64,000 nucleotides of DNA from Dysgonomonas sp. 520 (GTDB lineage: Bacteria > Bacteroidota > Bacteroidia > Bacteroidales > Dysgonomonadaceae). Position 1 is the stretch's first letter; each line of letters begins with the position of its first letter. A program made the translations under genes and the position numbers. The notes below the pieces were generated by a model. It was not told the origin of the DNA, searched no databases, and was given only the letters and a program-made list of their open reading frames with translations. The stretch is taken from the NCBI RefSeq assembly GCF_010501095.1, contig NZ_QVMP01000009.1, positions 1 to 64,000 of the forward strand. Reading direction: 5' to 3'. Below are positions 1 to 64,000 of this stretch, piece by piece.

Positions 1-56
1 GATTATTTACAGAAGCCCTTTATTATTTTTTTTCATTCATTTTTAAACAGGCTCTA

Positions 57-79
57 AAAAGTCTAGATGACTTCGATGT
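57..79. repeat. end fragment of a MITE-like repeat
   Basis: About 23 bases match, in the same orientation, the terminal segment of the MITE-like copy ending near 21353 (terminal AAGTCTAGA followed by TGACTTCGATG). The rest of the element is not recognisable to the left, so this looks like a truncated remnant. Confidence 0.55.
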
Positions 80-186
80 CAAAAATATAATTAAAAAATC
101 TTTTTATCGCTTTTTGTGTTATAAAAATAAGGTTAGTTTGTTCCAAGATATTGCAAGTTCATATTCAATGATTAGTTTTTACGAAT

Positions 187-216
187 AAAAAAAACCGATG
201 GAAATAAATCCATCGG
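187..216 (-). terminator. rho-independent terminator of the outer-membrane protein gene
   Basis: Arms CCGATGGA (195-202) and TCCATCGG (209-216) form an 8-bp hairpin. Read on the minus strand it is followed by an eight-T run. It lies 60 bases past the stop codon of the minus-strand gene that ends at 274. Confidence 0.85.
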
Positions 217-273
217 CTCACAAAGATCAGTTAATCTACAATAAAATGTAAATTATAACCAAACCAAATATTA

Positions 274-783
274 TCAGAATCTGATACCATATCCGAGCAT
301 AATAACAGCGCAGTCGTTATCGCCGAACATGAATTTACCTTCGGCATTCAGATAATTTTTCGCATCCAGATTGTAACTAATGCCGCCTCCCAAGTTAAAC
401 GCAAGATCGGTAGAGCTTTTCGACTTCGTTCTCACTTCTATACCACCAGTATCAATAACAGTCTTTTTTCCCCAGAAGTTATTCTGCATACTGAAACCTA
501 CTAACGGATAGAAACTCAATTGGCTAGGTTTCAAATTAATGACATAATGAACGTTCAAGTTCAAATCCAATCCTGTAACTTTATTTTTCGGAAAAAACAC
601 CATAAGATCAGGTGCTATACGAACGTTATTCAGAAGATTGTACCTGAATTGAGCCCCTACTCCAAATCTTTCATAATCTGTCTGGTAACCGATATTAGCC
701 AAAACTGACGTATTTCCTTTTTGTGCAGACATGCTAATTGATGCCGCAAATAAAACCGCTACTAAAAACAAAATCTTTTTCAT
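274..783 (-). CDS. outer-membrane beta-barrel (porin-like) protein
   Basis: A 169-residue protein with a Sec signal peptide (residues 1-20, MKK then a hydrophobic stretch, cleavage after SMSA). Alternating amphipathic strands follow (NIGYQTDYERFGVGAQFRYN and similar), and the chain ends in an aromatic residue (GYGIRF), as expected of an OmpA/OmpW-sized 8-strand barrel inserted by BAM. No catalytic motif is visible. It is monocistronic, with its own terminator at 187-216. The fold and location are well supported by the pattern; the substrate or role is unknown. Confidence 0.7.
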   Translation of the reverse strand: MKKILFLVAVLFAASISMSAQKGNTSVLANIGYQTDYERFGVGAQFRYNLLNNVRIAPDLMVFFPKNKVTGLDLNLNVHYVINLKPSQLSFYPLVGFSMQNNFWGKKTVIDTGGIEVRTKSKSSTDLAFNLGGGISYNLDAKNYLNAEGKFMFGDNDCAVIMLGYGIRF

Positions 784-992
784 AATTTTTCTTATTTTAA
801 TTTTCTAAATATTTCTGTTTTCATTAATAACTTTAACACGAACACCGGGTCGTTTGTTCATGTCAAGACATAATTCCTTTCAGAGAATCAATTACTTACT
901 TATCAGTGTTATATATATACGAAGAAAGGATACTCGACCAAATCGAATACCCTTTCCGTAAATTTTTTATTAAAAATACTTCGCTACTCTCT

Positions 993-2744
993 CTATTTTT
1001 TACTTATTTCGATGGAGCTAAACTTAACTCCACCTTTTTCGAAATATACTCTCAATGTATTTTTCCCTTTATTCAGCGTCACTTTATTGAACGTTGATGT
1101 ATGCCAGTTCAATTTGCTGCCGGAGGTTGATACTGTTTTTGTTCTTTTATTGTTCACCGACAAATAAACCGCTCCTGCCGTATTTTCCGCTATTGTGCAA
1201 AGATTTATACTATAAGTCCCTGCTTTCTCCACATCTATCGTATATTGCAACCATTCTCCGTCCTCTATCGAAAACACACAGAAACCGTTACCGAGATTTT
1301 TACAAGGCATAATATCCACGCCATCATTCCGGTATGCATTACCTTTGTTCCAAGGAGTATTTATACCTGTCGATGTTCTGTAATTAGCCGTATCTTTATC
1401 ATAAAAAGCAAAATTGCAACGACCTAAATCGTAATCGGTTGCATAAACAGTAAGAGGGGAATTATCTTTCAGCAGATGTTTTGTATAGGGCATGGTTTCG
1501 GTTGTTTTGGTTTGCCTGAACAAAGCATCTATATAATCTTTCTTGAAAATCGTATTCTGAAGTTTTGTGTCTTCGGCTAACTTCATCAAACCCTTATAAG
1601 CGACATCTGCCGATGGCCTTTCTGCTTCACTTTTCCAATACTGCTTTATCAATTCATATTCTGCATTTGTAGGGATTACCATAGGACAACTGTTCGGCAT
1701 CTTTTTATAATTCCACCAACACCACCCGATATTATTTTCCTCTAAAAGTTTTATGGCATCGGTATGCCATGTATTTGAGTTTTCGCCCGATTCGCTCAGC
1801 CAAAGCGGAGCGTTATTCTCTTCGCTGAATTTCAAATAACCGGCAATTTCACCCAAGGTATTATAATTCCAATATTTATGAATACTGATAACCATATTAT
1901 CGTCCCAAAGCGGAAAAATTCCGTTGTAATTATTGCCCCAGCAATTACCCGAAATGACGATCATGTGATTTTTATCGACCTGCCTGATCGCCTTTGTTAT
2001 CTCGATGTATAACTGCCTCAAAGGCTCGTTCAGTTTTTCTTTACAACCATTCAAATCTTCCGAGTCCTGAAATCCCCAGTTCGGTTCATTCAAAATATCG
2101 TATCCGCCTATCCATTCTTTATCTTTATATCGCTCGGCCAGTTTCTTCCAAAAAAGCACTGTATTCTCTTTATGCCGGGCACTATTCCACAATTTCACAT
2201 CGGCTGCGTCGGATATGGCCAAATCATTGCCTTGCCCTCCGGGAGCTGCATGCAAATCGAGAATAAGATACATTTTGTTAGCTTCGCACCATGCAAGCAA
2301 AGAATCCGTCAGGCTGAACCCTTCTTCCAACCACTCAACTCCATTTTTAGACGGCTGCATGTATAAATTATAGTGCATTGGCAATCTGATACTATTAAAT
2401 CCCCAAGTGGCTAATAAATCTATATCTTCTTTTTGCACACCGTTTTTCAACCATGCCGAATAGAACTCTTTGGTTTTATCAGCCCCGACCAGTTCTGATA
2501 TGCGTCGTTTTATATCTGTTTGATTTTTAGAAATGCCCGAAAGTTGCATCATGTAAGGTTCTTGCAACATCCAACCACCCAACCCCATTCCTCGCAACAA
2601 AAATTCTCCGTCATTATCCACAATCCGTGTGCCCTCAGTTCTTAAAAAACCGGCAGCATATAAGTTCGTAATCGGGAAAATAGAAATGAAAATAGAGGTC
2701 AACAAAATGGTTTTTAATTTTCTAAATCTAAGTGTTTTTCTCAT
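993..2744 (-). CDS. secreted GH5 family glycoside hydrolase with C-terminal carbohydrate-binding module
   Basis: A 583-residue protein. A signal peptide (about residues 1-30) precedes a GH5 TIM barrel (about 35-360). The start of the barrel has the typical GMGLGGWMLQEP segment, the acid/base glutamate lies in DILNEPN and the nucleophile glutamate in LSESGE. Residues about 430-583 resemble a CBM6/35-type beta-sandwich (DGVDIMPC..., ENGEWLQYTIDVEKAGTY-like block, FSSIEISKK end). GH5 enzymes cut beta-linked glucans or mannans; the exact substrate cannot be read here. The pectate lyase at 43.8 kb suggests a plant-polymer diet. The family is secure and the specificity open. Confidence 0.85.
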   Translation of the reverse strand: MRKTLRFRKLKTILLTSIFISIFPITNLYAAGFLRTEGTRIVDNDGEFLLRGMGLGGWMLQEPYMMQLSGISKNQTDIKRRISELVGADKTKEFYSAWLKNGVQKEDIDLLATWGFNSIRLPMHYNLYMQPSKNGVEWLEEGFSLTDSLLAWCEANKMYLILDLHAAPGGQGNDLAISDAADVKLWNSARHKENTVLFWKKLAERYKDKEWIGGYDILNEPNWGFQDSEDLNGCKEKLNEPLRQLYIEITKAIRQVDKNHMIVISGNCWGNNYNGIFPLWDDNMVISIHKYWNYNTLGEIAGYLKFSEENNAPLWLSESGENSNTWHTDAIKLLEENNIGWCWWNYKKMPNSCPMVIPTNAEYELIKQYWKSEAERPSADVAYKGLMKLAEDTKLQNTIFKKDYIDALFRQTKTTETMPYTKHLLKDNSPLTVYATDYDLGRCNFAFYDKDTANYRTSTGINTPWNKGNAYRNDGVDIMPCKNLGNGFCVFSIEDGEWLQYTIDVEKAGTYSINLCTIAENTAGAVYLSVNNKRTKTVSTSGSKLNWHTSTFNKVTLNKGKNTLRVYFEKGGVKFSSIEISKK

Positions 2745-2834
2745 GATAGACTATGATTATTTGAAAAATTAGCTACTAAGGTAGAATAAAGCTTGCGATT
2801 ATTAAAATATTATACTAATTTCGCATCACATTTT

Positions 2835-2908
2835 CGGGATGTAGCTCAGCCCGGTAGAGTACACGTCTGGGGGGCGTGTGGTCGCAGGTTCAAATCCTGT
2901 CATCCCGA
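2835..2908 (+). tRNA. tRNA-Pro(GGG), hybrid gene rebuilt by element 1
   Basis: Acceptor CGGGATG (2835-2841) pairs with CATCCCG (2901-2907), discriminator A. The anticodon stem is CACGT/GCGTG with loop CTGGGGG, giving anticodon GGG at 2869-2871; the T stem is GCAGG/CCTGT and CCA is not encoded. A second copy of the 3' half lies at 11994-12036. The gene therefore joins a chromosomal 5' half to a 3' half supplied by the inserted element. The supplied T stem contains a G-U pair where the displaced half has perfect GCGGG/CCCGC. Confidence 0.95.
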
Positions 2909-2921
2909 CTATTTGATAATC

Positions 2922-2957
2922 AAGAGGTTAGGCGCGCCGTTTAGCCTCTTTTTATTT
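2922..2957 (+). terminator. terminator supplied to the hybrid tRNA-Pro
   Basis: AAGAGGTTA (2922-2930) pairs with TTAGCCTCTT (2941-2950) and is followed by TTTATTTT. It lies just downstream of the tRNA on the element side, so the element brings both a replacement 3' tRNA half and a terminator. Confidence 0.8.
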
Positions 2958-2962
2958 TGCCA

Positions 2963-3012
2963 TAGTAAAACATTAGTAAAACATTCAGCCAAAGATATTT
3001 TTAGTAAAACAT
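2963..3012. repeat. left arm-type repeats of element 1
   Basis: TAGTAAAACAT occurs at 2963-2973 and 2974-2984 (tandem, 11-bp period) and again at 3002-3012. The same tandem pair lies at the other end of the element (11867-11888), across the integrase start. Symmetric placement at both ends and the 11-bp period suit integrase N-terminal (arm) binding sites; that role is inferred. Confidence 0.7.
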
Positions 3013-3655
3013 AAAAAATGTGTTTTCAAATTTAGAGGGGTGAGAGAAAATCTCTTTTTGGGGGTGGCTTTTGGTCAAGTAGGTCATGGTTTTCAGCAGA
3101 GATTAAAGCAAAAACTACATTTATTGAGTAAAAAGCACTCAAAAATGGCAAAAACATACCATTTCCGAGTGCTTTTTGTTAAAAGTTTTTGTGTCGTATG
3201 AATCGACAACTCCCATAACCTTTTATATAGGGATTAGAATTAAAAAGACATGATTTTGATGTTAAATACTTACATTTTATATTTAAGGTCAAAAAGCAAT
3301 GGAAAAACACTCAAATTTCAGCAAAAAACGTGCAAAATTAGCCTGTTTTCTTTAATTAAATTAGTCCTCTTATGTGTACCACATTCCCATAAATATTAGT
3401 AAGAAATTTATAGTTATATAAACAGTTTATTTTCAACAGGATAACTTCACTTGTGTCTGTTTAGAGTTTTTGACTATATTTCCCTCTTATTTTGGCTAAA
3501 AAATGACCTTTCTTTCTCTCTAATTATTTTTTTACAAATCATATATCAGGAGAATTGAAATAATAGTCAACATTCCAATCAATGATGCATACTCTCATTT
3601 TTAAGAAAATCAGATTCTTAGCTAATTTTAATCTAAATTTATATATCTTTGCAGC
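3013..3655. other. non-coding left end of element 1, with hairpin at 3130-3177
   Basis: About 640 bases without a convincing gene. The one clear structure is an inverted repeat, AAAAAGCACTC (3130-3140) with GAGTGCTTTTT (3167-3177), continued inward by AAATGG/CCATTT. It could be a bidirectional terminator that insulates the tRNA from the cargo, or a structure used in transfer. No relaxase-type nick site was recognised. Confidence 0.5.
3644..3651 (+). promoter_or_regulatory. -7 promoter box of the metal-cargo gene, probably leaderless transcript
   Basis: TATCTTTG matches the Bacteroidetes -7 consensus TAnnTTTG and lies only 4 bases before the ATG at 3656. Transcription would start at or next to the start codon, implying a leaderless or near-leaderless mRNA. 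No Shine-Dalgarno sequence fits in between. Confidence 0.6.
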
Positions 3656-3976
3656 ATGAAATATTTATCTCTAATATTATCCATCAGTGTGTTGCTGTTA
3701 TCAGTAGTACCTTGTTGTTTAGAGGATAAATGTTTGTCTGCTTATACCGAAACCGTTGATACGGATGATGATACTAACAGTTGTGATGACTGTTCTGATA
3801 ATAGTTGTTGTTCTCCTTTTTTGCATTGTAATACTTGTTCAGGATTTCCGGAAGCCCGTTACAACAATCCAATAGAAGTAACTATTACTTTAATTTCTGA
3901 TTGCGAATTAGAATATATTTTAAGAAACGATCTTCCTGATTTTATTTCTTCAATCTGGCGACCGCCAAAAGCATAA
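3656..3976 (+). CDS. DUF6660-like cysteine-rich exported protein
   Basis: A 106-residue protein with a hydrophobic signal segment (residues 1-20) running into a CC pair. An Asp/Cys-rich stretch follows (CDDCSDNSCC and HCNTC, about residues 40-65), then a hydrophilic tail ending WRPPKA. Small proteins of this pattern (DUF6660) are found beside TonB receptors and metal exporters in Bacteroidetes. Clustered Cys, His and acidic residues suggest metal binding at the cell surface or in the periplasm. It heads the operon-like run with the receptor (4097) and transporter (6276), with a possible attenuator between. The function is inferred. Confidence 0.6.
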   Translation: MKYLSLILSISVLLLSVVPCCLEDKCLSAYTETVDTDDDTNSCDDCSDNSCCSPFLHCNTCSGFPEARYNNPIEVTITLISDCELEYILRNDLPDFISSIWRPPKA

Positions 3977-3993
3977 ATCAACTTTTAATTTTA

Positions 3994-4024
3994 CAGGACA
4001 TTTAGAATATGCCCTGCGTTTTTT
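3994..4024 (+). terminator. possible terminator or attenuator before the TonB receptor
   Basis: CAGGACAT (3994-4001) pairs imperfectly with ATGCCCTG (4009-4016), followed by GCG and a six-T run. It lies between the DUF6660 gene and the receptor and would reduce read-through. Confidence 0.45.
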
Positions 4025-4096
4025 GCGATAATACATTATTTGTAGTATCGTAACTCCTATATCATTTCAAATTGAAGATTAAAAAGAAGAATAAAA

Positions 4097-6274
4097 ATGA
4101 AAACAAAAATTATACTGATGTTATTTTTAGCATTCAGCTTTTCCAATATTTTCGCACAAAACACACTTAGAGTCAAATTAATAGATTGTGATAGCAAAGA
4201 GATATTAATAGGTGCTAATATTGTGCTACAAAACACAACGAACGGTACATCTTCCGATACCGAAGGTTTGGCGGTTCTCTCCAATATTCCTGATGGAAAA
4301 CATAAGTTTGAAATTACTTATGTGGGATATGAAAAAACCATCAAAGAGTTTACATTCCCTTTGGCTTCGGATGAAGTTATTGTTATCAGGGTTGAAGCGG
4401 ACGAAGAAACATTGCAGGAAATAGTTGTTTCTTCGACAAGGGGAACACGTACTTTTAAAGATATTCCTACACGCATTGAATTTATAAATGCCGAAGAATT
4501 AGGCGAAAAAGGGGTTATGAAACCTGGCGATATACGTATGTTATTAAATGAAAGTACGGGTATTATGACACAACAAACATCTGCCATATCGGGTAATTCA
4601 TCTATCCGTATTCAGGGCTTGGACGGTAGATACACCCAAATATTAAAAGACGGTTTTCCTGTATTTTCGGGTGCAGCAAGCGGATTAGGCTTATTACAGA
4701 CACCGCCTCTCGATTTAAAGCAGGTTGAAATTATAAAAGGTTCTTCTTCTACCTTATACGGTGGCGGTGCGATTGCGGGTTTGGTAAACCTTATATCGAA
4801 AACACCTGAAAAAGAAAGGGATTTTTCAATACACCTGAACGGGACAACAGGCAAAGGACTTGATGTAAACAGCTTTTTCGGTCAGAAATTCAATAAAGTA
4901 GGTACTACCATATTTGCATCATATAACCGTAACTGGGCTTATGACCCGTCTGATGTGGGTTTTACGGCAATACCAAAGTTCGACAGGTTTGTTTTAAATC
5001 CGAAACTATTTCTATACTTGTCAGAAAATACAGATTTTAATTTCGGTATAAACTCTATGATCGAAAACCGTCTGGGTGGCGATATGGAGTATGTAAAGGA
5101 TAAAGGGAACGAAGAACACTCTTATTTTGAACGGAATAAGACACAAAGGCATTCAAGCCAACTTACATTCGAACACCGTTTTGACAAACAAAACAGGCTG
5201 AATGTAAAAAACAGTGTAACATATTTCAGTCGTAAACTTGAAATTCCCGATTTTAAATTTGACGGGGATCAGTTATCGTCTTTCTCGGAGGTATCCTATA
5301 TACATACAAAGGAAAAAACGGAATGGGTAGCAGGTGCAAATGTGTGGACGGATAAATTTACAGAAAAGAAACGGACAGATTTTCCCTTGCGTGATTACAA
5401 CATGACTACTTTAGGTCTGTTTGTGCAAAACAACACCAAAATAACCGATTGGATGAATTTAGAAAGCGGATTACGTACCGACTATGTTACCGACTACGGT
5501 TTCGCAGTTTTACCTCGTATATCTTCTCATTTCAAGATTACAGAGAAATTTTCATCTCGTGTAGGCGGTGGATTCGGATATAAAGCACCTACTATCTTTT
5601 CGGAAGATAGCGAACGAATTCAGTTTCAAAATGTTTTACCAATAGATGATGACAGAAATAAACTGGAAAGAAGCTACGGGGCAAATGTGGATTTTACCTA
5701 TAAAACAGGTTTGTTTAACGATCAAGTCTTTTTAAGTATAAACCAGTTATTCTTTTATACTTACCTGAAAAATCCGCTTGAACTTCAAGCTGCGGATAAT
5801 AACCGTTGGCAGTTTAATAACATAGATGGTCATGTAGACAGTAAAGGTGCTGAAACCAATATGAAGATAAAGTATAAGGACTTCGGTTTGTTTCTCGGCT
5901 ACACCTATACAGATGCTAAGGTTAAGGAAGATGGCAGAAGCTACCAAAAAACCTTAACTCCGAAACATAAAATCAATTCTGTATTAATGTATGAGGTGGA
6001 AGATAAATGGAAAATCGGATTGGAAGCCTATTATACAGGAAAACAAAATCTGAATGACGGCAAGAAAGGTAAGGATTACCTTATCTGCGGATTAATGATG
6101 CAACGGATTTGGGAAAAGTTCTCTATATATGCTAACTTTGAGAACTTTACCGACAGACGGCAAACAAGATTTGACACCATTCATACAGGTTCTATGACTA
6201 ACCCTGAATTTCGGGATATTTACGCACCGTTGGACGGTTTTGTCCTGAATGCTGGGATTATAATTAAATTGTAG
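4097..6274 (+). CDS. TonB-dependent outer-membrane receptor (metal cargo)
   Basis: A 725-residue protein. A signal peptide (1-20, ending IFAQN) is followed by a carboxypeptidase-regulatory-like beta-sandwich (about 22-105; DSKEILIGANIVLQNTTNG, YVGYEKT). The plug follows (about 110-230; SSTRGTRTFKDIPTRIE, SIRIQGLDGRYTQILKDG, VEIIKGSSSTLYGGGAIAGLVNLIS), then a 22-strand barrel ending INLGIIIKL-like (NAGIIIKL). Such receptors import metal complexes or cofactors using TonB energy. The DUF6660 gene upstream and a cation transporter one base downstream point to a metal ligand. Family secure, ligand unknown. Confidence 0.88.
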   Translation: MKTKIILMLFLAFSFSNIFAQNTLRVKLIDCDSKEILIGANIVLQNTTNGTSSDTEGLAVLSNIPDGKHKFEITYVGYEKTIKEFTFPLASDEVIVIRVEADEETLQEIVVSSTRGTRTFKDIPTRIEFINAEELGEKGVMKPGDIRMLLNESTGIMTQQTSAISGNSSIRIQGLDGRYTQILKDGFPVFSGAASGLGLLQTPPLDLKQVEIIKGSSSTLYGGGAIAGLVNLISKTPEKERDFSIHLNGTTGKGLDVNSFFGQKFNKVGTTIFASYNRNWAYDPSDVGFTAIPKFDRFVLNPKLFLYLSENTDFNFGINSMIENRLGGDMEYVKDKGNEEHSYFERNKTQRHSSQLTFEHRFDKQNRLNVKNSVTYFSRKLEIPDFKFDGDQLSSFSEVSYIHTKEKTEWVAGANVWTDKFTEKKRTDFPLRDYNMTTLGLFVQNNTKITDWMNLESGLRTDYVTDYGFAVLPRISSHFKITEKFSSRVGGGFGYKAPTIFSEDSERIQFQNVLPIDDDRNKLERSYGANVDFTYKTGLFNDQVFLSINQLFFYTYLKNPLELQAADNNRWQFNNIDGHVDSKGAETNMKIKYKDFGLFLGYTYTDAKVKEDGRSYQKTLTPKHKINSVLMYEVEDKWKIGLEAYYTGKQNLNDGKKGKDYLICGLMMQRIWEKFSIYANFENFTDRRQTRFDTIHTGSMTNPEFRDIYAPLDGFVLNAGIIIKL

Positions 6275-6275
6275 A

Positions 6276-7076
6276 ATGATAAAAACAATTTTTAAAATTG
6301 AACAGATGGATTGTCCGAGTGAGGAAAACCTCATTCGGATGAAACTTCAAAACATAGAGGGTATTGCCAAACAGGAATACGACCTGAGAGGCAGGACACT
6401 GACCATTTACCATACAGGCGACTATCAAGCAATCGAACAGCAACTTGCGACCTTAAATCTCGGTTCACGTTTTATAGAAAGTTCAGAAACGACAGAAGAG
6501 TTTCAGGCAGAAGAAGATAATAAACAGCGTAAAGTCCTTTGGATTGTACTGGCTATCAATTTCGGTTTTTTCCTGATTGAGATGTCAACTGGTGTTATCT
6601 CTAAATCAATGGGATTAGTCGCTGATAGTCTCGATATGCTTGCAGATGCTTTTGTGTATGGTTTAAGTTTGTTCGCTGTGGGTGCAGCCGTAAGCCGTAA
6701 GAAGCGTGTTGCCATGATTTGCGGATATTTCCAGATCGTTTTGGCTGCAATCGGTTTTATAGAGGTCGTCAGGCGGTTTACAGGTGCAGAAGAAATGCCC
6801 GTTTTTCAAACTATGATAGGAATATCCGTACTCGCTTTGATAGCCAATGTTATATGCTTGCTTTTGCTTCAAAGGACAAAAAGCAAAGATGCCCATATTC
6901 AGGCAAGTATTATTTTTTCATCTAATGATGTAATTATAAATGCAGGGGTTATTCTTGCGGGATTCTTGGTATGGCAGTTAGATAATCAAATCCCCGACCT
7001 TATAATTGGTAGTATTGTATTCCTTATTGTAATAAGAGGTGCTTTGAGAATATTGAAACTCAGTAAGCATACTTAA
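6276..7076 (+). CDS. HMA-like domain fused to a short cation diffusion facilitator
   Basis: A 266-residue protein. Residues 1-70 look like a heavy-metal-associated fold (KTIFKIEQMDCPSEENLIRMKL...), but the usual CxxC is reduced to one Cys (MDCPSEE). Residues about 85-260 are six membrane spans of the CDF type. The TM2 metal motif is DxxxD (SLDMLADA) and TM5 carries SNDVIIN. The protein stops after TM6 (KLSKHT), so the cytoplasmic C-terminal domain of most CDF exporters is absent. Start is one base after the receptor stop, so the two are translationally linked. It probably moves a divalent metal across the inner membrane. Confidence 0.8.
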   Translation: MIKTIFKIEQMDCPSEENLIRMKLQNIEGIAKQEYDLRGRTLTIYHTGDYQAIEQQLATLNLGSRFIESSETTEEFQAEEDNKQRKVLWIVLAINFGFFLIEMSTGVISKSMGLVADSLDMLADAFVYGLSLFAVGAAVSRKKRVAMICGYFQIVLAAIGFIEVVRRFTGAEEMPVFQTMIGISVLALIANVICLLLLQRTKSKDAHIQASIIFSSNDVIINAGVILAGFLVWQLDNQIPDLIIGSIVFLIVIRGALRILKLSKHT

Positions 7077-7129
7077 TTATTTTTTTCATCATAGATATTA
7101 GAAATTATTAGTTAAAATAGAATTAAAGA

Positions 7130-7159
7130 TTTGTTAAATAATAATTCATTGTATATTTG
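7130..7159 (+). promoter_or_regulatory. promoter of structured RNA copy 1
   Basis: TTTG at 7130-7133, an 18-base spacer and TATATTTG at 7152-7159 match the Bacteroidetes -33/-7 promoter. The same elements precede the two related RNAs at 31203-31232 and 31505-31534. Confidence 0.65.
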
Positions 7160-7165
7160 TGAATG

Positions 7166-7370
7166 AATTAGCTATAAAGCGTTGTAACTATTCATTTTAT
7201 TAAAATATAGGAGCGTTAGCTTTTATTCTTGTCTTAGAAAACGACCAATTTTAAAGACGCACAAGGATAATCGGTTGATGCCTACGTTTACGTGGGGTTA
7301 ACTTGTTTGTGCGTAAGGTGCTTGGTCGTACCTCTAAGACAGACAGGTTACATCCCACGTTCCGTTTTCT
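7166..7370 (+). ncRNA. structured RNA, copy 1 of a three-member family
   Basis: Long imperfect hairpin after a roughly 65-base leader. P1: 7230-7238 (TGTCTTAGA) with 7333-7341. P2: 7241-7247 (ACGACCA) with 7323-7329. P3: 7257-7264 (ACGCACAA) with 7307-7314. The P2-P3 internal loop has ATTTTAAAG on its 5' side, conserved in the other copies. ACGTGGG in the apical stem (7290-7296) can instead pair with CCCACGT in the tail (7354-7360), followed by a T-rich stretch. Stem sequences differ between copies while pairing is kept. Ends are estimated from the promoter and T run. No ORF runs through it. I do not recognise the family. Confidence 0.7.
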
Positions 7371-7411
7371 ATAACCTCTATTTTGGGATTGAATAGAACA
7401 AATTATTTATT

Positions 7412-7594
7412 ATGAAAACTTTTAAACTTATTCTTGGGGTTATTTTAGCAATAGCCTCTTTAGTTACTCTTAGCCAGCTGTCAGGAGGTGATGCACAAGG
7501 TGCAGGTCTTGCAGGCTCTTTGACAGGATTTCTCTTAATCGGAGGTTTAGCTGCTTGGTTAATTTACAGTGGTACTAAATCCGACAATAAATGA
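7412..7594 (+). CDS. small two-helix membrane protein
   Basis: A 60-residue protein with two hydrophobic segments (about 4-22 and 35-53) joined by a Gly-rich turn (SGGDAQGAGLAGSLTG) and a polar tail (SGTKSDNK). It directly follows structured RNA copy 1. I do not recognise it. Clean composition and the following co-oriented lipoprotein support a real gene; the function is unknown. Confidence 0.55.
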   Translation: MKTFKLILGVILAIASLVTLSQLSGGDAQGAGLAGSLTGFLLIGGLAAWLIYSGTKSDNK

Positions 7595-7633
7595 CCGACA
7601 AAATAAAACATTATTTAACTTAATTAAATCAAT

Positions 7634-8071
7634 ATGAAAAATCTATTTTTATTCATTACTCTATTTAGTATGTTATTTAGTTTCACATCTTGCTCCGATG
7701 ATGACGATGATAATGGCGGTCAAGGTTCAGGAAGTTCCTCTTTAATCAATCCTCCAACTTGGATTATCGGCACTTGGATAGCTGATAATAATACTTGTAA
7801 GGCTGAATTTAAAACTAACAACCTACTTTTTACCGCTTTTGGAATGGGAGAAGTCACGGTTGACCTTGACAAAGAGTCTAAACAAACCTATTACACGGTG
7901 AAAGAGATCACAAAAACGAATTCGGAATATCAGATAAACAGCACCCTTGACAATGGAATAGGAACTTCTTATACTTCCGTCTATAGATTTAAGAAAATAT
8001 CAGATACTCAAATTGTCTATTACAATCCTGTTGGAAATTCTTTTATAGAAATCACGATGAACAAACAATGA
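7634..8071 (+). CDS. lipoprotein of lipocalin-like size
   Basis: A 145-residue protein. The signal peptide ends in the lipobox FTSC (Cys about residue 20), followed by SDDDDDNGG, the acidic surface-export signal typical of Bacteroidetes lipoproteins. The remainder (WIIGTWIADNNTCKAEF..., TQIVYYNPVGNSFIEITM) is a short beta-rich domain like lipocalin-like proteins of the phylum. It lies 40 bases after the small membrane protein and probably shares its transcript. Surface location is a confident inference; the role is unknown. Confidence 0.7.
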   Translation: MKNLFLFITLFSMLFSFTSCSDDDDDNGGQGSGSSSLINPPTWIIGTWIADNNTCKAEFKTNNLLFTAFGMGEVTVDLDKESKQTYYTVKEITKTNSEYQINSTLDNGIGTSYTSVYRFKKISDTQIVYYNPVGNSFIEITMNKQ

Positions 8072-8198
8072 AAATATTAAATTTAAGGCTATTTAGAAGC
8101 GATTTAAGACACTTTCTTTACCCTTGCGAGGATTTGTGCATCTTCAATGAAAATCAAGTCTTAAAATGTTAAAATTTCACATTTATTGATAATTAAAT

Positions 8199-8238
8199 AA
8201 AGAGGTTGATAAATTAAGTCTATCAACCTCTTTTTATT
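8199..8238. terminator. bidirectional terminator between cargo and Rep module
   Basis: AAAGAGGTTGATA (8199-8211) pairs perfectly with TATCAACCTCTTT (8221-8233), followed by TTTATT on the plus strand. It lies between convergent transcription units. Confidence 0.85.
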
Positions 8239-8287
8239 AGAAATTCCGTACACCTATATTATAGGAAAATATAATTAAATATTTTCA

Positions 8288-9214
8288 TTAATAAGAATAA
8301 TATCTTTCATCACTATATAGTAACTGTTTGAATTTTTCTTCAATGAGATGCCTTAGGTATTTTCTTCTCTTATCTAATCCATATTTGTGTATAAGGTATT
8401 CCAGTTCTTGCTTTGAACTCTTTCTTCTTTCATACTTTTTTTCATCAAGTAACTCTATCCAATATTGAGGGTGTGTATACAAAACCATTTTGCGTCTCGC
8501 TTTTTGTGGCATAGTCTTATTCCCATCAAACCTGTCAACAATTAAAAAATCGTCATATTTTTTTAATAAACTATGGAATAAGAATTCTAACTTATCAGTA
8601 TCCAATAAATCTTTTAAAGACCTAATATTAAGCTCCTTTAATTCATCTGTTTTAAAACCTACTTCAAATCTTAAAATATTATCTTTTAACCCATATTGCA
8701 GAGACTTATCATAGATTTTTACATAATAATTATCAAGATCAAACCTCTTGAATTTCATAGATTTTTGATTTTTAGGGTCACGACAAGGCAATTTTAGTTT
8801 AAACATCAAAATAAATTTATCAATAAACCTATTTGGTTCCATGTCTAAATTGACATTAAACCCCATCTCGCAAATCGTCATTCTTGTTTTTGACAAATCA
8901 TATTTCAAGCGTTTCTCTAAATCTTCTAATACCTCCAAAAGATTTTGATAAGTAAAATCATTGTAATTAAACCATTTGTCTTTTTCATTTTTGGATTTTC
9001 GACCTTTCATTGCATTATGATAAGAATGTAATGAACCTTCAAGATGAGTTCCCTTTTGTGTAGAAACTAAACTCATATTGTAAAGCCTTGCAATCTTTGT
9101 ATTTTCTCCATCCTCCTTTTTTATTTCACGAATGGTAGACTTTCGTCTACCATCCATAAAATACTTATCTATAGAGGGTTTATCATCAAAGTATATTTTA
9201 ATGAAATCTATCAC
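8288..9214 (-). CDS. probable replication initiation protein (filamentous-phage/plasmid Rep-like)
   Basis: A 308-residue protein. The block THLEGSLHSYHNAMKGR, a long helical middle, TICEMGFNVNLDME, then ILRFEVGFKTDELKEL and KDLLDTDKLEFLFHSLLKKY resemble the order of motifs in phage-plasmid Rep proteins (Phage_CRI/Rep_trans type), with HSYH as a possible metal site. The basic C-terminus (RRKYLRHLIEEKFKQLLY) suits DNA binding. The start overlaps the stop of the HTH gene by 4 bases (ATGA), so both are translated from one message. The similarity is weak and read by eye, so alternatives such as a mobilisation protein remain. Confidence 0.5.
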   Translation of the reverse strand: MIDFIKIYFDDKPSIDKYFMDGRRKSTIREIKKEDGENTKIARLYNMSLVSTQKGTHLEGSLHSYHNAMKGRKSKNEKDKWFNYNDFTYQNLLEVLEDLEKRLKYDLSKTRMTICEMGFNVNLDMEPNRFIDKFILMFKLKLPCRDPKNQKSMKFKRFDLDNYYVKIYDKSLQYGLKDNILRFEVGFKTDELKELNIRSLKDLLDTDKLEFLFHSLLKKYDDFLIVDRFDGNKTMPQKARRKMVLYTHPQYWIELLDEKKYERRKSSKQELEYLIHKYGLDKRRKYLRHLIEEKFKQLLYSDERYYSY

Positions 9215-9546
9215 GACACCCTCCTTTCCATATGATTGACAAACTCTGTATCTTTACGATTAAGATACTCTACCTTTGTTTCTACTCGACCAGAAAATAC
9301 CCAGTCAAGAATTTCACTACGTTTGAAGTAAATCTTCTTTCTGCCCTGACCCTTATAATAAGGGACTTCATTATGTTGAATCATTTTATTAAGGGCATCC
9401 ATTGAATAACCTGTCAACTCACAAAACCCATCTTTATCTAAAATCTCAGATTCCTCTTTGCTATCACTCGGAAAAAAGATTTTTAGCAAATCTATAAACT
9501 GCCTTACAGTCAATGCTGCTATAGGCAAATCATAATTTATAACCAT
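9211..9546 (-). CDS. excisionase-like helix-turn-helix protein
   Basis: A 111-residue protein. Residues about 38-88 (LDKDGFCELTGYSMDALNKMIQHNEVPYYKGQGRKKIYFKRSEILDWV) are a winged HTH of the excisionase/HTH_17 type, with the typical P-Y-wing-F-R-EI pattern. Such proteins accompany tyrosine recombinases and direct excision or control replication genes. Translationally coupled to the Rep-like gene. A palindrome at 9576-9596, 30 bases upstream of its start, is a natural operator candidate. Confidence 0.75.
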   Translation of the reverse strand: MVINYDLPIAALTVRQFIDLLKIFFPSDSKEESEILDKDGFCELTGYSMDALNKMIQHNEVPYYKGQGRKKIYFKRSEILDWVFSGRVETKVEYLNRKDTEFVNHMERRVS

Positions 9547-9575
9547 AATAACTAAAATTTATATAATGTCTTTCC

Positions 9576-9596
9576 CTCGTTGGTCGACACAACGAG
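9576..9596. promoter_or_regulatory. palindrome upstream of the HTH-Rep operon
   Basis: CTCGTTG (9576-9582) and CAACGAG (9590-9596) are perfect 7-bp arms around a GTCGACA centre. Position fits an operator for the HTH protein or a hairpin of a rolling-circle origin used by the adjacent Rep-like protein. The surrounding 9547-9760 stretch has no gene. Confidence 0.5.
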
Positions 9597-9760
9597 TTGT
9601 TTGACAAATACAAAAAAAGCCTGTGGTCGATGTTTTTTCCAAATTAAAGCTTAGAAAAAACAACTTTACAAACGCCTGTTTTTTAGATATTTACATGATA
9701 TTAGGTAAGGAGATGACTGTGGTTGCTGTGGTCATTTTTTAGAAGAAAGGTGTATTGGGG

Positions 9761-10546
9761 TCATTCTATAATTTTTCTCAGTTCTTTTTCCCATTTGTCA
9801 GGAATATTAGCACCACTACATTCTGCTTTTGTATGTCCTATACTTTGTGCAGATAATGCATACCATTGGTCACCCATAAACGAAGAAAGTATATATATTA
9901 AATATTTCAGTTTAGCTTTTTTAGTTAACTTAAGTTTGTATATGAGATAAAAATCTGCTTTTCTTATGCAAAATAGAAATGTGTTTTTATCTACACTTAT
10001 GGGAGAAAAGGCAATATGATCATCATCAATACAAAGGTCATATATTGCTTCTATTTTCGAATAAGTATCTGGTTTAAAAATTATTTCGTCAAATGGCTCA
10101 ACAGATGTTTCAATTTCGTTATTATCAGAGAAATTGAGATTGTTAATCTCTGACAAAGAAGAAACAAAAGCCTTTTTCACTTTATCTATAGCATTGTTAA
10201 TTACATCTGGAGGAAAAGTGTTGAAACCTATGTATACTGAAAAGTTCGGGTCTCCTGGCTGAGCATCATTCTGACGAGTAACCAAATTAGGAGTAACCAT
10301 ATATAGAACACTCACATTTAACAGTTTTATTCTATCTGCAAGAAGTTTATTCTTTGTTGTTATCGTATATTTTGTAGCTTCTATAATGAGACCTGCAATA
10401 TCTTCTATATCAGTAATTGTAGAAAGAGATAAGCCTAAATTATTTTGAATTGAATCTTTAACAAAGCTCAATAAATCTTCTATTTTAGATAGTTTTCCTT
10501 CTATTTCTCTGTTCAAATCTGGATTCTGCTTAATTTCTTCGTTCAT
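9761..10546 (-). CDS. unknown 261-residue cytoplasmic protein in element 1
   Basis: Not recognised. A hydrophilic, helical N-terminus (about 1-75; EIEGKLSKIEDLLSFVKDSIQNNL) is followed by an alpha/beta region (about 95-210; FSVYIGFNTFPPDVINNAIDKVKKAF, FLFCIRKADFYLIYKLKL), then a segment with one Cys-His pair (IGHTKAECSGANIPDKWEKELRKIIE). No signal peptide or membrane span. It sits alone between the integrase and the HTH-Rep operon, a usual accessory-gene position. Defence, regulatory or structural roles are all possible. Confidence 0.6.
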   Translation of the reverse strand: MNEEIKQNPDLNREIEGKLSKIEDLLSFVKDSIQNNLGLSLSTITDIEDIAGLIIEATKYTITTKNKLLADRIKLLNVSVLYMVTPNLVTRQNDAQPGDPNFSVYIGFNTFPPDVINNAIDKVKKAFVSSLSEINNLNFSDNNEIETSVEPFDEIIFKPDTYSKIEAIYDLCIDDDHIAFSPISVDKNTFLFCIRKADFYLIYKLKLTKKAKLKYLIYILSSFMGDQWYALSAQSIGHTKAECSGANIPDKWEKELRKIIE

Positions 10547-10571
10547 GATATTTTAAGATTAATGCCTAAAC

Positions 10572-11864
10572 TTACAAAACTTTTGCAGCTTCATCAATAA
10601 CAGAACTGCCAAAACTATCGAGATATGTATTTGTCGTTTGTAAATCGTTATGTCCCAGAATCTGACTTATAACTTCACGAGGTATATTATTTCCTTGCAG
10701 TGTCATAGCCATTGTATGACGAGAAACGTAGCTTGTCAGGTTAATATCTTCCATTTCTAATTCTTTTGCTAACAGTTTAAGCGAAGTTGAATATTTCTTA
10801 TATCTATAGCGAATGTGTTTGTATAGTTTCTCATCCGTATATCCTTCTATCGAAACAATCGGCAGAATATAATGTGGAACTATTTTGGTATTATTCTTAA
10901 ACCATTCGATAAGACTTGATATTTCATCTGTGATCTTTATTTGAATAGGAGATATTTTTCTCTGGGTCTGTGTCTTTTGACGTTTGTATACTATATAACT
11001 GCCATTTTCATACCTGATTATATTTTTGCTTTGGAGTTGAGCCATATCAATAAAGCTAATACCATAGCAGTAATAGGAAAACAGAAATAGTTTTCTTGCT
11101 GTCTCTGTCCTGATGGATTTACCTTGACACTCTTTTAGTTGAGTTAAATAAACAGATGGCAAATACCGCTTTTCAGTTTCTTCTTCTAAATCGGCAATAC
11201 TAAAACCATTCTTCCCGAATGGATATGTAGAAGGAGAGCCTTCATTTGCTTTTATAGCCATATTTAGAATTGAGCGTAAAGTTTTCATATAATATTTACG
11301 AGTATTACCAGCATTCCCACTTCTTAAGGTCTTTTTCCCTTTCTTTGTAGTTGTTATTCGTGGCTTTTGAAGCCATATATCAAAGTCTATTACATATTTC
11401 AAGTCTATTTCACTAAATATTCTCTCTCCGAATTTTTTGTCATATAATTGCAATATATGTAATGTGTTAGCATAAGTGTTAGCATTTCCTGTATGTCCCG
11501 TTTCCTTAAGTTGACTTATGGTTTTTTGAAAGTAATCTTGTATTTTTCCTCTTTTGGCTCTGTTCAAAAACTTTTCTTCAAATTGATTTAGAGTCCAATC
11601 AGTTCTATTTCGTTCAAAGTCTGATATTATATCATTAGCTCTGTTCTCATATTCATTTAAGAGAATATTATACTTTTCATAATCGGCAGTCAGCCTTTTA
11701 TCCTTTTTGTACCGTTCGGCATCTTTATCCCATTGTTTTTCTGTCGCAGATAAACCAAAAGAAAAATATTTTGGCTTTCGATTCCTTGTTATACGAAGTC
11801 TGACAGGATAAGTTTCATCAGTATTCTTTTGATGTGTCCACAGAATAAATTTAATGTTAGCCAT
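10572..11864 (-). CDS. tyrosine recombinase (integrase) of element 1
   Basis: A 430-residue integrase counted from MANIKF; an in-frame ATG 8 codons upstream lies inside the tandem arm repeats and is less likely. Arm-binding/N-terminal domain about 1-95, SAM-like core-binding domain about 100-210, catalytic domain about 235-430 with SRHTMA (about 381-386), LGHNDLQTT and tyrosine TYLDSF (about 414). The box that normally holds the first catalytic arginine reads YCYGISFIDM, with tyrosine at that position, as in IntDOT-type enzymes that lack Arg I. It lies next to the right attachment site, facing into the element. Confidence 0.9.
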   Translation of the reverse strand: MANIKFILWTHQKNTDETYPVRLRITRNRKPKYFSFGLSATEKQWDKDAERYKKDKRLTADYEKYNILLNEYENRANDIISDFERNRTDWTLNQFEEKFLNRAKRGKIQDYFQKTISQLKETGHTGNANTYANTLHILQLYDKKFGERIFSEIDLKYVIDFDIWLQKPRITTTKKGKKTLRSGNAGNTRKYYMKTLRSILNMAIKANEGSPSTYPFGKNGFSIADLEEETEKRYLPSVYLTQLKECQGKSIRTETARKLFLFSYYCYGISFIDMAQLQSKNIIRYENGSYIVYKRQKTQTQRKISPIQIKITDEISSLIEWFKNNTKIVPHYILPIVSIEGYTDEKLYKHIRYRYKKYSTSLKLLAKELEMEDINLTSYVSRHTMAMTLQGNNIPREVISQILGHNDLQTTNTYLDSFGSSVIDEAAKVL

Positions 11865-11866
11865 AA

Positions 11867-11888
11867 TAGTAAAACAATAGTAAAACAT
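11867..11888. repeat. right arm-type repeats overlapping the integrase 5' end
   Basis: TAGTAAAACAA (11867-11877) and TAGTAAAACAT (11878-11888) in tandem with an 11-bp period, the same motif as at 2963-2984. They immediately precede the MANIKF start, so integrase binding here could also repress its own gene. Confidence 0.7.
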
Positions 11889-11993
11889 TTATTACAACAT
11901 GATACAAAATGATTATCTTTGCATCATTGATTATCAGATGTAAATATAATGAAATACAACGAAATACCAAAACAAAAGTATATAAAACTCACC

Positions 11994-12036
11994 TCTGGGG
12001 GGCGTGTGGTCGCGGGTTCAAGTCCCGCCATCCCGA
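11994..12036 (+). pseudogene. displaced 3' half of tRNA-Pro (right attachment site)
   Basis: Carries the anticodon loop, variable loop, T arm (perfect GCGGG/CCCGC stem) and acceptor 3' strand CATCCCG A, but no 5' half. Compared with 2866-2908 it is identical for the first 20 bases and then differs at four positions. The original tRNA terminator still follows at 12048-12085. Confidence 0.9.
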
Positions 12037-12047
12037 CCGATGAAAAT

Positions 12048-12085
12048 CAGTCACTTACAAACAATATGTAAGTGGCTGTTTTATT
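12048..12085 (+). terminator. original tRNA-Pro terminator
   Basis: CAGTCACTTACA (12048-12059) pairs with TGTAAGTGGCTG (12067-12078), followed by TTTTATTTT. It is now separated from the functional tRNA by element 1. Confidence 0.8.
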
Positions 12086-12225
12086 TTACTGACGGATTAC
12101 TGATGTTTTTTTATCCGCTTCCGAATTTTCAATCATTTATTTTCAGTGTAATACATTTCGATGTGCAGAGATAGTGATTCTTATCCCTAATTTTTATAAT
12201 CTTAGGAGGTTATAGTTTAATAAAG

Positions 12226-12233
12226 TATATTTG
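12226..12233 (+). promoter_or_regulatory. -7 promoter box of the aspartate dehydrogenase-like gene
   Basis: TATATTTG matches TAnnTTTG and ends 5 bases before the ATG at 12239, implying a leaderless or very short-leader transcript. Confidence 0.55.
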
Positions 12234-12238
12234 CAGGC

Positions 12239-13027
12239 ATGAAAAAGTTAGTAATTGTAGGATGTGGACGGCTTGCCGAAATAGTTGCGGATGCCGTTAT
12301 TAATGGAGTATTGTCCGATTATGATTTAGTGGGTGCTTATTCTCGTACACCATCTAAGGCAGAGCATATGGCTGTCAAAATGCAGCAACACGGAAGAACT
12401 TGTAAAGCATGTACAACACTTGATGATTTGCTGGCATTGAAACCTGATTATCTGGTTGAAGCTGCGTCGCCTGCTGCCATGCGCCAAATAGCCTTGCCGA
12501 CATTGAAAAACGGGACATCTATTGTAACCTTATCTATTGGAGCTTTAGCCGATGCCGATTTTTACGAAGAGGTAAAAAATACAGCCAAAGCCAATGGTTC
12601 TCGCGTATACATTGCCTCGGGTGCTACGGGAGGCTTTGATGTATTACGGACTGCGGCCTTAATGGGTAATGCTTCGGCCAAATTTTTCAACGAAAAAGGA
12701 GTACGTGCGCTAAGGCGTTCGTCTGTTTATAATGAATTGCTGGAAACGGAAAAACGCATTGTTTTTTCAGGAACGGCAACAGAGGCTATCGGTACATTTC
12801 CCACAGGACTTAATGTAGCGGTTGCAGCTTCGCTGGCCTCCGTTGGTCCCGAAAAAATGCAGGTGGCTATGCAATCTACACCCGGTTTTGTGGGCGACAC
12901 ACAACGGGTTGAAATAAAAAACGATCAGGTACATGCCGTAGTGGATGTATATAGTGCTACGCCCGAAATTGCGGGTTGGTCGGTAGTGAGTACACTGCTA
13001 AATATCGCTTCTCCGATTGTATTCTGA
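12239..13027 (+). CDS. aspartate dehydrogenase-like NAD(P)-binding protein
   Basis: A 262-residue protein. An N-terminal Rossmann fold (VIVGCGRLAEIVADAV, residues 4-19), a second beta strand with AYSRTPSKAE, then the DUF108/aspartate dehydrogenase part with EAASPAAMRQIALPTLKNG, SGATGGFDVLRTAAL and a C-terminal NLNVAVAASLAS-like block (FPTGLNVAVAASLASVGPEK). Family members convert L-aspartate to iminoaspartate, sometimes for NAD synthesis. No nad genes are adjacent, so the physiological substrate is uncertain. The 3' end overlaps the convergent dehydrogenase by 30 bases. Confidence 0.78.
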   Translation: MKKLVIVGCGRLAEIVADAVINGVLSDYDLVGAYSRTPSKAEHMAVKMQQHGRTCKACTTLDDLLALKPDYLVEAASPAAMRQIALPTLKNGTSIVTLSIGALADADFYEEVKNTAKANGSRVYIASGATGGFDVLRTAALMGNASAKFFNEKGVRALRRSSVYNELLETEKRIVFSGTATEAIGTFPTGLNVAVAASLASVGPEKMQVAMQSTPGFVGDTQRVEIKNDQVHAVVDVYSATPEIAGWSVVSTLLNIASPIVF

Positions 13028-13894
13028 CAGGTTTGCCAATACTTTTTCGCTTAGCCGGTCGAATGCCTGACGTGTTCGCCCGGTTGACACTTGCATACAA
13101 CGCACATGAGGGTGCGTGAGGAGGTGTTTGTCACCCAATGCTCCTAACGTATCGCAAAAACAAAGGTTATTCTCATTCAACCATTGGGTAAACGGAGTTT
13201 CGTCCCATGCGGGTGATAGTCCGGTATTGAATAGTATCTTTTTGTTGCCAAGCTGCTCAAATTCGGCTTTGTGCAGTAGAACCGTATTTTTGTTGAGGCA
13301 GCAGCAAACAACTTCACTTTGTTCAAGTAGTTCGCTTAATGGCAAAAAACTATACCCTTTGGCTTTAGCTTCTGCTTTTTCGCTACGGGCAAAATAGGAA
13401 ATGTCGGCTCCGAAAAACTTCAAGGCATCGGCTATCATACCTCCCGATTTGCCAAGTCCAATAATACCGGCTTTCAAACCGGTTATTTCGCGGGGCATAT
13501 CGTCCCACGGTTCCTGTCCGAATCCGTGCAGGCAACGCACCAGTTCGCTAATTACATATTCTACCACACCTTCGTCGCCGTAGTCACGTATTCCGGTTAC
13601 TGTAATGCCTCGTTCGTTGGCATACCTAATGTCTACATTTGCACTTTCGGGCGAATATAACGAACAGCACATGCCAATGTATTTTACATTCGGACATTTT
13701 TCCAGTGCATATTGGTTGATGCGCGAAGTATAACTTAAAAGTACTGCATCGGCATCGCCAATACGTGCTGCAATTTCGTCGTCGTTTGCAGGTATATTGT
13801 TGTGCATAACAACTTCATTCGCAAAGGAATGTAGTGCTTCTTCGGCTGATGGAATCAGGCTTACAGGCTCTATGGCTACAAGTTTTCGGAACAT
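12998..13894 (-). CDS. D-2-hydroxyacid dehydrogenase family protein
   Basis: About 298 residues counted from MFRKLVAIEP; the longer reading frame adds 13 unlikely residues. The substrate-domain N-terminus is followed by the NAD-binding Rossmann motif GLKAGIIGLGKSGGMIADALKFFGADISYFAR (about residues 140-172). The usual order of catalytic segments is present, though the catalytic Arg/Glu/His triad is not obvious (CCLNKNTVLLH, FCDTLGALGDKHLL). Members reduce 2-oxoacids or oxidise D-hydroxyacids. Converges on and overlaps the previous gene by 30 bases at the 3' ends. Confidence 0.75.
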   Translation of the reverse strand: MFRKLVAIEPVSLIPSAEEALHSFANEVVMHNNIPANDDEIAARIGDADAVLLSYTSRINQYALEKCPNVKYIGMCCSLYSPESANVDIRYANERGITVTGIRDYGDEGVVEYVISELVRCLHGFGQEPWDDMPREITGLKAGIIGLGKSGGMIADALKFFGADISYFARSEKAEAKAKGYSFLPLSELLEQSEVVCCCLNKNTVLLHKAEFEQLGNKKILFNTGLSPAWDETPFTQWLNENNLCFCDTLGALGDKHLLTHPHVRCMQVSTGRTRQAFDRLSEKVLANLSEYNRRSDI

Positions 13895-14240
13895 GATATT
13901 TTTATTTAAAGAGCATAAAGTTAACGAAAACATTCGGGGTTTTCAAAACAAACCGGAAACCCCGAATGTTTTTATATTTCCAATAAAACAGGCTTATTTG
14001 CAAGTTCGTATTGTTCATTAAGCATTGAGGCGTTCACGAAAGTTGTATTGTCAATCTTTTCTATACCTTTTTCCACTCTTTTTTTTGCAGTCCTATCACT
14101 ATTAATGATTATCATAACGCATAGTGCATTTAGAAGATAATAGGCTTTTTGGGAGATTTCTTTTGTTTAGAAAAATCGAATCAAGTAATATATTAATACG
14201 AATCATGGATAAGAAAACCGGGCACATCATTCTTTTTTAC

Positions 14241-14248
14241 TAAATTTG
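14241..14248 (+). promoter_or_regulatory. -7 promoter box of the MFS transporter gene
   Basis: TAAATTTG matches the Bacteroidetes -7 box. The ATG at 14298 is about 50 bases downstream, leaving a normal 5' leader. The rest of 13895-14240 shows no gene. Confidence 0.6.
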
Positions 14249-14297
14249 TCCGTTTTTTAATCTAAATAGGAAAACACAATAAAATAACTTAAATATT

Positions 14298-15665
14298 ATG
14301 ACTGAATATTTGCAAAGAAAATTAAGCGACTCAAAAGCTGCCAGATGGACAGTTTTGTGTGTTGTAGCTTTCACTATGTTCTGTGGCTATTTTATCACAG
14401 ATATCATGGCTCCATTGATGGAAATGTTAAGTGCCGAATTCAACTGGACAGCAAGTGAATACGGACTATTCAATATGGCCTATGGTTGGCTCAACGTTTT
14501 CCTTTTTATGCTGATTTTCAGCGGTATGATTCTTGATAAATTCGGAGTGCGCATAACAGGTATAGGAGCCTGTATATTGATGATTACAGGATGTGCCATA
14601 AAATATTATGCAATATCAAATACTTTTGCAGGAACACTTTTTGGCGTGAAAATGCAGGTTATTATTGCTTGCGTAGGATTTGCTATATTCGCCTTAGGTA
14701 TTGAAACTGCAGGGATCACCGTTACGAAAGTTATTGTACGTTGGTTTAAAGGTCACGAAATGGCATTGGCTATGGGAATACAAGTTGCAGTGGCCAGATT
14801 GGGAACCGGCTTGGCTATGGCAACCACAATACCGATGGCTAAACACTTTCAAAGTCTTTCAATGCCCATCCTTATCGGGTTAATAGCTTTATGTATCGGA
14901 CTTATTGCATATCTTGTTTTCTGTGTAATGGATCGTAAATTGGATGCTTCGATAGATGCTAATGATGAAGATAAAGAAGAGCCGTTCAAAGCAAAAGATA
15001 TACTTTCGATCATTAATAATAAAGGATTCTGGCTTATAGCCCTTTTATGCGTGTTGTTTTACTCGGCTGTATTCCCTTTCCTTAAATATGCAACCGCATT
15101 GATGATAAACAAATATGAGGTGAAATCATCCCTGGCAGGATTAATTCCGGCAATTCTTCCATTCGGAACGATCTTACTGACACCTTTATTTGGAGGTATT
15201 TATGATAAAAAAGGCAGAGGCGCAAGTATAATGATGCTTGGTGCGGCTTTACTTATAGTTGTTCACTTCTTATTTTCGTTGCCTCTACTCAATTTCTGGT
15301 GGTTTGCCGCATTCCTTATGATTCTTCTAGGTGTTGCATTCTCCTTGGTTCCGTCTGCTATGTGGCCTTCTGTGCCAAAGATTATACCCGAAAATAAAGT
15401 GGGGACGGCTTATGGTTTAATTTTCTGGGTACAAAACATCGGATTAAGCCTTGTTCCTCTTCTTATAGGTTGGGTTCTGGAAAAATTTTGTATCATAGGA
15501 ACTAAGGTGGGCGAAAACGGTAAGGATGTTCCTGTATATGACTTTACTCTTCCGATGATAATATTCACTTGTTTTGGTATTTTGTCATTTTTCATTGCAA
15601 TAATGCTGAAAGCCGAGGACAAGAAAAAAGGCTACGGTTTGGAAAGACCGAATATGAAAGAATAA
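14298..15665 (+). CDS. major facilitator superfamily transporter
   Basis: A 455-residue inner-membrane protein with about 12 hydrophobic spans in two six-helix halves separated by a charged loop (about 215-235; DASIDANDEDKEEPFKAKD). The MFS motif A region is visible between TM2 and TM3 (MILDKFGVRITG) and recurs as GGIYDKKGRGAS between TM8 and TM9. Overall it resembles MFSD1/nitrate-symporter-like carriers. The substrate cannot be read from sequence, and the neighbours give no pathway. Confidence 0.85.
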   Translation: MTEYLQRKLSDSKAARWTVLCVVAFTMFCGYFITDIMAPLMEMLSAEFNWTASEYGLFNMAYGWLNVFLFMLIFSGMILDKFGVRITGIGACILMITGCAIKYYAISNTFAGTLFGVKMQVIIACVGFAIFALGIETAGITVTKVIVRWFKGHEMALAMGIQVAVARLGTGLAMATTIPMAKHFQSLSMPILIGLIALCIGLIAYLVFCVMDRKLDASIDANDEDKEEPFKAKDILSIINNKGFWLIALLCVLFYSAVFPFLKYATALMINKYEVKSSLAGLIPAILPFGTILLTPLFGGIYDKKGRGASIMMLGAALLIVVHFLFSLPLLNFWWFAAFLMILLGVAFSLVPSAMWPSVPKIIPENKVGTAYGLIFWVQNIGLSLVPLLIGWVLEKFCIIGTKVGENGKDVPVYDFTLPMIIFTCFGILSFFIAIMLKAEDKKKGYGLERPNMKE

Positions 15666-15692
15666 AAATGATTATACTTCTGAGCTAATAAA

Positions 15693-15726
15693 CGAGGTGA
15701 TGTTGTTCCAAACATCACCTCGTTTT
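15693..15726 (+). terminator. terminator of the MFS transporter gene
   Basis: CGAGGTGATGTT (15693-15704) pairs perfectly with AACATCACCTCG (15711-15722), followed by TTTTCTGT. Confidence 0.9.
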
Positions 15727-15802
15727 CTGTCTATAAATGCAGGAAGAATCCAATCGGCATTAGTTTCTGTTATATGGAAAACAAAATATACCATTGAAGT
15801 CA

Positions 15803-15927
15803 TCTAGACTTTTTAAATTATACTTAATTTTTGAGTTTTTGTCATGTTGAACGTAGTGAAACATCTAAAAAACAGATCCTTCGATACTCTCAGGATGACA
15901 AAATTGAATAAAACGAAAAAGTCTAGA
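15803..15927. repeat. MITE-like element, copy 1
   Basis: Terminal inverted repeats TCTAGACTTTTT (15803-15814) and AAAAAGTCTAGA (15916-15927) flank a core containing GTCATGTTGAACGTAGTGAA and CTTCGATACTCTCAGGATGAC. A nearly identical copy lies in the opposite orientation at 21217-21342, and the similarity extends a few bases beyond both ends. No ORF. The pair encloses fba, proS and NlpC/P60. Confidence 0.8.
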
Positions 15928-15955
15928 CGGTTTCATTCTAAATAATGGAATAAAA

Positions 15956-15989
15956 AAAAGGTTCGACTCAGAAACGAGTCGAACCTTTT
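15956..15989 (-). terminator. terminator of fba
   Basis: GGTTCGACTC (15960-15969) pairs with GAGTCGAACC (15976-15985). Flanking A and T runs make it functional on the minus strand, 28 bases beyond the fba stop. Confidence 0.85.
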
Positions 15990-16016
15990 GATATGCTTAA
16001 CTTAATCAAGTGCTGA

Positions 16017-17015
16017 TTATTCTGCTTTTCCTGCACTACCAAGCACAGCTTCAATTTTATGCTTGTATAGTTTTTTCATGTTTTCACGAGCAGGACCTAA
16101 ATATTTACGAGGGTCAAACTCTGCCGGTTTATTAGCGAAAACTTCACGTACGGCTGCAGTCATAGCCAAACGGCTGTCTGAGTCGATGTTGATTTTACAT
16201 ACCGCCGATTTTGCAGCTTTGCGCAATTGCTCTTCCGGAATACCGATTGCATCTTTCAATGCACCGCCGTATTTGTTGATTGTAGCAACTTCTTCCTGAG
16301 GAACTGATGATGCTCCGTGCAATACGATAGGGAATCCGGGAAGTTCTTTTTCCACACCTTCCAATATGTCGAAACGCAATGGGGGAGGAACCAATACACC
16401 GTTTTCGTCTGTTGTACATTGCGCAGGTGTAAATTTGTTTGCACCGTGAGATGTACCTATCGAAATTGCCAACGAATCGCAACCCGATCTTGTAGCAAAG
16501 TCTACCACTTCTTCAGGTTGTGTATATGTGTGGTGTTCGGCAACTACGTCATCTTCAATACCTGCCAATACGCCAAGCTCTCCTTCTACTGTTACGTCAA
16601 ATTGGTGAGCATATTCCACAACTTTCTTTGTAAGGGCAATATTTTCTTCGTAAGGGAAGTGAGATCCATCAATCATTACTGATGAAAAACCAGAGTCGAT
16701 ACAAGCCTTACATGTTTCGAAAGAATCGCCATGGTCAAGGTGAAGTACGATCTGAGGTTTTTCCCAACCCAAACTTTTTGCATATTCCACAGCTCCCTGA
16801 GCCATATAACGCAACAAGATAGGGTTTGCATATTCACGGGCACCTTTCGATACTTGAAGGATAACAGGCGATTTTGTTTCTGCCGCAGCTTGTATGATAG
16901 CTTGCAACTGCTCCATGTTGTTGAAGTTGAATGCCGGAATAGCATAACCTCCTTTAATAGCTTTTGCGAACATGTCTTTTGTGTTCACAAGTCCTAGGTC
17001 TTTGTAATTTACCAT
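16017..17015 (-). CDS. fba: class II fructose-1,6-bisphosphate aldolase
   Basis: A 332-residue cytoplasmic enzyme that cleaves fructose-1,6-bisphosphate to dihydroxyacetone phosphate and glyceraldehyde-3-phosphate. Class II zinc and substrate motifs are present: VLHLDHGDSFETCKACIDSGFSSVMIDGSHFPYEEN (about residues 90-125), EGELG, GTSHGANKF, VLHGASSVP and NIDSDSRLAMTAAVRE. Normal length for the long class II form. A single gene with its own terminator; a -7 box lies on the minus strand at 17071-17078. Confidence 0.95.
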   Translation of the reverse strand: MVNYKDLGLVNTKDMFAKAIKGGYAIPAFNFNNMEQLQAIIQAAAETKSPVILQVSKGAREYANPILLRYMAQGAVEYAKSLGWEKPQIVLHLDHGDSFETCKACIDSGFSSVMIDGSHFPYEENIALTKKVVEYAHQFDVTVEGELGVLAGIEDDVVAEHHTYTQPEEVVDFATRSGCDSLAISIGTSHGANKFTPAQCTTDENGVLVPPPLRFDILEGVEKELPGFPIVLHGASSVPQEEVATINKYGGALKDAIGIPEEQLRKAAKSAVCKINIDSDSRLAMTAAVREVFANKPAEFDPRKYLGPARENMKKLYKHKIEAVLGSAGKAE

Positions 17016-17070
17016 TGCTAATTAAAATAATTTATTTGTAATTAATAGATTTCCTAAATAAAAGTGGCTA

Positions 17071-17078
17071 CAAATGTA
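17071..17078 (-). promoter_or_regulatory. -7 promoter box of fba
   Basis: Reads TACATTTG on the minus strand, about 55 bases upstream of the fba start. A matching -33 element is not clear. Confidence 0.5.
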
Positions 17079-17254
17079 CAAAAAATAAAATGAATAAAGC
17101 TCGCCTTTTTTACGTAAAAATGATGTAAATGATAAAGTGTAAGATGTCTTTTATACAAATGTTTGCAATCTGTCATTTATATGTTACAAAATCACATCTA
17201 TCCGTATTTGTGTTTTTCGAGAGATAATTATTTGGCATTCCATCCGGCAAATCT

Positions 17255-17986
17255 GTGCGTGTTGGCGATCTTCAAATACTGCCGGCATATTTAACAAAAA
17301 ATGATTTTAACTTGTTATATTTACAAGATATAAGAAAAATACTAGAAATGAGAGATTATAAGACATTCTTTTTGAAAGAAAAAAATGAGTCGTGGAGATA
17401 TGCCTTGGATAGGTATAAAGATTTCCTTAATTCGGATATGAAGAACTATTCCGGGAAGAATGACTACTCTTACCGGTTTATCGACAATTCGTCGTATCAG
17501 TTTCATCTGAGGCCGAGAGTGCCTCAATCCGTTATGACTGATTTTACGAAAGAAAATGACATGAAAGTTCCTTTTCCATTGATAAATATGATGTGTAATT
17601 ACGGAACATTCAAGATAGGATCGGGCATAATGGAGGTGTTTGACGATAAAATGTTTCGTAATCTTTCGGAGATGCTGATGTATTGTGGGGCGGCAAGTTT
17701 TATCAACAGTATAGGGCTAGGGGTATTGACTTCGCTCAATCAATATTACTATTTTTTCGGAATCAGTTTTCCTGAATCGGAAGAACCTAGTTTCTTGTAT
17801 TTCAATAAATCAGGATATTTTGGGAAAATGACATTTGCCAGGAATAACCCCGATTATGTGTTGAAAAAAATACTTCCGTCCATGTTCAACGGAAGCATCG
17901 AGCGATTTACGCTGGATAGCCTTATTTCTAATCAGGTAGACCGTGTTATAACCAGTGCATTGGTTGTTCGGGGATATATTGATTAA
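17255..17986 (+). CDS. unknown 243-residue protein
   Basis: Not recognised. No signal peptide or membrane span. The sequence is mixed alpha/beta with an aromatic-rich middle (SYRFIDNSSYQFHLRPRVPQSVM; NQYYYFFGISFPESEEPSF) and ends LVVRGYID. The start is uncertain: MRVGDLQ may be too early, and the Met at about residue 32 (MRDYKTFFLK) is an alternative. It precedes proS in the same direction, but proS has its own -7 box at 18013-18020. Confidence 0.55.
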   Translation: MRVGDLQILPAYLTKNDFNLLYLQDIRKILEMRDYKTFFLKEKNESWRYALDRYKDFLNSDMKNYSGKNDYSYRFIDNSSYQFHLRPRVPQSVMTDFTKENDMKVPFPLINMMCNYGTFKIGSGIMEVFDDKMFRNLSEMLMYCGAASFINSIGLGVLTSLNQYYYFFGISFPESEEPSFLYFNKSGYFGKMTFARNNPDYVLKKILPSMFNGSIERFTLDSLISNQVDRVITSALVVRGYID

Positions 17987-18062
17987 AATGCCGATATTAT
18001 CATCTTTTTTCTTAAATTTGCCGATCAAATAAAAAAAATCTAGTCTTTTAAGATAAAAAGGT

Positions 18063-19544
18063 ATGGCAAAAGAACTTAAAGAGTTGACTTCCCGTAGTCA
18101 AGATTATAGTCAATGGTATCAAGATTTGGTAATTAAAGCCGATTTGGCCGAAAATTCGGCAGTAAGGGGTTGTATGGTTATTAAACCCTATGGATATGCG
18201 ATCTGGGAAAAGATGCAGCGTCAGTTGGATGATATGTTCAAGGAAACAGGTCATGTGAACGCTTATTTTCCTTTGTTTATACCTAAATCTTTTTTGAGCA
18301 AGGAGGCCGACCATGTGGAAGGTTTTGCCAAAGAGTGCGCAGTGGTTACACATTACCGTTTGAAAAACGATCCTGAGGGTAAGGGAGTTGTTGTTGATCC
18401 GGAAGCAAAACTCGAAGAAGAGCTTATTGTACGTCCTACGTCCGAAACAATTATCTGGAACACATACCGCAACTGGATACAATCGTATCGGGATTTGCCG
18501 TTGCTTATCAATCAATGGGCAAATGTTGTGAGATGGGAAATGCGTACACGCTTGTTCTTGCGTACAGCCGAATTCCTTTGGCAAGAAGGGCATACGGCAC
18601 ATGCAACCAGCGAAGAGGCGGTAGCGGAAGCTCGTCAGATGTTGGATGTTTATGCCGAATTTGCCGAAAAATATATGGCTGTTCCTGTTGTGAAAGGAGT
18701 GAAATCGGCTTCAGAACGTTTTGCAGGAGCGGTAGACACTTATGCCATTGAGGCATTGATGCAAGATGGAAAAGCCTTGCAAGCCGGTACATCTCATTTC
18801 TTGGGGCAAAATTTTGCCAAAGCATTTGATGTGAAGTTTGCCGACAAAGAAGGAAAACAAGAATATGTTTGGGCTACATCGTGGGGAGTATCTACCCGTT
18901 TGATGGGAGCTTTGATAATGTCTCATTCCGATGACAACGGATTGGTTTTACCTCCAAAACTGGCGCCTTATCAGGTGGTGATTGTTCCTATTTATAGAAG
19001 TTTGGAGCAATTGTCGGAGATCGACGCTAAAGTGGATGGTATCGTTAAGTCGCTTCGGGCGTTAGGTATCAGTGTTAAATACGACAATGCCGATAACAAA
19101 AAACCGGGTTGGAAATTTTCGGAATATGAATTGAAAGGTGTGCCTGTGCGCTTAGCTATGGGTGGGCGTGACATGGAGAACAACACTGTTGAGGTTGCCC
19201 GTCGGGATACGTTGACAAAAGAAACAATTTCTTGCGATGGTATAGATCAGTATATCAAGAATTTGTTGGACGAAATACAGGAAAATATTTATAAGAAAGC
19301 CTTTGACCTTAGGGCAGAGAAAACCATTACGGTAGACACTTACGACGAATTTAAAGAAAAAATAGAGGAAGGCGGATTCATTCTGGCTCATTGGGATGGA
19401 ACTCCTGAAACTGAAGAAAAAGTGAAAGCCGAGACTAAGGCTACTATCCGTTGCATACCTTTGGAAGGGGACAAAACTCCCGGAAAATGTATGGTTACAG
19501 GCAAACCATCGGTTCAACGTGTGCTGTTTGCCCGTGCATACTAA
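18063..19544 (+). CDS. proS: prolyl-tRNA synthetase (archaeal/eukaryotic-type)
   Basis: A 493-residue class II aminoacyl-tRNA synthetase charging tRNA-Pro. Motif 2 region [60 protein letters not shown] (about residues 125-190) and the motif 3 region [36 protein letters not shown] are clear. An anticodon-binding domain and the short C-terminal domain ending in Tyr (VLFARAY) identify the ProS type 3 form common in Bacteroidetes. The -7 box TAAATTTG lies at 18013-18020. tRNA-Pro(GGG) lies 15 kb away, separated by element 1. Confidence 0.96.
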
Positions 19545-20109
19545 GAAAATACAATATCAAAAATCAATACTGGCACAATTCGGACAAGTTCTGAATGGTG
19601 CCGGTTTGCTTTGGGGCGTGGGTGCATCGGCTATGCTATATCGTTATGGCTTGGTCGATTTGCCAAACGATATAGATATTATAGTTGCCGAGAAAGATAT
19701 AGAGAAAGCCGATGAAATCCTTTCTTCGTTTGGGCGGAAGAGGCTGGAATATGAAGACTCGGATGTGTATCTTACGGAATATTTTTATGAATATGAACTG
19801 CCCGGTTTAGACGTCGATCTGATATCCGGTTATAAAATTGTCTTGCCAAACGGAGCCTATTCGTATCTTTTTGATGAGCAGTCCATTTCCGTGAAATGGG
19901 AGGTGAATGGTGTGATGATACCTTACTCTGCCATCGAAGAATGGTATGTGCTTTATCAATTGATGCCAAACAGGGAGCAGAAAGTGAGGTTGATAGAAAC
20001 ATATTTCGAAAAGAATGGGATTTCATATCCCGATTTATTGAAGAGGATGTTATTGCAGGATTGCGTTCCGCCTGATATTGTTGCGAGAACAATGAAACTT
20101 TTGAGGTAA
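19519..20109 (+). CDS. nucleotidyltransferase-like protein
   Basis: Up to 196 residues; the first ATG overlaps proS by 26 bases and a GTG a few codons later is an alternative start. [17 protein letters not shown] followed by [14 protein letters not shown] is the G-S/D-x-D signature of the polymerase-beta-like nucleotidyltransferase fold seen in AbiEii-type and aminoglycoside-type enzymes. A later acidic strand, LDVDLISG, would be the third metal ligand. Substrate unknown. Tight linkage to proS suggests co-transcription. Confidence 0.6.
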
Positions 20110-20248
20110 GTTTGCAGGTAAATTTCACATTTACAGATAGCTTTATGTTTTTAAATATGTTTAGAGGGTACTCTTTGTACTGTCATAATTGTACCTTTGT
20201 TAAAACTTAAAATCGGGTAAATTTAGTTCTAACGAAATTTGACAAATA

Positions 20249-20773
20249 ATGATTACTGCGAAAAGTATCAGACTGATATTGTTTTTTTGTTTAGGGATAC
20301 TTATTACGTCTTGTGGAACGAAGAAATCGCTTTATCGTCCCAATGAGGTGGCCGATCTTTCCAATAAATTAGGCATAGAAATAAGAAACGATGACCCCAA
20401 CATTCCGCTTTATGCCGAAGTGTCGTCGTGGCTGGGTGTAAAGTACAGATATGGTGGGAATTCGCGCAGTGGAACAGATTGCTCGGGGTTTACACAGAAT
20501 ATTTATAGGGATGTTTATAATAAAAAACTTTCACGTTCGTCAAATGATCAGTCCAAAAATGATGTGAAGAATATATCTAAAAATAAACTTCAAACAGGCG
20601 ACCTTGTCTTTTTTGCAACAAATTCGAAAAAGAAGAATACGATAAATCATGTGGGCATCTATCTGAAAGATTCATATTTTGTACATGCATCAACCAAAAG
20701 GGGAGTTGTGGTTAGTAGTTTGAATCAGGATTATTATAAAAGGACATGGAAAAAAGGAGGACGGGTAAAATAG
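20249..20773 (+). CDS. NlpC/P60 family peptidase, lipoprotein
   Basis: A 174-residue protein. Signal peptide with lipobox ITSC (Cys about residue 22). The NlpC/P60 domain (about 50-174) has the catalytic cysteine in GTDCSGFTQNIY, histidine in NHVGIYL and a second polar residue near FVHASTKRG. It cleaves peptide cross-links of peptidoglycan (gamma-D-Glu-diamino acid bond) in the periplasm. Domain length and order are normal. A -7 box TACCTTTG is at 20192-20199. Confidence 0.9.
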   Translation: MITAKSIRLILFFCLGILITSCGTKKSLYRPNEVADLSNKLGIEIRNDDPNIPLYAEVSSWLGVKYRYGGNSRSGTDCSGFTQNIYRDVYNKKLSRSSNDQSKNDVKNISKNKLQTGDLVFFATNSKKKNTINHVGIYLKDSYFVHASTKRGVVVSSLNQDYYKRTWKKGGRVK

Positions 20774-21216
20774 TTTTTTTTCATCTGAAATACTTTTTAT
20801 AAGAAAGAATTTTTTTTATTGTAAGTCGCTTGTAATGAGCTGTTTGTGTTTTGGTCTGTGGTTTTTTTTATTTTTATTCAAACAAAATGCAACGTTTTTG
20901 TAAATATTTAGTCTTCTATATATAAACAAAGAACTTTTTTTCTTACATAGAAACTATAAGAACTACACACACACACACAACCTTATTTTTTTGAGACTCA
21001 ATTGAAAGGGATGCAAACATTTGATTTGCGTTCCTTTCTTCTTTTATTTCAGACTCATACCCTTATAATTGACGAGAGAGGTGATTTATCAACAGATAAG
21101 CCCCTCTCTACACTACATAATATATGTCTTATGCCTGCAATATATGAAACGATTGTCGGAAATATATATTTTAGGCTTTATTTTTAATTAACGAGAATTC
21201 TTTTTTGTAGAAACCG
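20774..21216. other. intergenic stretch without a convincing gene
   Basis: AT-rich, with a short CA microsatellite near 20967-20981. A 61-codon open frame at 21002-21187 has no ribosome site, signal or recognisable composition and is not called. Nothing else of note was seen. Confidence 0.5.
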
Positions 21217-21342
21217 TCTAGACTTTTTTCGTTTTATTCAATTTTGTCATCCTGAGAGTATCGAAGGATCTGTTTTTTAGATGTTTCACTACGTTCAACA
21301 TGACAAAAGCTCAAAAATTAAGTATAACTTAATAAGTCTAGA
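21217..21342. repeat. MITE-like element, copy 2 (inverted relative to 15803-15927)
   Basis: Near-identical to the reverse complement of 15803-15927, including ends TCTAGACTTTTT and AAGTCTAGA and short flanks (GAAACCG on the left, TGACTTCGATG on the right). Its core reads GTCATCCTGAGAGTATCGAA. Confidence 0.8.
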
Positions 21343-21399
21343 TGACTTCGATGCTAATAAGTGCTTAATAAGCAGTATTTTAAGCTAAAAATAGTTTAA

Positions 21400-21560
21400 T
21401 CTTGAATTTTAATAGCCATCAGTACATCTTCCGACCATATGCCTTGACGCAGTTCCGAAATTTAACTGCTGCTGGTATGCCTGGCTGCGCATCAATCTTC
21501 ATTACTATCTTCGATGATTGTGCTCAAGGGAATATTTCCTTCCGTCAAGCCTGTCCGAAC
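21400..21560 (-). pseudogene. possible gene remnant
   Basis: On the minus strand two short protein-like stretches appear in different frames: GLTEGNIPLSTIIEDSNED followed by a stop (about 21480-21540) and SELRQGIWSEDVLMAIKIQD followed by a stop (about 21402-21463). Codon use looks coding, but frame breaks separate them. They could be decayed remains of one gene. I cannot name the family. Confidence 0.3.
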
Positions 21561-21633
21561 CCAGCAAAAAAAACTGCATAGTGACAAATAAAACAAAAAA
21601 GAAGTTATCAACAGATAACTTCTTTTTAATCAG

Positions 21634-21721
21634 CGGAAAGGAAGAGATTCGAACTCTCGATACCCTTTAGGGGTATACACGCTTTCCAGGCGTGCCTCTT
21701 CAACCACTCGAGCACCTTTCC
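21634..21721 (-). tRNA. tRNA-Ser(GGA), left junction of element 2
   Basis: Minus-strand acceptor GGAAAGG pairs with CCTTTCC, discriminator G. Anticodon stem CACGC/GCGTG with loop CTGGAAA gives anticodon GGA; there is a long class II variable arm (ATACCCCTAAAGGGTAT) and T stem GAGAG/CTCTT. CCA is not encoded. All stems pair, so this is the functional copy. Its promoter (TATCTTTG on the minus strand, 21738-21745) lies inside the duplicated segment brought by element 2. Confidence 0.95.
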
Positions 21722-21821
21722 TTTTTGGTTGTGGATGCAAAGATAATAGGATTTTCGGGATTGGCAAGAGGGTTTGAGAAGAAGCTTTTTGAATAACGAT
21801 TTTAGTAGGTTTGGGAGCATT

Positions 21822-21844
21822 TGTGCTACAAAATGTGCTACAAA
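21822..21844. repeat. left arm-type repeats of element 2
   Basis: TGTGCTACAAA occurs at 21822-21832 and 21834-21844 (12-bp period), the second touching the integrase start codon. A related pair lies at the far end, 34336-34358. The layout is the same as in element 1, with a different motif. Confidence 0.7.
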
Positions 21845-23064
21845 TGAAAACTACTATTGATGTGATAGCAGAAACTTACAGATTAACAACAAGTAATTGT
21901 GTACCAATAACTTTAAGGCTAACCAAAAACAGGAAAAGAAAGATTATCAGACTAGGTATTTCAATAGATGTGCTACATTGGGATGAAACGAAGAAAAAAA
22001 TTAAAATTAATTGCCCCAATTATGAATATATAGAAAACATTATTACTGAAACAAAAGCCAAATATCAAAAGCAAGTATTAGAGTTCCAATCTATTGGTAA
22101 AGATTATTCATTGCAACAACTTGTTAATGCAGTTGAAAAACCTACTAAAAATATTACAGTTGAAAAATATATTGAAACAATTATTCAAAATTTGATTGCT
22201 GAAAATAGAGTCGGAAATGCAAGCCACTACAAAGCCTTATTAAATTCATTACAGAGGTATTGTCAATTATCACAACTTCTTTTTGTCGATATTGATTCTA
22301 AGTTCCTGAACAAATACGAAACATATCTAAGGTCTTTAGGAAACAAGGGTAATACTATTAGCATAAGAATGCGAACTTTAAAAGCGACTTATAATAAGGC
22401 TATTAAAGACAATATTATTAAACAAGACTATTATCCGTTTAACAATTACAGTGTTTCTAAGCTAAAGGAAACGACTGTAAAACGTTCTATTACTAAAGAA
22501 GAAATGCTAAAAGTTATTGATTTTGAAGTTAATACAATAAGTAACCGTCCTCAATCATTAATGCAATTCAGTAAAGATATATTTCTGTTTAGTTACTTTG
22601 GATGTGGTCTTAATATGGTGGATATTGCTTATTTAAAGATAGATAATATCCTAGATAACAGAGTTGTTTATAAAAGGCAAAAAACAGGTAAACGAATAAG
22701 TTTCATGCTACAACCTTATGCAATAGAAATTATTCGAAAATATGAGGGATTAAATAACAACTATATTTTTCCTATTCTAGATGATTCTATACATAAAACC
22801 GCAGAACAGCAAATAAGACGTATTAAGAAAATAACTTATGTTGTAAATAAGAATTTGAAGAAGATAGGTTCTGCTATTGGTTTAACTATTCCTTTAACGA
22901 CCTATGTTTCAAGACACTCATTCGCCACAATTTTAAAGCGTTCAGGTGTGAATATTGCTATTATTAGCGAGGCTTTGGGACATTCTGATTTGAAAACTAC
23001 TCAAATTTATCTTGATAGCTTTGAAAATAGTCAAATAGATGAAGCAATGAAAAATTTGTTGTGA
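21844..23064 (+). CDS. tyrosine recombinase (integrase) of element 2
   Basis: A 406-residue integrase counted from MKTTIDVIAE, which follows the arm repeats; an upstream in-frame ATG at 21811 would put the repeats inside the gene. N-terminal arm domain (VPITLRLTKNRKRKIIRLGI, about 20-40), core-binding domain about 105-200, catalytic domain about 220-406 with YKRQKTGKR, YVSRHSFAT, LGHSDLKTTQIYLDSF. The Arg I box reads FGCGLNMVDIAYL with cysteine in place of arginine, as in the element 1 integrase. Confidence 0.9.
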   Translation: MKTTIDVIAETYRLTTSNCVPITLRLTKNRKRKIIRLGISIDVLHWDETKKKIKINCPNYEYIENIITETKAKYQKQVLEFQSIGKDYSLQQLVNAVEKPTKNITVEKYIETIIQNLIAENRVGNASHYKALLNSLQRYCQLSQLLFVDIDSKFLNKYETYLRSLGNKGNTISIRMRTLKATYNKAIKDNIIKQDYYPFNNYSVSKLKETTVKRSITKEEMLKVIDFEVNTISNRPQSLMQFSKDIFLFSYFGCGLNMVDIAYLKIDNILDNRVVYKRQKTGKRISFMLQPYAIEIIRKYEGLNNNYIFPILDDSIHKTAEQQIRRIKKITYVVNKNLKKIGSAIGLTIPLTTYVSRHSFATILKRSGVNIAIISEALGHSDLKTTQIYLDSFENSQIDEAMKNLL

Positions 23065-23099
23065 GAATTAGCTATATATGAAATAGAAAGAGGCGAAAA

Positions 23100-24101
23100 T
23101 CAGCCTCTTTTTTTCATCTTAAAAATATTAGTGTTACATCCTATATAAATTCGTTCTTCAATTTGTTTCTTTTGCTCTGGAGATAAGTTTGTTTGAGATA
23201 AGAAATAAGATTTAATTTTTTTTACTTCTCGCACTTTCTTATGTTTATGATTAGACGGAAAATCATCTCCTTTATGAAAAAGAATCACTCTGCAAGTTCC
23301 CGAATTCAACATATATTTTCCAATTAACTCCCACCAAAATTTATCTGTATCTCCAAATGATAATCCAAATAAGACAATTAGTTGAGATTGCCTTATCAAA
23401 TCAATTGCTTCCTTATCAATTAACTCTTTTAATTCTTGGTTTCGTTTGGGTTTAACTATAGTTGTTAGAACATCATCATCTGATTTCAAAACATCATTAT
23501 GAATTTGAGAAGCATCATTTACTCCTAAAATCATACCATCATTAATTAATCCATGAATATGAAGAATTTTATTTAATATGGATTTATAAGATGTATTATT
23601 ACCTCTACGAAGAGGTAAAGGATAATCACCATTTTCCGAATATAATAATTTCTCTATTGTTGATGTATAATTAAATGTTACAATATTGATTCTCCAGTTA
23701 TTATTTGCATATTTATTTTTATATTCAATCAAACTCTGTTTATCAGCCAATACAAGATGATTTTCGGGAAAAACAAGATCATTCGGAAAATTTGATACAT
23801 CTAAATCTGCAATTGAAAGAGCACTTTCTTCTTTTGCCAAATATTCAGATAAAGAATCACATAAATCTTCATAAACATCATCTAAATGTTTTAAAGATGT
23901 CATGTCTTTCATGTATTTTCCAAATTCGAGTTCTAAATCAGCCCAATTATTCAAATCCTTTTTTAAATCTGTCTTAAATTTCTCAATGTGGGTATTGTCA
24001 CCACAAGGCATTTTAAGATAATATGGGTAAAAATGGCTATATCTGGTCTTCATGTCAATATTTAAATCAAACCCATTTCCAAGCAAAAATGTAATATTCA
24101 T
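23100..24101 (-). CDS. abiH: AbiH family phage abortive-infection protein
   Basis: A 333-residue protein. The N-terminal block NITFLLGNGFDLNIDMKTRYSHFY (residues 2-25) is the AbiH signature with SIR2-like fold. Later family blocks are present: INIVTFNYTSTIEKLL (about 138-153), ILHIHGLIND, MILGVND and LIVLFGLSFGDTDKFWWELIG (about 243-263). AbiH members abort phage infection, probably by nucleotide or NAD chemistry; mechanism is known only for relatives. It is convergent with the integrase and divergent from the 24169 gene, with its own -7 box (minus strand, 24126-24133). Confidence 0.85.
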   Translation of the reverse strand: MNITFLLGNGFDLNIDMKTRYSHFYPYYLKMPCGDNTHIEKFKTDLKKDLNNWADLELEFGKYMKDMTSLKHLDDVYEDLCDSLSEYLAKEESALSIADLDVSNFPNDLVFPENHLVLADKQSLIEYKNKYANNNWRINIVTFNYTSTIEKLLYSENGDYPLPLRRGNNTSYKSILNKILHIHGLINDGMILGVNDASQIHNDVLKSDDDVLTTIVKPKRNQELKELIDKEAIDLIRQSQLIVLFGLSFGDTDKFWWELIGKYMLNSGTCRVILFHKGDDFPSNHKHKKVREVKKIKSYFLSQTNLSPEQKKQIEERIYIGCNTNIFKMKKRG

Positions 24102-24125
24102 ATTATAAATAATTTAGAGCAAGTA

Positions 24126-24151
24126 CAAAAGTAATTATTTTTTTACATTTG
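24126..24151. promoter_or_regulatory. divergent -7 boxes between abiH and the 24169 gene
   Basis: TACTTTTG on the minus strand (24126-24133) faces abiH and TACATTTG on the plus strand (24144-24151) faces the 24169 gene. The two promoters overlap back to back, so their activities may be coupled. Confidence 0.6.
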
Positions 24152-24168
24152 TCTAAAATCTTAGAACC

Positions 24169-25152
24169 ATGTACATCCACATCAACTCTGAATATCTGCA
24201 ACTAGCAGAGCCATTAATGGCAAAATACTATGATTTTCATTCTACAATGTTCATTGATGAAATAAAGCATTGTGTTGAAAATAGTGGAATAAATTATAAG
24301 AAAAGGATAAACGGTATTCTAACAGTTGATTATGAGGAAACATTCAGAGAAAATAAAGACTTGACTTTTATAACAACCACTCCAACCGACAAATCAATGT
24401 CCGAACAGTTCGGCGATTATTTTATATTTCTAGATGATGATTCAGAGGAAGAAGAAGTTGTTACTGATGATGATATTGTTTATCTGTGCCTGACTTATAT
24501 GTCTTACGCTTATCATAAAGAAAACACAGGATTATTTAAACAATCTTTTATCATTGATGCTTTAGACCTTGAATATGAAAGTGTCTTACACAATCGTATC
24601 TATCCAGAAATATTATCCCTCTATAAAATCATACTAGAATCAAAAACAAAAAAACACAGAGGTTCAAAAGTAACCCTAACTTACAAGCAAGATAAAATAG
24701 ATATAAATTCCTGTGCATGGTTTCTAGATGATATGGAAAAGCTATTTAAAGAACGTTTCCCAGACTTAAATCTAGAAAAGATAAACCAGTTACTACCAGA
24801 CAATAAAGGTAAAGCAGGGCGAAAATTCAACAACCGAATAACAAACAATCTGATTTGGGGAACTTATCAATTACTCTATAACCACCATTCTAGATTTAAA
24901 AACTCCAAAACACGTATAAGCGAAGAAATTAGTCAATTCATTATTAATTATCTGGACTATCTAAATATTCCGCACGATTTGATTCTAGTCAATGTTAGGG
25001 ATTGGCTAAAAGATATGCTAAAAAGAGGTTATACCCCTCAATGGGATTTACCTTGGCGCAACGCTTTTTCTAATATTCAAGAAATACAGCCAGAAACCTT
25101 TGAAGAAAAATTAAATACACCACTTCGCAGATATGACTTATCTAGCTTATAA
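24169..25152 (+). CDS. unknown 327-residue element protein
   Basis: Not recognised. Cytoplasmic, with a very acidic loop (LDDDSEEEEVVTDDD, about residues 88-102). A helical core (VYLCLTYMSYAYHKENTGLFKQSF) and a basic segment (KTKKHRGSKVTLTYKQDK; DNKGKAGRKFNNRITNNLIWGTYQLL) could contact nucleic acid. First gene of the right-facing run that leads to the helicase, so a replication or regulatory role is plausible but unproven. CTAG occurs about eight times in this 1-kb gene. Confidence 0.55.
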   Translation: MYIHINSEYLQLAEPLMAKYYDFHSTMFIDEIKHCVENSGINYKKRINGILTVDYEETFRENKDLTFITTTPTDKSMSEQFGDYFIFLDDDSEEEEVVTDDDIVYLCLTYMSYAYHKENTGLFKQSFIIDALDLEYESVLHNRIYPEILSLYKIILESKTKKHRGSKVTLTYKQDKIDINSCAWFLDDMEKLFKERFPDLNLEKINQLLPDNKGKAGRKFNNRITNNLIWGTYQLLYNHHSRFKNSKTRISEEISQFIINYLDYLNIPHDLILVNVRDWLKDMLKRGYTPQWDLPWRNAFSNIQEIQPETFEEKLNTPLRRYDLSSL

Positions 25153-25183
25153 TTAGAAGTCTATGTGTTTGTTTTAAACAATA

Positions 25184-25546
25184 TTAAACTTCGTTTAAGT
25201 CTATGGGACAATTAGGTATAAAAATCTTCAAATTATAAACTTCTGTACCATCAATAATATTTATCATGCCTTTAACAGTCATGTATTTTAACAGTTTATC
25301 TACATAGCTTGTTGTAATGTCTGTTACTTTATCAGACAACCAAATATGAAGTTCATTGAGGCTTGTACCTTCTTTCGGTATTAACCCTTGGATAACATCC
25401 TTTAATACTCCATTAATTACGAACTCAATCTTATCCTTAGGGCAGTTTTGCACAACTAGCATATTGCGCATCTGTTCTAGTGATGTCGATTGGTGATTAA
25501 GCAAATTATTGACAAATTCAAAGTAGTGGGATATATGTCTTTCCAT
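25184..25546 (-). CDS. unknown small protein, possibly winged-helix
   Basis: A 120-residue protein. Predominantly helical, with a C-terminal stretch (KVTDITTSYVDKLLKYMTVKGMINIIDGTEVYNLKI) that resembles a winged helix recognition helix and wing. It is encoded against its neighbours, as element repressors often are. No family was recognised. Confidence 0.45.
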   Translation of the reverse strand: MERHISHYFEFVNNLLNHQSTSLEQMRNMLVVQNCPKDKIEFVINGVLKDVIQGLIPKEGTSLNELHIWLSDKVTDITTSYVDKLLKYMTVKGMINIIDGTEVYNLKIFIPNCPIDLNEV

Positions 25547-25752
25547 ATAATAAGATTATTTAGTCCTACAAAGTTATACATATTTTAATAGAATAGACAC
25601 ATTCTTATTATTTTGGGAGTAATTGAGCCTGTTTTTGGTTTTAATTACTCCCCAGACACGTTTTGCCTTTTCATCACTTTTGTAATGTCAAACGGTTGCG
25701 CAACTTACTTGACAAAGTAAAATTATACATTAACCATCTAAAATTAAAAAAG

Positions 25753-26238
25753 ATGAAAAAGGCATTTAATTTCGTATTAAACATTGATTTAAGTAAAGCT
25801 GAAGAATCAGAAAGATTAAGTAATCAATCTTCATTAGAAAGATTCAGTAAATTATCGGCAAACGGTTATAAATTCTTCCTAGAACCTAAGAATAACCGTA
25901 AAGGGGAAGCTTATTTATGGATAATTGCGACTAAAAAAGGTGAAGATAGAGAAGTATTTTCTCTATATGTAAATGAGCAAATATTGAATTATGTAATTAT
26001 TATCTTGACAGGACGAAATTCAGACATTTCTTGTATTGATGCTGATAATCTGAATTCATTTAATGAAGTTGTAAAGAACTTTGAACTGGAATTATATATG
26101 GCTGAAAGAACACAGGGTAAAACAATGAAAAATACTCACACAACAACGGTAATGACAATAACTAGTCATTATAAAAATGGTGTAATTGTTTACAGACCAT
26201 ACAAAAATCCTGAACTTAAAGCGTATTTGAACGCTTAA
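25753..26238 (+). CDS. unknown 161-residue element protein
   Basis: Start taken at MKKAFNFVLN after a purine-rich AAAAAAG stretch; the upstream ATG at 25663 would add 30 poorly composed residues. Alpha/beta with AYLWIIATKKGEDREVFSLYVNEQILNYVIIILTG in the middle and a polar tail ending YKNPELKAYLNA. No recognised family. A strong terminator follows at 26252-26278. Confidence 0.5.
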   Translation: MKKAFNFVLNIDLSKAEESERLSNQSSLERFSKLSANGYKFFLEPKNNRKGEAYLWIIATKKGEDREVFSLYVNEQILNYVIIILTGRNSDISCIDADNLNSFNEVVKNFELELYMAERTQGKTMKNTHTTTVMTITSHYKNGVIVYRPYKNPELKAYLNA

Positions 26239-26251
26239 TAGCTATTTCAAA

Positions 26252-26278
26252 GGGCAGGTAATTCTGCCTGCCCTTTTT
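26252..26278 (+). terminator. terminator after the 25753 gene
   Basis: GGGCAGG (26252-26258) pairs with CCTGCCC (26267-26273), followed by TTTTT. A second hairpin, CTAGACA/TGTCTAG (26297-26324), lies in the leader of the next gene. Confidence 0.85.
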
Positions 26279-26355
26279 CCTCTCAATTTTATTAATCTAG
26301 ACAAGATACATTTTGTGTGTCTAGCCATTCTTACGCCCTATAAAAAGATAAAATT

Positions 26356-28188
26356 ATGAATAATAATAAACTGCATTTCGATTTGTACACAGAACCCCTA
26401 AATATTAAAGAGGGACAATTTCTAAAAGATATAATGTCTGAAATTCCGACAAATACTATCCTTTCCAAAACATTGCCAGGACTTGGAGCGACAACATTGG
26501 AGATTGAATCTAGTAGACATTCTATTATAATTGAACCGAATGTTCCTGTTATAAAAGGTAAAGAGAAAAAACATAAAGGAGATTTGTTTGGGGTATATGA
26601 GGGAATAACAACCGATGATGTTATTGACTATTTACTAGAACCAACAGAGAAGTATAAGAAACTAATGACTACACCCGAAAGTTTCTTTAAAATAGTCAGA
26701 GCAATGAATGCTTTACAAATAGACTTCTATAAAGACTTTATGTTACTCTTTGATGAATGTGATAAGATTGTTAAAGATATAAGTTATAGAAGTACAATAG
26801 CATTACCAATTGAAGATTTTTTCCTTTTTGAAAATAAGGCTTTTGTTTCGGCAACTCCGATTTTACCTAGCGATCCCCGATTTGAACAACAAGATTTTCA
26901 AGTTATCAAAATTGTACCCGATTATGATTATACCCAGAAGATGCAATTAGTAACCACTAATAATGTTGTGGCAATATTCAGAGAAATATTGACTAGATGT
27001 GAAAATAAAGACCATATTTGTATTTTCTTGAACTCAACAGATACAATTCTGGCAATTATAAAAAAATTCAATCTAGAAAGTTGTTCCAAAGTATTTTGTT
27101 CGCAAGACAGTGTTGATAAATTAGAAAAATTAGGCTATTCAGATGCTTATTCAAATTTACAATTTGACAATAACAATAATGTGAAACTAGAACAATACAC
27201 CTTTTTTACTAGTCGATTCTTTTCTGCGGTTGATATTGACCTATCCACAAAACCAACAGTCATAATTATTTCCGATTTGTTCTATGCAAAACATTCTATG
27301 ATTGACCCACACACGGAATCAGTACAAATAATAGGACGTTTCAGAAATGGCACAGGTGGAATAATCCATGTTTCTAATACTAACCGAAACCTATCATATA
27401 AAACCCCAGAACAATTAGAAAATTATCTGGCTGGTTGCCATGAAACATATTTACAAATCAAACAATTATTCAAGACGGCAACAAACGAGGGAGTAAGAGA
27501 AACATTAAGAGAAGCATTAGAACGGATTACTTATGCTAAATACATTGATAGTGAGGGTAATAAAAATCATTTTGCCATTGATAACTACTTTGACGAAGAA
27601 AGAGTAAAAAGTTATTACATATATCCCTCTAGATTAAAACAAGCCTATGAGATTTCCGAACATTTCACTGTGAAATATCAATATTATCCGTTGCCTCTAG
27701 GCGATGAAGACCGTTTGAAAATAAGCAGAGCCGATAATAAAAAAGAAAGGCGTTTAGCGATTATCGAACAGCTAGATTTGCTTAACGGAGAAGAAGATGT
27801 TTATGACGAGCCGTTATTTAAAGAATTTCGGGATTCATTACACAGAGAAGATGCTTTGATAGTCGAAGTTTACGAGGAATTAGGAGAAGATTACACAAAA
27901 GATAATCTAATGAAAGACAAGAAAATGAATCTAGACTTAATTATACATCGAAGCAAAAACGGGAAAGACCGATTTCCGATTATGACTTCTGTATATGCTG
28001 TTTTTCAAGAGGGTGGAAGATACCCAGTCAATTATATAAAGAAAGAACTAAGAAAAATCTACGCTTTGTATGGAGATAATAACCCATATACAGCAAGAAA
28101 AATAGAAGAGTTCTTTAAAATAGCCAATTACGGTATTAAGGTTAGTGGGCAACGAGGATATTTGTTAGGAAAAAAACGCTTTTCATAA
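26356..28188 (+). CDS. divergent superfamily 2 helicase-like ATPase
   Basis: A 610-residue protein. SF2 motifs are in order: an altered Walker A, KTLPGLGATTLE (about 38-49), where the usual GKT/GKS is GATT; Walker B LLFDECDK (about 134-141, DECD); motif III-like VSATP (about 163-167); motif VI-like QIIGRFRNG (about 325-333). The C-terminal 250 residues are element-specific and charged. Likely handles DNA in replication or transfer of element 2. The missing Walker lysine raises doubt about canonical ATP hydrolysis. Confidence 0.65.
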   Translation: MNNNKLHFDLYTEPLNIKEGQFLKDIMSEIPTNTILSKTLPGLGATTLEIESSRHSIIIEPNVPVIKGKEKKHKGDLFGVYEGITTDDVIDYLLEPTEKYKKLMTTPESFFKIVRAMNALQIDFYKDFMLLFDECDKIVKDISYRSTIALPIEDFFLFENKAFVSATPILPSDPRFEQQDFQVIKIVPDYDYTQKMQLVTTNNVVAIFREILTRCENKDHICIFLNSTDTILAIIKKFNLESCSKVFCSQDSVDKLEKLGYSDAYSNLQFDNNNNVKLEQYTFFTSRFFSAVDIDLSTKPTVIIISDLFYAKHSMIDPHTESVQIIGRFRNGTGGIIHVSNTNRNLSYKTPEQLENYLAGCHETYLQIKQLFKTATNEGVRETLREALERITYAKYIDSEGNKNHFAIDNYFDEERVKSYYIYPSRLKQAYEISEHFTVKYQYYPLPLGDEDRLKISRADNKKERRLAIIEQLDLLNGEEDVYDEPLFKEFRDSLHREDALIVEVYEELGEDYTKDNLMKDKKMNLDLIIHRSKNGKDRFPIMTSVYAVFQEGGRYPVNYIKKELRKIYALYGDNNPYTARKIEEFFKIANYGIKVSGQRGYLLGKKRFS

Positions 28189-28278
28189 TATTTTCTAGAT
28201 AGGACATTTTTTAGAATTTATTGGTTATATACCCCCAAAACAGAAAATGTCCTACTTTATAGAAAAATAAAGCTAAGA

Positions 28279-28319
28279 AACCTCTAATCTCAATTTTTTA
28301 TACTTTGGGTTTAGAGGTT
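28279..28319. terminator. hairpin between convergent genes
   Basis: AACCTCTAA (28279-28287) pairs with TTAGAGGTT (28311-28319). A second inverted repeat, TAGGACATTTT (28200-28210) with AAAATGTCCTA (28244-28254), precedes it. Both lie between the helicase and the convergent Sel1/WG gene, so terminator function is likely. Confidence 0.55.
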
Positions 28320-28453
28320 AGTTGTGTTTTAGGTATTTATATCTATTTTTGATGTAATACTTTGTTGTAATCTATTAAATATAATACACAAGACATTCTG
28401 GAGAAATTGCTTTTAGAGAATGAAGGAGAAGAAGTTTTTTTAATCTCATTTTT

Positions 28454-29845
28454 TTATTTTGCAGGAACAAGAACTCCTCCTTTGTATCTGCCTAATTCTT
28501 TTCCGGTTTCATCGATCAGGAAACCCTGTTTATTTCCATTTTCGTCCCAGCCCGAAACATGTGCTGTGCCATTGTGAAAGCGTTCAACCTTGTAATACAT
28601 TGCCGGAATAGCTTCTTCACCTTTGGTGTTGAGGTATCCATATTTATCACCTGTTTTCATGACAGACAGCCCTTCATATGATTGTTCTATTTTGTCATAT
28701 TTTATAGGAGTGATCTCTTTTCCGGTTTTATCAATCAGCCCGAATTTGTTGTTGAGCTTAACTACCGCTACACCCCCTTTAAAAAGATTAACATCATCGT
28801 ATTTCATGGGAGCTATTATTTGATTTTGTTTATTTACAAAACCGAATTTATTATTTTGTTGCACCCCTGCCAAACCTTCCGAAAAGCTAAGTGCCCAGTC
28901 GTACATTAAAGGGATAATTTCTTTTCCGGTTTTATCAATATGTCCGTATTTTTCATTCAGTTTAGCGACAACCACCTCGTCCGAGAACCAACGATACAAC
29001 AAGTCATATTTGTAAGGGACAATCACCTTTCCGGTTTTATCAATCACCCCGAATTTACCTTTTAAAGAAACAGTAGCCAGACCGTCTTCGAATTCGTTGG
29101 CTTCATCATATTTCAATGGAATAACCTCTTTTCCGGTTTTGTCTATATACCCTCTTTTTTCTTTTAGCTCAACAGCAGCAAGCCCTTCACTAAAATTCCA
29201 TACATTATCATATTTAAAAGGGATAACTTCTTTTCCATATACATCTACATAGCCACACTTGTCGTACGATTTTATTTTTGCCAAACCTTCCGAAAAAAAT
29301 ATCAGGATATTTCTCTCAATAGGATACTTATTATTTAAAACCTGTATAGTTGCTCTTTCATGACCTTGTTCCGAAGCTTTTTTATACCATTTTAAGGCTG
29401 TTGCCCTGTCTTCTTCTACGCCTACTCCAAACTCATAGCACACAGCTAAAGAAAATTGAGCCATTGCAAGACCTTGGTCGGCAGCTTTTCGATACCATTG
29501 GGCAGCAATGGTTCTGTTATATTCCGAGCCCGTACCATTATAATAGGTGTCTCCTAACAGCTTCTGTGCCATTGCAAAACCCTGATCGGCAGCTTTCCTA
29601 TACCATTGGGCAGCTTTTGTATAATCAATTTTTCCGCCAAATCCTTTTTCGTAATATATACCCAACGCACATTGAGCCCTGTCATAACCCTGATTGGCCG
29701 ATTTAAGATACCATTCTTCGGCTTGTTTATACTCTTTGTTTTTAAACAATTCGAATCCTTTCTGATATTGTTCCTCTGCGGTTGTTTGTCCGGTTAGTGT
29801 AACAAACATCAGGAGAGATGAGAGTATCAATAAAATCTTTTTCAT
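28454..29845 (-). CDS. exported Sel1-repeat and WG-repeat protein
   Basis: A 463-residue protein. Signal peptide 1-22 (LMFVTLTGQT). Residues about 23-170 hold Sel1/TPR-like repeats (AEEWYLKSANQGYDRAQCALGIYYEKGFG; AAQWYRKAADQGFAMAQ twice). Residues about 185-445 are WG repeats of the form GYIDKTGKEVIPLKYD...FSEGLA, about ten of them. Such proteins act as binding scaffolds outside the cytoplasm. Composition is closer to the chromosome than to the CTAG-rich element genes, so it may be a later acquisition by the element. A -7 box lies on the minus strand at 29881-29888. Confidence 0.85.
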   Translation of the reverse strand: MKKILLILSSLLMFVTLTGQTTAEEQYQKGFELFKNKEYKQAEEWYLKSANQGYDRAQCALGIYYEKGFGGKIDYTKAAQWYRKAADQGFAMAQKLLGDTYYNGTGSEYNRTIAAQWYRKAADQGLAMAQFSLAVCYEFGVGVEEDRATALKWYKKASEQGHERATIQVLNNKYPIERNILIFFSEGLAKIKSYDKCGYVDVYGKEVIPFKYDNVWNFSEGLAAVELKEKRGYIDKTGKEVIPLKYDEANEFEDGLATVSLKGKFGVIDKTGKVIVPYKYDLLYRWFSDEVVVAKLNEKYGHIDKTGKEIIPLMYDWALSFSEGLAGVQQNNKFGFVNKQNQIIAPMKYDDVNLFKGGVAVVKLNNKFGLIDKTGKEITPIKYDKIEQSYEGLSVMKTGDKYGYLNTKGEEAIPAMYYKVERFHNGTAHVSGWDENGNKQGFLIDETGKELGRYKGGVLVPAK

Positions 29846-29888
29846 AAGCTATATTTAAATATCAGGTTTTATGGGTCTTACAAAGGTA

Positions 29889-30605
29889 AAAAAATTATTG
29901 AACACAAATATTATGTTCAATGCTTTTATACAGCATAATTGTTGCGTCAACACTAAAAACTATCTAATCCGGACAAGCGTTAAAAAAATGATTATTTTGT
30001 TTGCTTAAAACAAATTGAAAACAAAAATTGACCTTTACTAGATAAAAACGATTCTTAAATTTCTTATTAATTTCTGCTATTCCCTTTATAAGGAAAAGTC
30101 AAATAAGGAATATTTTTAGGAAAGTATGAGATACACTCACAATATTAACCTTATCCTCAAAATACCCCTCCCCATAAACGAAAAATAAAAAATCATATAT
30201 AATTGCCGTTCCAGATAGAGAAATGTCCCCTCCTACCATTGACTAAGGAAAAACAAATCTTCCACACAAAAAAACATTTAAGAATCGGTTTAGGAAAAGA
30301 CAGAGGGAAATTTAGGTGTTTTTGTTCTCTGAAAAAACTCTCCTAAAATCTTAATATATCACCTTTTTTTAGAATGAAAAGCGAAAAAAATCAATCGGAA
30401 GAAAAGATTAATCGAAAATAAAACAATTTTTCAGATTCAAGCCAAACAAATAAACTTTTCTATTGTGGTTTACTTCTGAAATATATTGTTATGAAAAATA
30501 TTCACTTTCATTATTAGTGAATGTTTGTTTGATTATCAGCAAGTTATCATTCTAGAATAAATAAAAACAATCACTCTTATTATTAACCCTATAAAACTGA
30601 ATATT
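29889..30605. other. non-coding region before the minimal recombinase, with inverted repeats
   Basis: About 715 AT-rich bases without a gene. CGATTCTTAAAT (30049-30060) and ATTTAAGAATCG (30276-30287) form a perfect 12-bp inverted repeat 215 bases apart. ATTCACT (30500-30506) and AGTGAAT (30516-30522) form a tighter one near the recombinase start. These could be recombination sites or regulatory sites for the adjacent enzyme. Confidence 0.5.
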
Positions 30606-31193
30606 ATGAGCCTAAAATATAGCAATACAACGGCTGATTATTTGAATTGGAATGAAGCAATGAATTTGATTCACAAATTGACAAAAGACGGAGAACATAA
30701 TGCAAGTTTGCTTATCGCTATCGGTTGCTTTTGGGGATTGCGAATTTCTGATATTTTAGCTTTACGTTGGAATCAAATACTAGAAGTAGAAGAATTTACG
30801 ATTATTGAGAAAAAGACAGGTAAAAACAGAACAATTAGAATAAATCAGCAATTAAAAAGACATATTGTAGATTGTTATAAACAAATCAATCCAATGGGTA
30901 TAAATAGCCCGATTCTAGTAAGTCAGAAAGGCACGGTTTATTCAGTTCAGCGGATAAACGTAATACTAAAGGAATTGAAGTCTAAATACAAATTATCTGT
31001 TAAAAACTTTAGCTGCCATTCACTAAGAAAAACTTTCGGGAGACAAGTGTATAATAACAATTCTGAAAACGCAGAATTAGCACTAGTCAAATTAATGGAA
31101 CTGTTTAATCATTCAAGTATTTCAATTACAAAGAGATATTTAGGACTGAAACAGGAAGAACTATTACAAACCTACGATTCTCTAACTTTTTAG
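30606..31193 (+). CDS. minimal tyrosine recombinase (catalytic domain only)
   Basis: A 195-residue protein, about half the length of the two integrases, lacking arm-binding and most core-binding domains. Catalytic residues are complete: Arg I in GCFWGLRISDIL (about residue 42), Lys in KKTGKNRT, His/Arg in CHSLRKTFGR (about 139-148), His in FNHSSISITKRYLG with the tyrosine at about residue 178. Possible roles are DNA inversion, resolution of multimers or XerH-like activity on sites in the preceding inverted-repeat region. It is followed directly by the tandem structured RNAs. Confidence 0.82.
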   Translation: MSLKYSNTTADYLNWNEAMNLIHKLTKDGEHNASLLIAIGCFWGLRISDILALRWNQILEVEEFTIIEKKTGKNRTIRINQQLKRHIVDCYKQINPMGINSPILVSQKGTVYSVQRINVILKELKSKYKLSVKNFSCHSLRKTFGRQVYNNNSENAELALVKLMELFNHSSISITKRYLGLKQEELLQTYDSLTF

Positions 31194-31202
31194 TTGAAAA
31201 AC

Positions 31203-31232
31203 TTGATACTAATAACGCTTTTCGTAAATTTG
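31203..31232 (+). promoter_or_regulatory. promoter of structured RNA copy 2
   Basis: TTG (31203-31205), 19-base spacer, TAAATTTG (31225-31232). The segment beginning AACGCTTTT and running to CTAATTCC is repeated before copy 3, showing that the promoter was duplicated with the RNA. Confidence 0.65.
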
Positions 31233-31239
31233 TGCTAAT

Positions 31240-31487
31240 TCCAAAAGTCAAAGAGTTGATTTTTAGAAGGACTTATTAATGAAAGCATAAAAGCATTACT
31301 CTTGATTTGAAAATCTCGACAATTTTTAGCCATCAAGGAGTGATAGCAGCCTGCTTTCATGTCATTTGTATATATCCCTGTAAAGGTTTATAAATAATGG
31401 CATGAGGCGGTTGTCTATTTACTTTGAATGGCAGGGAGTCGAGACCCTTCAAATCAAGTATTTAGCAATCGTTCTCATGCTTTTTTG
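31240..31487 (+). ncRNA. structured RNA, copy 2 of the family
   Basis: P1: 31301-31311 (CTTGATTTGAA) with 31448-31458, 11 bp. P2: 31314-31320 (TCTCGAC) with 31438-31444. Internal loop AATTTTTA. P3: GCCAT (31329-31333) with ATGGC (31428-31432), extended by further pairs. Apical GCATGAG (31400-31406) can pair with CTCATGC in the tail (31474-31480), immediately followed by six T. Architecture equals copies 1 and 3 despite different stem sequences. Ends estimated from promoter and T run. Confidence 0.7.
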
Positions 31488-31504
31488 TTTTAGTGAGAAT
31501 ATTA

Positions 31505-31534
31505 TTTGTAACAAAAACGCTTTTGTTATCTTTG
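31505..31534 (+). promoter_or_regulatory. promoter of structured RNA copy 3
   Basis: TTTG (31505-31508), 18-base spacer, TATCTTTG (31527-31534), a close fit to the Bacteroidetes consensus. It lies just after the T run of copy 2. Confidence 0.65.
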
Positions 31535-31540
31535 TTCTAA

Positions 31541-31782
31541 TTCCGATTTATTGAAGTGTCGACTATCGGAAGGACATATTTAAGAGCGTTTAAGTATATT
31601 ACTTTGTCTTAGAAAATCCCCAATTTTCAAAGCCGTACATTGTAATAGACAACAAACGCTCACGCTTTCTTTGTATATAAGTATCTTATATATGATAAGG
31701 GCGTGAGACTGTTGTTTATTTGTACGGTGGGTATGGGGATACCTCTAAGACAGATAAGATTTAGCAGTTCTCACGCTTTTTT
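31541..31782 (+). ncRNA. structured RNA, copy 3 of the family
   Basis: P1: 31605-31613 (TGTCTTAGA) with 31744-31752. P2: 31616-31621 (ATCCCC) with 31735-31740. Internal loop AATTTTCAAAG. P3: CCGTACA (31633-31639) with TGTACGG (31721-31727), then ATAGACAACA with TGTTGTTTAT. Apical stem CTCACGC (31659-31665) with GCGTGAG (31701-31707). A second CTCACGC at 31770-31776 followed by six T can displace the first. Same P1 as copy 1, different P2 and P3. Precedes a secreted-protein gene, as copy 1 does. Confidence 0.72.
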
Positions 31783-31837
31783 ATTTATATAACCAGTCTT
31801 TAAGAGAACGGAAAGACACAAACAGTGCGAATAGATT

Positions 31838-32218
31838 ATGAACAAAAAGGTAATTATCCCTATCTTATTTCTTTTCCTTTGCTTAGCAGCACAAGGGCAA
31901 AACGAAATTTTATCAGAGGTTGTAACAGTCTCTGCAAGTATGCAAACCGAATATCTTGGTCAAGTTTCAACACAGAAAGTTATGATTAAAATTGCAAAAG
32001 TGGGTAGTGCTCCAACAAGAAATGGTCTTTTATCATACCAAACACAAGCAAAAGATTGTGTAATAGCTTATCGAATAGTGCCAAAACAAACTTATTTTGG
32101 TCAATCTGCAACAAGATATACATATCTTTCTCCGTATGCTACTATTTATTATGATAGTAGAAATGATGTTTATTATGCACAAATAGGCGCATACAGTACA
32201 ATCTATTTTAATCTGTGA
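31838..32218 (+). CDS. small secreted protein of unknown function
   Basis: A 126-residue protein. Signal peptide (1-20, cleavage near AQG). The mature part is beta-rich and Tyr-rich (YRIVPKQTYFGQSATRYTYLSPYATIYYDSRNDVYYAQIGAYSTIYFNL). Not recognised. It starts about 55 bases after structured RNA copy 3 and heads a row of four small genes in the same direction. Confidence 0.55.
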   Translation: MNKKVIIPILFLFLCLAAQGQNEILSEVVTVSASMQTEYLGQVSTQKVMIKIAKVGSAPTRNGLLSYQTQAKDCVIAYRIVPKQTYFGQSATRYTYLSPYATIYYDSRNDVYYAQIGAYSTIYFNL

Positions 32219-32243
32219 AATCAATAGTAATAATCTGAGATTT

Positions 32244-32999
32244 ATGAAAACAAAAATATATTTACTCGTCTTTATATCTTCCTTTTGTATTTCATGTAAT
32301 AAGAATACTGAAATTCTCGAATCTTTGTCAAATTCTACTTTTATGAATGAAAACGGCAACACAATTTCATTTGGAATTTATAGTAAAGGTAATTCTGTTT
32401 ACAAAGCGACATATTCTTATCCGTTTACTGTAAAAATATCTTATGATATAATTTATTCTACTTTCGATAACCCCAAATTACAATTTAGAGAGAATGATTT
32501 TTTAAATTTGAATAGGACGAACTCGGATGAAATATATCCTGAATTTGACATAGATAGTTTGGTTATAATTGACGAAAATACATTAAAGGCATTTGGTTTG
32601 TTTGAACAACTAGGTGAACCCGTTATTTATAAAAGACAAACAAAAGAAGATATTGAAAGAGCCAAAGAACACGAAGCTATTGCAAAAAAAAGAGCAATTG
32701 AAGAACAAGAGTTGAAAATACAAAATATAAAAAATAATATAGCAAAGTATGTGTACATTAAAAAGGGCTCTTATCTGGGGACTGATACCCTCTTTAATGA
32801 TACTGATTATACCATAGATGAAGTATCCTATAAGTATTTTTATGAAACGAAGACAGGATATATTAATGAAAATACTTATGGATCAATAGGAGTAACAAAA
32901 GAAACAAAGGAACATTATTTTCAAGCACACTCTAAAGTATCCGTTCCGCAAGGAAGTAAAATTATATCAATAAAAAGCCAAGTATTAGGAATAGATTAA
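32244..32999 (+). CDS. lipoprotein of unknown function (element 2)
   Basis: A 251-residue protein. Signal peptide MKTKIYLLVFISSF with lipobox CISC (Cys about 18). The first half is beta-rich; residues about 130-165 form a charged helix (TKEDIERAKEHEAIAKKRAIEEQELKIQNIKNN) likely to be coiled coil, followed by a C-terminal domain with repeated Tyr. Its signal sequence is nearly the same as that of the lipoprotein at 33086, suggesting duplication of the 5' end. Function not recognised. Confidence 0.6.
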   Translation: MKTKIYLLVFISSFCISCNKNTEILESLSNSTFMNENGNTISFGIYSKGNSVYKATYSYPFTVKISYDIIYSTFDNPKLQFRENDFLNLNRTNSDEIYPEFDIDSLVIIDENTLKAFGLFEQLGEPVIYKRQTKEDIERAKEHEAIAKKRAIEEQELKIQNIKNNIAKYVYIKKGSYLGTDTLFNDTDYTIDEVSYKYFYETKTGYINENTYGSIGVTKETKEHYFQAHSKVSVPQGSKIISIKSQVLGID

Positions 33000-33010
33000 T
33001 TATGAAACAA

Positions 33011-33071
33011 AGCAATAAGGACAAGATTATATTTTATTTAAAATAGAGAATTGATTTTGTCCCTTATTGCC
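33011..33071 (+). terminator. hairpin between the two lipoprotein genes
   Basis: GCAATAAGG-ACAAG (from 33011) pairs with TTGTCCCTTATTGC (ending 33071) across an AT-rich middle. It lies in an 86-base gap and could be a terminator or an RNA-stability element. It has no clean T run. Confidence 0.45.
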
Positions 33072-33085
33072 TAAATTCTATTAGC

Positions 33086-33811
33086 ATGAAAACAAAAATC
33101 TATCTACTAGGTTTTATAACATTGCTTTCTTTTGCTTGTAATAGTTCAAACAAACAAGAAAGCTACAACTCTCTGTTTGATTTATCCGATTGGAATAAAG
33201 TAAAAGAGGTATTTAACCAATGGAGGAAACAGGAAATAAAGAAAGGCTATTTTGTTGAAAACTGTTTAAGCAATCCAGAGGAATTTATAAATAAGTATGG
33301 CGACAAATGGGAAACAGACAGTTTAAGATATGCTTTGCCAAATTTATTAGAGAAGTTTAATTCTGATATTGATACCTGTATGGTGGATATAAATCTAGAT
33401 GGAAAACAAGATGTTATTTTCAAAATAAATCCGATTGATTGTGTAAATGGAGCATCTACACACCCACCGTTATATATTTTAGTTGTTTCTAGTAAAAATA
33501 GCTATATAATTGATAATACTTGTATTAGTAAAGTTAAAACGGCGATTAGAGATTATACAAAGCAGTTATCTAATAGAGAATATCAATGGTTTCAGATTGA
33601 TAGTATTAGGAATGACAAAGGAATTATTATAATATCGGGAAACTCTAGTATATATCTGAATGATGATGCAAATTGCTGTCCTAGTATTGAATTGAATTTT
33701 ATTGCTTATATAGATAAATCAATGAAAGGACATATTAATATTGAAGCTATTAATACAAATCAGTTTGATAATACAGAAAGTAAATTTAAAACGAAATTGG
33801 TAATTAAATAA
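33086..33811 (+). CDS. lipoprotein of unknown function (element 2, second)
   Basis: A 241-residue protein. Signal MKTKIYLLGFITLLSF and lipobox FAC (Cys about 18), then NSSNKQES. The mature region includes DTCMVDINLDGKQDVIFKINPIDC, an Asp-rich loop like calcium-binding FG-GAP/dockerin-type turns, and INDDANCCPSIE-like Cys pairs. No family named. It ends two bases before the TPR gene, so the two are an operon. Confidence 0.6.
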   Translation: MKTKIYLLGFITLLSFACNSSNKQESYNSLFDLSDWNKVKEVFNQWRKQEIKKGYFVENCLSNPEEFINKYGDKWETDSLRYALPNLLEKFNSDIDTCMVDINLDGKQDVIFKINPIDCVNGASTHPPLYILVVSSKNSYIIDNTCISKVKTAIRDYTKQLSNREYQWFQIDSIRNDKGIIIISGNSSIYLNDDANCCPSIELNFIAYIDKSMKGHINIEAINTNQFDNTESKFKTKLVIK

Positions 33812-33813
33812 TT

Positions 33814-34251
33814 ATGGATAATATAGATAACTTGTTTGAAAAAGGTATTGCCTTGCTTGAAGAAAAATTATACAATGATGCAATTAAATGTTTCGATGAA
33901 GTAATAGAGTTAAATCCGAACAGTGCAGAATCATACAACTTTCGAGGCATTGCAAAAGGGTATGCAGCAAGTGGATATTCAGAAAAATATATTGATGTGG
34001 TTGAAGATTTTAATAAAACTATTGAACTCTCCCCAAATGAAGCAATATTATATAACAATCGAGGGTTAGCAAATATGCTATTGGGCGATTATATAAGTGC
34101 AATAAAAGACTATAATAAATCCATAGAACTAGGCAATACTGACATAAGTTCTTATGATATTTGTATTGATGCTTATAAATTATTGAATGATTTTGAGGGT
34201 GCAAAAAAAATGGAAGATCGGAAAAATGTTGCTTTCAACTTATCCGATTGA
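33814..34251 (+). CDS. TPR-repeat protein
   Basis: A 145-residue protein with three to four tetratricopeptide repeats (FEKGIALLEEKLYNDAIKCFDEVIELNPNSAESYNFRGIAKGYA; VEDFNKTIELSPNEAILYNNRGLANMLLGDYISAIKDYNKSIELGN). No signal peptide, so probably cytoplasmic and binding a partner protein. Last gene of element 2 before the right attachment site. Confidence 0.75.
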   Translation: MDNIDNLFEKGIALLEEKLYNDAIKCFDEVIELNPNSAESYNFRGIAKGYAASGYSEKYIDVVEDFNKTIELSPNEAILYNNRGLANMLLGDYISAIKDYNKSIELGNTDISSYDICIDAYKLLNDFEGAKKMEDRKNVAFNLSD

Positions 34252-34335
34252 TAGATGAAAATAGCAAGTCTGGAATATGGCTTACTGTTTACTAGAATAA
34301 AGAGAGAATTAAAATATTTATAAACAAATGCGCAA

Positions 34336-34358
34336 TGTGCTACAAAATCGACTACAAA
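34336..34358. repeat. right arm-type repeats of element 2
   Basis: TGTGCTACAAA (34336-34346) and TCGACTACAAA (34348-34358) with a 12-bp period mirror the pair at the integrase end (21822-21844). Confidence 0.7.
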
Positions 34359-34414
34359 AGTTATTTGAAAGGTGAGAAACAGAGTGATAGAAGTTTATAG
34401 AACACTCATTTTCA

Positions 34415-34502
34415 ACACAAAAGAAGAGATTCGAACTCTCGATACAGTTACCCGTATACATGCTTTCCAGGCGTGCCTCTTCAACCACTCGAGCACCTTT
34501 CC
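34415..34502 (-). pseudogene. degenerate tRNA-Ser copy at the right junction
   Basis: Same 88-base layout as 21634-21721 with intact promoter (minus-strand TATCTTTG, 34519-34526), 5' half and T arm. The acceptor 3' strand is CTTTTGT (a mismatch and wobbles against GGAAAGG), the anticodon stem has a C-A mismatch (CACGC/GCATG) and the variable arm differs. Probably not chargeable. Confidence 0.75.
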
Positions 34503-34677
34503 TTTTTGGTTGTGGATGCAAAGATAATAGGATTTTCGGGAATGGCAAGAGGGATTGAGAAGAACATTGTTATTAGGTTTTTATACGTATTCTAGGCATG
34601 ATATTAAGAATGTCAATTAACCCTAATCAATGGAATTGAAGGGAACAATACTACCTTGATATCCACAAAACTATTTA

Positions 34678-34896
34678 TACCCGTAGTGCATTTAAGAGTT
34701 TGATGTTAACTCATTTGTTATAAGATTTATATCGGTTTTGTCATTTTGAACGAAGTGAAAAATCTGAGTGTTTTCAATCCAGATCCTTCGTTTTACTCAG
34801 AAACAACGTTCGAGGAGCGAAGGCGACTCAATGACAATATAAATATGTATTATATTTCAGTTAGTTATCTTTTATTCTCTAAATGCACTACGGGTA
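34678..34896. repeat. MITE-like element with 17-bp terminal inverted repeats
   Basis: TACCCGTAGTGCATTTA (34678-34694) and its exact reverse complement (34880-34896) bound 219 bases without a gene. The core contains TTTTGTCATTTTGAACGAAG and GAGGAGCGAAGGCGACTC, related to the cores at 15803, 21217, 52825 and 55925. It lies beside the right end of element 2, 5 bases before the stop of the surface-protein gene. Confidence 0.8.
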
Positions 34897-34901
34897 GAAT
34901 C

Positions 34902-35714
34902 TTACAAAGACTCTATTAAAATATACGTGTGCCCTTCTCTTCCAAATAATGTAATATTTGCAGAAGGCTCATATGGATCATAAGCACGAACCCAGAAGCT
35001 AATGGCATCTCCCTTATTTAAACTAACCAGTCCCATAATGAAGTTATTCTGGTCGCGTCCGGCATCTGTAATCGAAATAAAACCCGGATCCTGAAATAAA
35101 TTACCATTCTTGAATATATAAACTCTCTGATTCATACCAGGCTGAGTTGACCTAAAATACATATTCATCGAAATCCGATATATACCAGAAACAGGTGCAA
35201 TATAGTGTTGGTTAGCCAGATCCCATCCATAGGCACTGCCATAGATATCTTTAACCCTATCAAAAACGACATTGGTGAAAAAATTAATTTTTGCTCCTAC
35301 TCCAATAGGACTATCTGTTGCTGGATATGGCACTAATCCATTAAAATTATAAGCACCACCTACACCAACAACCTTTGTTTGATACTGTACAGCACCGGAT
35401 ACCCAAACCCCGTTACCCTGAGTGTCAGACGTTAGCACTTTGCCTGAAGCTGCGCCATTAGGCAAATAAAGTCCGGTATTGGCTCCTGTGGTATGAATTG
35501 ACAGCTTGTTTGTTGGCACATTTGTACCTATCCCAACTCTACCTTCTGTGTCTACCACCACATCATCCGACACGTTGGTGTTTCCATTTGTGTTCCTCTT
35601 TCCATCAATGTGAAATATGCCCTGCGGATTCTCTGTATTGATTCCGACCTGAGCATTAAGTGTTGCTGTGAGAATGATGGAAATCGCCATCAAAAAATAC
35701 AATTTTCTTTTCAT
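34902..35714 (-). CDS. C1q-like surface protein, locus 1
   Basis: A 270-residue protein. Signal peptide 1-21 (ATLNAQ), then VGINTENPQGIFHIDGK and SDDVVVDTEGRVGIGTNVP, the stalk-type start seen in Bacteroidetes surface and tail-fibre-like proteins. Residues about 130-270 look like a C1q/TNF jelly-roll (HYIAPVSGIYRISMNMYF, RVYIFKNGN, NKGDAISFWVRAYD). Its first 75 residues are highly similar to the protein at 59542 while the C-terminal domains differ. Divergent from an AraC-type regulator, as its paralogue is. Probably a secreted or surface binding protein. Confidence 0.7.
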   Translation of the reverse strand: MKRKLYFLMAISIILTATLNAQVGINTENPQGIFHIDGKRNTNGNTNVSDDVVVDTEGRVGIGTNVPTNKLSIHTTGANTGLYLPNGAASGKVLTSDTQGNGVWVSGAVQYQTKVVGVGGAYNFNGLVPYPATDSPIGVGAKINFFTNVVFDRVKDIYGSAYGWDLANQHYIAPVSGIYRISMNMYFRSTQPGMNQRVYIFKNGNLFQDPGFISITDAGRDQNNFIMGLVSLNKGDAISFWVRAYDPYEPSANITLFGREGHTYILIESL

Positions 35715-35801
35715 AATTTTTCTGTTTTTTTGTTGTGTTAATTTCTCGTTTTTGACAAACCCATTTTTGCATAATTATCTAGTTGTTAGATGATTACAAA
35801 T

Positions 35802-35822
35802 CCGTCACTTTATAAGTGACGG
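35802..35822. promoter_or_regulatory. locus 1 near-palindrome between surface gene and AraC gene
   Basis: Arms CCGTCACTT and AAGTGACGG around TAT. The partner at 36919-36939 is its reverse complement except for one base. It lies 88 bases before the surface gene and 258 before the AraC gene. Confidence 0.75.
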
Positions 35823-36080
35823 AAAATGAGAAGTAGTACTTTTATTTCATTGATAATGAAGCTTTAACACTATTAGAATTTGAAAATGTTTTAAGAAAAA
35901 CCGACCTGATAAGAAAGAATACAGGTAAAATCAGACAACGAGTAGAAAAATAATTTGTAAACAATTGAAAATTAACACCCTATTACACATATCGAGGTGC
36001 TTTACAATTTAGCAAATTTCAAAATGATGTAGAACATTAGTTAAACATCAACATACACAAATACTTAAACAACAGAAATA

Positions 36081-36908
36081 ATGAAATTTTTAGATCAAGA
36101 CAATCCGGACAAGGAAAAATCTGAAATACTTTTTCACCATCTGCAAAAAGGTGAAGAACTGATTACGGACGGCAGCAATTGCAAGATTATTCTAATCACA
36201 GAAGGACGATTGCATATATCTTCTTCAGCGCATAAGAAAGAAACAGTTTCGGCAGGAAAGTTGGTTCTTGTTTCGTCTGAATATGAGTGTTTTATGAAGG
36301 CCATAGAGCAATCTACATTGATCTCATTTGCCTTAAATGAGGAAAACCATTTGTTCTCGGACATTCAAATAGAAAAAACGAACGAAACAGAGAAACGCTC
36401 ATCTTTGCATCTATCTTTCAATGAAGCTATTACGGCATACGTAAAATCGCTTCGTATCTACAAAGAAAACAATATCGACAACCATTATCTGACGGGAATA
36501 AAGGTAAAAGAATTGGTCTGCATACTAAAGGCTTCTTATACACAGCACGAACTTAGCAGCTTTTTAAGCACCTATATCACAGCCGATTTACTATTCTCGG
36601 AGCAAGTGAAGCAACAATCGAGAAGCATCAAAAACGTAAGGGAACTAGCCGAAAGAATGAATTACAGCTATTCGGGGTTCAACAAAAAATTCAGGAAGGT
36701 TTTCGGTGTTTCTGCCTATCTGTGGCTGAGGCAACAACGGGCAAACATGGTGTATTACGAGATTTATCATACCAACAAAAGTCTGAAGCAGATATCAACA
36801 GATAATAAATTCTGCACGCTATCTCATTTCAACGAATTTTGTAACAAAATATTGGGCAATTCGCCCAGAAAAATAAGGAACGGAAGACAGAAAACTCAAA
36901 CTATATAA
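36081..36908 (+). CDS. AraC-family transcription regulator, locus 1
   Basis: A 275-residue protein. The N-terminal about 110 residues are a cupin-like sensory domain (KIILITEGRLHISSSAHKKETVSAGKLVLVSS). The C-terminal AraC DNA-binding domain (about 185-268) has both helix-turn-helix units: VRELAERMNYSYSGFNKKFRKVFGVSAYLWLRQQR and SLKQISTDNKFCTLSHFNEFCNKILGNSPRKIR. Paralogous to 58417-59232 along its whole length. Flanked on both sides by the locus 1 palindromes. It probably controls the divergent surface gene. Confidence 0.85.
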   Translation: MKFLDQDNPDKEKSEILFHHLQKGEELITDGSNCKIILITEGRLHISSSAHKKETVSAGKLVLVSSEYECFMKAIEQSTLISFALNEENHLFSDIQIEKTNETEKRSSLHLSFNEAITAYVKSLRIYKENNIDNHYLTGIKVKELVCILKASYTQHELSSFLSTYITADLLFSEQVKQQSRSIKNVRELAERMNYSYSGFNKKFRKVFGVSAYLWLRQQRANMVYYEIYHTNKSLKQISTDNKFCTLSHFNEFCNKILGNSPRKIRNGRQKTQTI

Positions 36909-36914
36909 AAACAA

Positions 36915-36943
36915 ACCTCCGTCACTTATAAAGTGACAGAGGT
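36915..36943. terminator. downstream palindrome of locus 1, also a terminator
   Basis: The 21-base near-palindrome (36919-36939) is extended to ACCTC...GAGGT and followed by CCGTTTT, so it can terminate the AraC message. Its asymmetric centre is inverted relative to 35802-35822. Confidence 0.7.
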
Positions 36944-37047
36944 CCGTTTTATCCAATAATTAAGGTACAAATGTAAGTATTTTTTGTTGAAATCCAAATT
37001 ATGAATAAACTGTTATCTTTCAGTCTTAATATTCTCATATTCTTTCT

Positions 37048-37055
37048 TAAATTTG
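37048..37055 (+). promoter_or_regulatory. -7 promoter box of the peptidase-folP operon
   Basis: TAAATTTG, 21 bases before the ATG at 37077. An in-frame ATG at 37053 overlaps the box, which argues for the later start. Confidence 0.6.
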
Positions 37056-37076
37056 TACTTCAAAAAAAGAGAAATC

Positions 37077-38255
37077 ATGAGTTATCAAAAACAATTAGCA
37101 GAAGATATTAAAGATCGTTTACAAAAAGTACAAAAACAAATACAAGTAGCAGGAGCAGATGCCTGCATACTTAGTAGCACCGTTAATATATTCTACATTG
37201 CGGGAGTAGTTTATGCAGGATATGCCTATATCCCGGCCGAAGGCGATATCATCCACTTTGTGAAGCGTCCGCAAGGCGTTGCCTTGGAAAATGTGACCTT
37301 CGTTCGCAAGCCTGAACAAATAATAGAGGAACTCGGAAACAGAGAATTACCCGCTCCCGAAAAAGTATTGATAGAAACCGACTCAGCCAACTATACCGAG
37401 TGCTGCCGGCTTATCAATAGCCTTGCAATAAAAGAAGTGATGAACGCATCCACATTCATGCGGAAGATACGCAGTGTAAAATCGGACTTCGAACTGCAAC
37501 AAACACGAGCATGTGCCCGTAAGCACGAAGCCGTTTACAAACTGATACCGTCTTTGTTTAAGAAAGGTATGACCGACGTAGAACTGCAAATTGAAATTGA
37601 ACGCCAAATGCGCCTGTATGGCTCGATGGGAATTTTTCGGGCTTATGGAGAAAATATGGACATCTTTATGGGTAGCATCCTGACAGGTGAAAACGCAGAA
37701 TCTCCTTCGCCTTTCGACTATGCTCTGGGTGGTCACGGTGCAAATCCGACTTTGCCCATCGGCGCAAGCGGAGAGGAAATTAAGGAAGGCTACACCATTA
37801 TGATAGATATGGCTGGAAATTACTCTCCCTGGATGACAGACATGACACGGGTTTTCTCTTTGGGACGAACAACCGAACTTGCATACAAAGCTCATCAGGT
37901 TTCGATAGAAATTTGCAATACGATTGAAAGTTATGCCAAAGTCGGAACTCCATGTGCCGATTTGTACAACACGGCAATGGAAATGACAAAGAAAAACGGA
38001 TTGGAGGCTTACTTTATGGGAACGAAGCAACAGGCTAAATTTGTTGGTCACGGCGTGGGTCTGGAAATCAACGAAGTACCTGTTCTTACCCCCAGATCGA
38101 AGGAAGTATTTGAAGAAAATGTTGTCTTTGCTCTCGAACCTAAGTTTGTGATCCCTGAAATTGGTGCGGTAGGAATCGAAAATACGTATGCCGTAACAGC
38201 TAGCGGTTTGGAAAAAATCACTCTTTTCGAAGAAGGTATTATTGATTTAGGATGA
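37077..38255 (+). CDS. M24 family metallopeptidase (Xaa-Pro aminopeptidase-like)
   Basis: About 392 residues counted from MSYQKQLAED. Creatinase-type N-domain (about 15-135) and pita-bread catalytic domain (about 145-392). Metal-site segments are visible: TIMIDMAGNYSPWMTDMTRVFSLG (Asp/Asp), FVGHGVGLEINEVPVL (His) and FALEPKFV...GIENTYAV (two Glu). Removes N-terminal residues before proline in the cytoplasm. The stop overlaps the folP start (ATGA), so the genes are coupled. Confidence 0.88.
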   Translation: MSYQKQLAEDIKDRLQKVQKQIQVAGADACILSSTVNIFYIAGVVYAGYAYIPAEGDIIHFVKRPQGVALENVTFVRKPEQIIEELGNRELPAPEKVLIETDSANYTECCRLINSLAIKEVMNASTFMRKIRSVKSDFELQQTRACARKHEAVYKLIPSLFKKGMTDVELQIEIERQMRLYGSMGIFRAYGENMDIFMGSILTGENAESPSPFDYALGGHGANPTLPIGASGEEIKEGYTIMIDMAGNYSPWMTDMTRVFSLGRTTELAYKAHQVSIEICNTIESYAKVGTPCADLYNTAMEMTKKNGLEAYFMGTKQQAKFVGHGVGLEINEVPVLTPRSKEVFEENVVFALEPKFVIPEIGAVGIENTYAVTASGLEKITLFEEGIIDLG

Positions 38256-39085
38256 ATAAAACAATCAACATAAAAGGTGAACTCTGGGATTTGTCCGAAA
38301 ATCCCGTTGTGATGGGTATCCTTAACATTACTCCCGATTCGTTCTATTCTGTCAGCAGAAAACAAACGGAAAAAGAGATCATCGACCGTGCTGCTCAAAT
38401 TATAGAAGACGGGGCGAGGATTATAGATATAGGGGCACAATCGTCCAACCCTCGGTCGCCATTGCTATCGGCCAATGAAGAAATAGAACGGCTGCGTTTT
38501 GCGATGCCACATATAAACAGGGAGTTTCCCGATGCAGTTCTTTCCATCGACACCTTCTACGGTGATGTAGCCAAATGTGCCGTTGAAGAATACGGGATAG
38601 CTATCGTCAACGATATATCGGGCGGGCAAATAGATGCGATGATGTTCGACACTGTTGCCAATCTGCATGTACCATACATCTTGATGCACATGCGAGGCAT
38701 GCCTCAGACCATGCAACAACTGACCGAATATGACGACATGACGCAAGATATTTTCTACTATTTTTCAGAAAAAATAGCAGAATTGCAGCAACTCGGTGTT
38801 TGCGATGTGATTGTCGACCCCGGATTCGGATTCAGTAAAACTGTGATCCAGAACTACGAATTGATGAAACAATTGGATAAGTTTCAAATATTTGAATTAC
38901 CTTTGCTTGTAGGTATATCGCGCAAGTCGATGATATACAAGCTGCTGGACATAACACCCGAAGCCAGTCTGAACGGAACCAGTGTGCTGAACACTTTCGC
39001 CGTGGAGCATGGAGCAAACATTTTGCGTGTTCACGATGTTAAAGAAGCTGTGGAAGTGATCGAAATAATGAGACAATTGAAATAA
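38252..39085 (+). CDS. folP: dihydropteroate synthase
   Basis: A 277-residue enzyme joining 6-hydroxymethyl-dihydropterin pyrophosphate and p-aminobenzoate in folate synthesis. Signatures are VMGILNITPDSFYSVSRK (residues 20-37), IIDIGAQSSNPRSPLLS, VLSIDTF, IVNDISGG, YILMHMRGMP and VDPGFGFSKT, plus GISRKSMI and ILRVHDV at the C-terminus. Length is normal. Overlaps the peptidase gene by 4 bases and precedes cdaA by 16 bases, the usual Bacteroidetes order. Confidence 0.96.
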   Translation: MNKTINIKGELWDLSENPVVMGILNITPDSFYSVSRKQTEKEIIDRAAQIIEDGARIIDIGAQSSNPRSPLLSANEEIERLRFAMPHINREFPDAVLSIDTFYGDVAKCAVEEYGIAIVNDISGGQIDAMMFDTVANLHVPYILMHMRGMPQTMQQLTEYDDMTQDIFYYFSEKIAELQQLGVCDVIVDPGFGFSKTVIQNYELMKQLDKFQIFELPLLVGISRKSMIYKLLDITPEASLNGTSVLNTFAVEHGANILRVHDVKEAVEVIEIMRQLK

Positions 39086-39101
39086 CAATCCTCAATTTGT
39101 T

Positions 39102-39926
39102 ATGCTTGATAATTTCGGAATAAGAGATATAATTGACGTCATACTGGTTGCAGTGTTGATGTACCAGTTATTTAACCTTGTGAAAAGATCAGGCACTACC
39201 ACGCTGTTCAATGGTATTCTGGCATTTATCATTTTGTGGATATTCGTTTCCCAGATATTCCAGATGCGCTTGCTTGGTTCCATTCTGGATATGTTTGGTA
39301 ATGTGGGACTTTTCGTTATCATCATTCTCTTTCAGGACGAAATCCGCCGATTCCTCATGAATCTGGGTTCGAACAGGACTTTCAATACCATAGCCAAATT
39401 CTTCGGCGTTAAAAAACAAGCAAGTATAAAAGAAGACAGCATCACCGCCTTGGTTCTTGCCTGCATGAATATGGCAAAAACAAAAACGGGAGCCCTGATT
39501 GTGATAGAACAAGAGATCGGACTTGGCATGTACGAATCGACAGGCGAGATAATCAACTCAACCATCAGCACACGGCTAATCGAAAACATTTTCTTTAAAA
39601 ACAGTCCGTTACACGATGGAGCAATGATTATCTCGAAAGGTAAAATAGAGGCTGCCGGTTGCATACTTCCTGTATCTCAGAAAACAGACTTACCCAAAAG
39701 TATGGGGGTGAGGCATCGTGCGGCTCTGGGTATAGCCACCGAAACCGATGCAATAGCAATAGTAATTTCGGAAGAAAGAGGAAAAATATCTTACGCCGTA
39801 CAAGACAAAATCTACCAGAACGTAACCCCCGAAACATTACAGAATATTCTGAATGCTGCCCTGAGAGCTAATAAGAACCGAGCTGCTAATCAAACTACTT
39901 CTCCAACACAACCAAAAGATTCCTGA
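39102..39926 (+). CDS. cdaA: diadenylate cyclase (c-di-AMP synthase)
   Basis: A 274-residue membrane-anchored enzyme that makes cyclic di-AMP from two ATP. Three N-terminal hydrophobic helices (about 10-90), then the DAC domain with GALIVIEQEIGLGMYESTGE, LHDGAMII (DGA motif) and GVRHRAALGIATETDAIAIVISEERGKIS (RHR motif). No CdaR-like partner gene follows; the next gene is convergent. The folP-cdaA pairing is typical of the phylum. Confidence 0.93.
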   Translation: MLDNFGIRDIIDVILVAVLMYQLFNLVKRSGTTTLFNGILAFIILWIFVSQIFQMRLLGSILDMFGNVGLFVIIILFQDEIRRFLMNLGSNRTFNTIAKFFGVKKQASIKEDSITALVLACMNMAKTKTGALIVIEQEIGLGMYESTGEIINSTISTRLIENIFFKNSPLHDGAMIISKGKIEAAGCILPVSQKTDLPKSMGVRHRAALGIATETDAIAIVISEERGKISYAVQDKIYQNVTPETLQNILNAALRANKNRAANQTTSPTQPKDS

Positions 39927-39935
39927 TTTTTTTTG

Positions 39936-41261
39936 TCAGATTTCTTTTGTCTGCCATTTGCCAAATCTGAAATAAAGGGCGCAGAATATCAGAAGGAATC
40001 CCCAATATATGTACTCCACTGTCCAACAGACAGCCACAGGTGCTTTAGCCTGAATAACGATAAACCAGATTCCGAGCATGTATAGAGCAAGTGTAGTTAT
40101 TTCCATTGTCAATGCAGTGCGGGTGTTACCCGTTCCCGAAACAGAGTTAAACAACACTGAGCCAATACTGTAAATAGGCAAAATAAAAACTATAACCAAC
40201 AAAGAAGGTACAGTATCTTGCACCAGCAGCATATCACGGCTCGACATAATCATCGCTATCCAGAACTTCGGGGCAATCAATACCACTGCCATCACAATAA
40301 CAATAACCCCTACGCTGAGCAAGCTAATCCTCTTTATGAGGGGGATAACGTTACTTATCAATCCTTTGCCCATCGTATTCCCGACCAACGTATTTGCTGC
40401 CGTAGCCAACGCATTGACAGGTATTGAGAATATCATATAGAATACACGTATGCCCGTCGCAATCTCGGCATCACGCAAACCGTGGTTTTCAATTGCGGCA
40501 AAAAATATAAACCATGTAGACAACGATACGGTGTATTGCACCATTGTGAAAACAGAAATATTAAGAATGCGTTTGATAACGCCAAAATCGAAATGTATTT
40601 TATTGAACCCGTATTTCTTCAGGTCTACTGTTTTATATGTATAAATAATGAAAAACAATACAGACACAATTTCTGCCGTCAACGAAGCTATTCCTGCTCC
40701 GGCAATGCCCATCTGAGGAAAACCAAAATTTCCCAGAATAAGCACGTAATCTACAAAAATATTCACCGAAGCCATAATTACGGCATTCAGGGTAAGAACC
40801 GACGTGCGGGCAATCCCAACATAAAACGCACGGAACATAACGTTGATGAATGCAACAAAAAATCCATACATACGCCAGTTCAGATACTCTTCGGCTGCCG
40901 CACACACCTCCGGCGACTTGAGGACTATCGGCAACAGGTAGTCCATAAACACAGACGAAAGCACAAACAATGCAAGTGCCAATACTTCCAGAAATATGAC
41001 ACCCTGCATCATAATGCCACCGATACGGAAATATTGCTTTTCCCCGTTCCGTCGGCTGATCATAATCTGCGCCCCCACGCTGAAACCAAAGCCAAGCATG
41101 AAGAAAGCTATATAGTAAATGCCCGCAAGATTGGATGCCGTGAACTCGACACTACCAATCTCCCGTAGAAAAAGGGTATTTACTATCTGCATTATATTTT
41201 GGGCCAGCAAACCCAACATGATAGGTAGGCTTACCTTCCATATATCTTTGTAAGAATACAT
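39936..41261 (-). CDS. MATE family efflux transporter
   Basis: A 441-residue inner-membrane protein with 12 spans in two homologous halves. The start is typical (WKVSLPIMLGLLAQNIMQIVNTLFLREIGSVEFTASNLAG), and the second half begins NISVFTMVQYTVSLSTWFIFFAAIENHGL. Exports cationic drugs or metabolites using Na+ or H+. Downstream of panC-panD on the same strand, 60 bases after panD. The substrate is unknown. Confidence 0.9.
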   Translation of the reverse strand: MYSYKDIWKVSLPIMLGLLAQNIMQIVNTLFLREIGSVEFTASNLAGIYYIAFFMLGFGFSVGAQIMISRRNGEKQYFRIGGIMMQGVIFLEVLALALFVLSSVFMDYLLPIVLKSPEVCAAAEEYLNWRMYGFFVAFINVMFRAFYVGIARTSVLTLNAVIMASVNIFVDYVLILGNFGFPQMGIAGAGIASLTAEIVSVLFFIIYTYKTVDLKKYGFNKIHFDFGVIKRILNISVFTMVQYTVSLSTWFIFFAAIENHGLRDAEIATGIRVFYMIFSIPVNALATAANTLVGNTMGKGLISNVIPLIKRISLLSVGVIVIVMAVVLIAPKFWIAMIMSSRDMLLVQDTVPSLLVIVFILPIYSIGSVLFNSVSGTGNTRTALTMEITTLALYMLGIWFIVIQAKAPVAVCWTVEYIYWGFLLIFCALYFRFGKWQTKEI

Positions 41262-41324
41262 ATATTGATATTTTTCAGTCTGTTAGAAACAAGTTACAGA
41301 CTGATGAAATTTAGAAAATGTGAT

Positions 41325-41678
41325 TTATTTTATAAGCTTGTTGGTTCTGGTATCGGGAAAAATAATCCAGGGTTGAAACGTTTTTGCCTCTTCAAAATCC
41401 ATTATCGCATAAGAGATTATAATAATAACGTCTCCCGGTTGAACTCTTCTGGCAGCGGCCCCGTTCAGGCAAACAGCACCACTGCCACGCTCGCCTTTTA
41501 TAACGTACGTTTCGAGGCGTTCGCCATTGTTATTGTTTACGATACATACTTTTTCACCGGCTATAATGTTTGCGGCATCCATCAAGTCTTCGTCAATGGT
41601 GATACTTCCAATGTAGTTCAGATTTGCGTCTGTTACGGTTACCCTGTGAATTTTTGATTTTAAAACCTCTATTTTCAT
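41325..41678 (-). CDS. panD: aspartate 1-decarboxylase
   Basis: A 117-residue proenzyme that makes beta-alanine for coenzyme A. The self-cleavage Gly-Ser (pyruvoyl) site is at residues about 24-25 in [13 protein letters not shown], with [13 protein letters not shown] and conserved K9 in KSKIHRVTV. Length is normal. It lies 30 bases after panC on the same strand, so the two supply pantothenate together. Confidence 0.96.
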
Positions 41679-41708
41679 TTTTCCTTGTAAAAGAGTCTCT
41701 TAATAGTT

Positions 41709-42575
41709 TTAAGAAAAATCTTCGTTATTGTTAAAGTATGTAATATTGTCGATCAAACGTACATCACCGCAAAAAACAGCGATGCACCCCACTGCATAAT
41801 CTGTGTCAGTCCAACTATTTATTGGTTGAAGTGTATTTCCATCCACAATTTCGTAATATTCCACTTCAAAACCTGGTTCGTTATTTATTTCTTCAATTAC
41901 TTTGTTTATAACACTTTCCACCGTGTTTTGTTTCATCCAATCCTTACTTGCGGACAATGTTTTATATATAATCGGGGCTCTTTTTCTTTCATCTTCCGAG
42001 AGGCGCTCGTTCCGGCTGCTCATAGCCAAGCCGTTAGCATCTCGTATAATGGGCATACCTTTTATTTTTACAGGCAAATTCAATTGTTTCACCATCTCCC
42101 TGATTATTGCCAACTGCTGAAAATCTTTCTCGCCAAAGTAGGCCACATCAGGTTTCACCAGTTCGAACAAACGGCTTACCACCTGCGCCACCCCATTGAA
42201 ATGTCCGGGACGAAACTTTCCTTCCATCACCTTATCCAACATACCAAAGTCGAACGTTCGGGTATCGGGTTCGGGATAGATTTCCTCAACGGATGGAGCA
42301 AAAATCACATCAACAGAGGTTTCTTTCTCCAGCATTACCGAATCGCATTCTAAAGTGCGTGGATATTTAATCAAATCGTTCTGATCATTAAATTGTGTAG
42401 GATTGACAAATATACTAACCACATTCACCTGGTTTTCCATACAACTTTGTTTCACCAAAGAAATATGCCCGTAATGAAGCGCGCCCATTGTAGGAACAAA
42501 ACCCACAGTTCTCCCATCTACACGCAAGCTATTTAGCATGTCACACAATTCTTTTACAGTGTGGACTATAACCAT
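41709..42575 (-). CDS. panC: pantoate--beta-alanine ligase
   Basis: A 288-residue cytoplasmic enzyme joining pantoate and beta-alanine with ATP. Signatures are [19 protein letters not shown] (HxGH motif, about residues 25-43), [46 protein letters not shown] and MSSRNERLS (KMSKS-like). Operon with panD. Divergent from the GT5-like gene at 42807, a conserved Bacteroidetes neighbourhood. Confidence 0.96.
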
Positions 42576-42775
42576 CTTTGCTAATCTTTATTTAACCACA
42601 GGCAATTGCCTGTTAAAAAACAATGCAAAGCAACAAAATATTTATGAGAATATAAAAGAAATTCGTTCTTTTTTAAAGTAAAAAAACATACCGATTTTGG
42701 CTTAAAATAAATGAATAAACTCAAAAATCGCAAATTTGCTAAGCATTTGTTGCAAAAAACAAGATTTTTTTTTAT

Positions 42776-42783
42776 TATCTTTG
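42776..42783 (+). promoter_or_regulatory. -7 promoter box of the GT5-like gene
   Basis: TATCTTTG, 23 bases upstream of the ATG at 42807. Confidence 0.6.
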
Positions 42784-42806
42784 TATTCCAATTACGAAAA
42801 TAAAAA

Positions 42807-43619
42807 ATGAGCGCAAAAAGAGTATTATTTATCACACAAGAAATTTCACCGTACCTACCAGATTCACCAATCTCTACAAACTGCAGACAATTGCCTCAAG
42901 CTATTCAAGAGGCTGGTCGGGAAATCAGAACTTTCATGCCCAAGTTTGGTAATATCAACGAAAGACGTAACCAACTGCACGAAGTGATCAGGCTATCCGG
43001 TATGAACCTCATTATAGACGACACAGATCACCCGCTGATCATAAAAGTGGCATCTATACAAGCAGCACGTATGCAGGTATATTTCATCGACAATGAAGAT
43101 TTTTTCAACCGCAAGTTCACCACATCTGACGATGAAGGCAATGAATTTGAAGACAACGATGAAAGAAGTATTTTCTATGTGAGAGGAGTACTTGAAACAA
43201 TAAAAAAACTGAGATGGATTCCGGATGTCATTCACTGTCACGGATGGATGACAGCATTGACGCCGCTTTATATAAAGACTGCGTTTGCCGACGATCCTTG
43301 TTTCAAAGACACTAAGGTGGTTTATTCATTGTACAACGACGATTTCAAACAATCTTTCACCGAAAAGTTTGCAACAAAACTGAAATTGAAAGGTATTTCG
43401 GGCAATCATCTGAAAGACTTTAAGGGAGACATTGATTATGTTACACTTTCTACTTTTGCATCTAAATATGCAGACGGAGTTATTCAAAGTGAAGAAACTG
43501 TAAATCCTGAAATATTGAATTATATAAAAGAAAATAAAATAAAATTCCTGCCTTATCAGGGCGAAGCTAAAGAAGCCGTAGCACCTATCGCCGAATTTTA
43601 CGATAGTTTGTATGTCTAA
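42807..43619 (+). CDS. glycogen/starch synthase N-terminal-domain protein (GT5-like)
   Basis: A 270-residue protein corresponding only to the first Rossmann domain of glycogen synthase (KRVLFITQEISPYLPDSPISTNCRQLPQAIQEAGREIRTFMPKFG; PDVIHCHGWMTALTPLYIKT; VYSLYNDDF). The usual KxGGL reads SPISTNCRQL, and the second catalytic domain of GlgA (about 480 residues) is absent. Short versions like this beside panC are common in Bacteroidales, so it is not a recent truncation. It may be regulatory or non-catalytic. A terminator follows. Confidence 0.8.
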   Translation: MSAKRVLFITQEISPYLPDSPISTNCRQLPQAIQEAGREIRTFMPKFGNINERRNQLHEVIRLSGMNLIIDDTDHPLIIKVASIQAARMQVYFIDNEDFFNRKFTTSDDEGNEFEDNDERSIFYVRGVLETIKKLRWIPDVIHCHGWMTALTPLYIKTAFADDPCFKDTKVVYSLYNDDFKQSFTEKFATKLKLKGISGNHLKDFKGDIDYVTLSTFASKYADGVIQSEETVNPEILNYIKENKIKFLPYQGEAKEAVAPIAEFYDSLYV

Positions 43620-43642
43620 ATAAATAGATTAAGCATAATAGG

Positions 43643-43677
43643 AAAAAGGTTATATCTACAAAGGATATAACCTTTTT
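43643..43677 (+). terminator. terminator after the GT5-like gene
   Basis: AAAAAGGTTATATC pairs with GATATAACCTTTTT across TACAAAG; both flanks give A and T runs. Confidence 0.9.
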
Positions 43678-43755
43678 GGTTATTACAAAATGCCTTGACG
43701 TCTAAAAACACACCCTTTTAGTCGAAAATTACCCCCTTGCGATATTAAGTCAAAC

Positions 43756-43763
43756 TATATTTG
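43756..43763 (+). promoter_or_regulatory. -7 promoter box of the pectate lyase gene
   Basis: TATATTTG, about 64 bases before the chosen ATG at 43827. Confidence 0.6.
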
Positions 43764-43826
43764 TTCCGATGTTTTATATCCGATTACAAAATATCAGGAA
43801 CAAAACTTGACAACAATCTTAATATC

Positions 43827-46160
43827 ATGAAAAAATTATTTTTACTATCAATTACTCTATTTATTTTTTCTGTTGCCTCAATATGGGCTCAGAATGTAAA
43901 CATTACGGAGTCTGCAGGTTGGCTCGAATCGGCCTATGTGAAATGGGACCCTGTTAATGGCGCCGACAGCTATAATGTATATTATAAGGCTGTAAACTCA
44001 CAAGATGCCGACTACGTAAAAATAGACGGTTTTCTAATAAGAAAATACTCAAGCTATTTCAGAGCTGACGTTTTAGGTTTAAAAGCGGGAAATTACCAGA
44101 TAAAGGTTGTACCCGTTTTCGGCGAAACTCAAGACGATTCGAAACAAGCAGTTTCAGCGTCATTGGAAGTAAAAGCTCACCTACGTGAAGGCTTTGCATT
44201 TTCAGCAAACTCGACATTCAAGTCCGGATCAGGAGCTTACAATGACGATGGTTCTCTCAAATCAGGTGCTCAAGTAATCTATATCACACCAACAAATGGG
44301 GCATCGGTAAAAGGTTTTGTAACCACAGATAAAGGTAAAGAAGAACGTACCGGAATTGTAGCAATATTGCAAGGAAGAGAAAAAGGGCTTGACAAAACCC
44401 CTTTGGCTATCCGTTTTATAGGCAATATCACAGCATCCAGTTTAGGCAGTCTATCATCGGGAAGCCTACTTGAAGTGAAAGGCAAGAACTATTCCGAAAT
44501 GAACATCACATTCGAAGGAGTAGGTGATGATGCTACCACAAACGGCTGGGGACTTTTAATAAACAAATGCGGCAATGTAGAAGTACGTAACCTCGCATTT
44601 ATGGGGTTTCCGGATGACGGAGTTTCCCTAAAAGAAAGTGTAAACTTATGGATACACAACAATGACTTCCTCTACGGAAAAAACAAAGGAGGCGATCAAT
44701 CGAAAGGTGACGGATCATTAGACGTGAAAGATGACTGTAAATACACCGTTTTCTCTTACAATCACTTCATCGATTCAGGAAAAGCCTCTCTTTGCGGTAT
44801 GAAGAGCGAAAGCGGCCCCAACTACCTGACTTACCACCACAATTGGTTTGACCATTCCGACAGCCGTCATCCACGTGTTCGTACAATGACTGTTCATGTG
44901 TATAACAACTATTACGATGGTGTAGCAAAATATGGCATCGGGGCAACAACAGGAGCCAGTGTATTTGTAGAAAACAATTACTTCAGAAACACTAAAAATC
45001 CGATGTTGATCTCTAAACAAGGAACAGACATTTTGGAAGGTGATGGTAGCGGAACTTTCTCCGGCGAAGCCGGCGGTATGATTAAAGCATTCGGAAACTA
45101 CCTTGATGCTGAATCGGCAACAAACAAAAGATACAAGCCTTATTCATCAAGCAACACTACCAATTTTGATGCTTACGTTGCTTCCAGCAGAGACGAGCAA
45201 GTACCATCTACAATAAAAACTCTGTCAGGGACAAACACATACAACAATTTTGACACCAATTCGTCTATCATGTATGCGTACACCCCCGATAGTCCGGAAG
45301 ACGCTAAAACAAAAGTCATGGCATACGCCGGACGTATGTTTGGAGGCGATTTCAAGTGGTCGTTCAACAATGCAACCGACGACAGCTCTTACGATGTAAA
45401 CTCTCAATTATCATCTGCACTTACCGGCTATAAATCCGGTTTGGTTTCCATACAAGGTGGAGCTGGTGGCAACAGCGGAGACGATGGTGGTGATGACGGC
45501 GGCGACGGCGGCGGCGATGGAGGAGATGGCGGCGATGGCGGCATTGTTCCTGATGGAGATCAGGTACATAACTTCACAGCCAATGACAAAAACAGTTCAT
45601 TCTACTCTATCACAGGAAGCACCACATCAGGAAGTGCCGGAGGTACAGTTACGGTTAATGGTTCAACTCTGTCAAAATACCTGAAAATGGAATCTTCCAC
45701 ATCAATTACATTTACCTCCGATAAGCAAGGTACACTTACACTAGTATTTGCCGCAGCTTCAAGTAAAAAAATTGAGATCAACGGTACAGCGTACGATATA
45801 CCTAGTGATGGCAAACTTACGTTAGAACTTCCGGCAGGAAGCCATAAAATAGCAAAAGGATCGAAAGGTACAACCAATACATTCCTGTTCTATATAAGTC
45901 TGACTTACCCAACTTCCGGTATCGGAGAAGTACAAAGTACATCATTTACTGTATATCCAAATCCTGTGACGGAAACTTTATATATTTCTTCAGAAGTTGA
46001 AGTAGAAAACGTAGATGTATACAGCATCACAGGAACTCTGGTTCAACGGATTAAAGGCAATGTTAATGCGATAGATATGAGTAATCTTGTTTCGGGTAGC
46101 TACATTGTGAATGTAAAAACAGCACAAGGAGCACATAAACAAGTGGTAATCAAAAAATAA
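43827..46160 (+). CDS. secreted pectate lyase (PL1-like) with type IX sorting domain
   Basis: About 777 residues counted from MKKLFLLSITLF; the ATG at 43761 overlaps the promoter box. Signal peptide 1-22, fibronectin-III-like domain (about 25-110), parallel beta-helix of PL1 type (about 120-520; NITFEGVGDD, IHNNDF, GSLDVKDDCKYTVFSYNHFIDSGKASLCG, NWFDHSDSRHPRVRTMTVHVYNNYYDG). An Asp/Gly linker (about 550-575) leads to a beta-sandwich. A C-terminal T9SS sorting domain (SFTVYPNPVTETLYIS...GSYIVNVKTAQG) ends the protein. It cleaves pectate outside the cell. Confidence 0.9.
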   Translation: MKKLFLLSITLFIFSVASIWAQNVNITESAGWLESAYVKWDPVNGADSYNVYYKAVNSQDADYVKIDGFLIRKYSSYFRADVLGLKAGNYQIKVVPVFGETQDDSKQAVSASLEVKAHLREGFAFSANSTFKSGSGAYNDDGSLKSGAQVIYITPTNGASVKGFVTTDKGKEERTGIVAILQGREKGLDKTPLAIRFIGNITASSLGSLSSGSLLEVKGKNYSEMNITFEGVGDDATTNGWGLLINKCGNVEVRNLAFMGFPDDGVSLKESVNLWIHNNDFLYGKNKGGDQSKGDGSLDVKDDCKYTVFSYNHFIDSGKASLCGMKSESGPNYLTYHHNWFDHSDSRHPRVRTMTVHVYNNYYDGVAKYGIGATTGASVFVENNYFRNTKNPMLISKQGTDILEGDGSGTFSGEAGGMIKAFGNYLDAESATNKRYKPYSSSNTTNFDAYVASSRDEQVPSTIKTLSGTNTYNNFDTNSSIMYAYTPDSPEDAKTKVMAYAGRMFGGDFKWSFNNATDDSSYDVNSQLSSALTGYKSGLVSIQGGAGGNSGDDGGDDGGDGGGDGGDGGDGGIVPDGDQVHNFTANDKNSSFYSITGSTTSGSAGGTVTVNGSTLSKYLKMESSTSITFTSDKQGTLTLVFAAASSKKIEINGTAYDIPSDGKLTLELPAGSHKIAKGSKGTTNTFLFYISLTYPTSGIGEVQSTSFTVYPNPVTETLYISSEVEVENVDVYSITGTLVQRIKGNVNAIDMSNLVSGSYIVNVKTAQGAHKQVVIKK

Positions 46161-46180
46161 AATTATCATTGATATAGATA

Positions 46181-46214
46181 AGAAGCCGGTTCTTTAAAAT
46201 GAGAACCGGCTTCT
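46181..46214 (+). terminator. hairpin after the pectate lyase gene
   Basis: AGAAGCCGGTTCT (46181-46193) pairs perfectly with AGAACCGGCTTCT (46202-46214). A T-rich tail is weak, so it may act mainly as a 3' stability hairpin. Confidence 0.65.
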
Positions 46215-46354
46215 GCTATTTCGGCATAATTGTTTTCAGAACTCAATTTGAAAGAATCAATAATCATAAAAAAAATGAAAATAGATGCCCTAATTATATT
46301 TATAAGAGTTTTTTTAAGATATTTGGGGCAAAATATAAAATCAGGAATCATAAG

Positions 46355-47749
46355 ATGAATTTTAAATCATTCTTGTATAGTATCGCAATTGCGCTGACGG
46401 TTATCTTTTCAGCGTGTGATGACGATTTGAATAGTGTTGGTAACGGAATTCTTCCCGATGGCGATAACATTGATGTTATTGTGGATTCTGTATACCTGAC
46501 TGCAAAAACAGTTCAGGCGGAATCTATATACGCCCGCACCATCAACGGCTTAGTTGGTAAGTATGAAGACGATGTTTTTGGTACTATCAAGTCCGATTAT
46601 CTATGCCAATTCTATTGCCCGGACAATGTTAGCTTCGAAGATGAATACCCGATAACGATAGATTCTGTATATTTTTCAATCGATTTCGACCAATTTGTTG
46701 GCGATTCACTTTCGCAAATGGGTATCAGCTTATACAAAGTCACATCTCCTTTAGTAAACAACTACTACACGGATATAGATCCTACCGAGTTTTGCGATAT
46801 GTCTGCCCTGTTGGGCAAAACAGCATTCTCTGTAAATTCCATTCCTTTTGTTTCCAGTTCATCACTGGGCAGATCGTTACAAATAGACTTGGGGAAAGAA
46901 TTCGGGCAAGATTTTTATAACGCATACAAAAGTGATAACAATCCTTTTGCCAACTCAGAAAAATTCAATGAGTTTTTCCCCGGAGTATATGTAACATCCG
47001 ACTTTGGTTCCGAAACGCTGATAAAAGTATTGTATTCCTCTATCGATCTATACTACTCATACGTTATCCCCAAAGGTAGCGTGGATGAAGTTACCGATAC
47101 AACTCTGGTTAGATATATGTCTTTAAGCACAACAACCGAAGTTGTGCAATTGAATCAGGTTCGGAACAAAATCCCTGCCGACCTTCTAACCGAAGGAACG
47201 GGAGCATGCTATCTGAAAAGTCCGGCCGGAGTTTTCACAGAATTATCTCTCCCGATAAAAGATATAGCAGATATGATGAGAGATAAGAACGGTGTGATCG
47301 ACACAATACGTGCCATTAACCTTGCCAGCCTCACTCTGACAGGTTACACCGAAAAAGAAAATATAACTACCACCTCGCCCACAAGAGTGTCTAATATTCT
47401 ACTTATCGATTCTGATTCGATAAAAACATTCTTCGAGCGAAAAAAACTTCCCGATGGGAAATACTGTACAACCGCATCTATAGTAAATCCGGATAAGACG
47501 TTTACCAATACCTTCATGTTCAAAAATGTGTCAGCCTTGGTTCACAACTATGTAAAGAAATATAGCAGAGGAGAAATTTCGGGAGACAATAAGAGTTTCA
47601 CAGTCATTCCTGTCGAAATAGCGCAAGAAGGCAGTAGTAATACCGGATATTATGACGTTGGAGTATTTCATTACATGATGCCCGCATCGTCAATATTGAG
47701 AACAGACCCTGATTATCTGAAAATGAAACTGATATTCAGCAAGTATTGA
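46355..47749 (+). CDS. DUF4270 family surface lipoprotein
   Basis: About 464 residues counted from MNFKSFLYSI; the frame extends 52 codons upstream without support. Lipobox FSAC (Cys about 21) followed by DDDLNSVGNGILPDGDNIDVIVDSVYLTAKTV, the standard DUF4270 start. Beta-rich repeats continue to the end. Family members are Bacteroidetes lipoproteins of unknown role, often close to the glycogen synthase/pan cluster as here. Confidence 0.88.
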   Translation: MNFKSFLYSIAIALTVIFSACDDDLNSVGNGILPDGDNIDVIVDSVYLTAKTVQAESIYARTINGLVGKYEDDVFGTIKSDYLCQFYCPDNVSFEDEYPITIDSVYFSIDFDQFVGDSLSQMGISLYKVTSPLVNNYYTDIDPTEFCDMSALLGKTAFSVNSIPFVSSSSLGRSLQIDLGKEFGQDFYNAYKSDNNPFANSEKFNEFFPGVYVTSDFGSETLIKVLYSSIDLYYSYVIPKGSVDEVTDTTLVRYMSLSTTTEVVQLNQVRNKIPADLLTEGTGACYLKSPAGVFTELSLPIKDIADMMRDKNGVIDTIRAINLASLTLTGYTEKENITTTSPTRVSNILLIDSDSIKTFFERKKLPDGKYCTTASIVNPDKTFTNTFMFKNVSALVHNYVKKYSRGEISGDNKSFTVIPVEIAQEGSSNTGYYDVGVFHYMMPASSILRTDPDYLKMKLIFSKY

Positions 47750-47778
47750 CAATAACTGTATGAAATTATATGAAAAGG

Positions 47779-47817
47779 CAAGGGTTAAATACATTTTTAG
47801 CCCTTGTTCTCTTTTAT
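47779..47817 (+). terminator. terminator after the DUF4270 gene
   Basis: CAAGGGTTAAA (47779-47789) pairs with TTTAGCCCTTG (47796-47806), followed by TTCTCTTTT. Confidence 0.8.
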
Positions 47818-47879
47818 AAAATTGACCGGCACAAACAACAAGTTTGATAAAATATATTCTGTTTTTAATATTTTGATAG

Positions 47880-47887
47880 TATCTTTG
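47880..47887 (+). promoter_or_regulatory. -7 promoter box of the LysE-like gene
   Basis: TATCTTTG, 30 bases before the ATG at 47918. Confidence 0.55.
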
Positions 47888-47917
47888 TTGTACCAAAAAA
47901 GAATTAAGCTGTAAAAT

Positions 47918-48544
47918 ATGGCCGATATCGTTTGGCAAGGACTATTCATAGGAATTTTGGTATCTGCACCGATGGGGCCCATTGGTGTGTTGTGTATTCA
48001 ACGAACTTTAAGTGAAGGCCGTAATCATGGTTTAACTACAGGTTTGGGGGCTATGCTGTCGGATATGATATATGCTCTTATAGCAGGTCTGGGTATGGGG
48101 TTTGTTGTAAACTTTATCGAAACCAACCATATAATCCTGCAAATATTAGGAAGCATAGTGCTTCTCGTATTCGGGTATTTTGTCTCTAAAACCAATCCTG
48201 CCATAGGCTTGAAAAAGCAAGGGCAAAAAACATCGCCCTATTGGAAAGACTTGCTTTCATCCTTTTTCCTCAACCTGTCTAACGTCGGTATATTCTTCTA
48301 TTTCATAGCAATGTTTGCGCAATTCAACTTTATATCGGCCGACAATAACGAGCAAAATATAGTAGGCCTTATATCTGTAAGCGTCGGCATCATGCTATGG
48401 TGGTTTTTGGTATCAACAATTGTCAATAGGCTAAGAAGCCGTTTCAACCCTCGTGCCTTGAAACTTTTCAACAGAATATTGGGTTGTATTCTCATCGTTA
48501 TCGGTGTTGCCGGTTTAATTATGGGTATCTATAATTGGGAGTAA
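47918..48544 (+). CDS. LysE/RhtB family amino-acid exporter
   Basis: A 208-residue inner-membrane protein with six spans. The family start is clear (FIGILVSAPMGPIGVLCIQRTLSEGRNHGLTTGLGAMLSDMIYALIAGLG), followed by the middle FLNLSNVGIFFYFIAMFAQF and the last span ILGCILIVIGVAGLIMGIY. Exports amino acids or related small molecules. The substrate is undetermined. Its 3' end abuts the convergent corA. Confidence 0.88.
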   Translation: MADIVWQGLFIGILVSAPMGPIGVLCIQRTLSEGRNHGLTTGLGAMLSDMIYALIAGLGMGFVVNFIETNHIILQILGSIVLLVFGYFVSKTNPAIGLKKQGQKTSPYWKDLLSSFFLNLSNVGIFFYFIAMFAQFNFISADNNEQNIVGLISVSVGIMLWWFLVSTIVNRLRSRFNPRALKLFNRILGCILIVIGVAGLIMGIYNWE

Positions 48545-48545
48545 G

Positions 48546-49625
48546 TTAGAACCATCTCTTTTTCTTCAGAAGCCAAACAGAGATCAATGTTATGGCAAAT
48601 ATAACCAGCCACGCAAAAAGATAACCGTATTTCCACTCTACTTCAGGCATAATTTTAAAATTCATACCCCATACACCCACTATAAAAGTGAGCGGAATGA
48701 AGATAGTAGAAACAACCGTCAATCGCTTGATTATCTCGTTCATCCGTTGGCTATTATCGTTGTAATAGATTTCCAATACCGACCTCAATGTTTCGTTATA
48801 TATCTCCAAGTCGTTCAAAACCGCCCTGAGTTTGTCGTCAAAATCATTGAAATACATCATATTATCCGAAGATATCAAACCGTTTGTGTTGTGCAGAATA
48901 TTTGCAAACTCTTCCCGCAGCGGAGACACACTTCGTCGCAGAGTCAGATAATTATTCCTGCCCTCACGCATACTGGCCATTACATTCACCTGCTGATCTG
49001 TTTTATCTATCAAAATGTCTTCCACTTCGCTCATAATCTCAATTTCGCTATAAATGGTTTCCACATACTGACCTTGTACACAGTTGAGCAACATACACAG
49101 CAAATAATCGGCATTTTTCATACGAAGTTGCGAACTCGGGTTTTGCAAGACCTCCACAATCCCGTTGAAATAAGATGTAGACGATTCTTGCATACTGATC
49201 ACGAAATCTTTACCCAGAATGAAAGCAATCTGCTCTGTCTGCATATTTTTTTCATTATCCACATAACACCCCGACAGCAATAAGAAGCTGATGTTAGGAT
49301 ACGAAACAACTTTAGTCACCCGTTGCCCTGCAAACAGGTTCCTTATATCGAAACGTTCGATTCCACACTCTTTGCAGATCTTCTTTATCTTGTCTACATC
49401 GGTAAGGCCAGTAATTTGAAACCACGATACCGTATTTGGCAAAAGGCAATCGTATATTTTTATTTCCCCTTGCATTTTTTTATCTGTATACGATTGGTTA
49501 TTATACTGATAATGCTCAATAGAGGTCGGGATATTATAACTTCCCCGATAAGTTATATCGCCTAAAACAAGGGATTCTTTCTTGTATTTGCCCAATTTTG
49601 ATTTCCTGACAAGATGCTTTGACAT
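48546..49625 (-). CDS. corA: magnesium/cobalt transporter CorA
   Basis: A 359-residue protein. A large cytoplasmic N-terminal funnel domain (about 1-290) is followed by two C-terminal membrane helices (FIPLTFIVGVWGMNF and YLFAWLVIFAITLISVWLL). The GMN signature is intact in VWGMNF, and the chain ends in basic residues (KKKRWF). Pentameric Mg2+ channel of the inner membrane. Single gene on the minus strand. Confidence 0.93.
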   Translation of the reverse strand: MSKHLVRKSKLGKYKKESLVLGDITYRGSYNIPTSIEHYQYNNQSYTDKKMQGEIKIYDCLLPNTVSWFQITGLTDVDKIKKICKECGIERFDIRNLFAGQRVTKVVSYPNISFLLLSGCYVDNEKNMQTEQIAFILGKDFVISMQESSTSYFNGIVEVLQNPSSQLRMKNADYLLCMLLNCVQGQYVETIYSEIEIMSEVEDILIDKTDQQVNVMASMREGRNNYLTLRRSVSPLREEFANILHNTNGLISSDNMMYFNDFDDKLRAVLNDLEIYNETLRSVLEIYYNDNSQRMNEIIKRLTVVSTIFIPLTFIVGVWGMNFKIMPEVEWKYGYLFAWLVIFAITLISVWLLKKKRWF

Positions 49626-49677
49626 AAAAATGTTCTTTAGAAAAATTAATAGATTATCAAAAATAAGAATAAAGTGC

Positions 49678-49685
49678 TACATTTG
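49678..49685 (+). promoter_or_regulatory. -7 promoter box of the phosphoethanolamine transferase-like gene
   Basis: TACATTTG, about 70 bases before the ATG at 49757. Confidence 0.55.
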
Positions 49686-49756
49686 TCGTTGATATGAAAC
49701 GAAACATGACCAATTTCTAACTAAGATTGCTGCTTCTTTTACAGAACCCACAAACT

Positions 49757-51403
49757 ATGAAAAAAGTTTTACCGGAGGAGATTTTAAATATTCTGAATAA
49801 AAAGAAACTCCAATTAATATTTTTATTCTACATTCTTCTCATTTTGCCGATACTTTGCCCTATTGCCCAAAATCTTGATTTTTGGCATGTTGTACTCATC
49901 ATAGTAGTGAATGGCATATTATTTATATCGTTGGCCTTGCTTTCTCTTTTCTGCTCGTCGAAAGCTGAGAAAATAATAAGTACCGTTATATTGATTGTTT
50001 CGATCATACCTTCTGCCATATTTTTGTCTTATTTGCTTTTTGCCAGGGTGATGCTCGAAACATATAGCATAACAAGCCTGTTTGAAACAAATCCCGACGA
50101 AAGCAAAGAGTTTCTGACAGACTACTTAAGCATCTGGGTTATAATAGCAGTGCTCATTTATGTGGCTATACCCGCCGTTATGATATGGAAGATGAAAGCA
50201 TTTAAACCCCTGAAAATAAAGGGACACAAGGTTTTATTTTCCGTGCCTTTCATTTTGTTGATACTTATATTTGCAGGACAAAAACTTTCTCAGTCCGTAT
50301 ACATATTCAGCTTCTACAAAACGTTCTGCACCTATAAACTGAGGCTAGGTTATGAAGAAAAAACAATATCGTCGCGTCATACAATAAGTTACCCTGTTGA
50401 GATTGCAAATACCGACAGCATCCCTCAAACCATAGTAGTTGTGATAGGCGAATCGCTTACTCGCAATCACATGAGCCTGTACGGATATCCTCGTCAGACC
50501 AATCCTCTGCTGTCTAAAAGAAAAGACAAACTATATGTTTATGAGGATGTTACCCCTCCACAGGTGCATACTATACCCGTCGTCAGAACCCTATTTACGA
50601 TGATGGATGAGGAAAACCCCGACTATTTCACCGAAAAGCCATCCGTATTCGAGTTATTCAACAGAGCAGGGTACGACACATATTTCATGAGTAATCAACC
50701 CTTTGGTGGCAAGTTCAGAACCAGCTATGATGTATTGCTCGATATAGCGAAAAACAGATACCAATTAAGTCAGAAGAAGCAACACGATGAGGTTATCCTT
50801 CCTACTTTGAAAGAAATTCTGGAAAACAAAGATAACTCATCTAAAAACAAACTCATCATCATACAGCTATTGGGTAGCCACATGGCCTATAAAAAGAGAT
50901 ACCCCGAAAATTTTAAATTATTCGATCATACAAAAGACGGTTTGGTTGCCAACGCCGAATACAGAGATCAGGAAGCAAAAAATATGATTGACGAATACGA
51001 CAATTCCGTCGCATACAACGATTTTGTTATAAACAGCATCATTGACAACCTGGAACAAAAGGGCGGTGAAAAAAGCGTTTTAATATACTTTTCCGATCAC
51101 GGCGAAGAATTGTACGACAAACGAAAGTTTGCAGGTCATGCCTACGAAAAGGTATCCCGCTACATGTGCCAGATTCCTTTCATGGTGTGGGTTTCCGATA
51201 AATATAAAGAAACAAATCCTGAGATTGTTTTCAACACAAAACTGCCTTATTCAACCACAGGATTCATTTATGGATTATCGGATGTTGCGGGACTGAGATA
51301 CATGGACTACGATGCCGAAAAAAGCATGTTTTCGCCTCAGTTTAAGCCTGAAACACGATACATTGGCAAACTTACATACGAGGAAGTATTGGAAAGGGAA
51401 TAG
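49757..51403 (+). CDS. phosphoethanolamine transferase-like sulfatase-fold protein
   Basis: About 548 residues counted from MKKVLPEEIL. Five N-terminal membrane helices (about 20-190), then a periplasmic alkaline-phosphatase/sulfatase-fold domain with the nucleophile threonine in VVVIGESLTRNHMSLYGY (about 225-242), QLLGSHMAYKKRYP, and the metal site YFSDHGEELYDKRKFAGHAYEK. Such enzymes (EptA/CptA group) add phosphoethanolamine to lipid A or core sugars and can affect polymyxin susceptibility. The acceptor is not deducible. Confidence 0.88.
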   Translation: MKKVLPEEILNILNKKKLQLIFLFYILLILPILCPIAQNLDFWHVVLIIVVNGILFISLALLSLFCSSKAEKIISTVILIVSIIPSAIFLSYLLFARVMLETYSITSLFETNPDESKEFLTDYLSIWVIIAVLIYVAIPAVMIWKMKAFKPLKIKGHKVLFSVPFILLILIFAGQKLSQSVYIFSFYKTFCTYKLRLGYEEKTISSRHTISYPVEIANTDSIPQTIVVVIGESLTRNHMSLYGYPRQTNPLLSKRKDKLYVYEDVTPPQVHTIPVVRTLFTMMDEENPDYFTEKPSVFELFNRAGYDTYFMSNQPFGGKFRTSYDVLLDIAKNRYQLSQKKQHDEVILPTLKEILENKDNSSKNKLIIIQLLGSHMAYKKRYPENFKLFDHTKDGLVANAEYRDQEAKNMIDEYDNSVAYNDFVINSIIDNLEQKGGEKSVLIYFSDHGEELYDKRKFAGHAYEKVSRYMCQIPFMVWVSDKYKETNPEIVFNTKLPYSTTGFIYGLSDVAGLRYMDYDAEKSMFSPQFKPETRYIGKLTYEEVLERE

Positions 51404-51418
51404 ATTGGCTACCAGCTT

Positions 51419-52174
51419 CTACCAGCTTCTACCGGCTCCACCGCCGCCAAAGCTGCCGCCACCACCTCCGCCGAAACCTCCAAAGCCTCCGCCCGAAGAC
51501 CGTCCTCCGCCAAAGCCACCCATCGGAGGGAAAAATCCGCCACCACCGGAGCGTCCTCCTGTGTTTCCTTTGTTTTTATTGGAAGACATTATAATAAAGA
51601 CAAGGATAATGATGATAATTATCGTTACCGTGAACCCCGAGTCGTCGTCATCCGGATCGCCTTGAAACTGCCCGGAAAGATATTGTATCATCTTCTCGAT
51701 AGCAGCCTTTGTGCCGCCATAATAATTATTCCGTTTAAAATAAGGAAGCATCTGATTATCAATAATACGCCCGATTCTTCCATCTGTAAGAAAAGGCTCC
51801 AGTCCATATCCCACGGAGATGAACACTTGTCCTCTTTCGCTTCCTATTTTAGGTTTAATCAATATAATCGCACCATTATTTTTTCCTTTTTGTCCTGCGC
51901 CCCATTTTTCGCCGAGCCTGATAGCATAATCGCTTACGTCATAGCCTTGCAGGTCTTTTACCGTAACCACATAAATTTGAGTAGACGTACTGTCATTATA
52001 TGCTCTAAGCATCTGCTCCAAATCGGCACTTTGCTGCGAACTGAAAATTCCTGCAAAATCATTTACCAGCCTCGGTGGCGACATAGGCTGTGGCAGGTCT
52101 TGAGCATTAAGTTCAAAACCTGACAGCAAAAACGGTATGATGACAATCAAAAGGAATTTTCTCATTATCATCAA
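51419..52174 (-). CDS. TPM-domain (YgcG-like) membrane protein
   Basis: A 251-residue protein. Signal peptide 1-24, TPM domain about 28-165 (VNDFAGIFSSQQSADLEQMLRAYNDSTSTQIYVVTVKDL; RGQVFISVGYGLEPFLTDGRIGRIID). One membrane helix follows (TVTIIIIIILVFIIMSS), then a Gly/Ser/Phe-rich tail (FGGFGGGGGGSFGGGGAGRSW). Its start overlaps the LemA stop (ATGA), so the pair is co-translated. LemA-TPM pairs are widespread; their role in the envelope is poorly defined. Confidence 0.9.
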   Translation of the reverse strand: MMIMRKFLLIVIIPFLLSGFELNAQDLPQPMSPPRLVNDFAGIFSSQQSADLEQMLRAYNDSTSTQIYVVTVKDLQGYDVSDYAIRLGEKWGAGQKGKNNGAIILIKPKIGSERGQVFISVGYGLEPFLTDGRIGRIIDNQMLPYFKRNNYYGGTKAAIEKMIQYLSGQFQGDPDDDDSGFTVTIIIIIILVFIIMSSNKNKGNTGGRSGGGGFFPPMGGFGGGRSSGGGFGGFGGGGGGSFGGGGAGRSW

Positions 52175-52758
52175 TTATTGAAATTCACAGATGGCGCTTT
52201 CTGGCTGGCTGCATCTGCTTCGAAATATCCTTTTTTATCGAAACCAAACCATCCTGACCAAATCACTTGCGGAAACTTGCGGATATATCCATTATAGTCT
52301 TTTACGATCTCATTATATTTGTTCCTTTCGGTCGAAATGCGGTTCTCAGTCCCTGCCAGTTCATCCTGCAAATTGATAAAGTTCACATTGGCTTTCAGGT
52401 CGGGATAAGCCTCACGCACCATCATCAATTTACCCAAAGCAGAGCTCAATTCACCCTGAGCCGCCTGATACTTCTGGATATTTTCTTCCGTTAGCTGGTC
52501 GGCTGTCAAATTTATAGAAGTAGCCTTTGCTCTGGCCTCCACAACATCAGTTAAAGTTTTACTCTCGTGAGAAGCATACCCCTTTACCGTCTCCACCAGA
52601 TTAGGAATAAGATCGGCACGGCGTTGATAAGAGTTCTGCACATTTCCCCACTGAGAAGAAACTGCTTCTTGCTTTTCAACCATCGAATTGTAAGAACAAC
52701 TGGAAAAAAAGAATGATGCAAAAAGAGCAACAATTAATGTGATTTTTAAAGGTTTCAT
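52171..52758 (-). CDS. lemA: LemA family lipoprotein
   Basis: About 195 residues counted from MKPLKITLIV. Lipobox FSSC (Cys about 19), then the LemA helical bundle with YNSMVEKQEAVSSQWGNVQNSYQRRADLIPNLVETVKGYASHE (canonical), EARAKATSINL, ANVNFINLQDELAGTENRISTERNKYNEIVKDYNGYIRKFP. Coupled with the downstream TPM gene. The longer open frame upstream lacks a start supported by signal or composition. Confidence 0.92.
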   Translation of the reverse strand: MKPLKITLIVALFASFFFSSCSYNSMVEKQEAVSSQWGNVQNSYQRRADLIPNLVETVKGYASHESKTLTDVVEARAKATSINLTADQLTEENIQKYQAAQGELSSALGKLMMVREAYPDLKANVNFINLQDELAGTENRISTERNKYNEIVKDYNGYIRKFPQVIWSGWFGFDKKGYFEADAASQKAPSVNFNN

Positions 52759-52814
52759 GATTGTCTGTTTATTTATTAAATTATTAGTTTGTTCTGCGCG
52801 GAATTGAAATTCCT

Positions 52815-52990
52815 TGCATTCCTTTTGAGTCGCCTTCGCTCCTCGATTGTTAATTGACCTAAGTCTCAAAAGGAATCAAAAAGGCTTTTTGAGACTCAGA
52901 TTGTTTTATATCAAGCGTACGCCACTTGTAACTTGTAACTCGTAACTAATTAACTCGTAACTAAATTAACTCGTAACTAAATTAACTCTA
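52815..52990. repeat. hairpin repeat remnant plus tandem repeats upstream of lemA
   Basis: ATTCCTTTTGAG and CTCAAAAGGAAT bracket GAGTCGCCTTCGCTCCTCGA, the same 20 bases that occur (inverted) in the element at 34678-34896. Then TAACTCGTAACTAA-type units repeat about four times (52926-52990). No gene. Confidence 0.65.
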
Positions 52991-53045
52991 TCTTTATTTA
53001 AACAAGGTAAATTGCAATTAGTTTCTGTTATCTTGATTATTTTTT

Positions 53046-54383
53046 CTAAACTCCATTAAAATTTACATCCTCGAAAACCAAAGCCGGCAATCGCCACGAA
53101 GAATTGTTGCGAGGATCGTTGCCTATCTCCGCCAGATTCATCCACAAAGATAAAATATTACCCGTAATATTCATCTCACTCAACGGTGTCACTGCAATTC
53201 CATTTTCTATGAGAAAACCCTCTATTCCAAAAGAAAAATCGCCTGTTGTAGAGTTACAATTCCCTCCATTAAAGCCTGTCACCCAAATGCCTTTTTTTAT
53301 TGATTTTAACAAACCATCAAAATTTTCCGACCCCAATGCCGCTTCTATAATGGACGGTGATGCTATTGTAGGAGCAACGTTCATTTTCAGAGCATTATAA
53401 GTGTCAATGAAATAGGTGTTCAAAACACCATTACTTACGATTGTTCCCTCATGGGTTGCCACCCCTTCGCCGTCGAACCAACGTGCACCAAATGCTCTTT
53501 TCAGATGAGGATTGTCTCGTATTGTTAGTTTTTCAGATACAACCTGTACGCCCAGTTTATCTAACAAAAATGAGTTTTTTTGCTGTAACGCAGATCCATA
53601 CATAGCCGAGATAAGCGGCGACAACAATCGTGACGACATTGTATTATCCAACAACATTGTATATTTGCCCGATTTTATCTTCCGCTGCCCGATTTTCCGC
53701 AAAGCTCTTTCCAATGCAGTTTTGGCAATACCCGTTTTTTGAAGATCAGACCAATAGACACGGCTATCGTACCAATATGCTTCGGGACGAGCATCAGTAT
53801 CCGTTTTCAGCGCAACTTCGGCTGTCAGGCTAAAAGCCGAATCTTGTGTTTCCTCTTCAAAGCCATTGCTGGCTATCATATATTCGGCTCCACAACCATC
53901 ACCAAAACTCGCCGTGACTGAAACTATCCTGTCGTCCGTTCCATATATCTCGTTAACGGTTTGCTTTAGCAAGTCCAGTTTTTCATCCGTGGAACGATCG
54001 AAATAAGAAGGGTCGTACAAGTCTAAATCTCTCCCATCCGATTTATAGTAGCGAGAAGCGTCGGGCAATTGCCTGCAAACATCCTCAGCCAAAAATTTAG
54101 TGGAAAGTATCCCTTCTTTTATAAATGTTTCCAACTCTGCCCTGTCCAATCTGTTTGTAGAAAAAGAGCCGTACTTTCCTTCTACAAACAATTCTATATA
54201 GAGTTTATTCTCTGAGTTCAGTTGCAACTTATCCAATTGAGTATTACGATACTCGAACGAACTGTTTTGCCCCGTTATAACAGAAACACGGGATGCCGAG
54301 CAACCATTTTTCAAGGCATAATCCATCGCCCAACGGGCAATCTCTTTATGTTTTTCTTCTATCATTTGTTTATTCTCCTCCAA
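53046..54383 (-). CDS. tldE: TldE/PmbA-like protease subunit
   Basis: A 445-residue protein. PmbA/TldE fold: N-terminal FEYRNTQLDKLQLNSENKLYIELFVEGKYGSFSTN, middle KIKSGKYTMLLDNTMSSRLLSPLISAMYGSALQQKNSFL and C-terminal GNCNSTTGDFSFGIEGFLIENG...NITGNILSLW. TldE lacks the zinc motif, which lies in its partner TldD; together they degrade unfolded peptides or mature modified peptides. Its start overlaps the tldD stop by 14 bases. Confidence 0.92.
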   Translation of the reverse strand: MEENKQMIEEKHKEIARWAMDYALKNGCSASRVSVITGQNSSFEYRNTQLDKLQLNSENKLYIELFVEGKYGSFSTNRLDRAELETFIKEGILSTKFLAEDVCRQLPDASRYYKSDGRDLDLYDPSYFDRSTDEKLDLLKQTVNEIYGTDDRIVSVTASFGDGCGAEYMIASNGFEEETQDSAFSLTAEVALKTDTDARPEAYWYDSRVYWSDLQKTGIAKTALERALRKIGQRKIKSGKYTMLLDNTMSSRLLSPLISAMYGSALQQKNSFLLDKLGVQVVSEKLTIRDNPHLKRAFGARWFDGEGVATHEGTIVSNGVLNTYFIDTYNALKMNVAPTIASPSIIEAALGSENFDGLLKSIKKGIWVTGFNGGNCNSTTGDFSFGIEGFLIENGIAVTPLSEMNITGNILSLWMNLAEIGNDPRNNSSWRLPALVFEDVNFNGV

Positions 54384-55806
54384 CCGTTAATTTACTAACC
54401 AACACCGACGGCAACCCTTGTCCTACCGGCATACCCTGCCCATCTTTTCCGCAAGTCCATGCACCCTCATCAATTTTCAGGTTGTTGCCCACCATTGTTA
54501 TATCTGCAAGTGCTTTCGGACCATTTCCAATAATATTTATATCTTTTATTGGAGTAGTCAACTTTCCGTTTTCTATCAGATATCCAGTCTTCACAAAAAA
54601 GGTAAAGTCTCCTGCGCCAATCTGCACCTGTCCGTTTGTGAAATTGTCAACATAAACCCCACTCTTCACACTTGCAATCATTTCCGACTCAGGCATGTCT
54701 CCGTCTTCCATGTAAGTAACACGCATCCTCGGCATAGGTATGTGACGGAAAGACTGACGGCGACCGTTGCCCGTAGGCTTCACCCCATAATATCCGGCAC
54801 TGATGCGGTCGTGCAGATAACTCTCCAGTATTCCGTCTTTCACAATGTACGTTTTTTGACTCTCGATGCCCTCATCATCAAAATTGATTGCACCACGAGC
54901 ATATTCGACAGTTCCGTCATCCACAACGTTTATCTGAGAATTACATATTTGTTTACCCAACTGATCGGAAAATATAGATACATTTTTCCGGTTAAAATCG
55001 GCTTCAAAGGCATGTCCTATTGCCTCATGCAGCAAGATTCCAGAGCCTCCCGCACCCATTACCACTGGCATTTCTCCACCTTTTGGCTTCACGGCTTCAA
55101 ACATCAATGCCGTTTTAGCAACAGCTTCCTGCGCCAATGTTTCTATCAGGTCATTGCCCAGAAATTCAAAACCTTTTCTGTAGGCACGGGACGAATAGCC
55201 ATTCTCCAAACTGCCGTTTTGCTCCATCGTACACGATGCGTACATAACGGCCATAGGTCGATAATCCCACGTCAACAATCCTTCCGAATTGAAAAACAGG
55301 ATGTAAGATGTTGTATCGCTCAAACTTACCGATACCTTCACCACACGATTGTCCAGTTCAAAAATCCGGTCGTTAAGCCTCTGTATAAACGATTTCTTAT
55401 CATTCACCGAAAAATCCGGCCACGGCTTCTCTATTTTGTAATAGTTTCTGAACTCCTTTTCATCCACATGTACGGATGAAACTTCTTTAGGCATATTTGC
55501 AATGCTAGCCGCAGTTTTAGCCGCACGCACCATATCTTCCAAGGCTGTGTTCTCTACATAAGCATAGCCTGTCTGATCGCCAACAACAACACGTATGCCC
55601 ACGCCAAAATCAATGTTAGAAGATGCTCTGTTCACTTCATTGTCACGCAGGCTGATATTGTTATTGAAAGTATGTTCGAAAAACAAGTCTGCATAATCGC
55701 CGCCCTTTTTCAGGGCTTCGTGCATAACTTTCTGCAAATCGTCGGTTGTCACCCTAAAGTGAGCAAGTATATCTGCAATGCTTCTATTATATATATTCTC
55801 TTTCAT
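54370..55806 (-). CDS. tldD: TldD-like metalloprotease subunit
   Basis: A 478-residue protein. The HExxxH zinc motif is visible in LLHEAIGHAFEADFNRK (about residues 230-246), preceded by MGAGGSGI and followed by RMRVTYMEDGD and QIGAGDFTFFVKTGYLIENG. N-terminal ADLFFEHTFNNNISLRDNEVNRASSNIDFGVGIRVV is typical. Cytoplasmic; acts as a heterodimer with TldE, encoded immediately downstream with overlap. Confidence 0.93.
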   Translation of the reverse strand: MKENIYNRSIADILAHFRVTTDDLQKVMHEALKKGGDYADLFFEHTFNNNISLRDNEVNRASSNIDFGVGIRVVVGDQTGYAYVENTALEDMVRAAKTAASIANMPKEVSSVHVDEKEFRNYYKIEKPWPDFSVNDKKSFIQRLNDRIFELDNRVVKVSVSLSDTTSYILFFNSEGLLTWDYRPMAVMYASCTMEQNGSLENGYSSRAYRKGFEFLGNDLIETLAQEAVAKTALMFEAVKPKGGEMPVVMGAGGSGILLHEAIGHAFEADFNRKNVSIFSDQLGKQICNSQINVVDDGTVEYARGAINFDDEGIESQKTYIVKDGILESYLHDRISAGYYGVKPTGNGRRQSFRHIPMPRMRVTYMEDGDMPESEMIASVKSGVYVDNFTNGQVQIGAGDFTFFVKTGYLIENGKLTTPIKDINIIGNGPKALADITMVGNNLKIDEGAWTCGKDGQGMPVGQGLPSVLVSKLTVGGE

Positions 55807-55895
55807 ATTTTTTCAATTTATTTGCGATCACTAATAAGTTTCTCCTCCTTTTTTGGCGATTTATAGGGTCAGGCCTCAGGTCTGCCCGAAAATAG

Positions 55896-56046
55896 GGAGG
55901 TATCCCAAAAGTAAATTTTGGTATCTTTTTGTCATCCTGAACAGAGTGAAAGATCTGTTTTTTGAGAATCGATATTCTTCGTTATACTCAGAATGATAAA
56001 GATGAGTAACACTTTGATAGTGTAATCTTACTTTTGGGACACCTCC
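55896..56046. repeat. MITE-like element with 19-bp terminal inverted repeats
   Basis: GGAGGTATCCCAAAAGTAA (55896-55914) and TTACTTTTGGGACACCTCC (56028-56046) match with one difference. The core (GTCATCCTGAACAGAGTGAA ... CTTCGTTATACTCAGAATGA) is related to the cores of the 15803/21217 and 34678 elements, but the terminal repeats are not. No gene. Confidence 0.8.
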
Positions 56047-56114
56047 GTTATGCGTTTATGCCGGGCAAATACGATTTGCTCCTACATTCCCAATTTCAAA
56101 AAAATGCTCAAACT

Positions 56115-58133
56115 TCACACATCGTTAATATCCTCGCCACGCAACTCTCGTGCAATGAGGTTGTGTTTTTTTGCCATTTCAGTCTCTCCTAAATGTGTGT
56201 ATGCTTCAGCCAGATAGTCATGACAGGCGGCGTGTTCGGGTTTTATGCTACTGGCCTTGTCAAGGTCTGTTATTGCCAAATCGTATTCTTTCATCGCAAT
56301 GCGGTTCTTGCCCCTGTTATATAGAGACTTAAACGAGCAGGGGCTTAGCCGTATTGCTGTATTGAAACAGATATCAGCTTCGTAATAGTCTTTGCGGTCA
56401 TATAAAGTTACACCTTTGCGCACCCATGCGTCAACAAACGAGGGGTCAAGCTCCAGTGCCTTATCAAAATTTGCAAGGGCAGCACGATGATCTTTATAAG
56501 AAGTAATGCACTCATTTCCCAGCAAATAATACTCACGGGCATATTTTTTCAGGGCATTTGTTTGTTCGTGCATTTTATCTTTCAAAGTCTTGTTTTCCTC
56601 TTTCAGTTTGTTTATGATATTGAGTTTCTTTCGGATAAATCGTTTACTCAGAGCTTTTTCAATATCGTACCGAGCGTGGATAGCTTTAAAGAATACTTCC
56701 AGAAAATCGTCAAATTCGCCATTGTCGTACAACCTGTTTGCTTCTGAATATAATGAATCTGCGTCAGATTCTTTCAACGCCCTGTTTATGAGTTGTTGGT
56801 TGTTGAACTGACGGCTGAATTCTATCACCTCAGGTCTAACAAAGACATCCGACCTGTTTATTATCTTTCTCAGAACAATTCCGTCAAGAGTGGTACAGCG
56901 GCTAAGAGCGACATATGCTTGCCCTCCCGAAAAAGTTCCTCCCGAAAAATCTACAATTACTTTATTGAAAGTTAACCCTTGGCTCTTGTGTATCGTTATA
57001 GCCCATGCTGCCTTTAGTGGAAGCTGGGTAAACGTACCGACTATTTCTTCTTCTATCCGTTTTTCTTTTTCGTTGTATCGGTAGCGGTAATTTCGCCATG
57101 TTTCCAAATCAACTTTAACCTCCCTGCCGTCTTCCATCATCACATGCACATTGTCCATATCGTCAATGTGTGAGACAATTCCGAGACTTCCGTTCACCCA
57201 TCGGCGAGGCCATTGAATATCGTTTCGGATAAACATCACCTGCGCTTGTTCTTTCAGCACCAGATCTTTGGCAGTGGGTAAACTGCTATCCGGAAATTCT
57301 CCGTCAATCTCTCCGTAGCTAATGAAAGGAGAGGTTTCCAGTTCATCCATTTTTTTCTCGTTAATAGAATCTACATTGTCTCTGCGAGTGGCTAATGTGA
57401 TGTACATTTCCTCGGAAGATGGGTTGAATGTAGGCTGGTAACGGATATTTAGTTTTTTCAAGTCGGAGGCGTCGGCATTGCTTGTTCGTATCCTGTCTAA
57501 TACCGATATAAACTCCTGATCTGTCTGCCTGTATATTTTTGTAAATTCGATTGGGAGCAGATTTGTCTCTTTAAATACATTTGCCGAAAAAAAGAACGGA
57601 GAACTATAAAAACGGTCTATTATCTCTTTCGAATCGTTGGTAACTACCGGTTCGAGCTGAAAGACGTCTCCTACGAAAACAATCTGCTTGCCCCCGAATG
57701 GTGTGCGCATATTGCCCGAATATACACGAAGTATGCGGTCTATGCAGTCTACCATATCGGCTCTCACCATTGATATTTCGTCAATAATGATGAGCTCTAC
57801 TTGTTGTATAATCTTTCTATGCTCTTTCTTGTATTTAAAAAATTCGAATATTCGTCCGTTTACGAGGCTGAGGTCAGCGTCGTCGGGCAACATAGGACGG
57901 AAAGGCATCTTGAAAAAAGAATGTATAGTAGAGCCATTTGCGTTAATGGCAGCGATGCCTGTTGGAGCCAGCACAACATATTTTTTCTTGGTGGTTTCGC
58001 AAAGATATTTCAAAAAGGTAGATTTACCTGTCCCGGCTTTTCCTGTAAGAAACACAGATTGGCGGGTACGCGTTATAATATCCAGAGCATTGCGGAACTC
58101 TTTATTCGTAGTATCAATAGTTGGTGTTGTCAA
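56115..58133 (-). CDS. PIF1-like DNA helicase fused to TPR repeats
   Basis: A 672-residue protein. SF1B helicase domain about 1-420 with Walker A FLTGKAGTGKSTFLKYL (about 28-44), Q/Ia GIAAINANGSTIHSFF, Walker B ELIIIDEISMV, motif III GGKQIVFVGDVFQLEPV, motif V/VI AITIHKSQGLTFNKVIVD and GQAYVALSRCTTLDG. A helical linker (about 480-530, coiled-coil-like) leads to TPR repeats (about 550-655; ALANFDKALELDPSFVDAWVRKGVTLYDRKDYYEAD). Likely works on DNA repair or replication intermediates; the TPR part suggests a partner protein. Confidence 0.9.
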   Translation of the reverse strand: MTTPTIDTTNKEFRNALDIITRTRQSVFLTGKAGTGKSTFLKYLCETTKKKYVVLAPTGIAAINANGSTIHSFFKMPFRPMLPDDADLSLVNGRIFEFFKYKKEHRKIIQQVELIIIDEISMVRADMVDCIDRILRVYSGNMRTPFGGKQIVFVGDVFQLEPVVTNDSKEIIDRFYSSPFFFSANVFKETNLLPIEFTKIYRQTDQEFISVLDRIRTSNADASDLKKLNIRYQPTFNPSSEEMYITLATRRDNVDSINEKKMDELETSPFISYGEIDGEFPDSSLPTAKDLVLKEQAQVMFIRNDIQWPRRWVNGSLGIVSHIDDMDNVHVMMEDGREVKVDLETWRNYRYRYNEKEKRIEEEIVGTFTQLPLKAAWAITIHKSQGLTFNKVIVDFSGGTFSGGQAYVALSRCTTLDGIVLRKIINRSDVFVRPEVIEFSRQFNNQQLINRALKESDADSLYSEANRLYDNGEFDDFLEVFFKAIHARYDIEKALSKRFIRKKLNIINKLKEENKTLKDKMHEQTNALKKYAREYYLLGNECITSYKDHRAALANFDKALELDPSFVDAWVRKGVTLYDRKDYYEADICFNTAIRLSPCSFKSLYNRGKNRIAMKEYDLAITDLDKASSIKPEHAACHDYLAEAYTHLGETEMAKKHNLIARELRGEDINDV

Positions 58134-58385
58134 AATATATCCTGCTTTTTCGTATACACAAAAATAAGAGTTTATTCGCAGATAAATAAATAATCGAGTG
58201 TCAATAAAAATAAAAAGACAAGTTGGACGGATTAACTTGTCTTTTGCCGCAGCTTCGGTTGCTATTTTTCTTTCTTCCCCAAAAGCAGTTTAACCGGATA
58301 ATATTGATAATTAAATGACGGGAAAATATCAAACTTAAGAAACTTTTTATATCTTTGTATGCTGATAATGAGACGATGAGGGTCT

Positions 58386-58406
58386 CTGTCACTTGTAGAG
58401 TGACGG
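58386..58406. promoter_or_regulatory. locus 2 downstream near-palindrome
   Basis: Arms CTGTCACT and AGTGACGG around an asymmetric TGTAG centre. Exact reverse complement of 59469-59489. It lies just beyond the AraC stop, as in locus 1. Confidence 0.75.
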
Positions 58407-58416
58407 ATATCTTTTT

Positions 58417-59232
58417 TTATGTATATTGTTTTACCCTATTTTTTCTTCTGATTTCGGAAGGAGAATTTCCCAGATTTTTGTGACAAAATTCGTTGAAATG
58501 AGACAAGGTGGCAAATTTATGATTTGTGCTAATCTCTTTCAGGCTTTTACTTGTCTGACAAATGTCCTGATACACTTGTTTGGCTCTCTGGCTTCTCATC
58601 CAGCTGTATGCCGATGTGTTGAAAACCCTTCTGAAACGTTTGTTAAACCCCGAATAGCTATAATTCATTCTTTCAGCCAGTTGGCGAACAGAACGCACAC
58701 TCAGGCTAAGGCTGCACACTTCTTCCGAAAAGCGTAAATCGTTACCGGGAAGCAGTTGGAAGAAACCTAGCAACTGCTCTTCCGAATAGAAATGTTTGAG
58801 GATATAGCCAAATTCTTTTAGCTTCAAATCAGACAGGTAGCTGTCGCAAATATCCCTATCTATATATTTTTTCACCAAGTCTATGTAGTTGTATATTACA
58901 TTTTTAATTGGTATTGATCGGATATTGTCTTCATGCAGCTTCATTGTAGAATCGGTAGTGGCAGAAGAAAGTATACTACAAAGCACAGATTCATTCGTGA
59001 AGCGAATTGATACTACTTCCGATTTCTTTACAGCTTTCAATACTACTCGTTCCTGAAAGGGGTAAAATGCCATATTCGAGGCTGTTATGCTAATTTCGGT
59101 GTAGGATGAAGAGCTGATTTGTAATTTACCTTCCATCACCAGAATTATTTTGTTTTCTCCCGGCTCAAGGCTCCAAGATTGACCTCCATCCAGTTGCAAA
59201 AATTCTATTGGGATATCATTTTCCGATTTCAT
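58417..59232 (-). CDS. AraC-family transcription regulator, locus 2
   Basis: A 271-residue protein, paralogue of the regulator at 36081. N-terminal cupin-like part (ENKIILVMEGKLQISSSSYTEISITASNMAFYPF) and C-terminal AraC domain (about 180-262; VRQLAERMNYSYSGFNKRFRRVFNTSAYSWMRSQR, SLKEISTNHKFATLSHFNEFCHKNLGNSPSEIR). The DNA-binding halves are much closer than the N-terminal halves, suggesting similar sites but different signals. Divergent from the surface gene at 59542 and flanked by the locus 2 palindromes. Confidence 0.85.
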   Translation of the reverse strand: MKSENDIPIEFLQLDGGQSWSLEPGENKIILVMEGKLQISSSSYTEISITASNMAFYPFQERVVLKAVKKSEVVSIRFTNESVLCSILSSATTDSTMKLHEDNIRSIPIKNVIYNYIDLVKKYIDRDICDSYLSDLKLKEFGYILKHFYSEEQLLGFFQLLPGNDLRFSEEVCSLSLSVRSVRQLAERMNYSYSGFNKRFRRVFNTSAYSWMRSQRAKQVYQDICQTSKSLKEISTNHKFATLSHFNEFCHKNLGNSPSEIRRKNRVKQYT

Positions 59233-59468
59233 TATTACTGTTGTTTAAGTGTTGTATATTAGTTTGTTAAACGAATGTTTTGCCAAAAAACATTTAAGTG
59301 TTATTTTTTATATTGCTCAAAATTCAGATTATCAACAGATTATCGTCTATGTTTCATCTCGTTTTATCAAAATGTTTTACGCGTGTTAAACTAAAAGCAT
59401 ATTTCTATATTTCTGCGTTTGTCTAATTGCTTAATAATTAAATAAATACAAATAGTTATTTGGTTTTT

Positions 59469-59489
59469 CCGTCACTCTACAAGTGACAG
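59469..59489. promoter_or_regulatory. locus 2 near-palindrome in the divergent intergenic region
   Basis: Arms CCGTCACT and AGTGACAG. Exact reverse complement of 58386-58406. It lies 52 bases before the surface gene and 236 before the AraC start. Confidence 0.75.
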
Positions 59490-59541
59490 ATATGTTAAAA
59501 CACAAATAAAACAGATAACAATTAATGCAAACAACAACCTT

Positions 59542-60273
59542 ATGAAGAAGAAAATTTTATTTTTGACAACCATTATGTTTTCATTAACAGTAATGGCTCA
59601 GGTGGGAGTGAACACAGAAAATCCTCAGGGCATATTTCACATTGATGGAAAGAGTGATACTAACGGAAACACCAACATATCGGATGATGTGGTGGTAGAC
59701 AATCAAGGGAGAATTGGGGTAGGAACAAATGCTCCGACAACAAAAGTAGATATCCGCAGTTCGGCGGTAGGCAGAGGACTTCGCTTGCAAGATGGAACGG
59801 AAAATATTGGAAAAGTCTTAACCTCTGATGCCTCGGGAAATGCTACATGGCAAGTAAATGTTGGTAATCAAAATTCTTTATATCAAGAATTTAGAGTTTC
59901 TACGGCCAGTAATGTAACTCTTGAATCTGGTGTTGTTTATGCTTTTCCCGGAATAGGAAATTACACGGCTTTAAATACAGGAAAGTATCAGGTTTTTTAT
60001 CATTCTTTTTTGCATGTGCCACCAACATCCAATGCAGGAATGAAGTCTTTTTATTTTATAATAAACAATAATGGTACTCAAATTGTGAGAGATGAAACCT
60101 ATAGTTATGTTGAACCTAATTATCATTTCAATACACATTACTCCACTGTGGTTTCTTTAAACGCAGGAGATGTTATGTCCTTTGGTATTCAGGTCTTGGT
60201 TGGAGCTCCTCTAACGATAATTAATACCCTTGCTTATAGAAATGTTATAGAAGTTATTTTCTTAGGAATATAG
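59542..60273 (+). CDS. surface protein, locus 2 (paralogous stalk, different head)
   Basis: A 243-residue protein. Signal peptide 1-19, then VGVNTENPQGIFHIDGK and SDDVVVDNQGRIGVGTNAPTTKVDIR, nearly the same as in the locus 1 protein, and a shared KVLTSDASGNATW block. The remaining about 140 residues are a beta-sandwich like a C1q/jelly-roll head (YQEFRVSTASNVTLESG, GKYQVFYHSFLHVP, LNAGDVMSFGIQVLV) but divergent from locus 1. Probable secreted binding protein controlled by the adjacent AraC regulator. Confidence 0.68.
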   Translation: MKKKILFLTTIMFSLTVMAQVGVNTENPQGIFHIDGKSDTNGNTNISDDVVVDNQGRIGVGTNAPTTKVDIRSSAVGRGLRLQDGTENIGKVLTSDASGNATWQVNVGNQNSLYQEFRVSTASNVTLESGVVYAFPGIGNYTALNTGKYQVFYHSFLHVPPTSNAGMKSFYFIINNNGTQIVRDETYSYVEPNYHFNTHYSTVVSLNAGDVMSFGIQVLVGAPLTIINTLAYRNVIEVIFLGI

Positions 60274-60330
60274 TATTAGTCTTAGAAAAAAACAGTGCAT
60301 AGACAAATAAAGTAATGCACTGTTTTTGAA

Positions 60331-60699
60331 TTATAGAGGTATTCTCAGTTTCTGACCCGGATGAATCATATCCGGATTTTTAAGCTGATCTTTGTTTGCC
60401 TCAAATATTTTCTGCCAGGTCATTCCCGGATATTTAGCCGCTATTTTACTCAGGTTATCTCCGGCTTTCACTTCGTAGGTTTCTTCACCTCCGGCAACAA
60501 CGTCAATTTTCAGAACCAAGTCACCGGCACGCATGTCGGGATCAATTTCGTCGTATATTTTCCAAATCTGATCTTTAACCGAAGCTGCTGCAGCTCCCGA
60601 AACATACAATACATTATCTTGCTCTGTTACAGCCAGATTTTGCACGCCTGACGATTGTGCGTATTGTATCAATTTTGCATATTTATCTTTCAAACTCAT
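60331..60699 (-). CDS. LysM-domain (BON-LysM) protein
   Basis: A 122-residue protein. Residues about 20-70 resemble a BON-like fold (AVTEQDNVLYVSGAAAASVKDQIWKIYDEIDP). A LysM domain fills the C-terminus (YEVKAGDNLSKIAAKYPGMTWQKIFEANKDQLKNPDMIHPGQKLRIPL), which binds peptidoglycan. Like YgaU/Kbp, it lacks a signal peptide. Start abuts the BON lipoprotein stop, so the two are one operon. Confidence 0.88.
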   Translation of the reverse strand: MSLKDKYAKLIQYAQSSGVQNLAVTEQDNVLYVSGAAAASVKDQIWKIYDEIDPDMRAGDLVLKIDVVAGGEETYEVKAGDNLSKIAAKYPGMTWQKIFEANKDQLKNPDMIHPGQKLRIPL

Positions 60700-61179
60700 T
60701 TATTTCAGTGTTAATTGATTGTTTACTTTCTTTGGTTTAGCCTCGTTGGCTATCTGCATAATTTTCTGAAGGTCGGTCTTTTTTGCATTACCTGTAAGCG
60801 TAACTTCCCCATCCTTAACGGTAACCACCACATCTTTATATCCGGCGGCAGAAAGAGCTGCTGTTACGGTACTACTCAATGTGCTGTCTGGATTTACTTC
60901 AACCACAGGCTGAGGTTTATCCACGCTGATTTGGTTTATTACCGATTTCACATCTTTCATTGCTTTTACGGTAGCTTCTGTTGCCGATCTGGCTTCTTCC
61001 GAATTTACAGAACCAGTGAGTGTAACAACCCCATCTTTAACTGTGGCGTTCACAGCACCTTCCGATATGGATATTACAGAGTCGATTTGTTTTTGCAATT
61101 TTTTATCATTAGGCGTACAAGAGAAAAGAACAACCCCCATAAGCATTGCAAATACAGAATATAAAACAGATTTTCTCAT
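60700..61179 (-). CDS. BON-domain lipoprotein
   Basis: A 159-residue protein. Lipobox LFSC (Cys about 20). Two BON domains (about 35-95 and 105-155): AVNATVKDGVVTLTGSVNSEEARSATEATVKAMKDVKSVINQI and YKDVVVTVKDGEVTLTGNAKKTDLQKIMQIANEAKPKKVNNQL. OsmY-like proteins of this type protect the envelope and bind lipids. Directly upstream of the LysM gene. Confidence 0.9.
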   Translation of the reverse strand: MRKSVLYSVFAMLMGVVLFSCTPNDKKLQKQIDSVISISEGAVNATVKDGVVTLTGSVNSEEARSATEATVKAMKDVKSVINQISVDKPQPVVEVNPDSTLSSTVTAALSAAGYKDVVVTVKDGEVTLTGNAKKTDLQKIMQIANEAKPKKVNNQLTLK

Positions 61180-61377
61180 TTTGTTTTTTTATTAATTAGT
61201 AATTGATTAGAACTATGCTTATAATGATTTTCAGACCTAAATTGTTCAGTTTGTCTATTTTTTTTGCTTTTTTTAAACTATTGGAATAAAAATTGCTCTA
61301 ACAATTCTAATGTGGTTTTTATCATATTTGACGGATATCAAATAATTAATGAGAATCTGTAGTAGAAAATCGCTTGT

Positions 61378-62610
61378 TTATTCTTCGGCCAATAGGTTAT
61401 CTACCAAAGCATTAAACTTCGTTTTTAAATCATCAAAAAACAATCCTGTTGCCGGACCGTTAAATCCTGTATGGATTTTACGGACAATCCCTTTCTTATC
61501 TATGAAAATGGTTGTCGGATAACTCATCACCTTTGTCAATGCAGGCAGAGCCTTTTCGGTCGATTCGGTTCCAACCTTTCCTGCAAATAATATCTCATAC
61601 TTTACATTGTACCTGTCACGCAATCTACTCAGAACCTTTTTCGCATATTCCGTATCGTCTTTTCGCTCAAAAGCAATACCCAACACCTCGACACCCCTGT
61701 CCTTATTTTCGTCATACCAAGGAGACAGATAGTCCATTTCGTCTAAACAATTGGGACACCAACTACCCAAAATAGACAGTATAACAACCTTGCCCCTATA
61801 CTTCGAATCTTTGAGGGAAACCATATCACCATCAATATTGGGGAAGGTAAAATCAATGCTCTTATATCCTTTTTTCAGAGCTGTCAAACTATATGGGTCG
61901 ATAGGGTTCGCCTCATCATTCCGTTTCCCGACAAGCTGAGTCTTGCCTCGGGTAGTATAAAACTTACCTTTAAAATTATCTTTATCTTCAAACTTGGTTT
62001 CAATCAAATACGGACTTAATCCTGCAAATGCCGAAAGTTGAAAGCCTTCGGAGGTCATTGCACCTTCCAGAAACCTCAAATCGCCTGTTTTGGTAAGTAT
62101 TGAACCTGTGAGTATGTTATTTTCGAGAGCGAATATGCCCACATTTCTGGTTGTATCTCCTTTTTCGTCAATAAACAGAACATCCCATTTCCCTGCCGGA
62201 GATATGTTCACAGGAGAAGATATCGGGGCAAAACGTGGAACCGAGTCACTTCTGGTTGCTTCAAAAAATATCCCGGAATCATTATCCAGAAAATTCTTTA
62301 TAAACCGCCCCTTCATTTTCAACCCGTCTATGGTAGCCACCAACATGGCATCATAGGCCTCGATAGGAATTGTCAATGTATCTCCCAATTTTGAAATACC
62401 TTTGAGCTCTACCCTTTCCGCCCCATTTATAAGATAAGCCGTAGCCGAATCCGTATCCAGATGGTGAATATCGAATACAAATGGAATTTGCTTTTCATTT
62501 ATTATGAACTCGGCATGCCACCTCCCATTCAAGGTCTTTTCTGTTGATAGTTTGCCACAAGATGAAAATAAAATAGCAACTGAAAATAAGAATGTTAAGG
62601 TTTGTTTCAT
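61378..62610 (-). CDS. TlpA-like thioredoxin-fold lipoprotein
   Basis: About 410 residues counted from MKQTLTFLF. Lipobox FSSC (Cys about 18), a DUF4369-like/beta-rich N-terminal half (GRWHAEFIINEKQIPFVFDIHH; GKWDVLFIDEKGDTTRNVG), and a thioredoxin-like domain (about 255-405) with LSILGSWCPNCLDEMDYLSPWYDENKDRGVEVLGIAFE. The redox motif is WCPNC and the cis-proline lies in SYPTTIFIDKKG. It reduces or isomerises disulfides outside the cytoplasm. Confidence 0.88.
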   Translation of the reverse strand: MKQTLTFLFSVAILFSSCGKLSTEKTLNGRWHAEFIINEKQIPFVFDIHHLDTDSATAYLINGAERVELKGISKLGDTLTIPIEAYDAMLVATIDGLKMKGRFIKNFLDNDSGIFFEATRSDSVPRFAPISSPVNISPAGKWDVLFIDEKGDTTRNVGIFALENNILTGSILTKTGDLRFLEGAMTSEGFQLSAFAGLSPYLIETKFEDKDNFKGKFYTTRGKTQLVGKRNDEANPIDPYSLTALKKGYKSIDFTFPNIDGDMVSLKDSKYRGKVVILSILGSWCPNCLDEMDYLSPWYDENKDRGVEVLGIAFERKDDTEYAKKVLSRLRDRYNVKYEILFAGKVGTESTEKALPALTKVMSYPTTIFIDKKGIVRKIHTGFNGPATGLFFDDLKTKFNALVDNLLAEE

Positions 62611-62783
62611 TACTTTTTGCAATTTATAGAGATTTTTTCACAAAAGAAATTCGTTTGTTAGACAAACAAATGTAACGAATGTTTTGCAGACCTTTTAGAT
62701 TAAACATATATAAATTTAACATTTTCAAAAAAAGACACAATGGAAAGTCTTTTTTCTTGTGCAGTTTCGAATTTAGAAAAAGC

Positions 62784-63266
62784 CTATTTTCTAAGCTTGT
62801 CAATACGAATACCCAATTTATCAATACCTACAAGAGGCTCGTCACGCATTCCTTGCACTACTGAAAATGTATAATTACGTTTTTCTTTGAAAATCACAGA
62901 ATCCATATAGCCTAACGGAAGTTGAAATAAACTACCAAACCCCGATCCGTACCATTTCCCATATTCGTCGCACAGCATATATTGTAGTGCATCGTTTTTT
63001 CTCACATCGCTATTTCCCAGATTGTTCTGAACATACAGCCACAAGTTGCGATAGGGATAGTTGGAATCGTAAACCAACTCGATAGTAACCGAATAAGGAA
63101 CTCCCACTTCAATGGAAGACGAATCCACAACAAATGTCAATGTATCATTCTTGCTCCACTGGGCATTTTTTATTTCGTGAAAATGATAATAAGCCTCCCT
63201 TTCTCCGCAAGAAAAGAAAATGAAGCCTGCCAATAATGCTAATAATATTGCTTTATGCCTGAACAT
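62784..63266 (-). CDS. gldH: gliding motility lipoprotein GldH
   Basis: About 160 residues counted from MFRHKAILLALLAGF. Lipobox FFSC (Cys about 18), then GEREAYYHFHEIKNAQWSKNDTLTFVVDSS, the characteristic GldH start, and RNLWLYVQNN, YGSGFGSLFQLP, FSVVQGMRDEPLVGIDKLGIRI. GldH is needed for Bacteroidetes gliding where studied and is kept in non-gliding species. It overlaps the PSP1 gene end by 14 bases, so both are co-transcribed. Confidence 0.9.
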   Translation of the reverse strand: MFRHKAILLALLAGFIFFSCGEREAYYHFHEIKNAQWSKNDTLTFVVDSSSIEVGVPYSVTIELVYDSNYPYRNLWLYVQNNLGNSDVRKNDALQYMLCDEYGKWYGSGFGSLFQLPLGYMDSVIFKEKRNYTFSVVQGMRDEPLVGIDKLGIRIDKLRK

Positions 63267-64000
63267 CTCCTGTCTGATTTCCTTTATCACCGTTTTTGTC
63301 GTTGTTGTTCCTATTAGGCTTATTATTACGTTTTTTAAAGTTCTTCTTCTGATCGTTGCGGTTGGCATTTGTAGCCGCATTTTTGTTTTCGTCACGTCTT
63401 TCACGTTGAGGTTTATTATTTTCCTGACGACCTGCTTCATTGGTTTGCGCCGGCATTTCTCCATTATTTTCACCAGCCGGACGTGAGCCTTGATTATTAT
63501 TCTTGGATAATTTTTTCTTTTTCTTTTTGGGTTTATTATCGAAACGAGTAATACTTTCCTGAGCCAACACGTCTGTCGGTTTGTTTTTTTCTTGCGCCTG
63601 TTCATTATCCGGAACCAAAGACAAAGGTTTATAGTTCCTCTTATTCATACGCACAATTTCATAAACCCGTTCCTTGTCAATAGTCACCAAATTGGCAGCG
63701 AAATGCTTATCCGTTGAATAGGTCATCATTCCCGACAATATATCCGTCTTGAAATGAAAGTATGAACTATCTTTCGTTTCCAAAACAACTTCCTTCGATG
63801 GCAATTTACGTTGAGCTTCTACATATACATCGACTTCGTAGTTGAGACAGCATTTCAACTTGCCACATTGTCCGGCCAGTTTCAACGGATTCAGGGATAT
63901 ATCTTGGTAACGGGCGGCCGACGTTGATACCGAAACAAAGCTGGAGATGGAACTGGAACAGCACAATTCTCGTCCACACGGACCAATTCCGCCGACACGA
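63253..64000 (-). CDS. PSP1-domain protein (RicT/YaaT-like), partial
   Basis: The frame stays open to the right edge, so the 5' end lies outside the window. The visible start reads GGIGPCGRELCCSS, the conserved PSP1 cysteine block, followed by SLNPLKLAGQCGKLKCCLNYEVDVYVEAQRKLP (second Cys block). In Bacillus, RicT-type proteins work with iron-sulfur partners on RNA processing. The last about 90 residues are a low-complexity Lys/Asn/Arg-rich tail (KPKKKKKKLSKNNNQG...), typical of Bacteroidetes versions. Confidence 0.9.
   Translation of the reverse strand, partial: RVGGIGPCGRELCCSSSISSFVSVSTSAARYQDISLNPLKLAGQCGKLKCCLNYEVDVYVEAQRKLPSKEVVLETKDSSYFHFKTDILSGMMTYSTDKHFAANLVTIDKERVYEIVRMNKRNYKPLSLVPDNEQAQEKNKPTDVLAQESITRFDNKPKKKKKKLSKNNNQGSRPAGENNGEMPAQTNEAGRQENNKPQRERRDENKNAATNANRNDQKKNFKKRNNKPNRNNNDKNGDKGNQTGDVQA

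Follow-up and report, generated by a model that had tools for sequence, protein, structure and literature searches.

Matched inverted sites around AraC-family genes suggest invertible terminator switches ahead of surface-protein genes in Dysgonomonas sp. 520

The stretch of DNA analysed here (the window) comprises 64,000 nucleotides of Dysgonomonas sp. 520 and carries two loci of one design, in which an AraC-family gene lies between inverted sites, a surface-protein gene beyond one site, and a promoter-like box beyond the other (Table 1). An earlier note on this DNA had described 58386-58406 and 59469-59489 as exact reverse complements; they are, and the perfect match runs one base further at either end, making the pair exact (100%) over 23 bp, with cores GTCACT-TGTAG-AGTGAC and GTCACT-CTACA-AGTGAC. 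As also noted then, the other locus (locus 1) has the same arms around another centre; it is TTATA/TATAA there. The pattern GTCACT-N5-AGTGAC has four matches in the window at up to two mismatches, all of them exact, whereas 100 shuffles gave a mean of 1.17 and a maximum of 3.

Table 1. Features of the two loci in the window, with putative functions
Feature	Position	Strand	Details
Candidate distal crossover site (AraC 3' side)	58385..58407		core 58388-58404, centre TGTAG; exact 23-bp pair, site pattern
Candidate proximal crossover site (surface-gene side)	59468..59490		core 59471-59487, centre CTACA; exact 23-bp pair, site pattern
Putative outside promoter, -7 box TAtcTTTG	58350..58357	+	38 bp ahead of distal core, into segment; TAnnTTTG consensus
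Predicted terminator, site hairpin then T7 (58412-58418)	58380..58418	+	expected to end transcripts from the outside promoter as the segment now lies
AraC-family regulator gene, 271 aa, inside segment	58417..59232	-	Pfam HTH_18 4.1e-16
Surface/secreted protein gene, 243 aa	59542..60273	+	N-terminal part common to 26 aligned paralogs, C-terminal part variable
Locus 1 candidate distal crossover site	36921..36937		centre TATAA on + (TTATA from promoter)
Locus 1 candidate proximal crossover site	35804..35820		centre TTATA on +
Locus 1 AraC-family gene, 275 aa	36081..36908	+	Pfam HTH_18 5.3e-14
Locus 1 surface protein gene, 270 aa	34902..35714	-	
Locus 1 putative outside promoter, -7 box TACATTTG	36968..36975	-	into segment

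Of the surface proteins encoded at such loci across the genome, 27 were aligned; these share about 110 N-terminal residues (three with an insertion) and diverge widely beyond. This alignment (A2) leaves out the proteins of L018, L019, L028, L030, L036, both copies of L037, L038, L042b and L046, as well as those of the later loci L118 and L138-L142; several of the unaligned proteins begin differently, for example those of L018, L036, L038 and L118. A jelly roll was predicted at about residues 105-243 of the window's 243-aa protein, the one protein modelled, and through this model of pLDDT 69.8 likenesses appear at Z 8.8-10.5 to TNF, C1q, BclA, the BC2L-C lectin, phage tail fibres and birnavirus VP2. 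An adhesin-like role can be envisioned for these surface proteins.

Exact GTCACT-N5-AGTGAC sites occur 75 times in the 3.91-Mb host genome, against none for the reversed pattern. Allowing one mismatch raises the count only to 85 (3 for the control), and the arms are therefore nearly invariant. The survey took in the window and 35 further regions, which together contain all 75 exact sites, and assigned exact-arm pairs without regard to centre; this yielded 36 pairs and three single sites. Two of the single sites lie near contig ends (L029 and L039), and the third (L046) pairs with a site that has the same centre and one mismatch in its arms. The expectation of the earlier note, that centres would be matched within loci and variable between them, was borne out, with matched centres in 35 of the 36 exact-arm pairs and 15 kinds of centre across loci. 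Partner shuffling (20000 rounds) gave a mean of 3.44 matched centres and a maximum of 13, against the 35 observed.

Searching the genome with an AraC profile returned 43 hits at E 1e-25, six of them beyond the exact-site loci. Both sites are present at three of the six (L118, L138 and L139), with altered arms and matching centres; together with L046, centres match in 4/4 imperfect-arm pairs, which brings the count to 39 of 40 pairs once degenerate arms are included. L140 retains one site, its only candidate partner having three arm mismatches and an unmatched centre, and was scored as having lost its partner, outside the pair count; L141, which follows the L042b operon, is an AraC gene with no sites at all; L142, partly masked, was left uncounted. 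The sole unmatched pair among the 40, L037a (TGGTA/TGTAG), sits in a tandem duplication and looks like a hybrid between two cassettes. The kinds of centre number 17 when each is read from the AraC 3' side and TTATA and TATAA are kept apart, a total to which L138 and L139 contribute two. Ten of the 15 kinds are found at more than one locus, in segments as little as 63% alike, so that the centre is not a tag that makes each locus unique.

These counts uphold the proposal that both ends of a locus change in concert, since centres differ between loci and yet agree within them. A quickly built tree of 35 AraC proteins, with several unsure forks and without L042b, which has no AraC gene, implies at least 20 changes of centre, and yet a single pair has ends that disagree; alignment A1 leaves out L023, L033, L039 and L046. 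Segments that are 89-93% identical can differ at both ends together, as with GGGTA in L023, L024 and L026 versus GAGTA in L031 and L032. Exchange of whole cassettes could explain some of these centre changes.

Two readings of the matched pairs involve no inversion at all. The sites might be paired operators that the AraC protein occupies together, drawing the DNA between them into a loop; the centre would then be a spacer that is not read, and shared descent or gene conversion would keep its two copies alike. An AraC gene is indeed flanked in 35 of the 36 exact pairs, and related AraC proteins often go with the same centre, but an unread spacer should drift independently at the two ends, whereas 39 of 40 pairs match; the earlier note had likewise argued that independent operators would not need matched centres. 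Matched pairs also enclose segments that lack AraC (L042b, L053-L055, L057, L131, L132 and L137). L042b, the exception among the exact pairs, is a 411-bp segment (L042 3698-4108) with matched sites, an outside promoter and a terminator around no AraC gene, and we regard paired operators as very improbable. Slightly less credible still is a mobile cassette, with the sites as the ends of a transposing AraC element and no switch. Many copies, conserved ends and the tandem duplication at L037 would suit such an element; the conserved unit nevertheless extends past both sites, with the promoter flank to one side and the leader of the surface gene to the other scoring as expected at 37 of 37 loci (L045 reversed), and the AraC gene takes up the segment of about 1.06 kb, no second ORF of at least 150 aa being listed inside any pair.

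A conservative site-specific (tyrosine) recombinase needs just such sites, with arms that stay the same and a centre that may vary so long as it is matched. Because the region of strand exchange must be the same in both sites, the centre would be held matched within a locus and left free to drift between loci. Inversion, an outside promoter and a terminator are all elements that the earlier reading lacked.

Outside the distal site, at 38-40 bp and pointing into the segment, stands TAnnTTTG in 34 of 36 loci; this is the -7 consensus described for Bacteroides (PMC4747536). The two loci without it there are L022, which has TATACTTG, and L045, a reversed locus whose outside box is one base from consensus (TATATCTG). 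Within the segments, TAnnTTTG was absent from the surface-gene strand within 230 bp of the proximal site. In the AraC direction it occurs inside the segment, at most 200 bp from the proximal site, in L019 and L025, where AraC may consequently have its own promoter. Four loci have the box on the surface-gene strand within 300 bp beyond the proximal site. By eye, a recurring ATAAT/GATAAT element is also seen between promoter and site and again inside the proximal site; it could be an operator or an accessory binding site.

Orientation A, as we use the term, is that of both loci in the window, with the AraC 3' side towards the outside promoter, and B is its reverse. At the AraC 3'-side site, 33 of 36 loci have at least five T in a row after the hairpin, a number that drops to 3 of 36 when the segments are inverted in silico. 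The hairpin there gains a median of 7 further base pairs, as against 3 after inversion, and on the promoter strand the distal stem shows an extension in 35 of 36 loci. Folding gave a mean of -22.7 kcal/mol versus -15.6 for the inverted form, the AraC 3'-side hairpin being the more stable in 34 of 36 loci. For both the T-run and the folding counts, the site scored at L045 was the one on the AraC 3' side, although the promoter now lies at the other. Since at most loci hairpin and T-run come together in A and not in B, A should stop transcripts from the outside promoter, and in B these should run on through AraC and the surface gene. Two arrangements support AraC and surface gene as one unit: at L140 (2700-4181), where one site is lost, a promoter-like box directly precedes AraC and then the surface gene, and at the L042b locus an AraC gene follows the surface operon (L141 2998-3744). 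The relatives speak against the terminator in part: ten of their segments carry the box at 37-39 bp, and seven of these have no T-run, which is seen only in L053-L055.

If the segments invert, reversed copies are expected in some assemblies. The evidence on orientation comes from assemblies, with one genome of the genus, in which loci were compared with one another. Leave-one-out scoring of flanks at 37 loci placed 36 in A and L045 in B (-60.6 against +30 to +121), L045 having been left out of the reference set for flank scoring and folding. At L045 it is the 3' end of AraC that lies towards the surface gene with its typical leader, and the 5' side faces the outside promoter. L138 and L139 are in A and L118 in B, so that the AraC-bearing host pairs with both sites comprise 37 in A and 2 in B, L042b being excluded and the comparison running between loci and assemblies. 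L142 is A-like, and L140, with AraC ahead of the surface gene, is perhaps locked in the ON state discussed below. Of 13 AraC segments that the relatives carry no more than about 3 kb from a recombinase, 10 are in A and 3 in B, and one relative genome holds L051 and L052 in opposite orientations. Such a spread of orientations suggests that the segments may still invert in living cells. L045 was at first the sole locus in B, and an arrangement with exactly one ON locus was considered; that claim was dropped when the AraC-profile survey added L118.

The 23-bp form of the site is present in 5 of the 101 genomes of the family, the host included. In the four relatives, five pairs adjoin a tyrosine recombinase of 409-449 aa (L051, L052, L056, L057 and L058), and none was seen within the stretch fetched for L053-L055. 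At L057, two small segments (52-435 and 2613-2972) near a recombinase have TAnnTTTG-like promoters inside and resemble ordinary invertible promoters with the same type of site. The earlier note had left recombination, gene conversion and co-selection for mutual pairing open as causes of matching; recombinases adjoining the pairs in relatives, together with the occurrence of both orientations, favour the first of the three.

The host genome has 28 PF00589 matches, 27 of them above the cut-off, and one protein stands apart in its likeness to the site-adjoining enzymes. This protein, P0005 (423 aa, G000:C6:55267-56535), has arm-binding, SAM-like and catalytic integrase domains and is 52% identical over 420 aa to the enzyme of L056; the next-best host proteins reach at most 33% over at least 100 aa in that comparison, in which the ORF used for L069 and L078 is probably not the integrase itself, and the next host hits to P0005 stand at 33% and 32%. 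Identity of P0005 to homologs adjoining such pairs is 37-59%, and 45-59% where the arms are GTCACT or GACACT. Across the relatives the arms are of the types GTCACT, GACACT, ATCACT, ATCTCT and ACCTCT, and in an enzyme tree of 22 rows the three ATCTCT and several GTCACT enzymes appear to cluster, with a raw count of 9 changes of arm type.

Homologs of P0005 (E 1e-40 or better) are found in 28 of the 101 genomes, including all five with the 23-bp site; the other 23 are without it. A scan blind to centre in 33 regions around these homologs recovered 26 arm-similar pairs; centres match in 17 of them, each in a different region, and six runs of the same scan on dinucleotide shuffles gave 1-7 pairs and no matched centres. 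Shuffles served as the control here because sequence reversal preserves palindromes and is unfit for the purpose. In 16 of the 33 regions the scan found no matched pair; L118, whose degenerate pair it missed, is among these, and it likewise missed an 18-bp inverted pair beside the recombinase of G090 (L094). P0005 is likely to be the enzyme for the host's loci, acting in trans, to judge from these comparisons of sequence. Against this stand the 16 regions without a matched pair, the 23 genomes that have a homolog and lack the 23-bp site, and its location near one locus only, about 6 kb from L118 and on another contig than all the remaining loci.

The same features can be cast as an antisense RNA, in which a short RNA from the outside promoter would pair, through a distal UGUAG loop, with the CUACA loop in the 5' leader of the surface-gene mRNA, and RNA pairing would keep the centres matched. 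The two hairpin loops are complementary by construction, and the promoter (34/36) with its hairpin and T-run (33/36) makes a plausible short transcription unit in most loci, the more so as the distal stem extension lies on the promoter strand in 35 of 36. Pairing alone, however, would permit arms that co-vary, whereas the 12 arm bases are nearly invariant and it is the outer stem that varies; it predicts neither reversed segments nor a recombinase beside the pairs that relatives carry, most of which lack the T-run. At the gathering score, Rfam gave no family at the window's loci or at L045, L026 and L038, the window matching only tRNAs. We rank an antisense RNA below inversion because the arms are near-invariant, two loci are reversed and the relatives' recombinase adjoins the sites, and consider it unlikely as the whole explanation; it could be a second use of the same sites.

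We therefore return to inversion and propose, with high but not complete confidence and on the strength of sequence comparison, that the 23-bp pairs are crossover sites of a tyrosine recombinase and that the AraC segment is an invertible terminator switch served by a fixed outside promoter. The stretch of 1.06 kb between the sites, with its AraC gene, would be the invertible segment; the near-invariant arms (TCYGTCACT) would be the enzyme's binding sites, and the 5-nt centre would fall within the region of strand exchange and so be identical in both sites. The promoter beyond the distal site would stay in place and point into the segment. In A, a transcript would end about 50-60 nt from its presumed start at the site hairpin and the T-run that the segment supplies, leaving the locus OFF; in B, the T-run would have been moved away and the promoter would read through AraC into the surface gene, both as a single unit, turning the locus ON. 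P0005 would invert the loci in trans. We infer ongoing inversion with P0005 as its enzyme and A and B as the OFF and ON states, and both window loci are accordingly predicted to be OFF.

Two loci do not fit the proposed switch fully, L037a through its unmatched centres and L118 through its terminator. L118 is in B and yet has a T6 after its promoter-side site, although with a weaker hairpin (-13.1 against the mean of -22.7 kcal/mol), so that the terminator rule is not universal. Two side observations attach to these loci. The tandem duplicated locus L037 (G000:C22:195151-206068), with its unmatched first copy, offers a natural test of whether a mismatch blocks inversion. At L118 (1412-2598), reversal, altered arms and a T-run off the rule coincide within about 6 kb of P0005.

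The nearest mechanism we found is the CwpV switch of C. difficile as described in PMC2784873. There too the promoter lies outside the inverted DNA, the target is a surface protein, an intrinsic terminator arises in the OFF orientation, its stem-loop sitting at the repeat junction with U's after it, and the tyrosine recombinase, RecV, is unlinked; the enzymes are likened here by role, not by sequence. The CwpV segment, in contrast, is 195 bp long and holds no gene, whereas the segments here are about 1.06-1.2 kb with an AraC gene, and that paper reports finding none of the CwpV repeats elsewhere in the genome, whereas here some 40 loci differ in their centres. Because 35 of 36 pairs have AraC inside, where CwpV-type segments are gene-free, the present loci would work like CwpV and are not placed in the same class.

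Master invertases of B. fragilis (Tsr19/BF2766, Tsr0667 and Mpi), in the accounts given by PMC4747536 and PMC12632263, likewise show one recombinase acting at distant loci, TAnnTTTG promoters and surface molecules as targets. A further likeness is that the OFF form of IVp-I prevails in B. fragilis (PMC4747536, PMC12632263). In those systems as described, the promoter is inside the inverted DNA or genes are shuffled, whereas here the promoter would be fixed outside and the regulator gene inverted. The fim system of E. coli, as PMC2784873 describes it, resembles the present loci in having recombinases (FimB/FimE) that act on inverted repeats to control a surface structure, and differs in that the promoter is inverted, at one locus. 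Near fimbriae genes of Providencia stuartii, 844 bp of DNA with a gene inside have been described as a putative invertible segment (PMC5903667); that gene encodes a recombinase and not a regulator, and a single locus is involved. Among literature titles and the starts of abstracts, which are weak evidence of absence, we found no AraC gene inside an invertible segment. Terminator-type inversion and master invertases are both known, and what would be particular to this genome is that the regulator gene itself is inverted, at about 40 loci.

Such a number of switches of one design would be about three times the 13 regions under Mpi in B. fragilis (PMC4747536), with the regulator itself as the inverted cargo. 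The system predicts a way for a single cell to display only a small part of a large set of adhesin-like proteins. It is conceivable, at rather less than even chance, that this amounts to display of nearly one protein at a time: one recombinase acting in trans would serve about 40 flip switches that combine terminator and regulator, with only a couple of them ON. The centres would then be tags by which the ends of one locus exchange with each other in preference to rearranging with other loci, and AraC, made from the ON locus only, may feed back on its own or other loci. As a natural collection of paired sites, the loci also lend themselves to studying how strictly the exchange region has to match and whether it keeps loci apart from each other.

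Elsewhere in the window lies an inverted repeat of 132 nt (15789-15920 and 21225-21356, 96% complementary, with 5.3 kb between), and short related copies lie near 55 and 55927. The coding region at 28454-29845 contains repeated units of 72 nt and 50 nt, at spacings of 102-204 and 108 nt.
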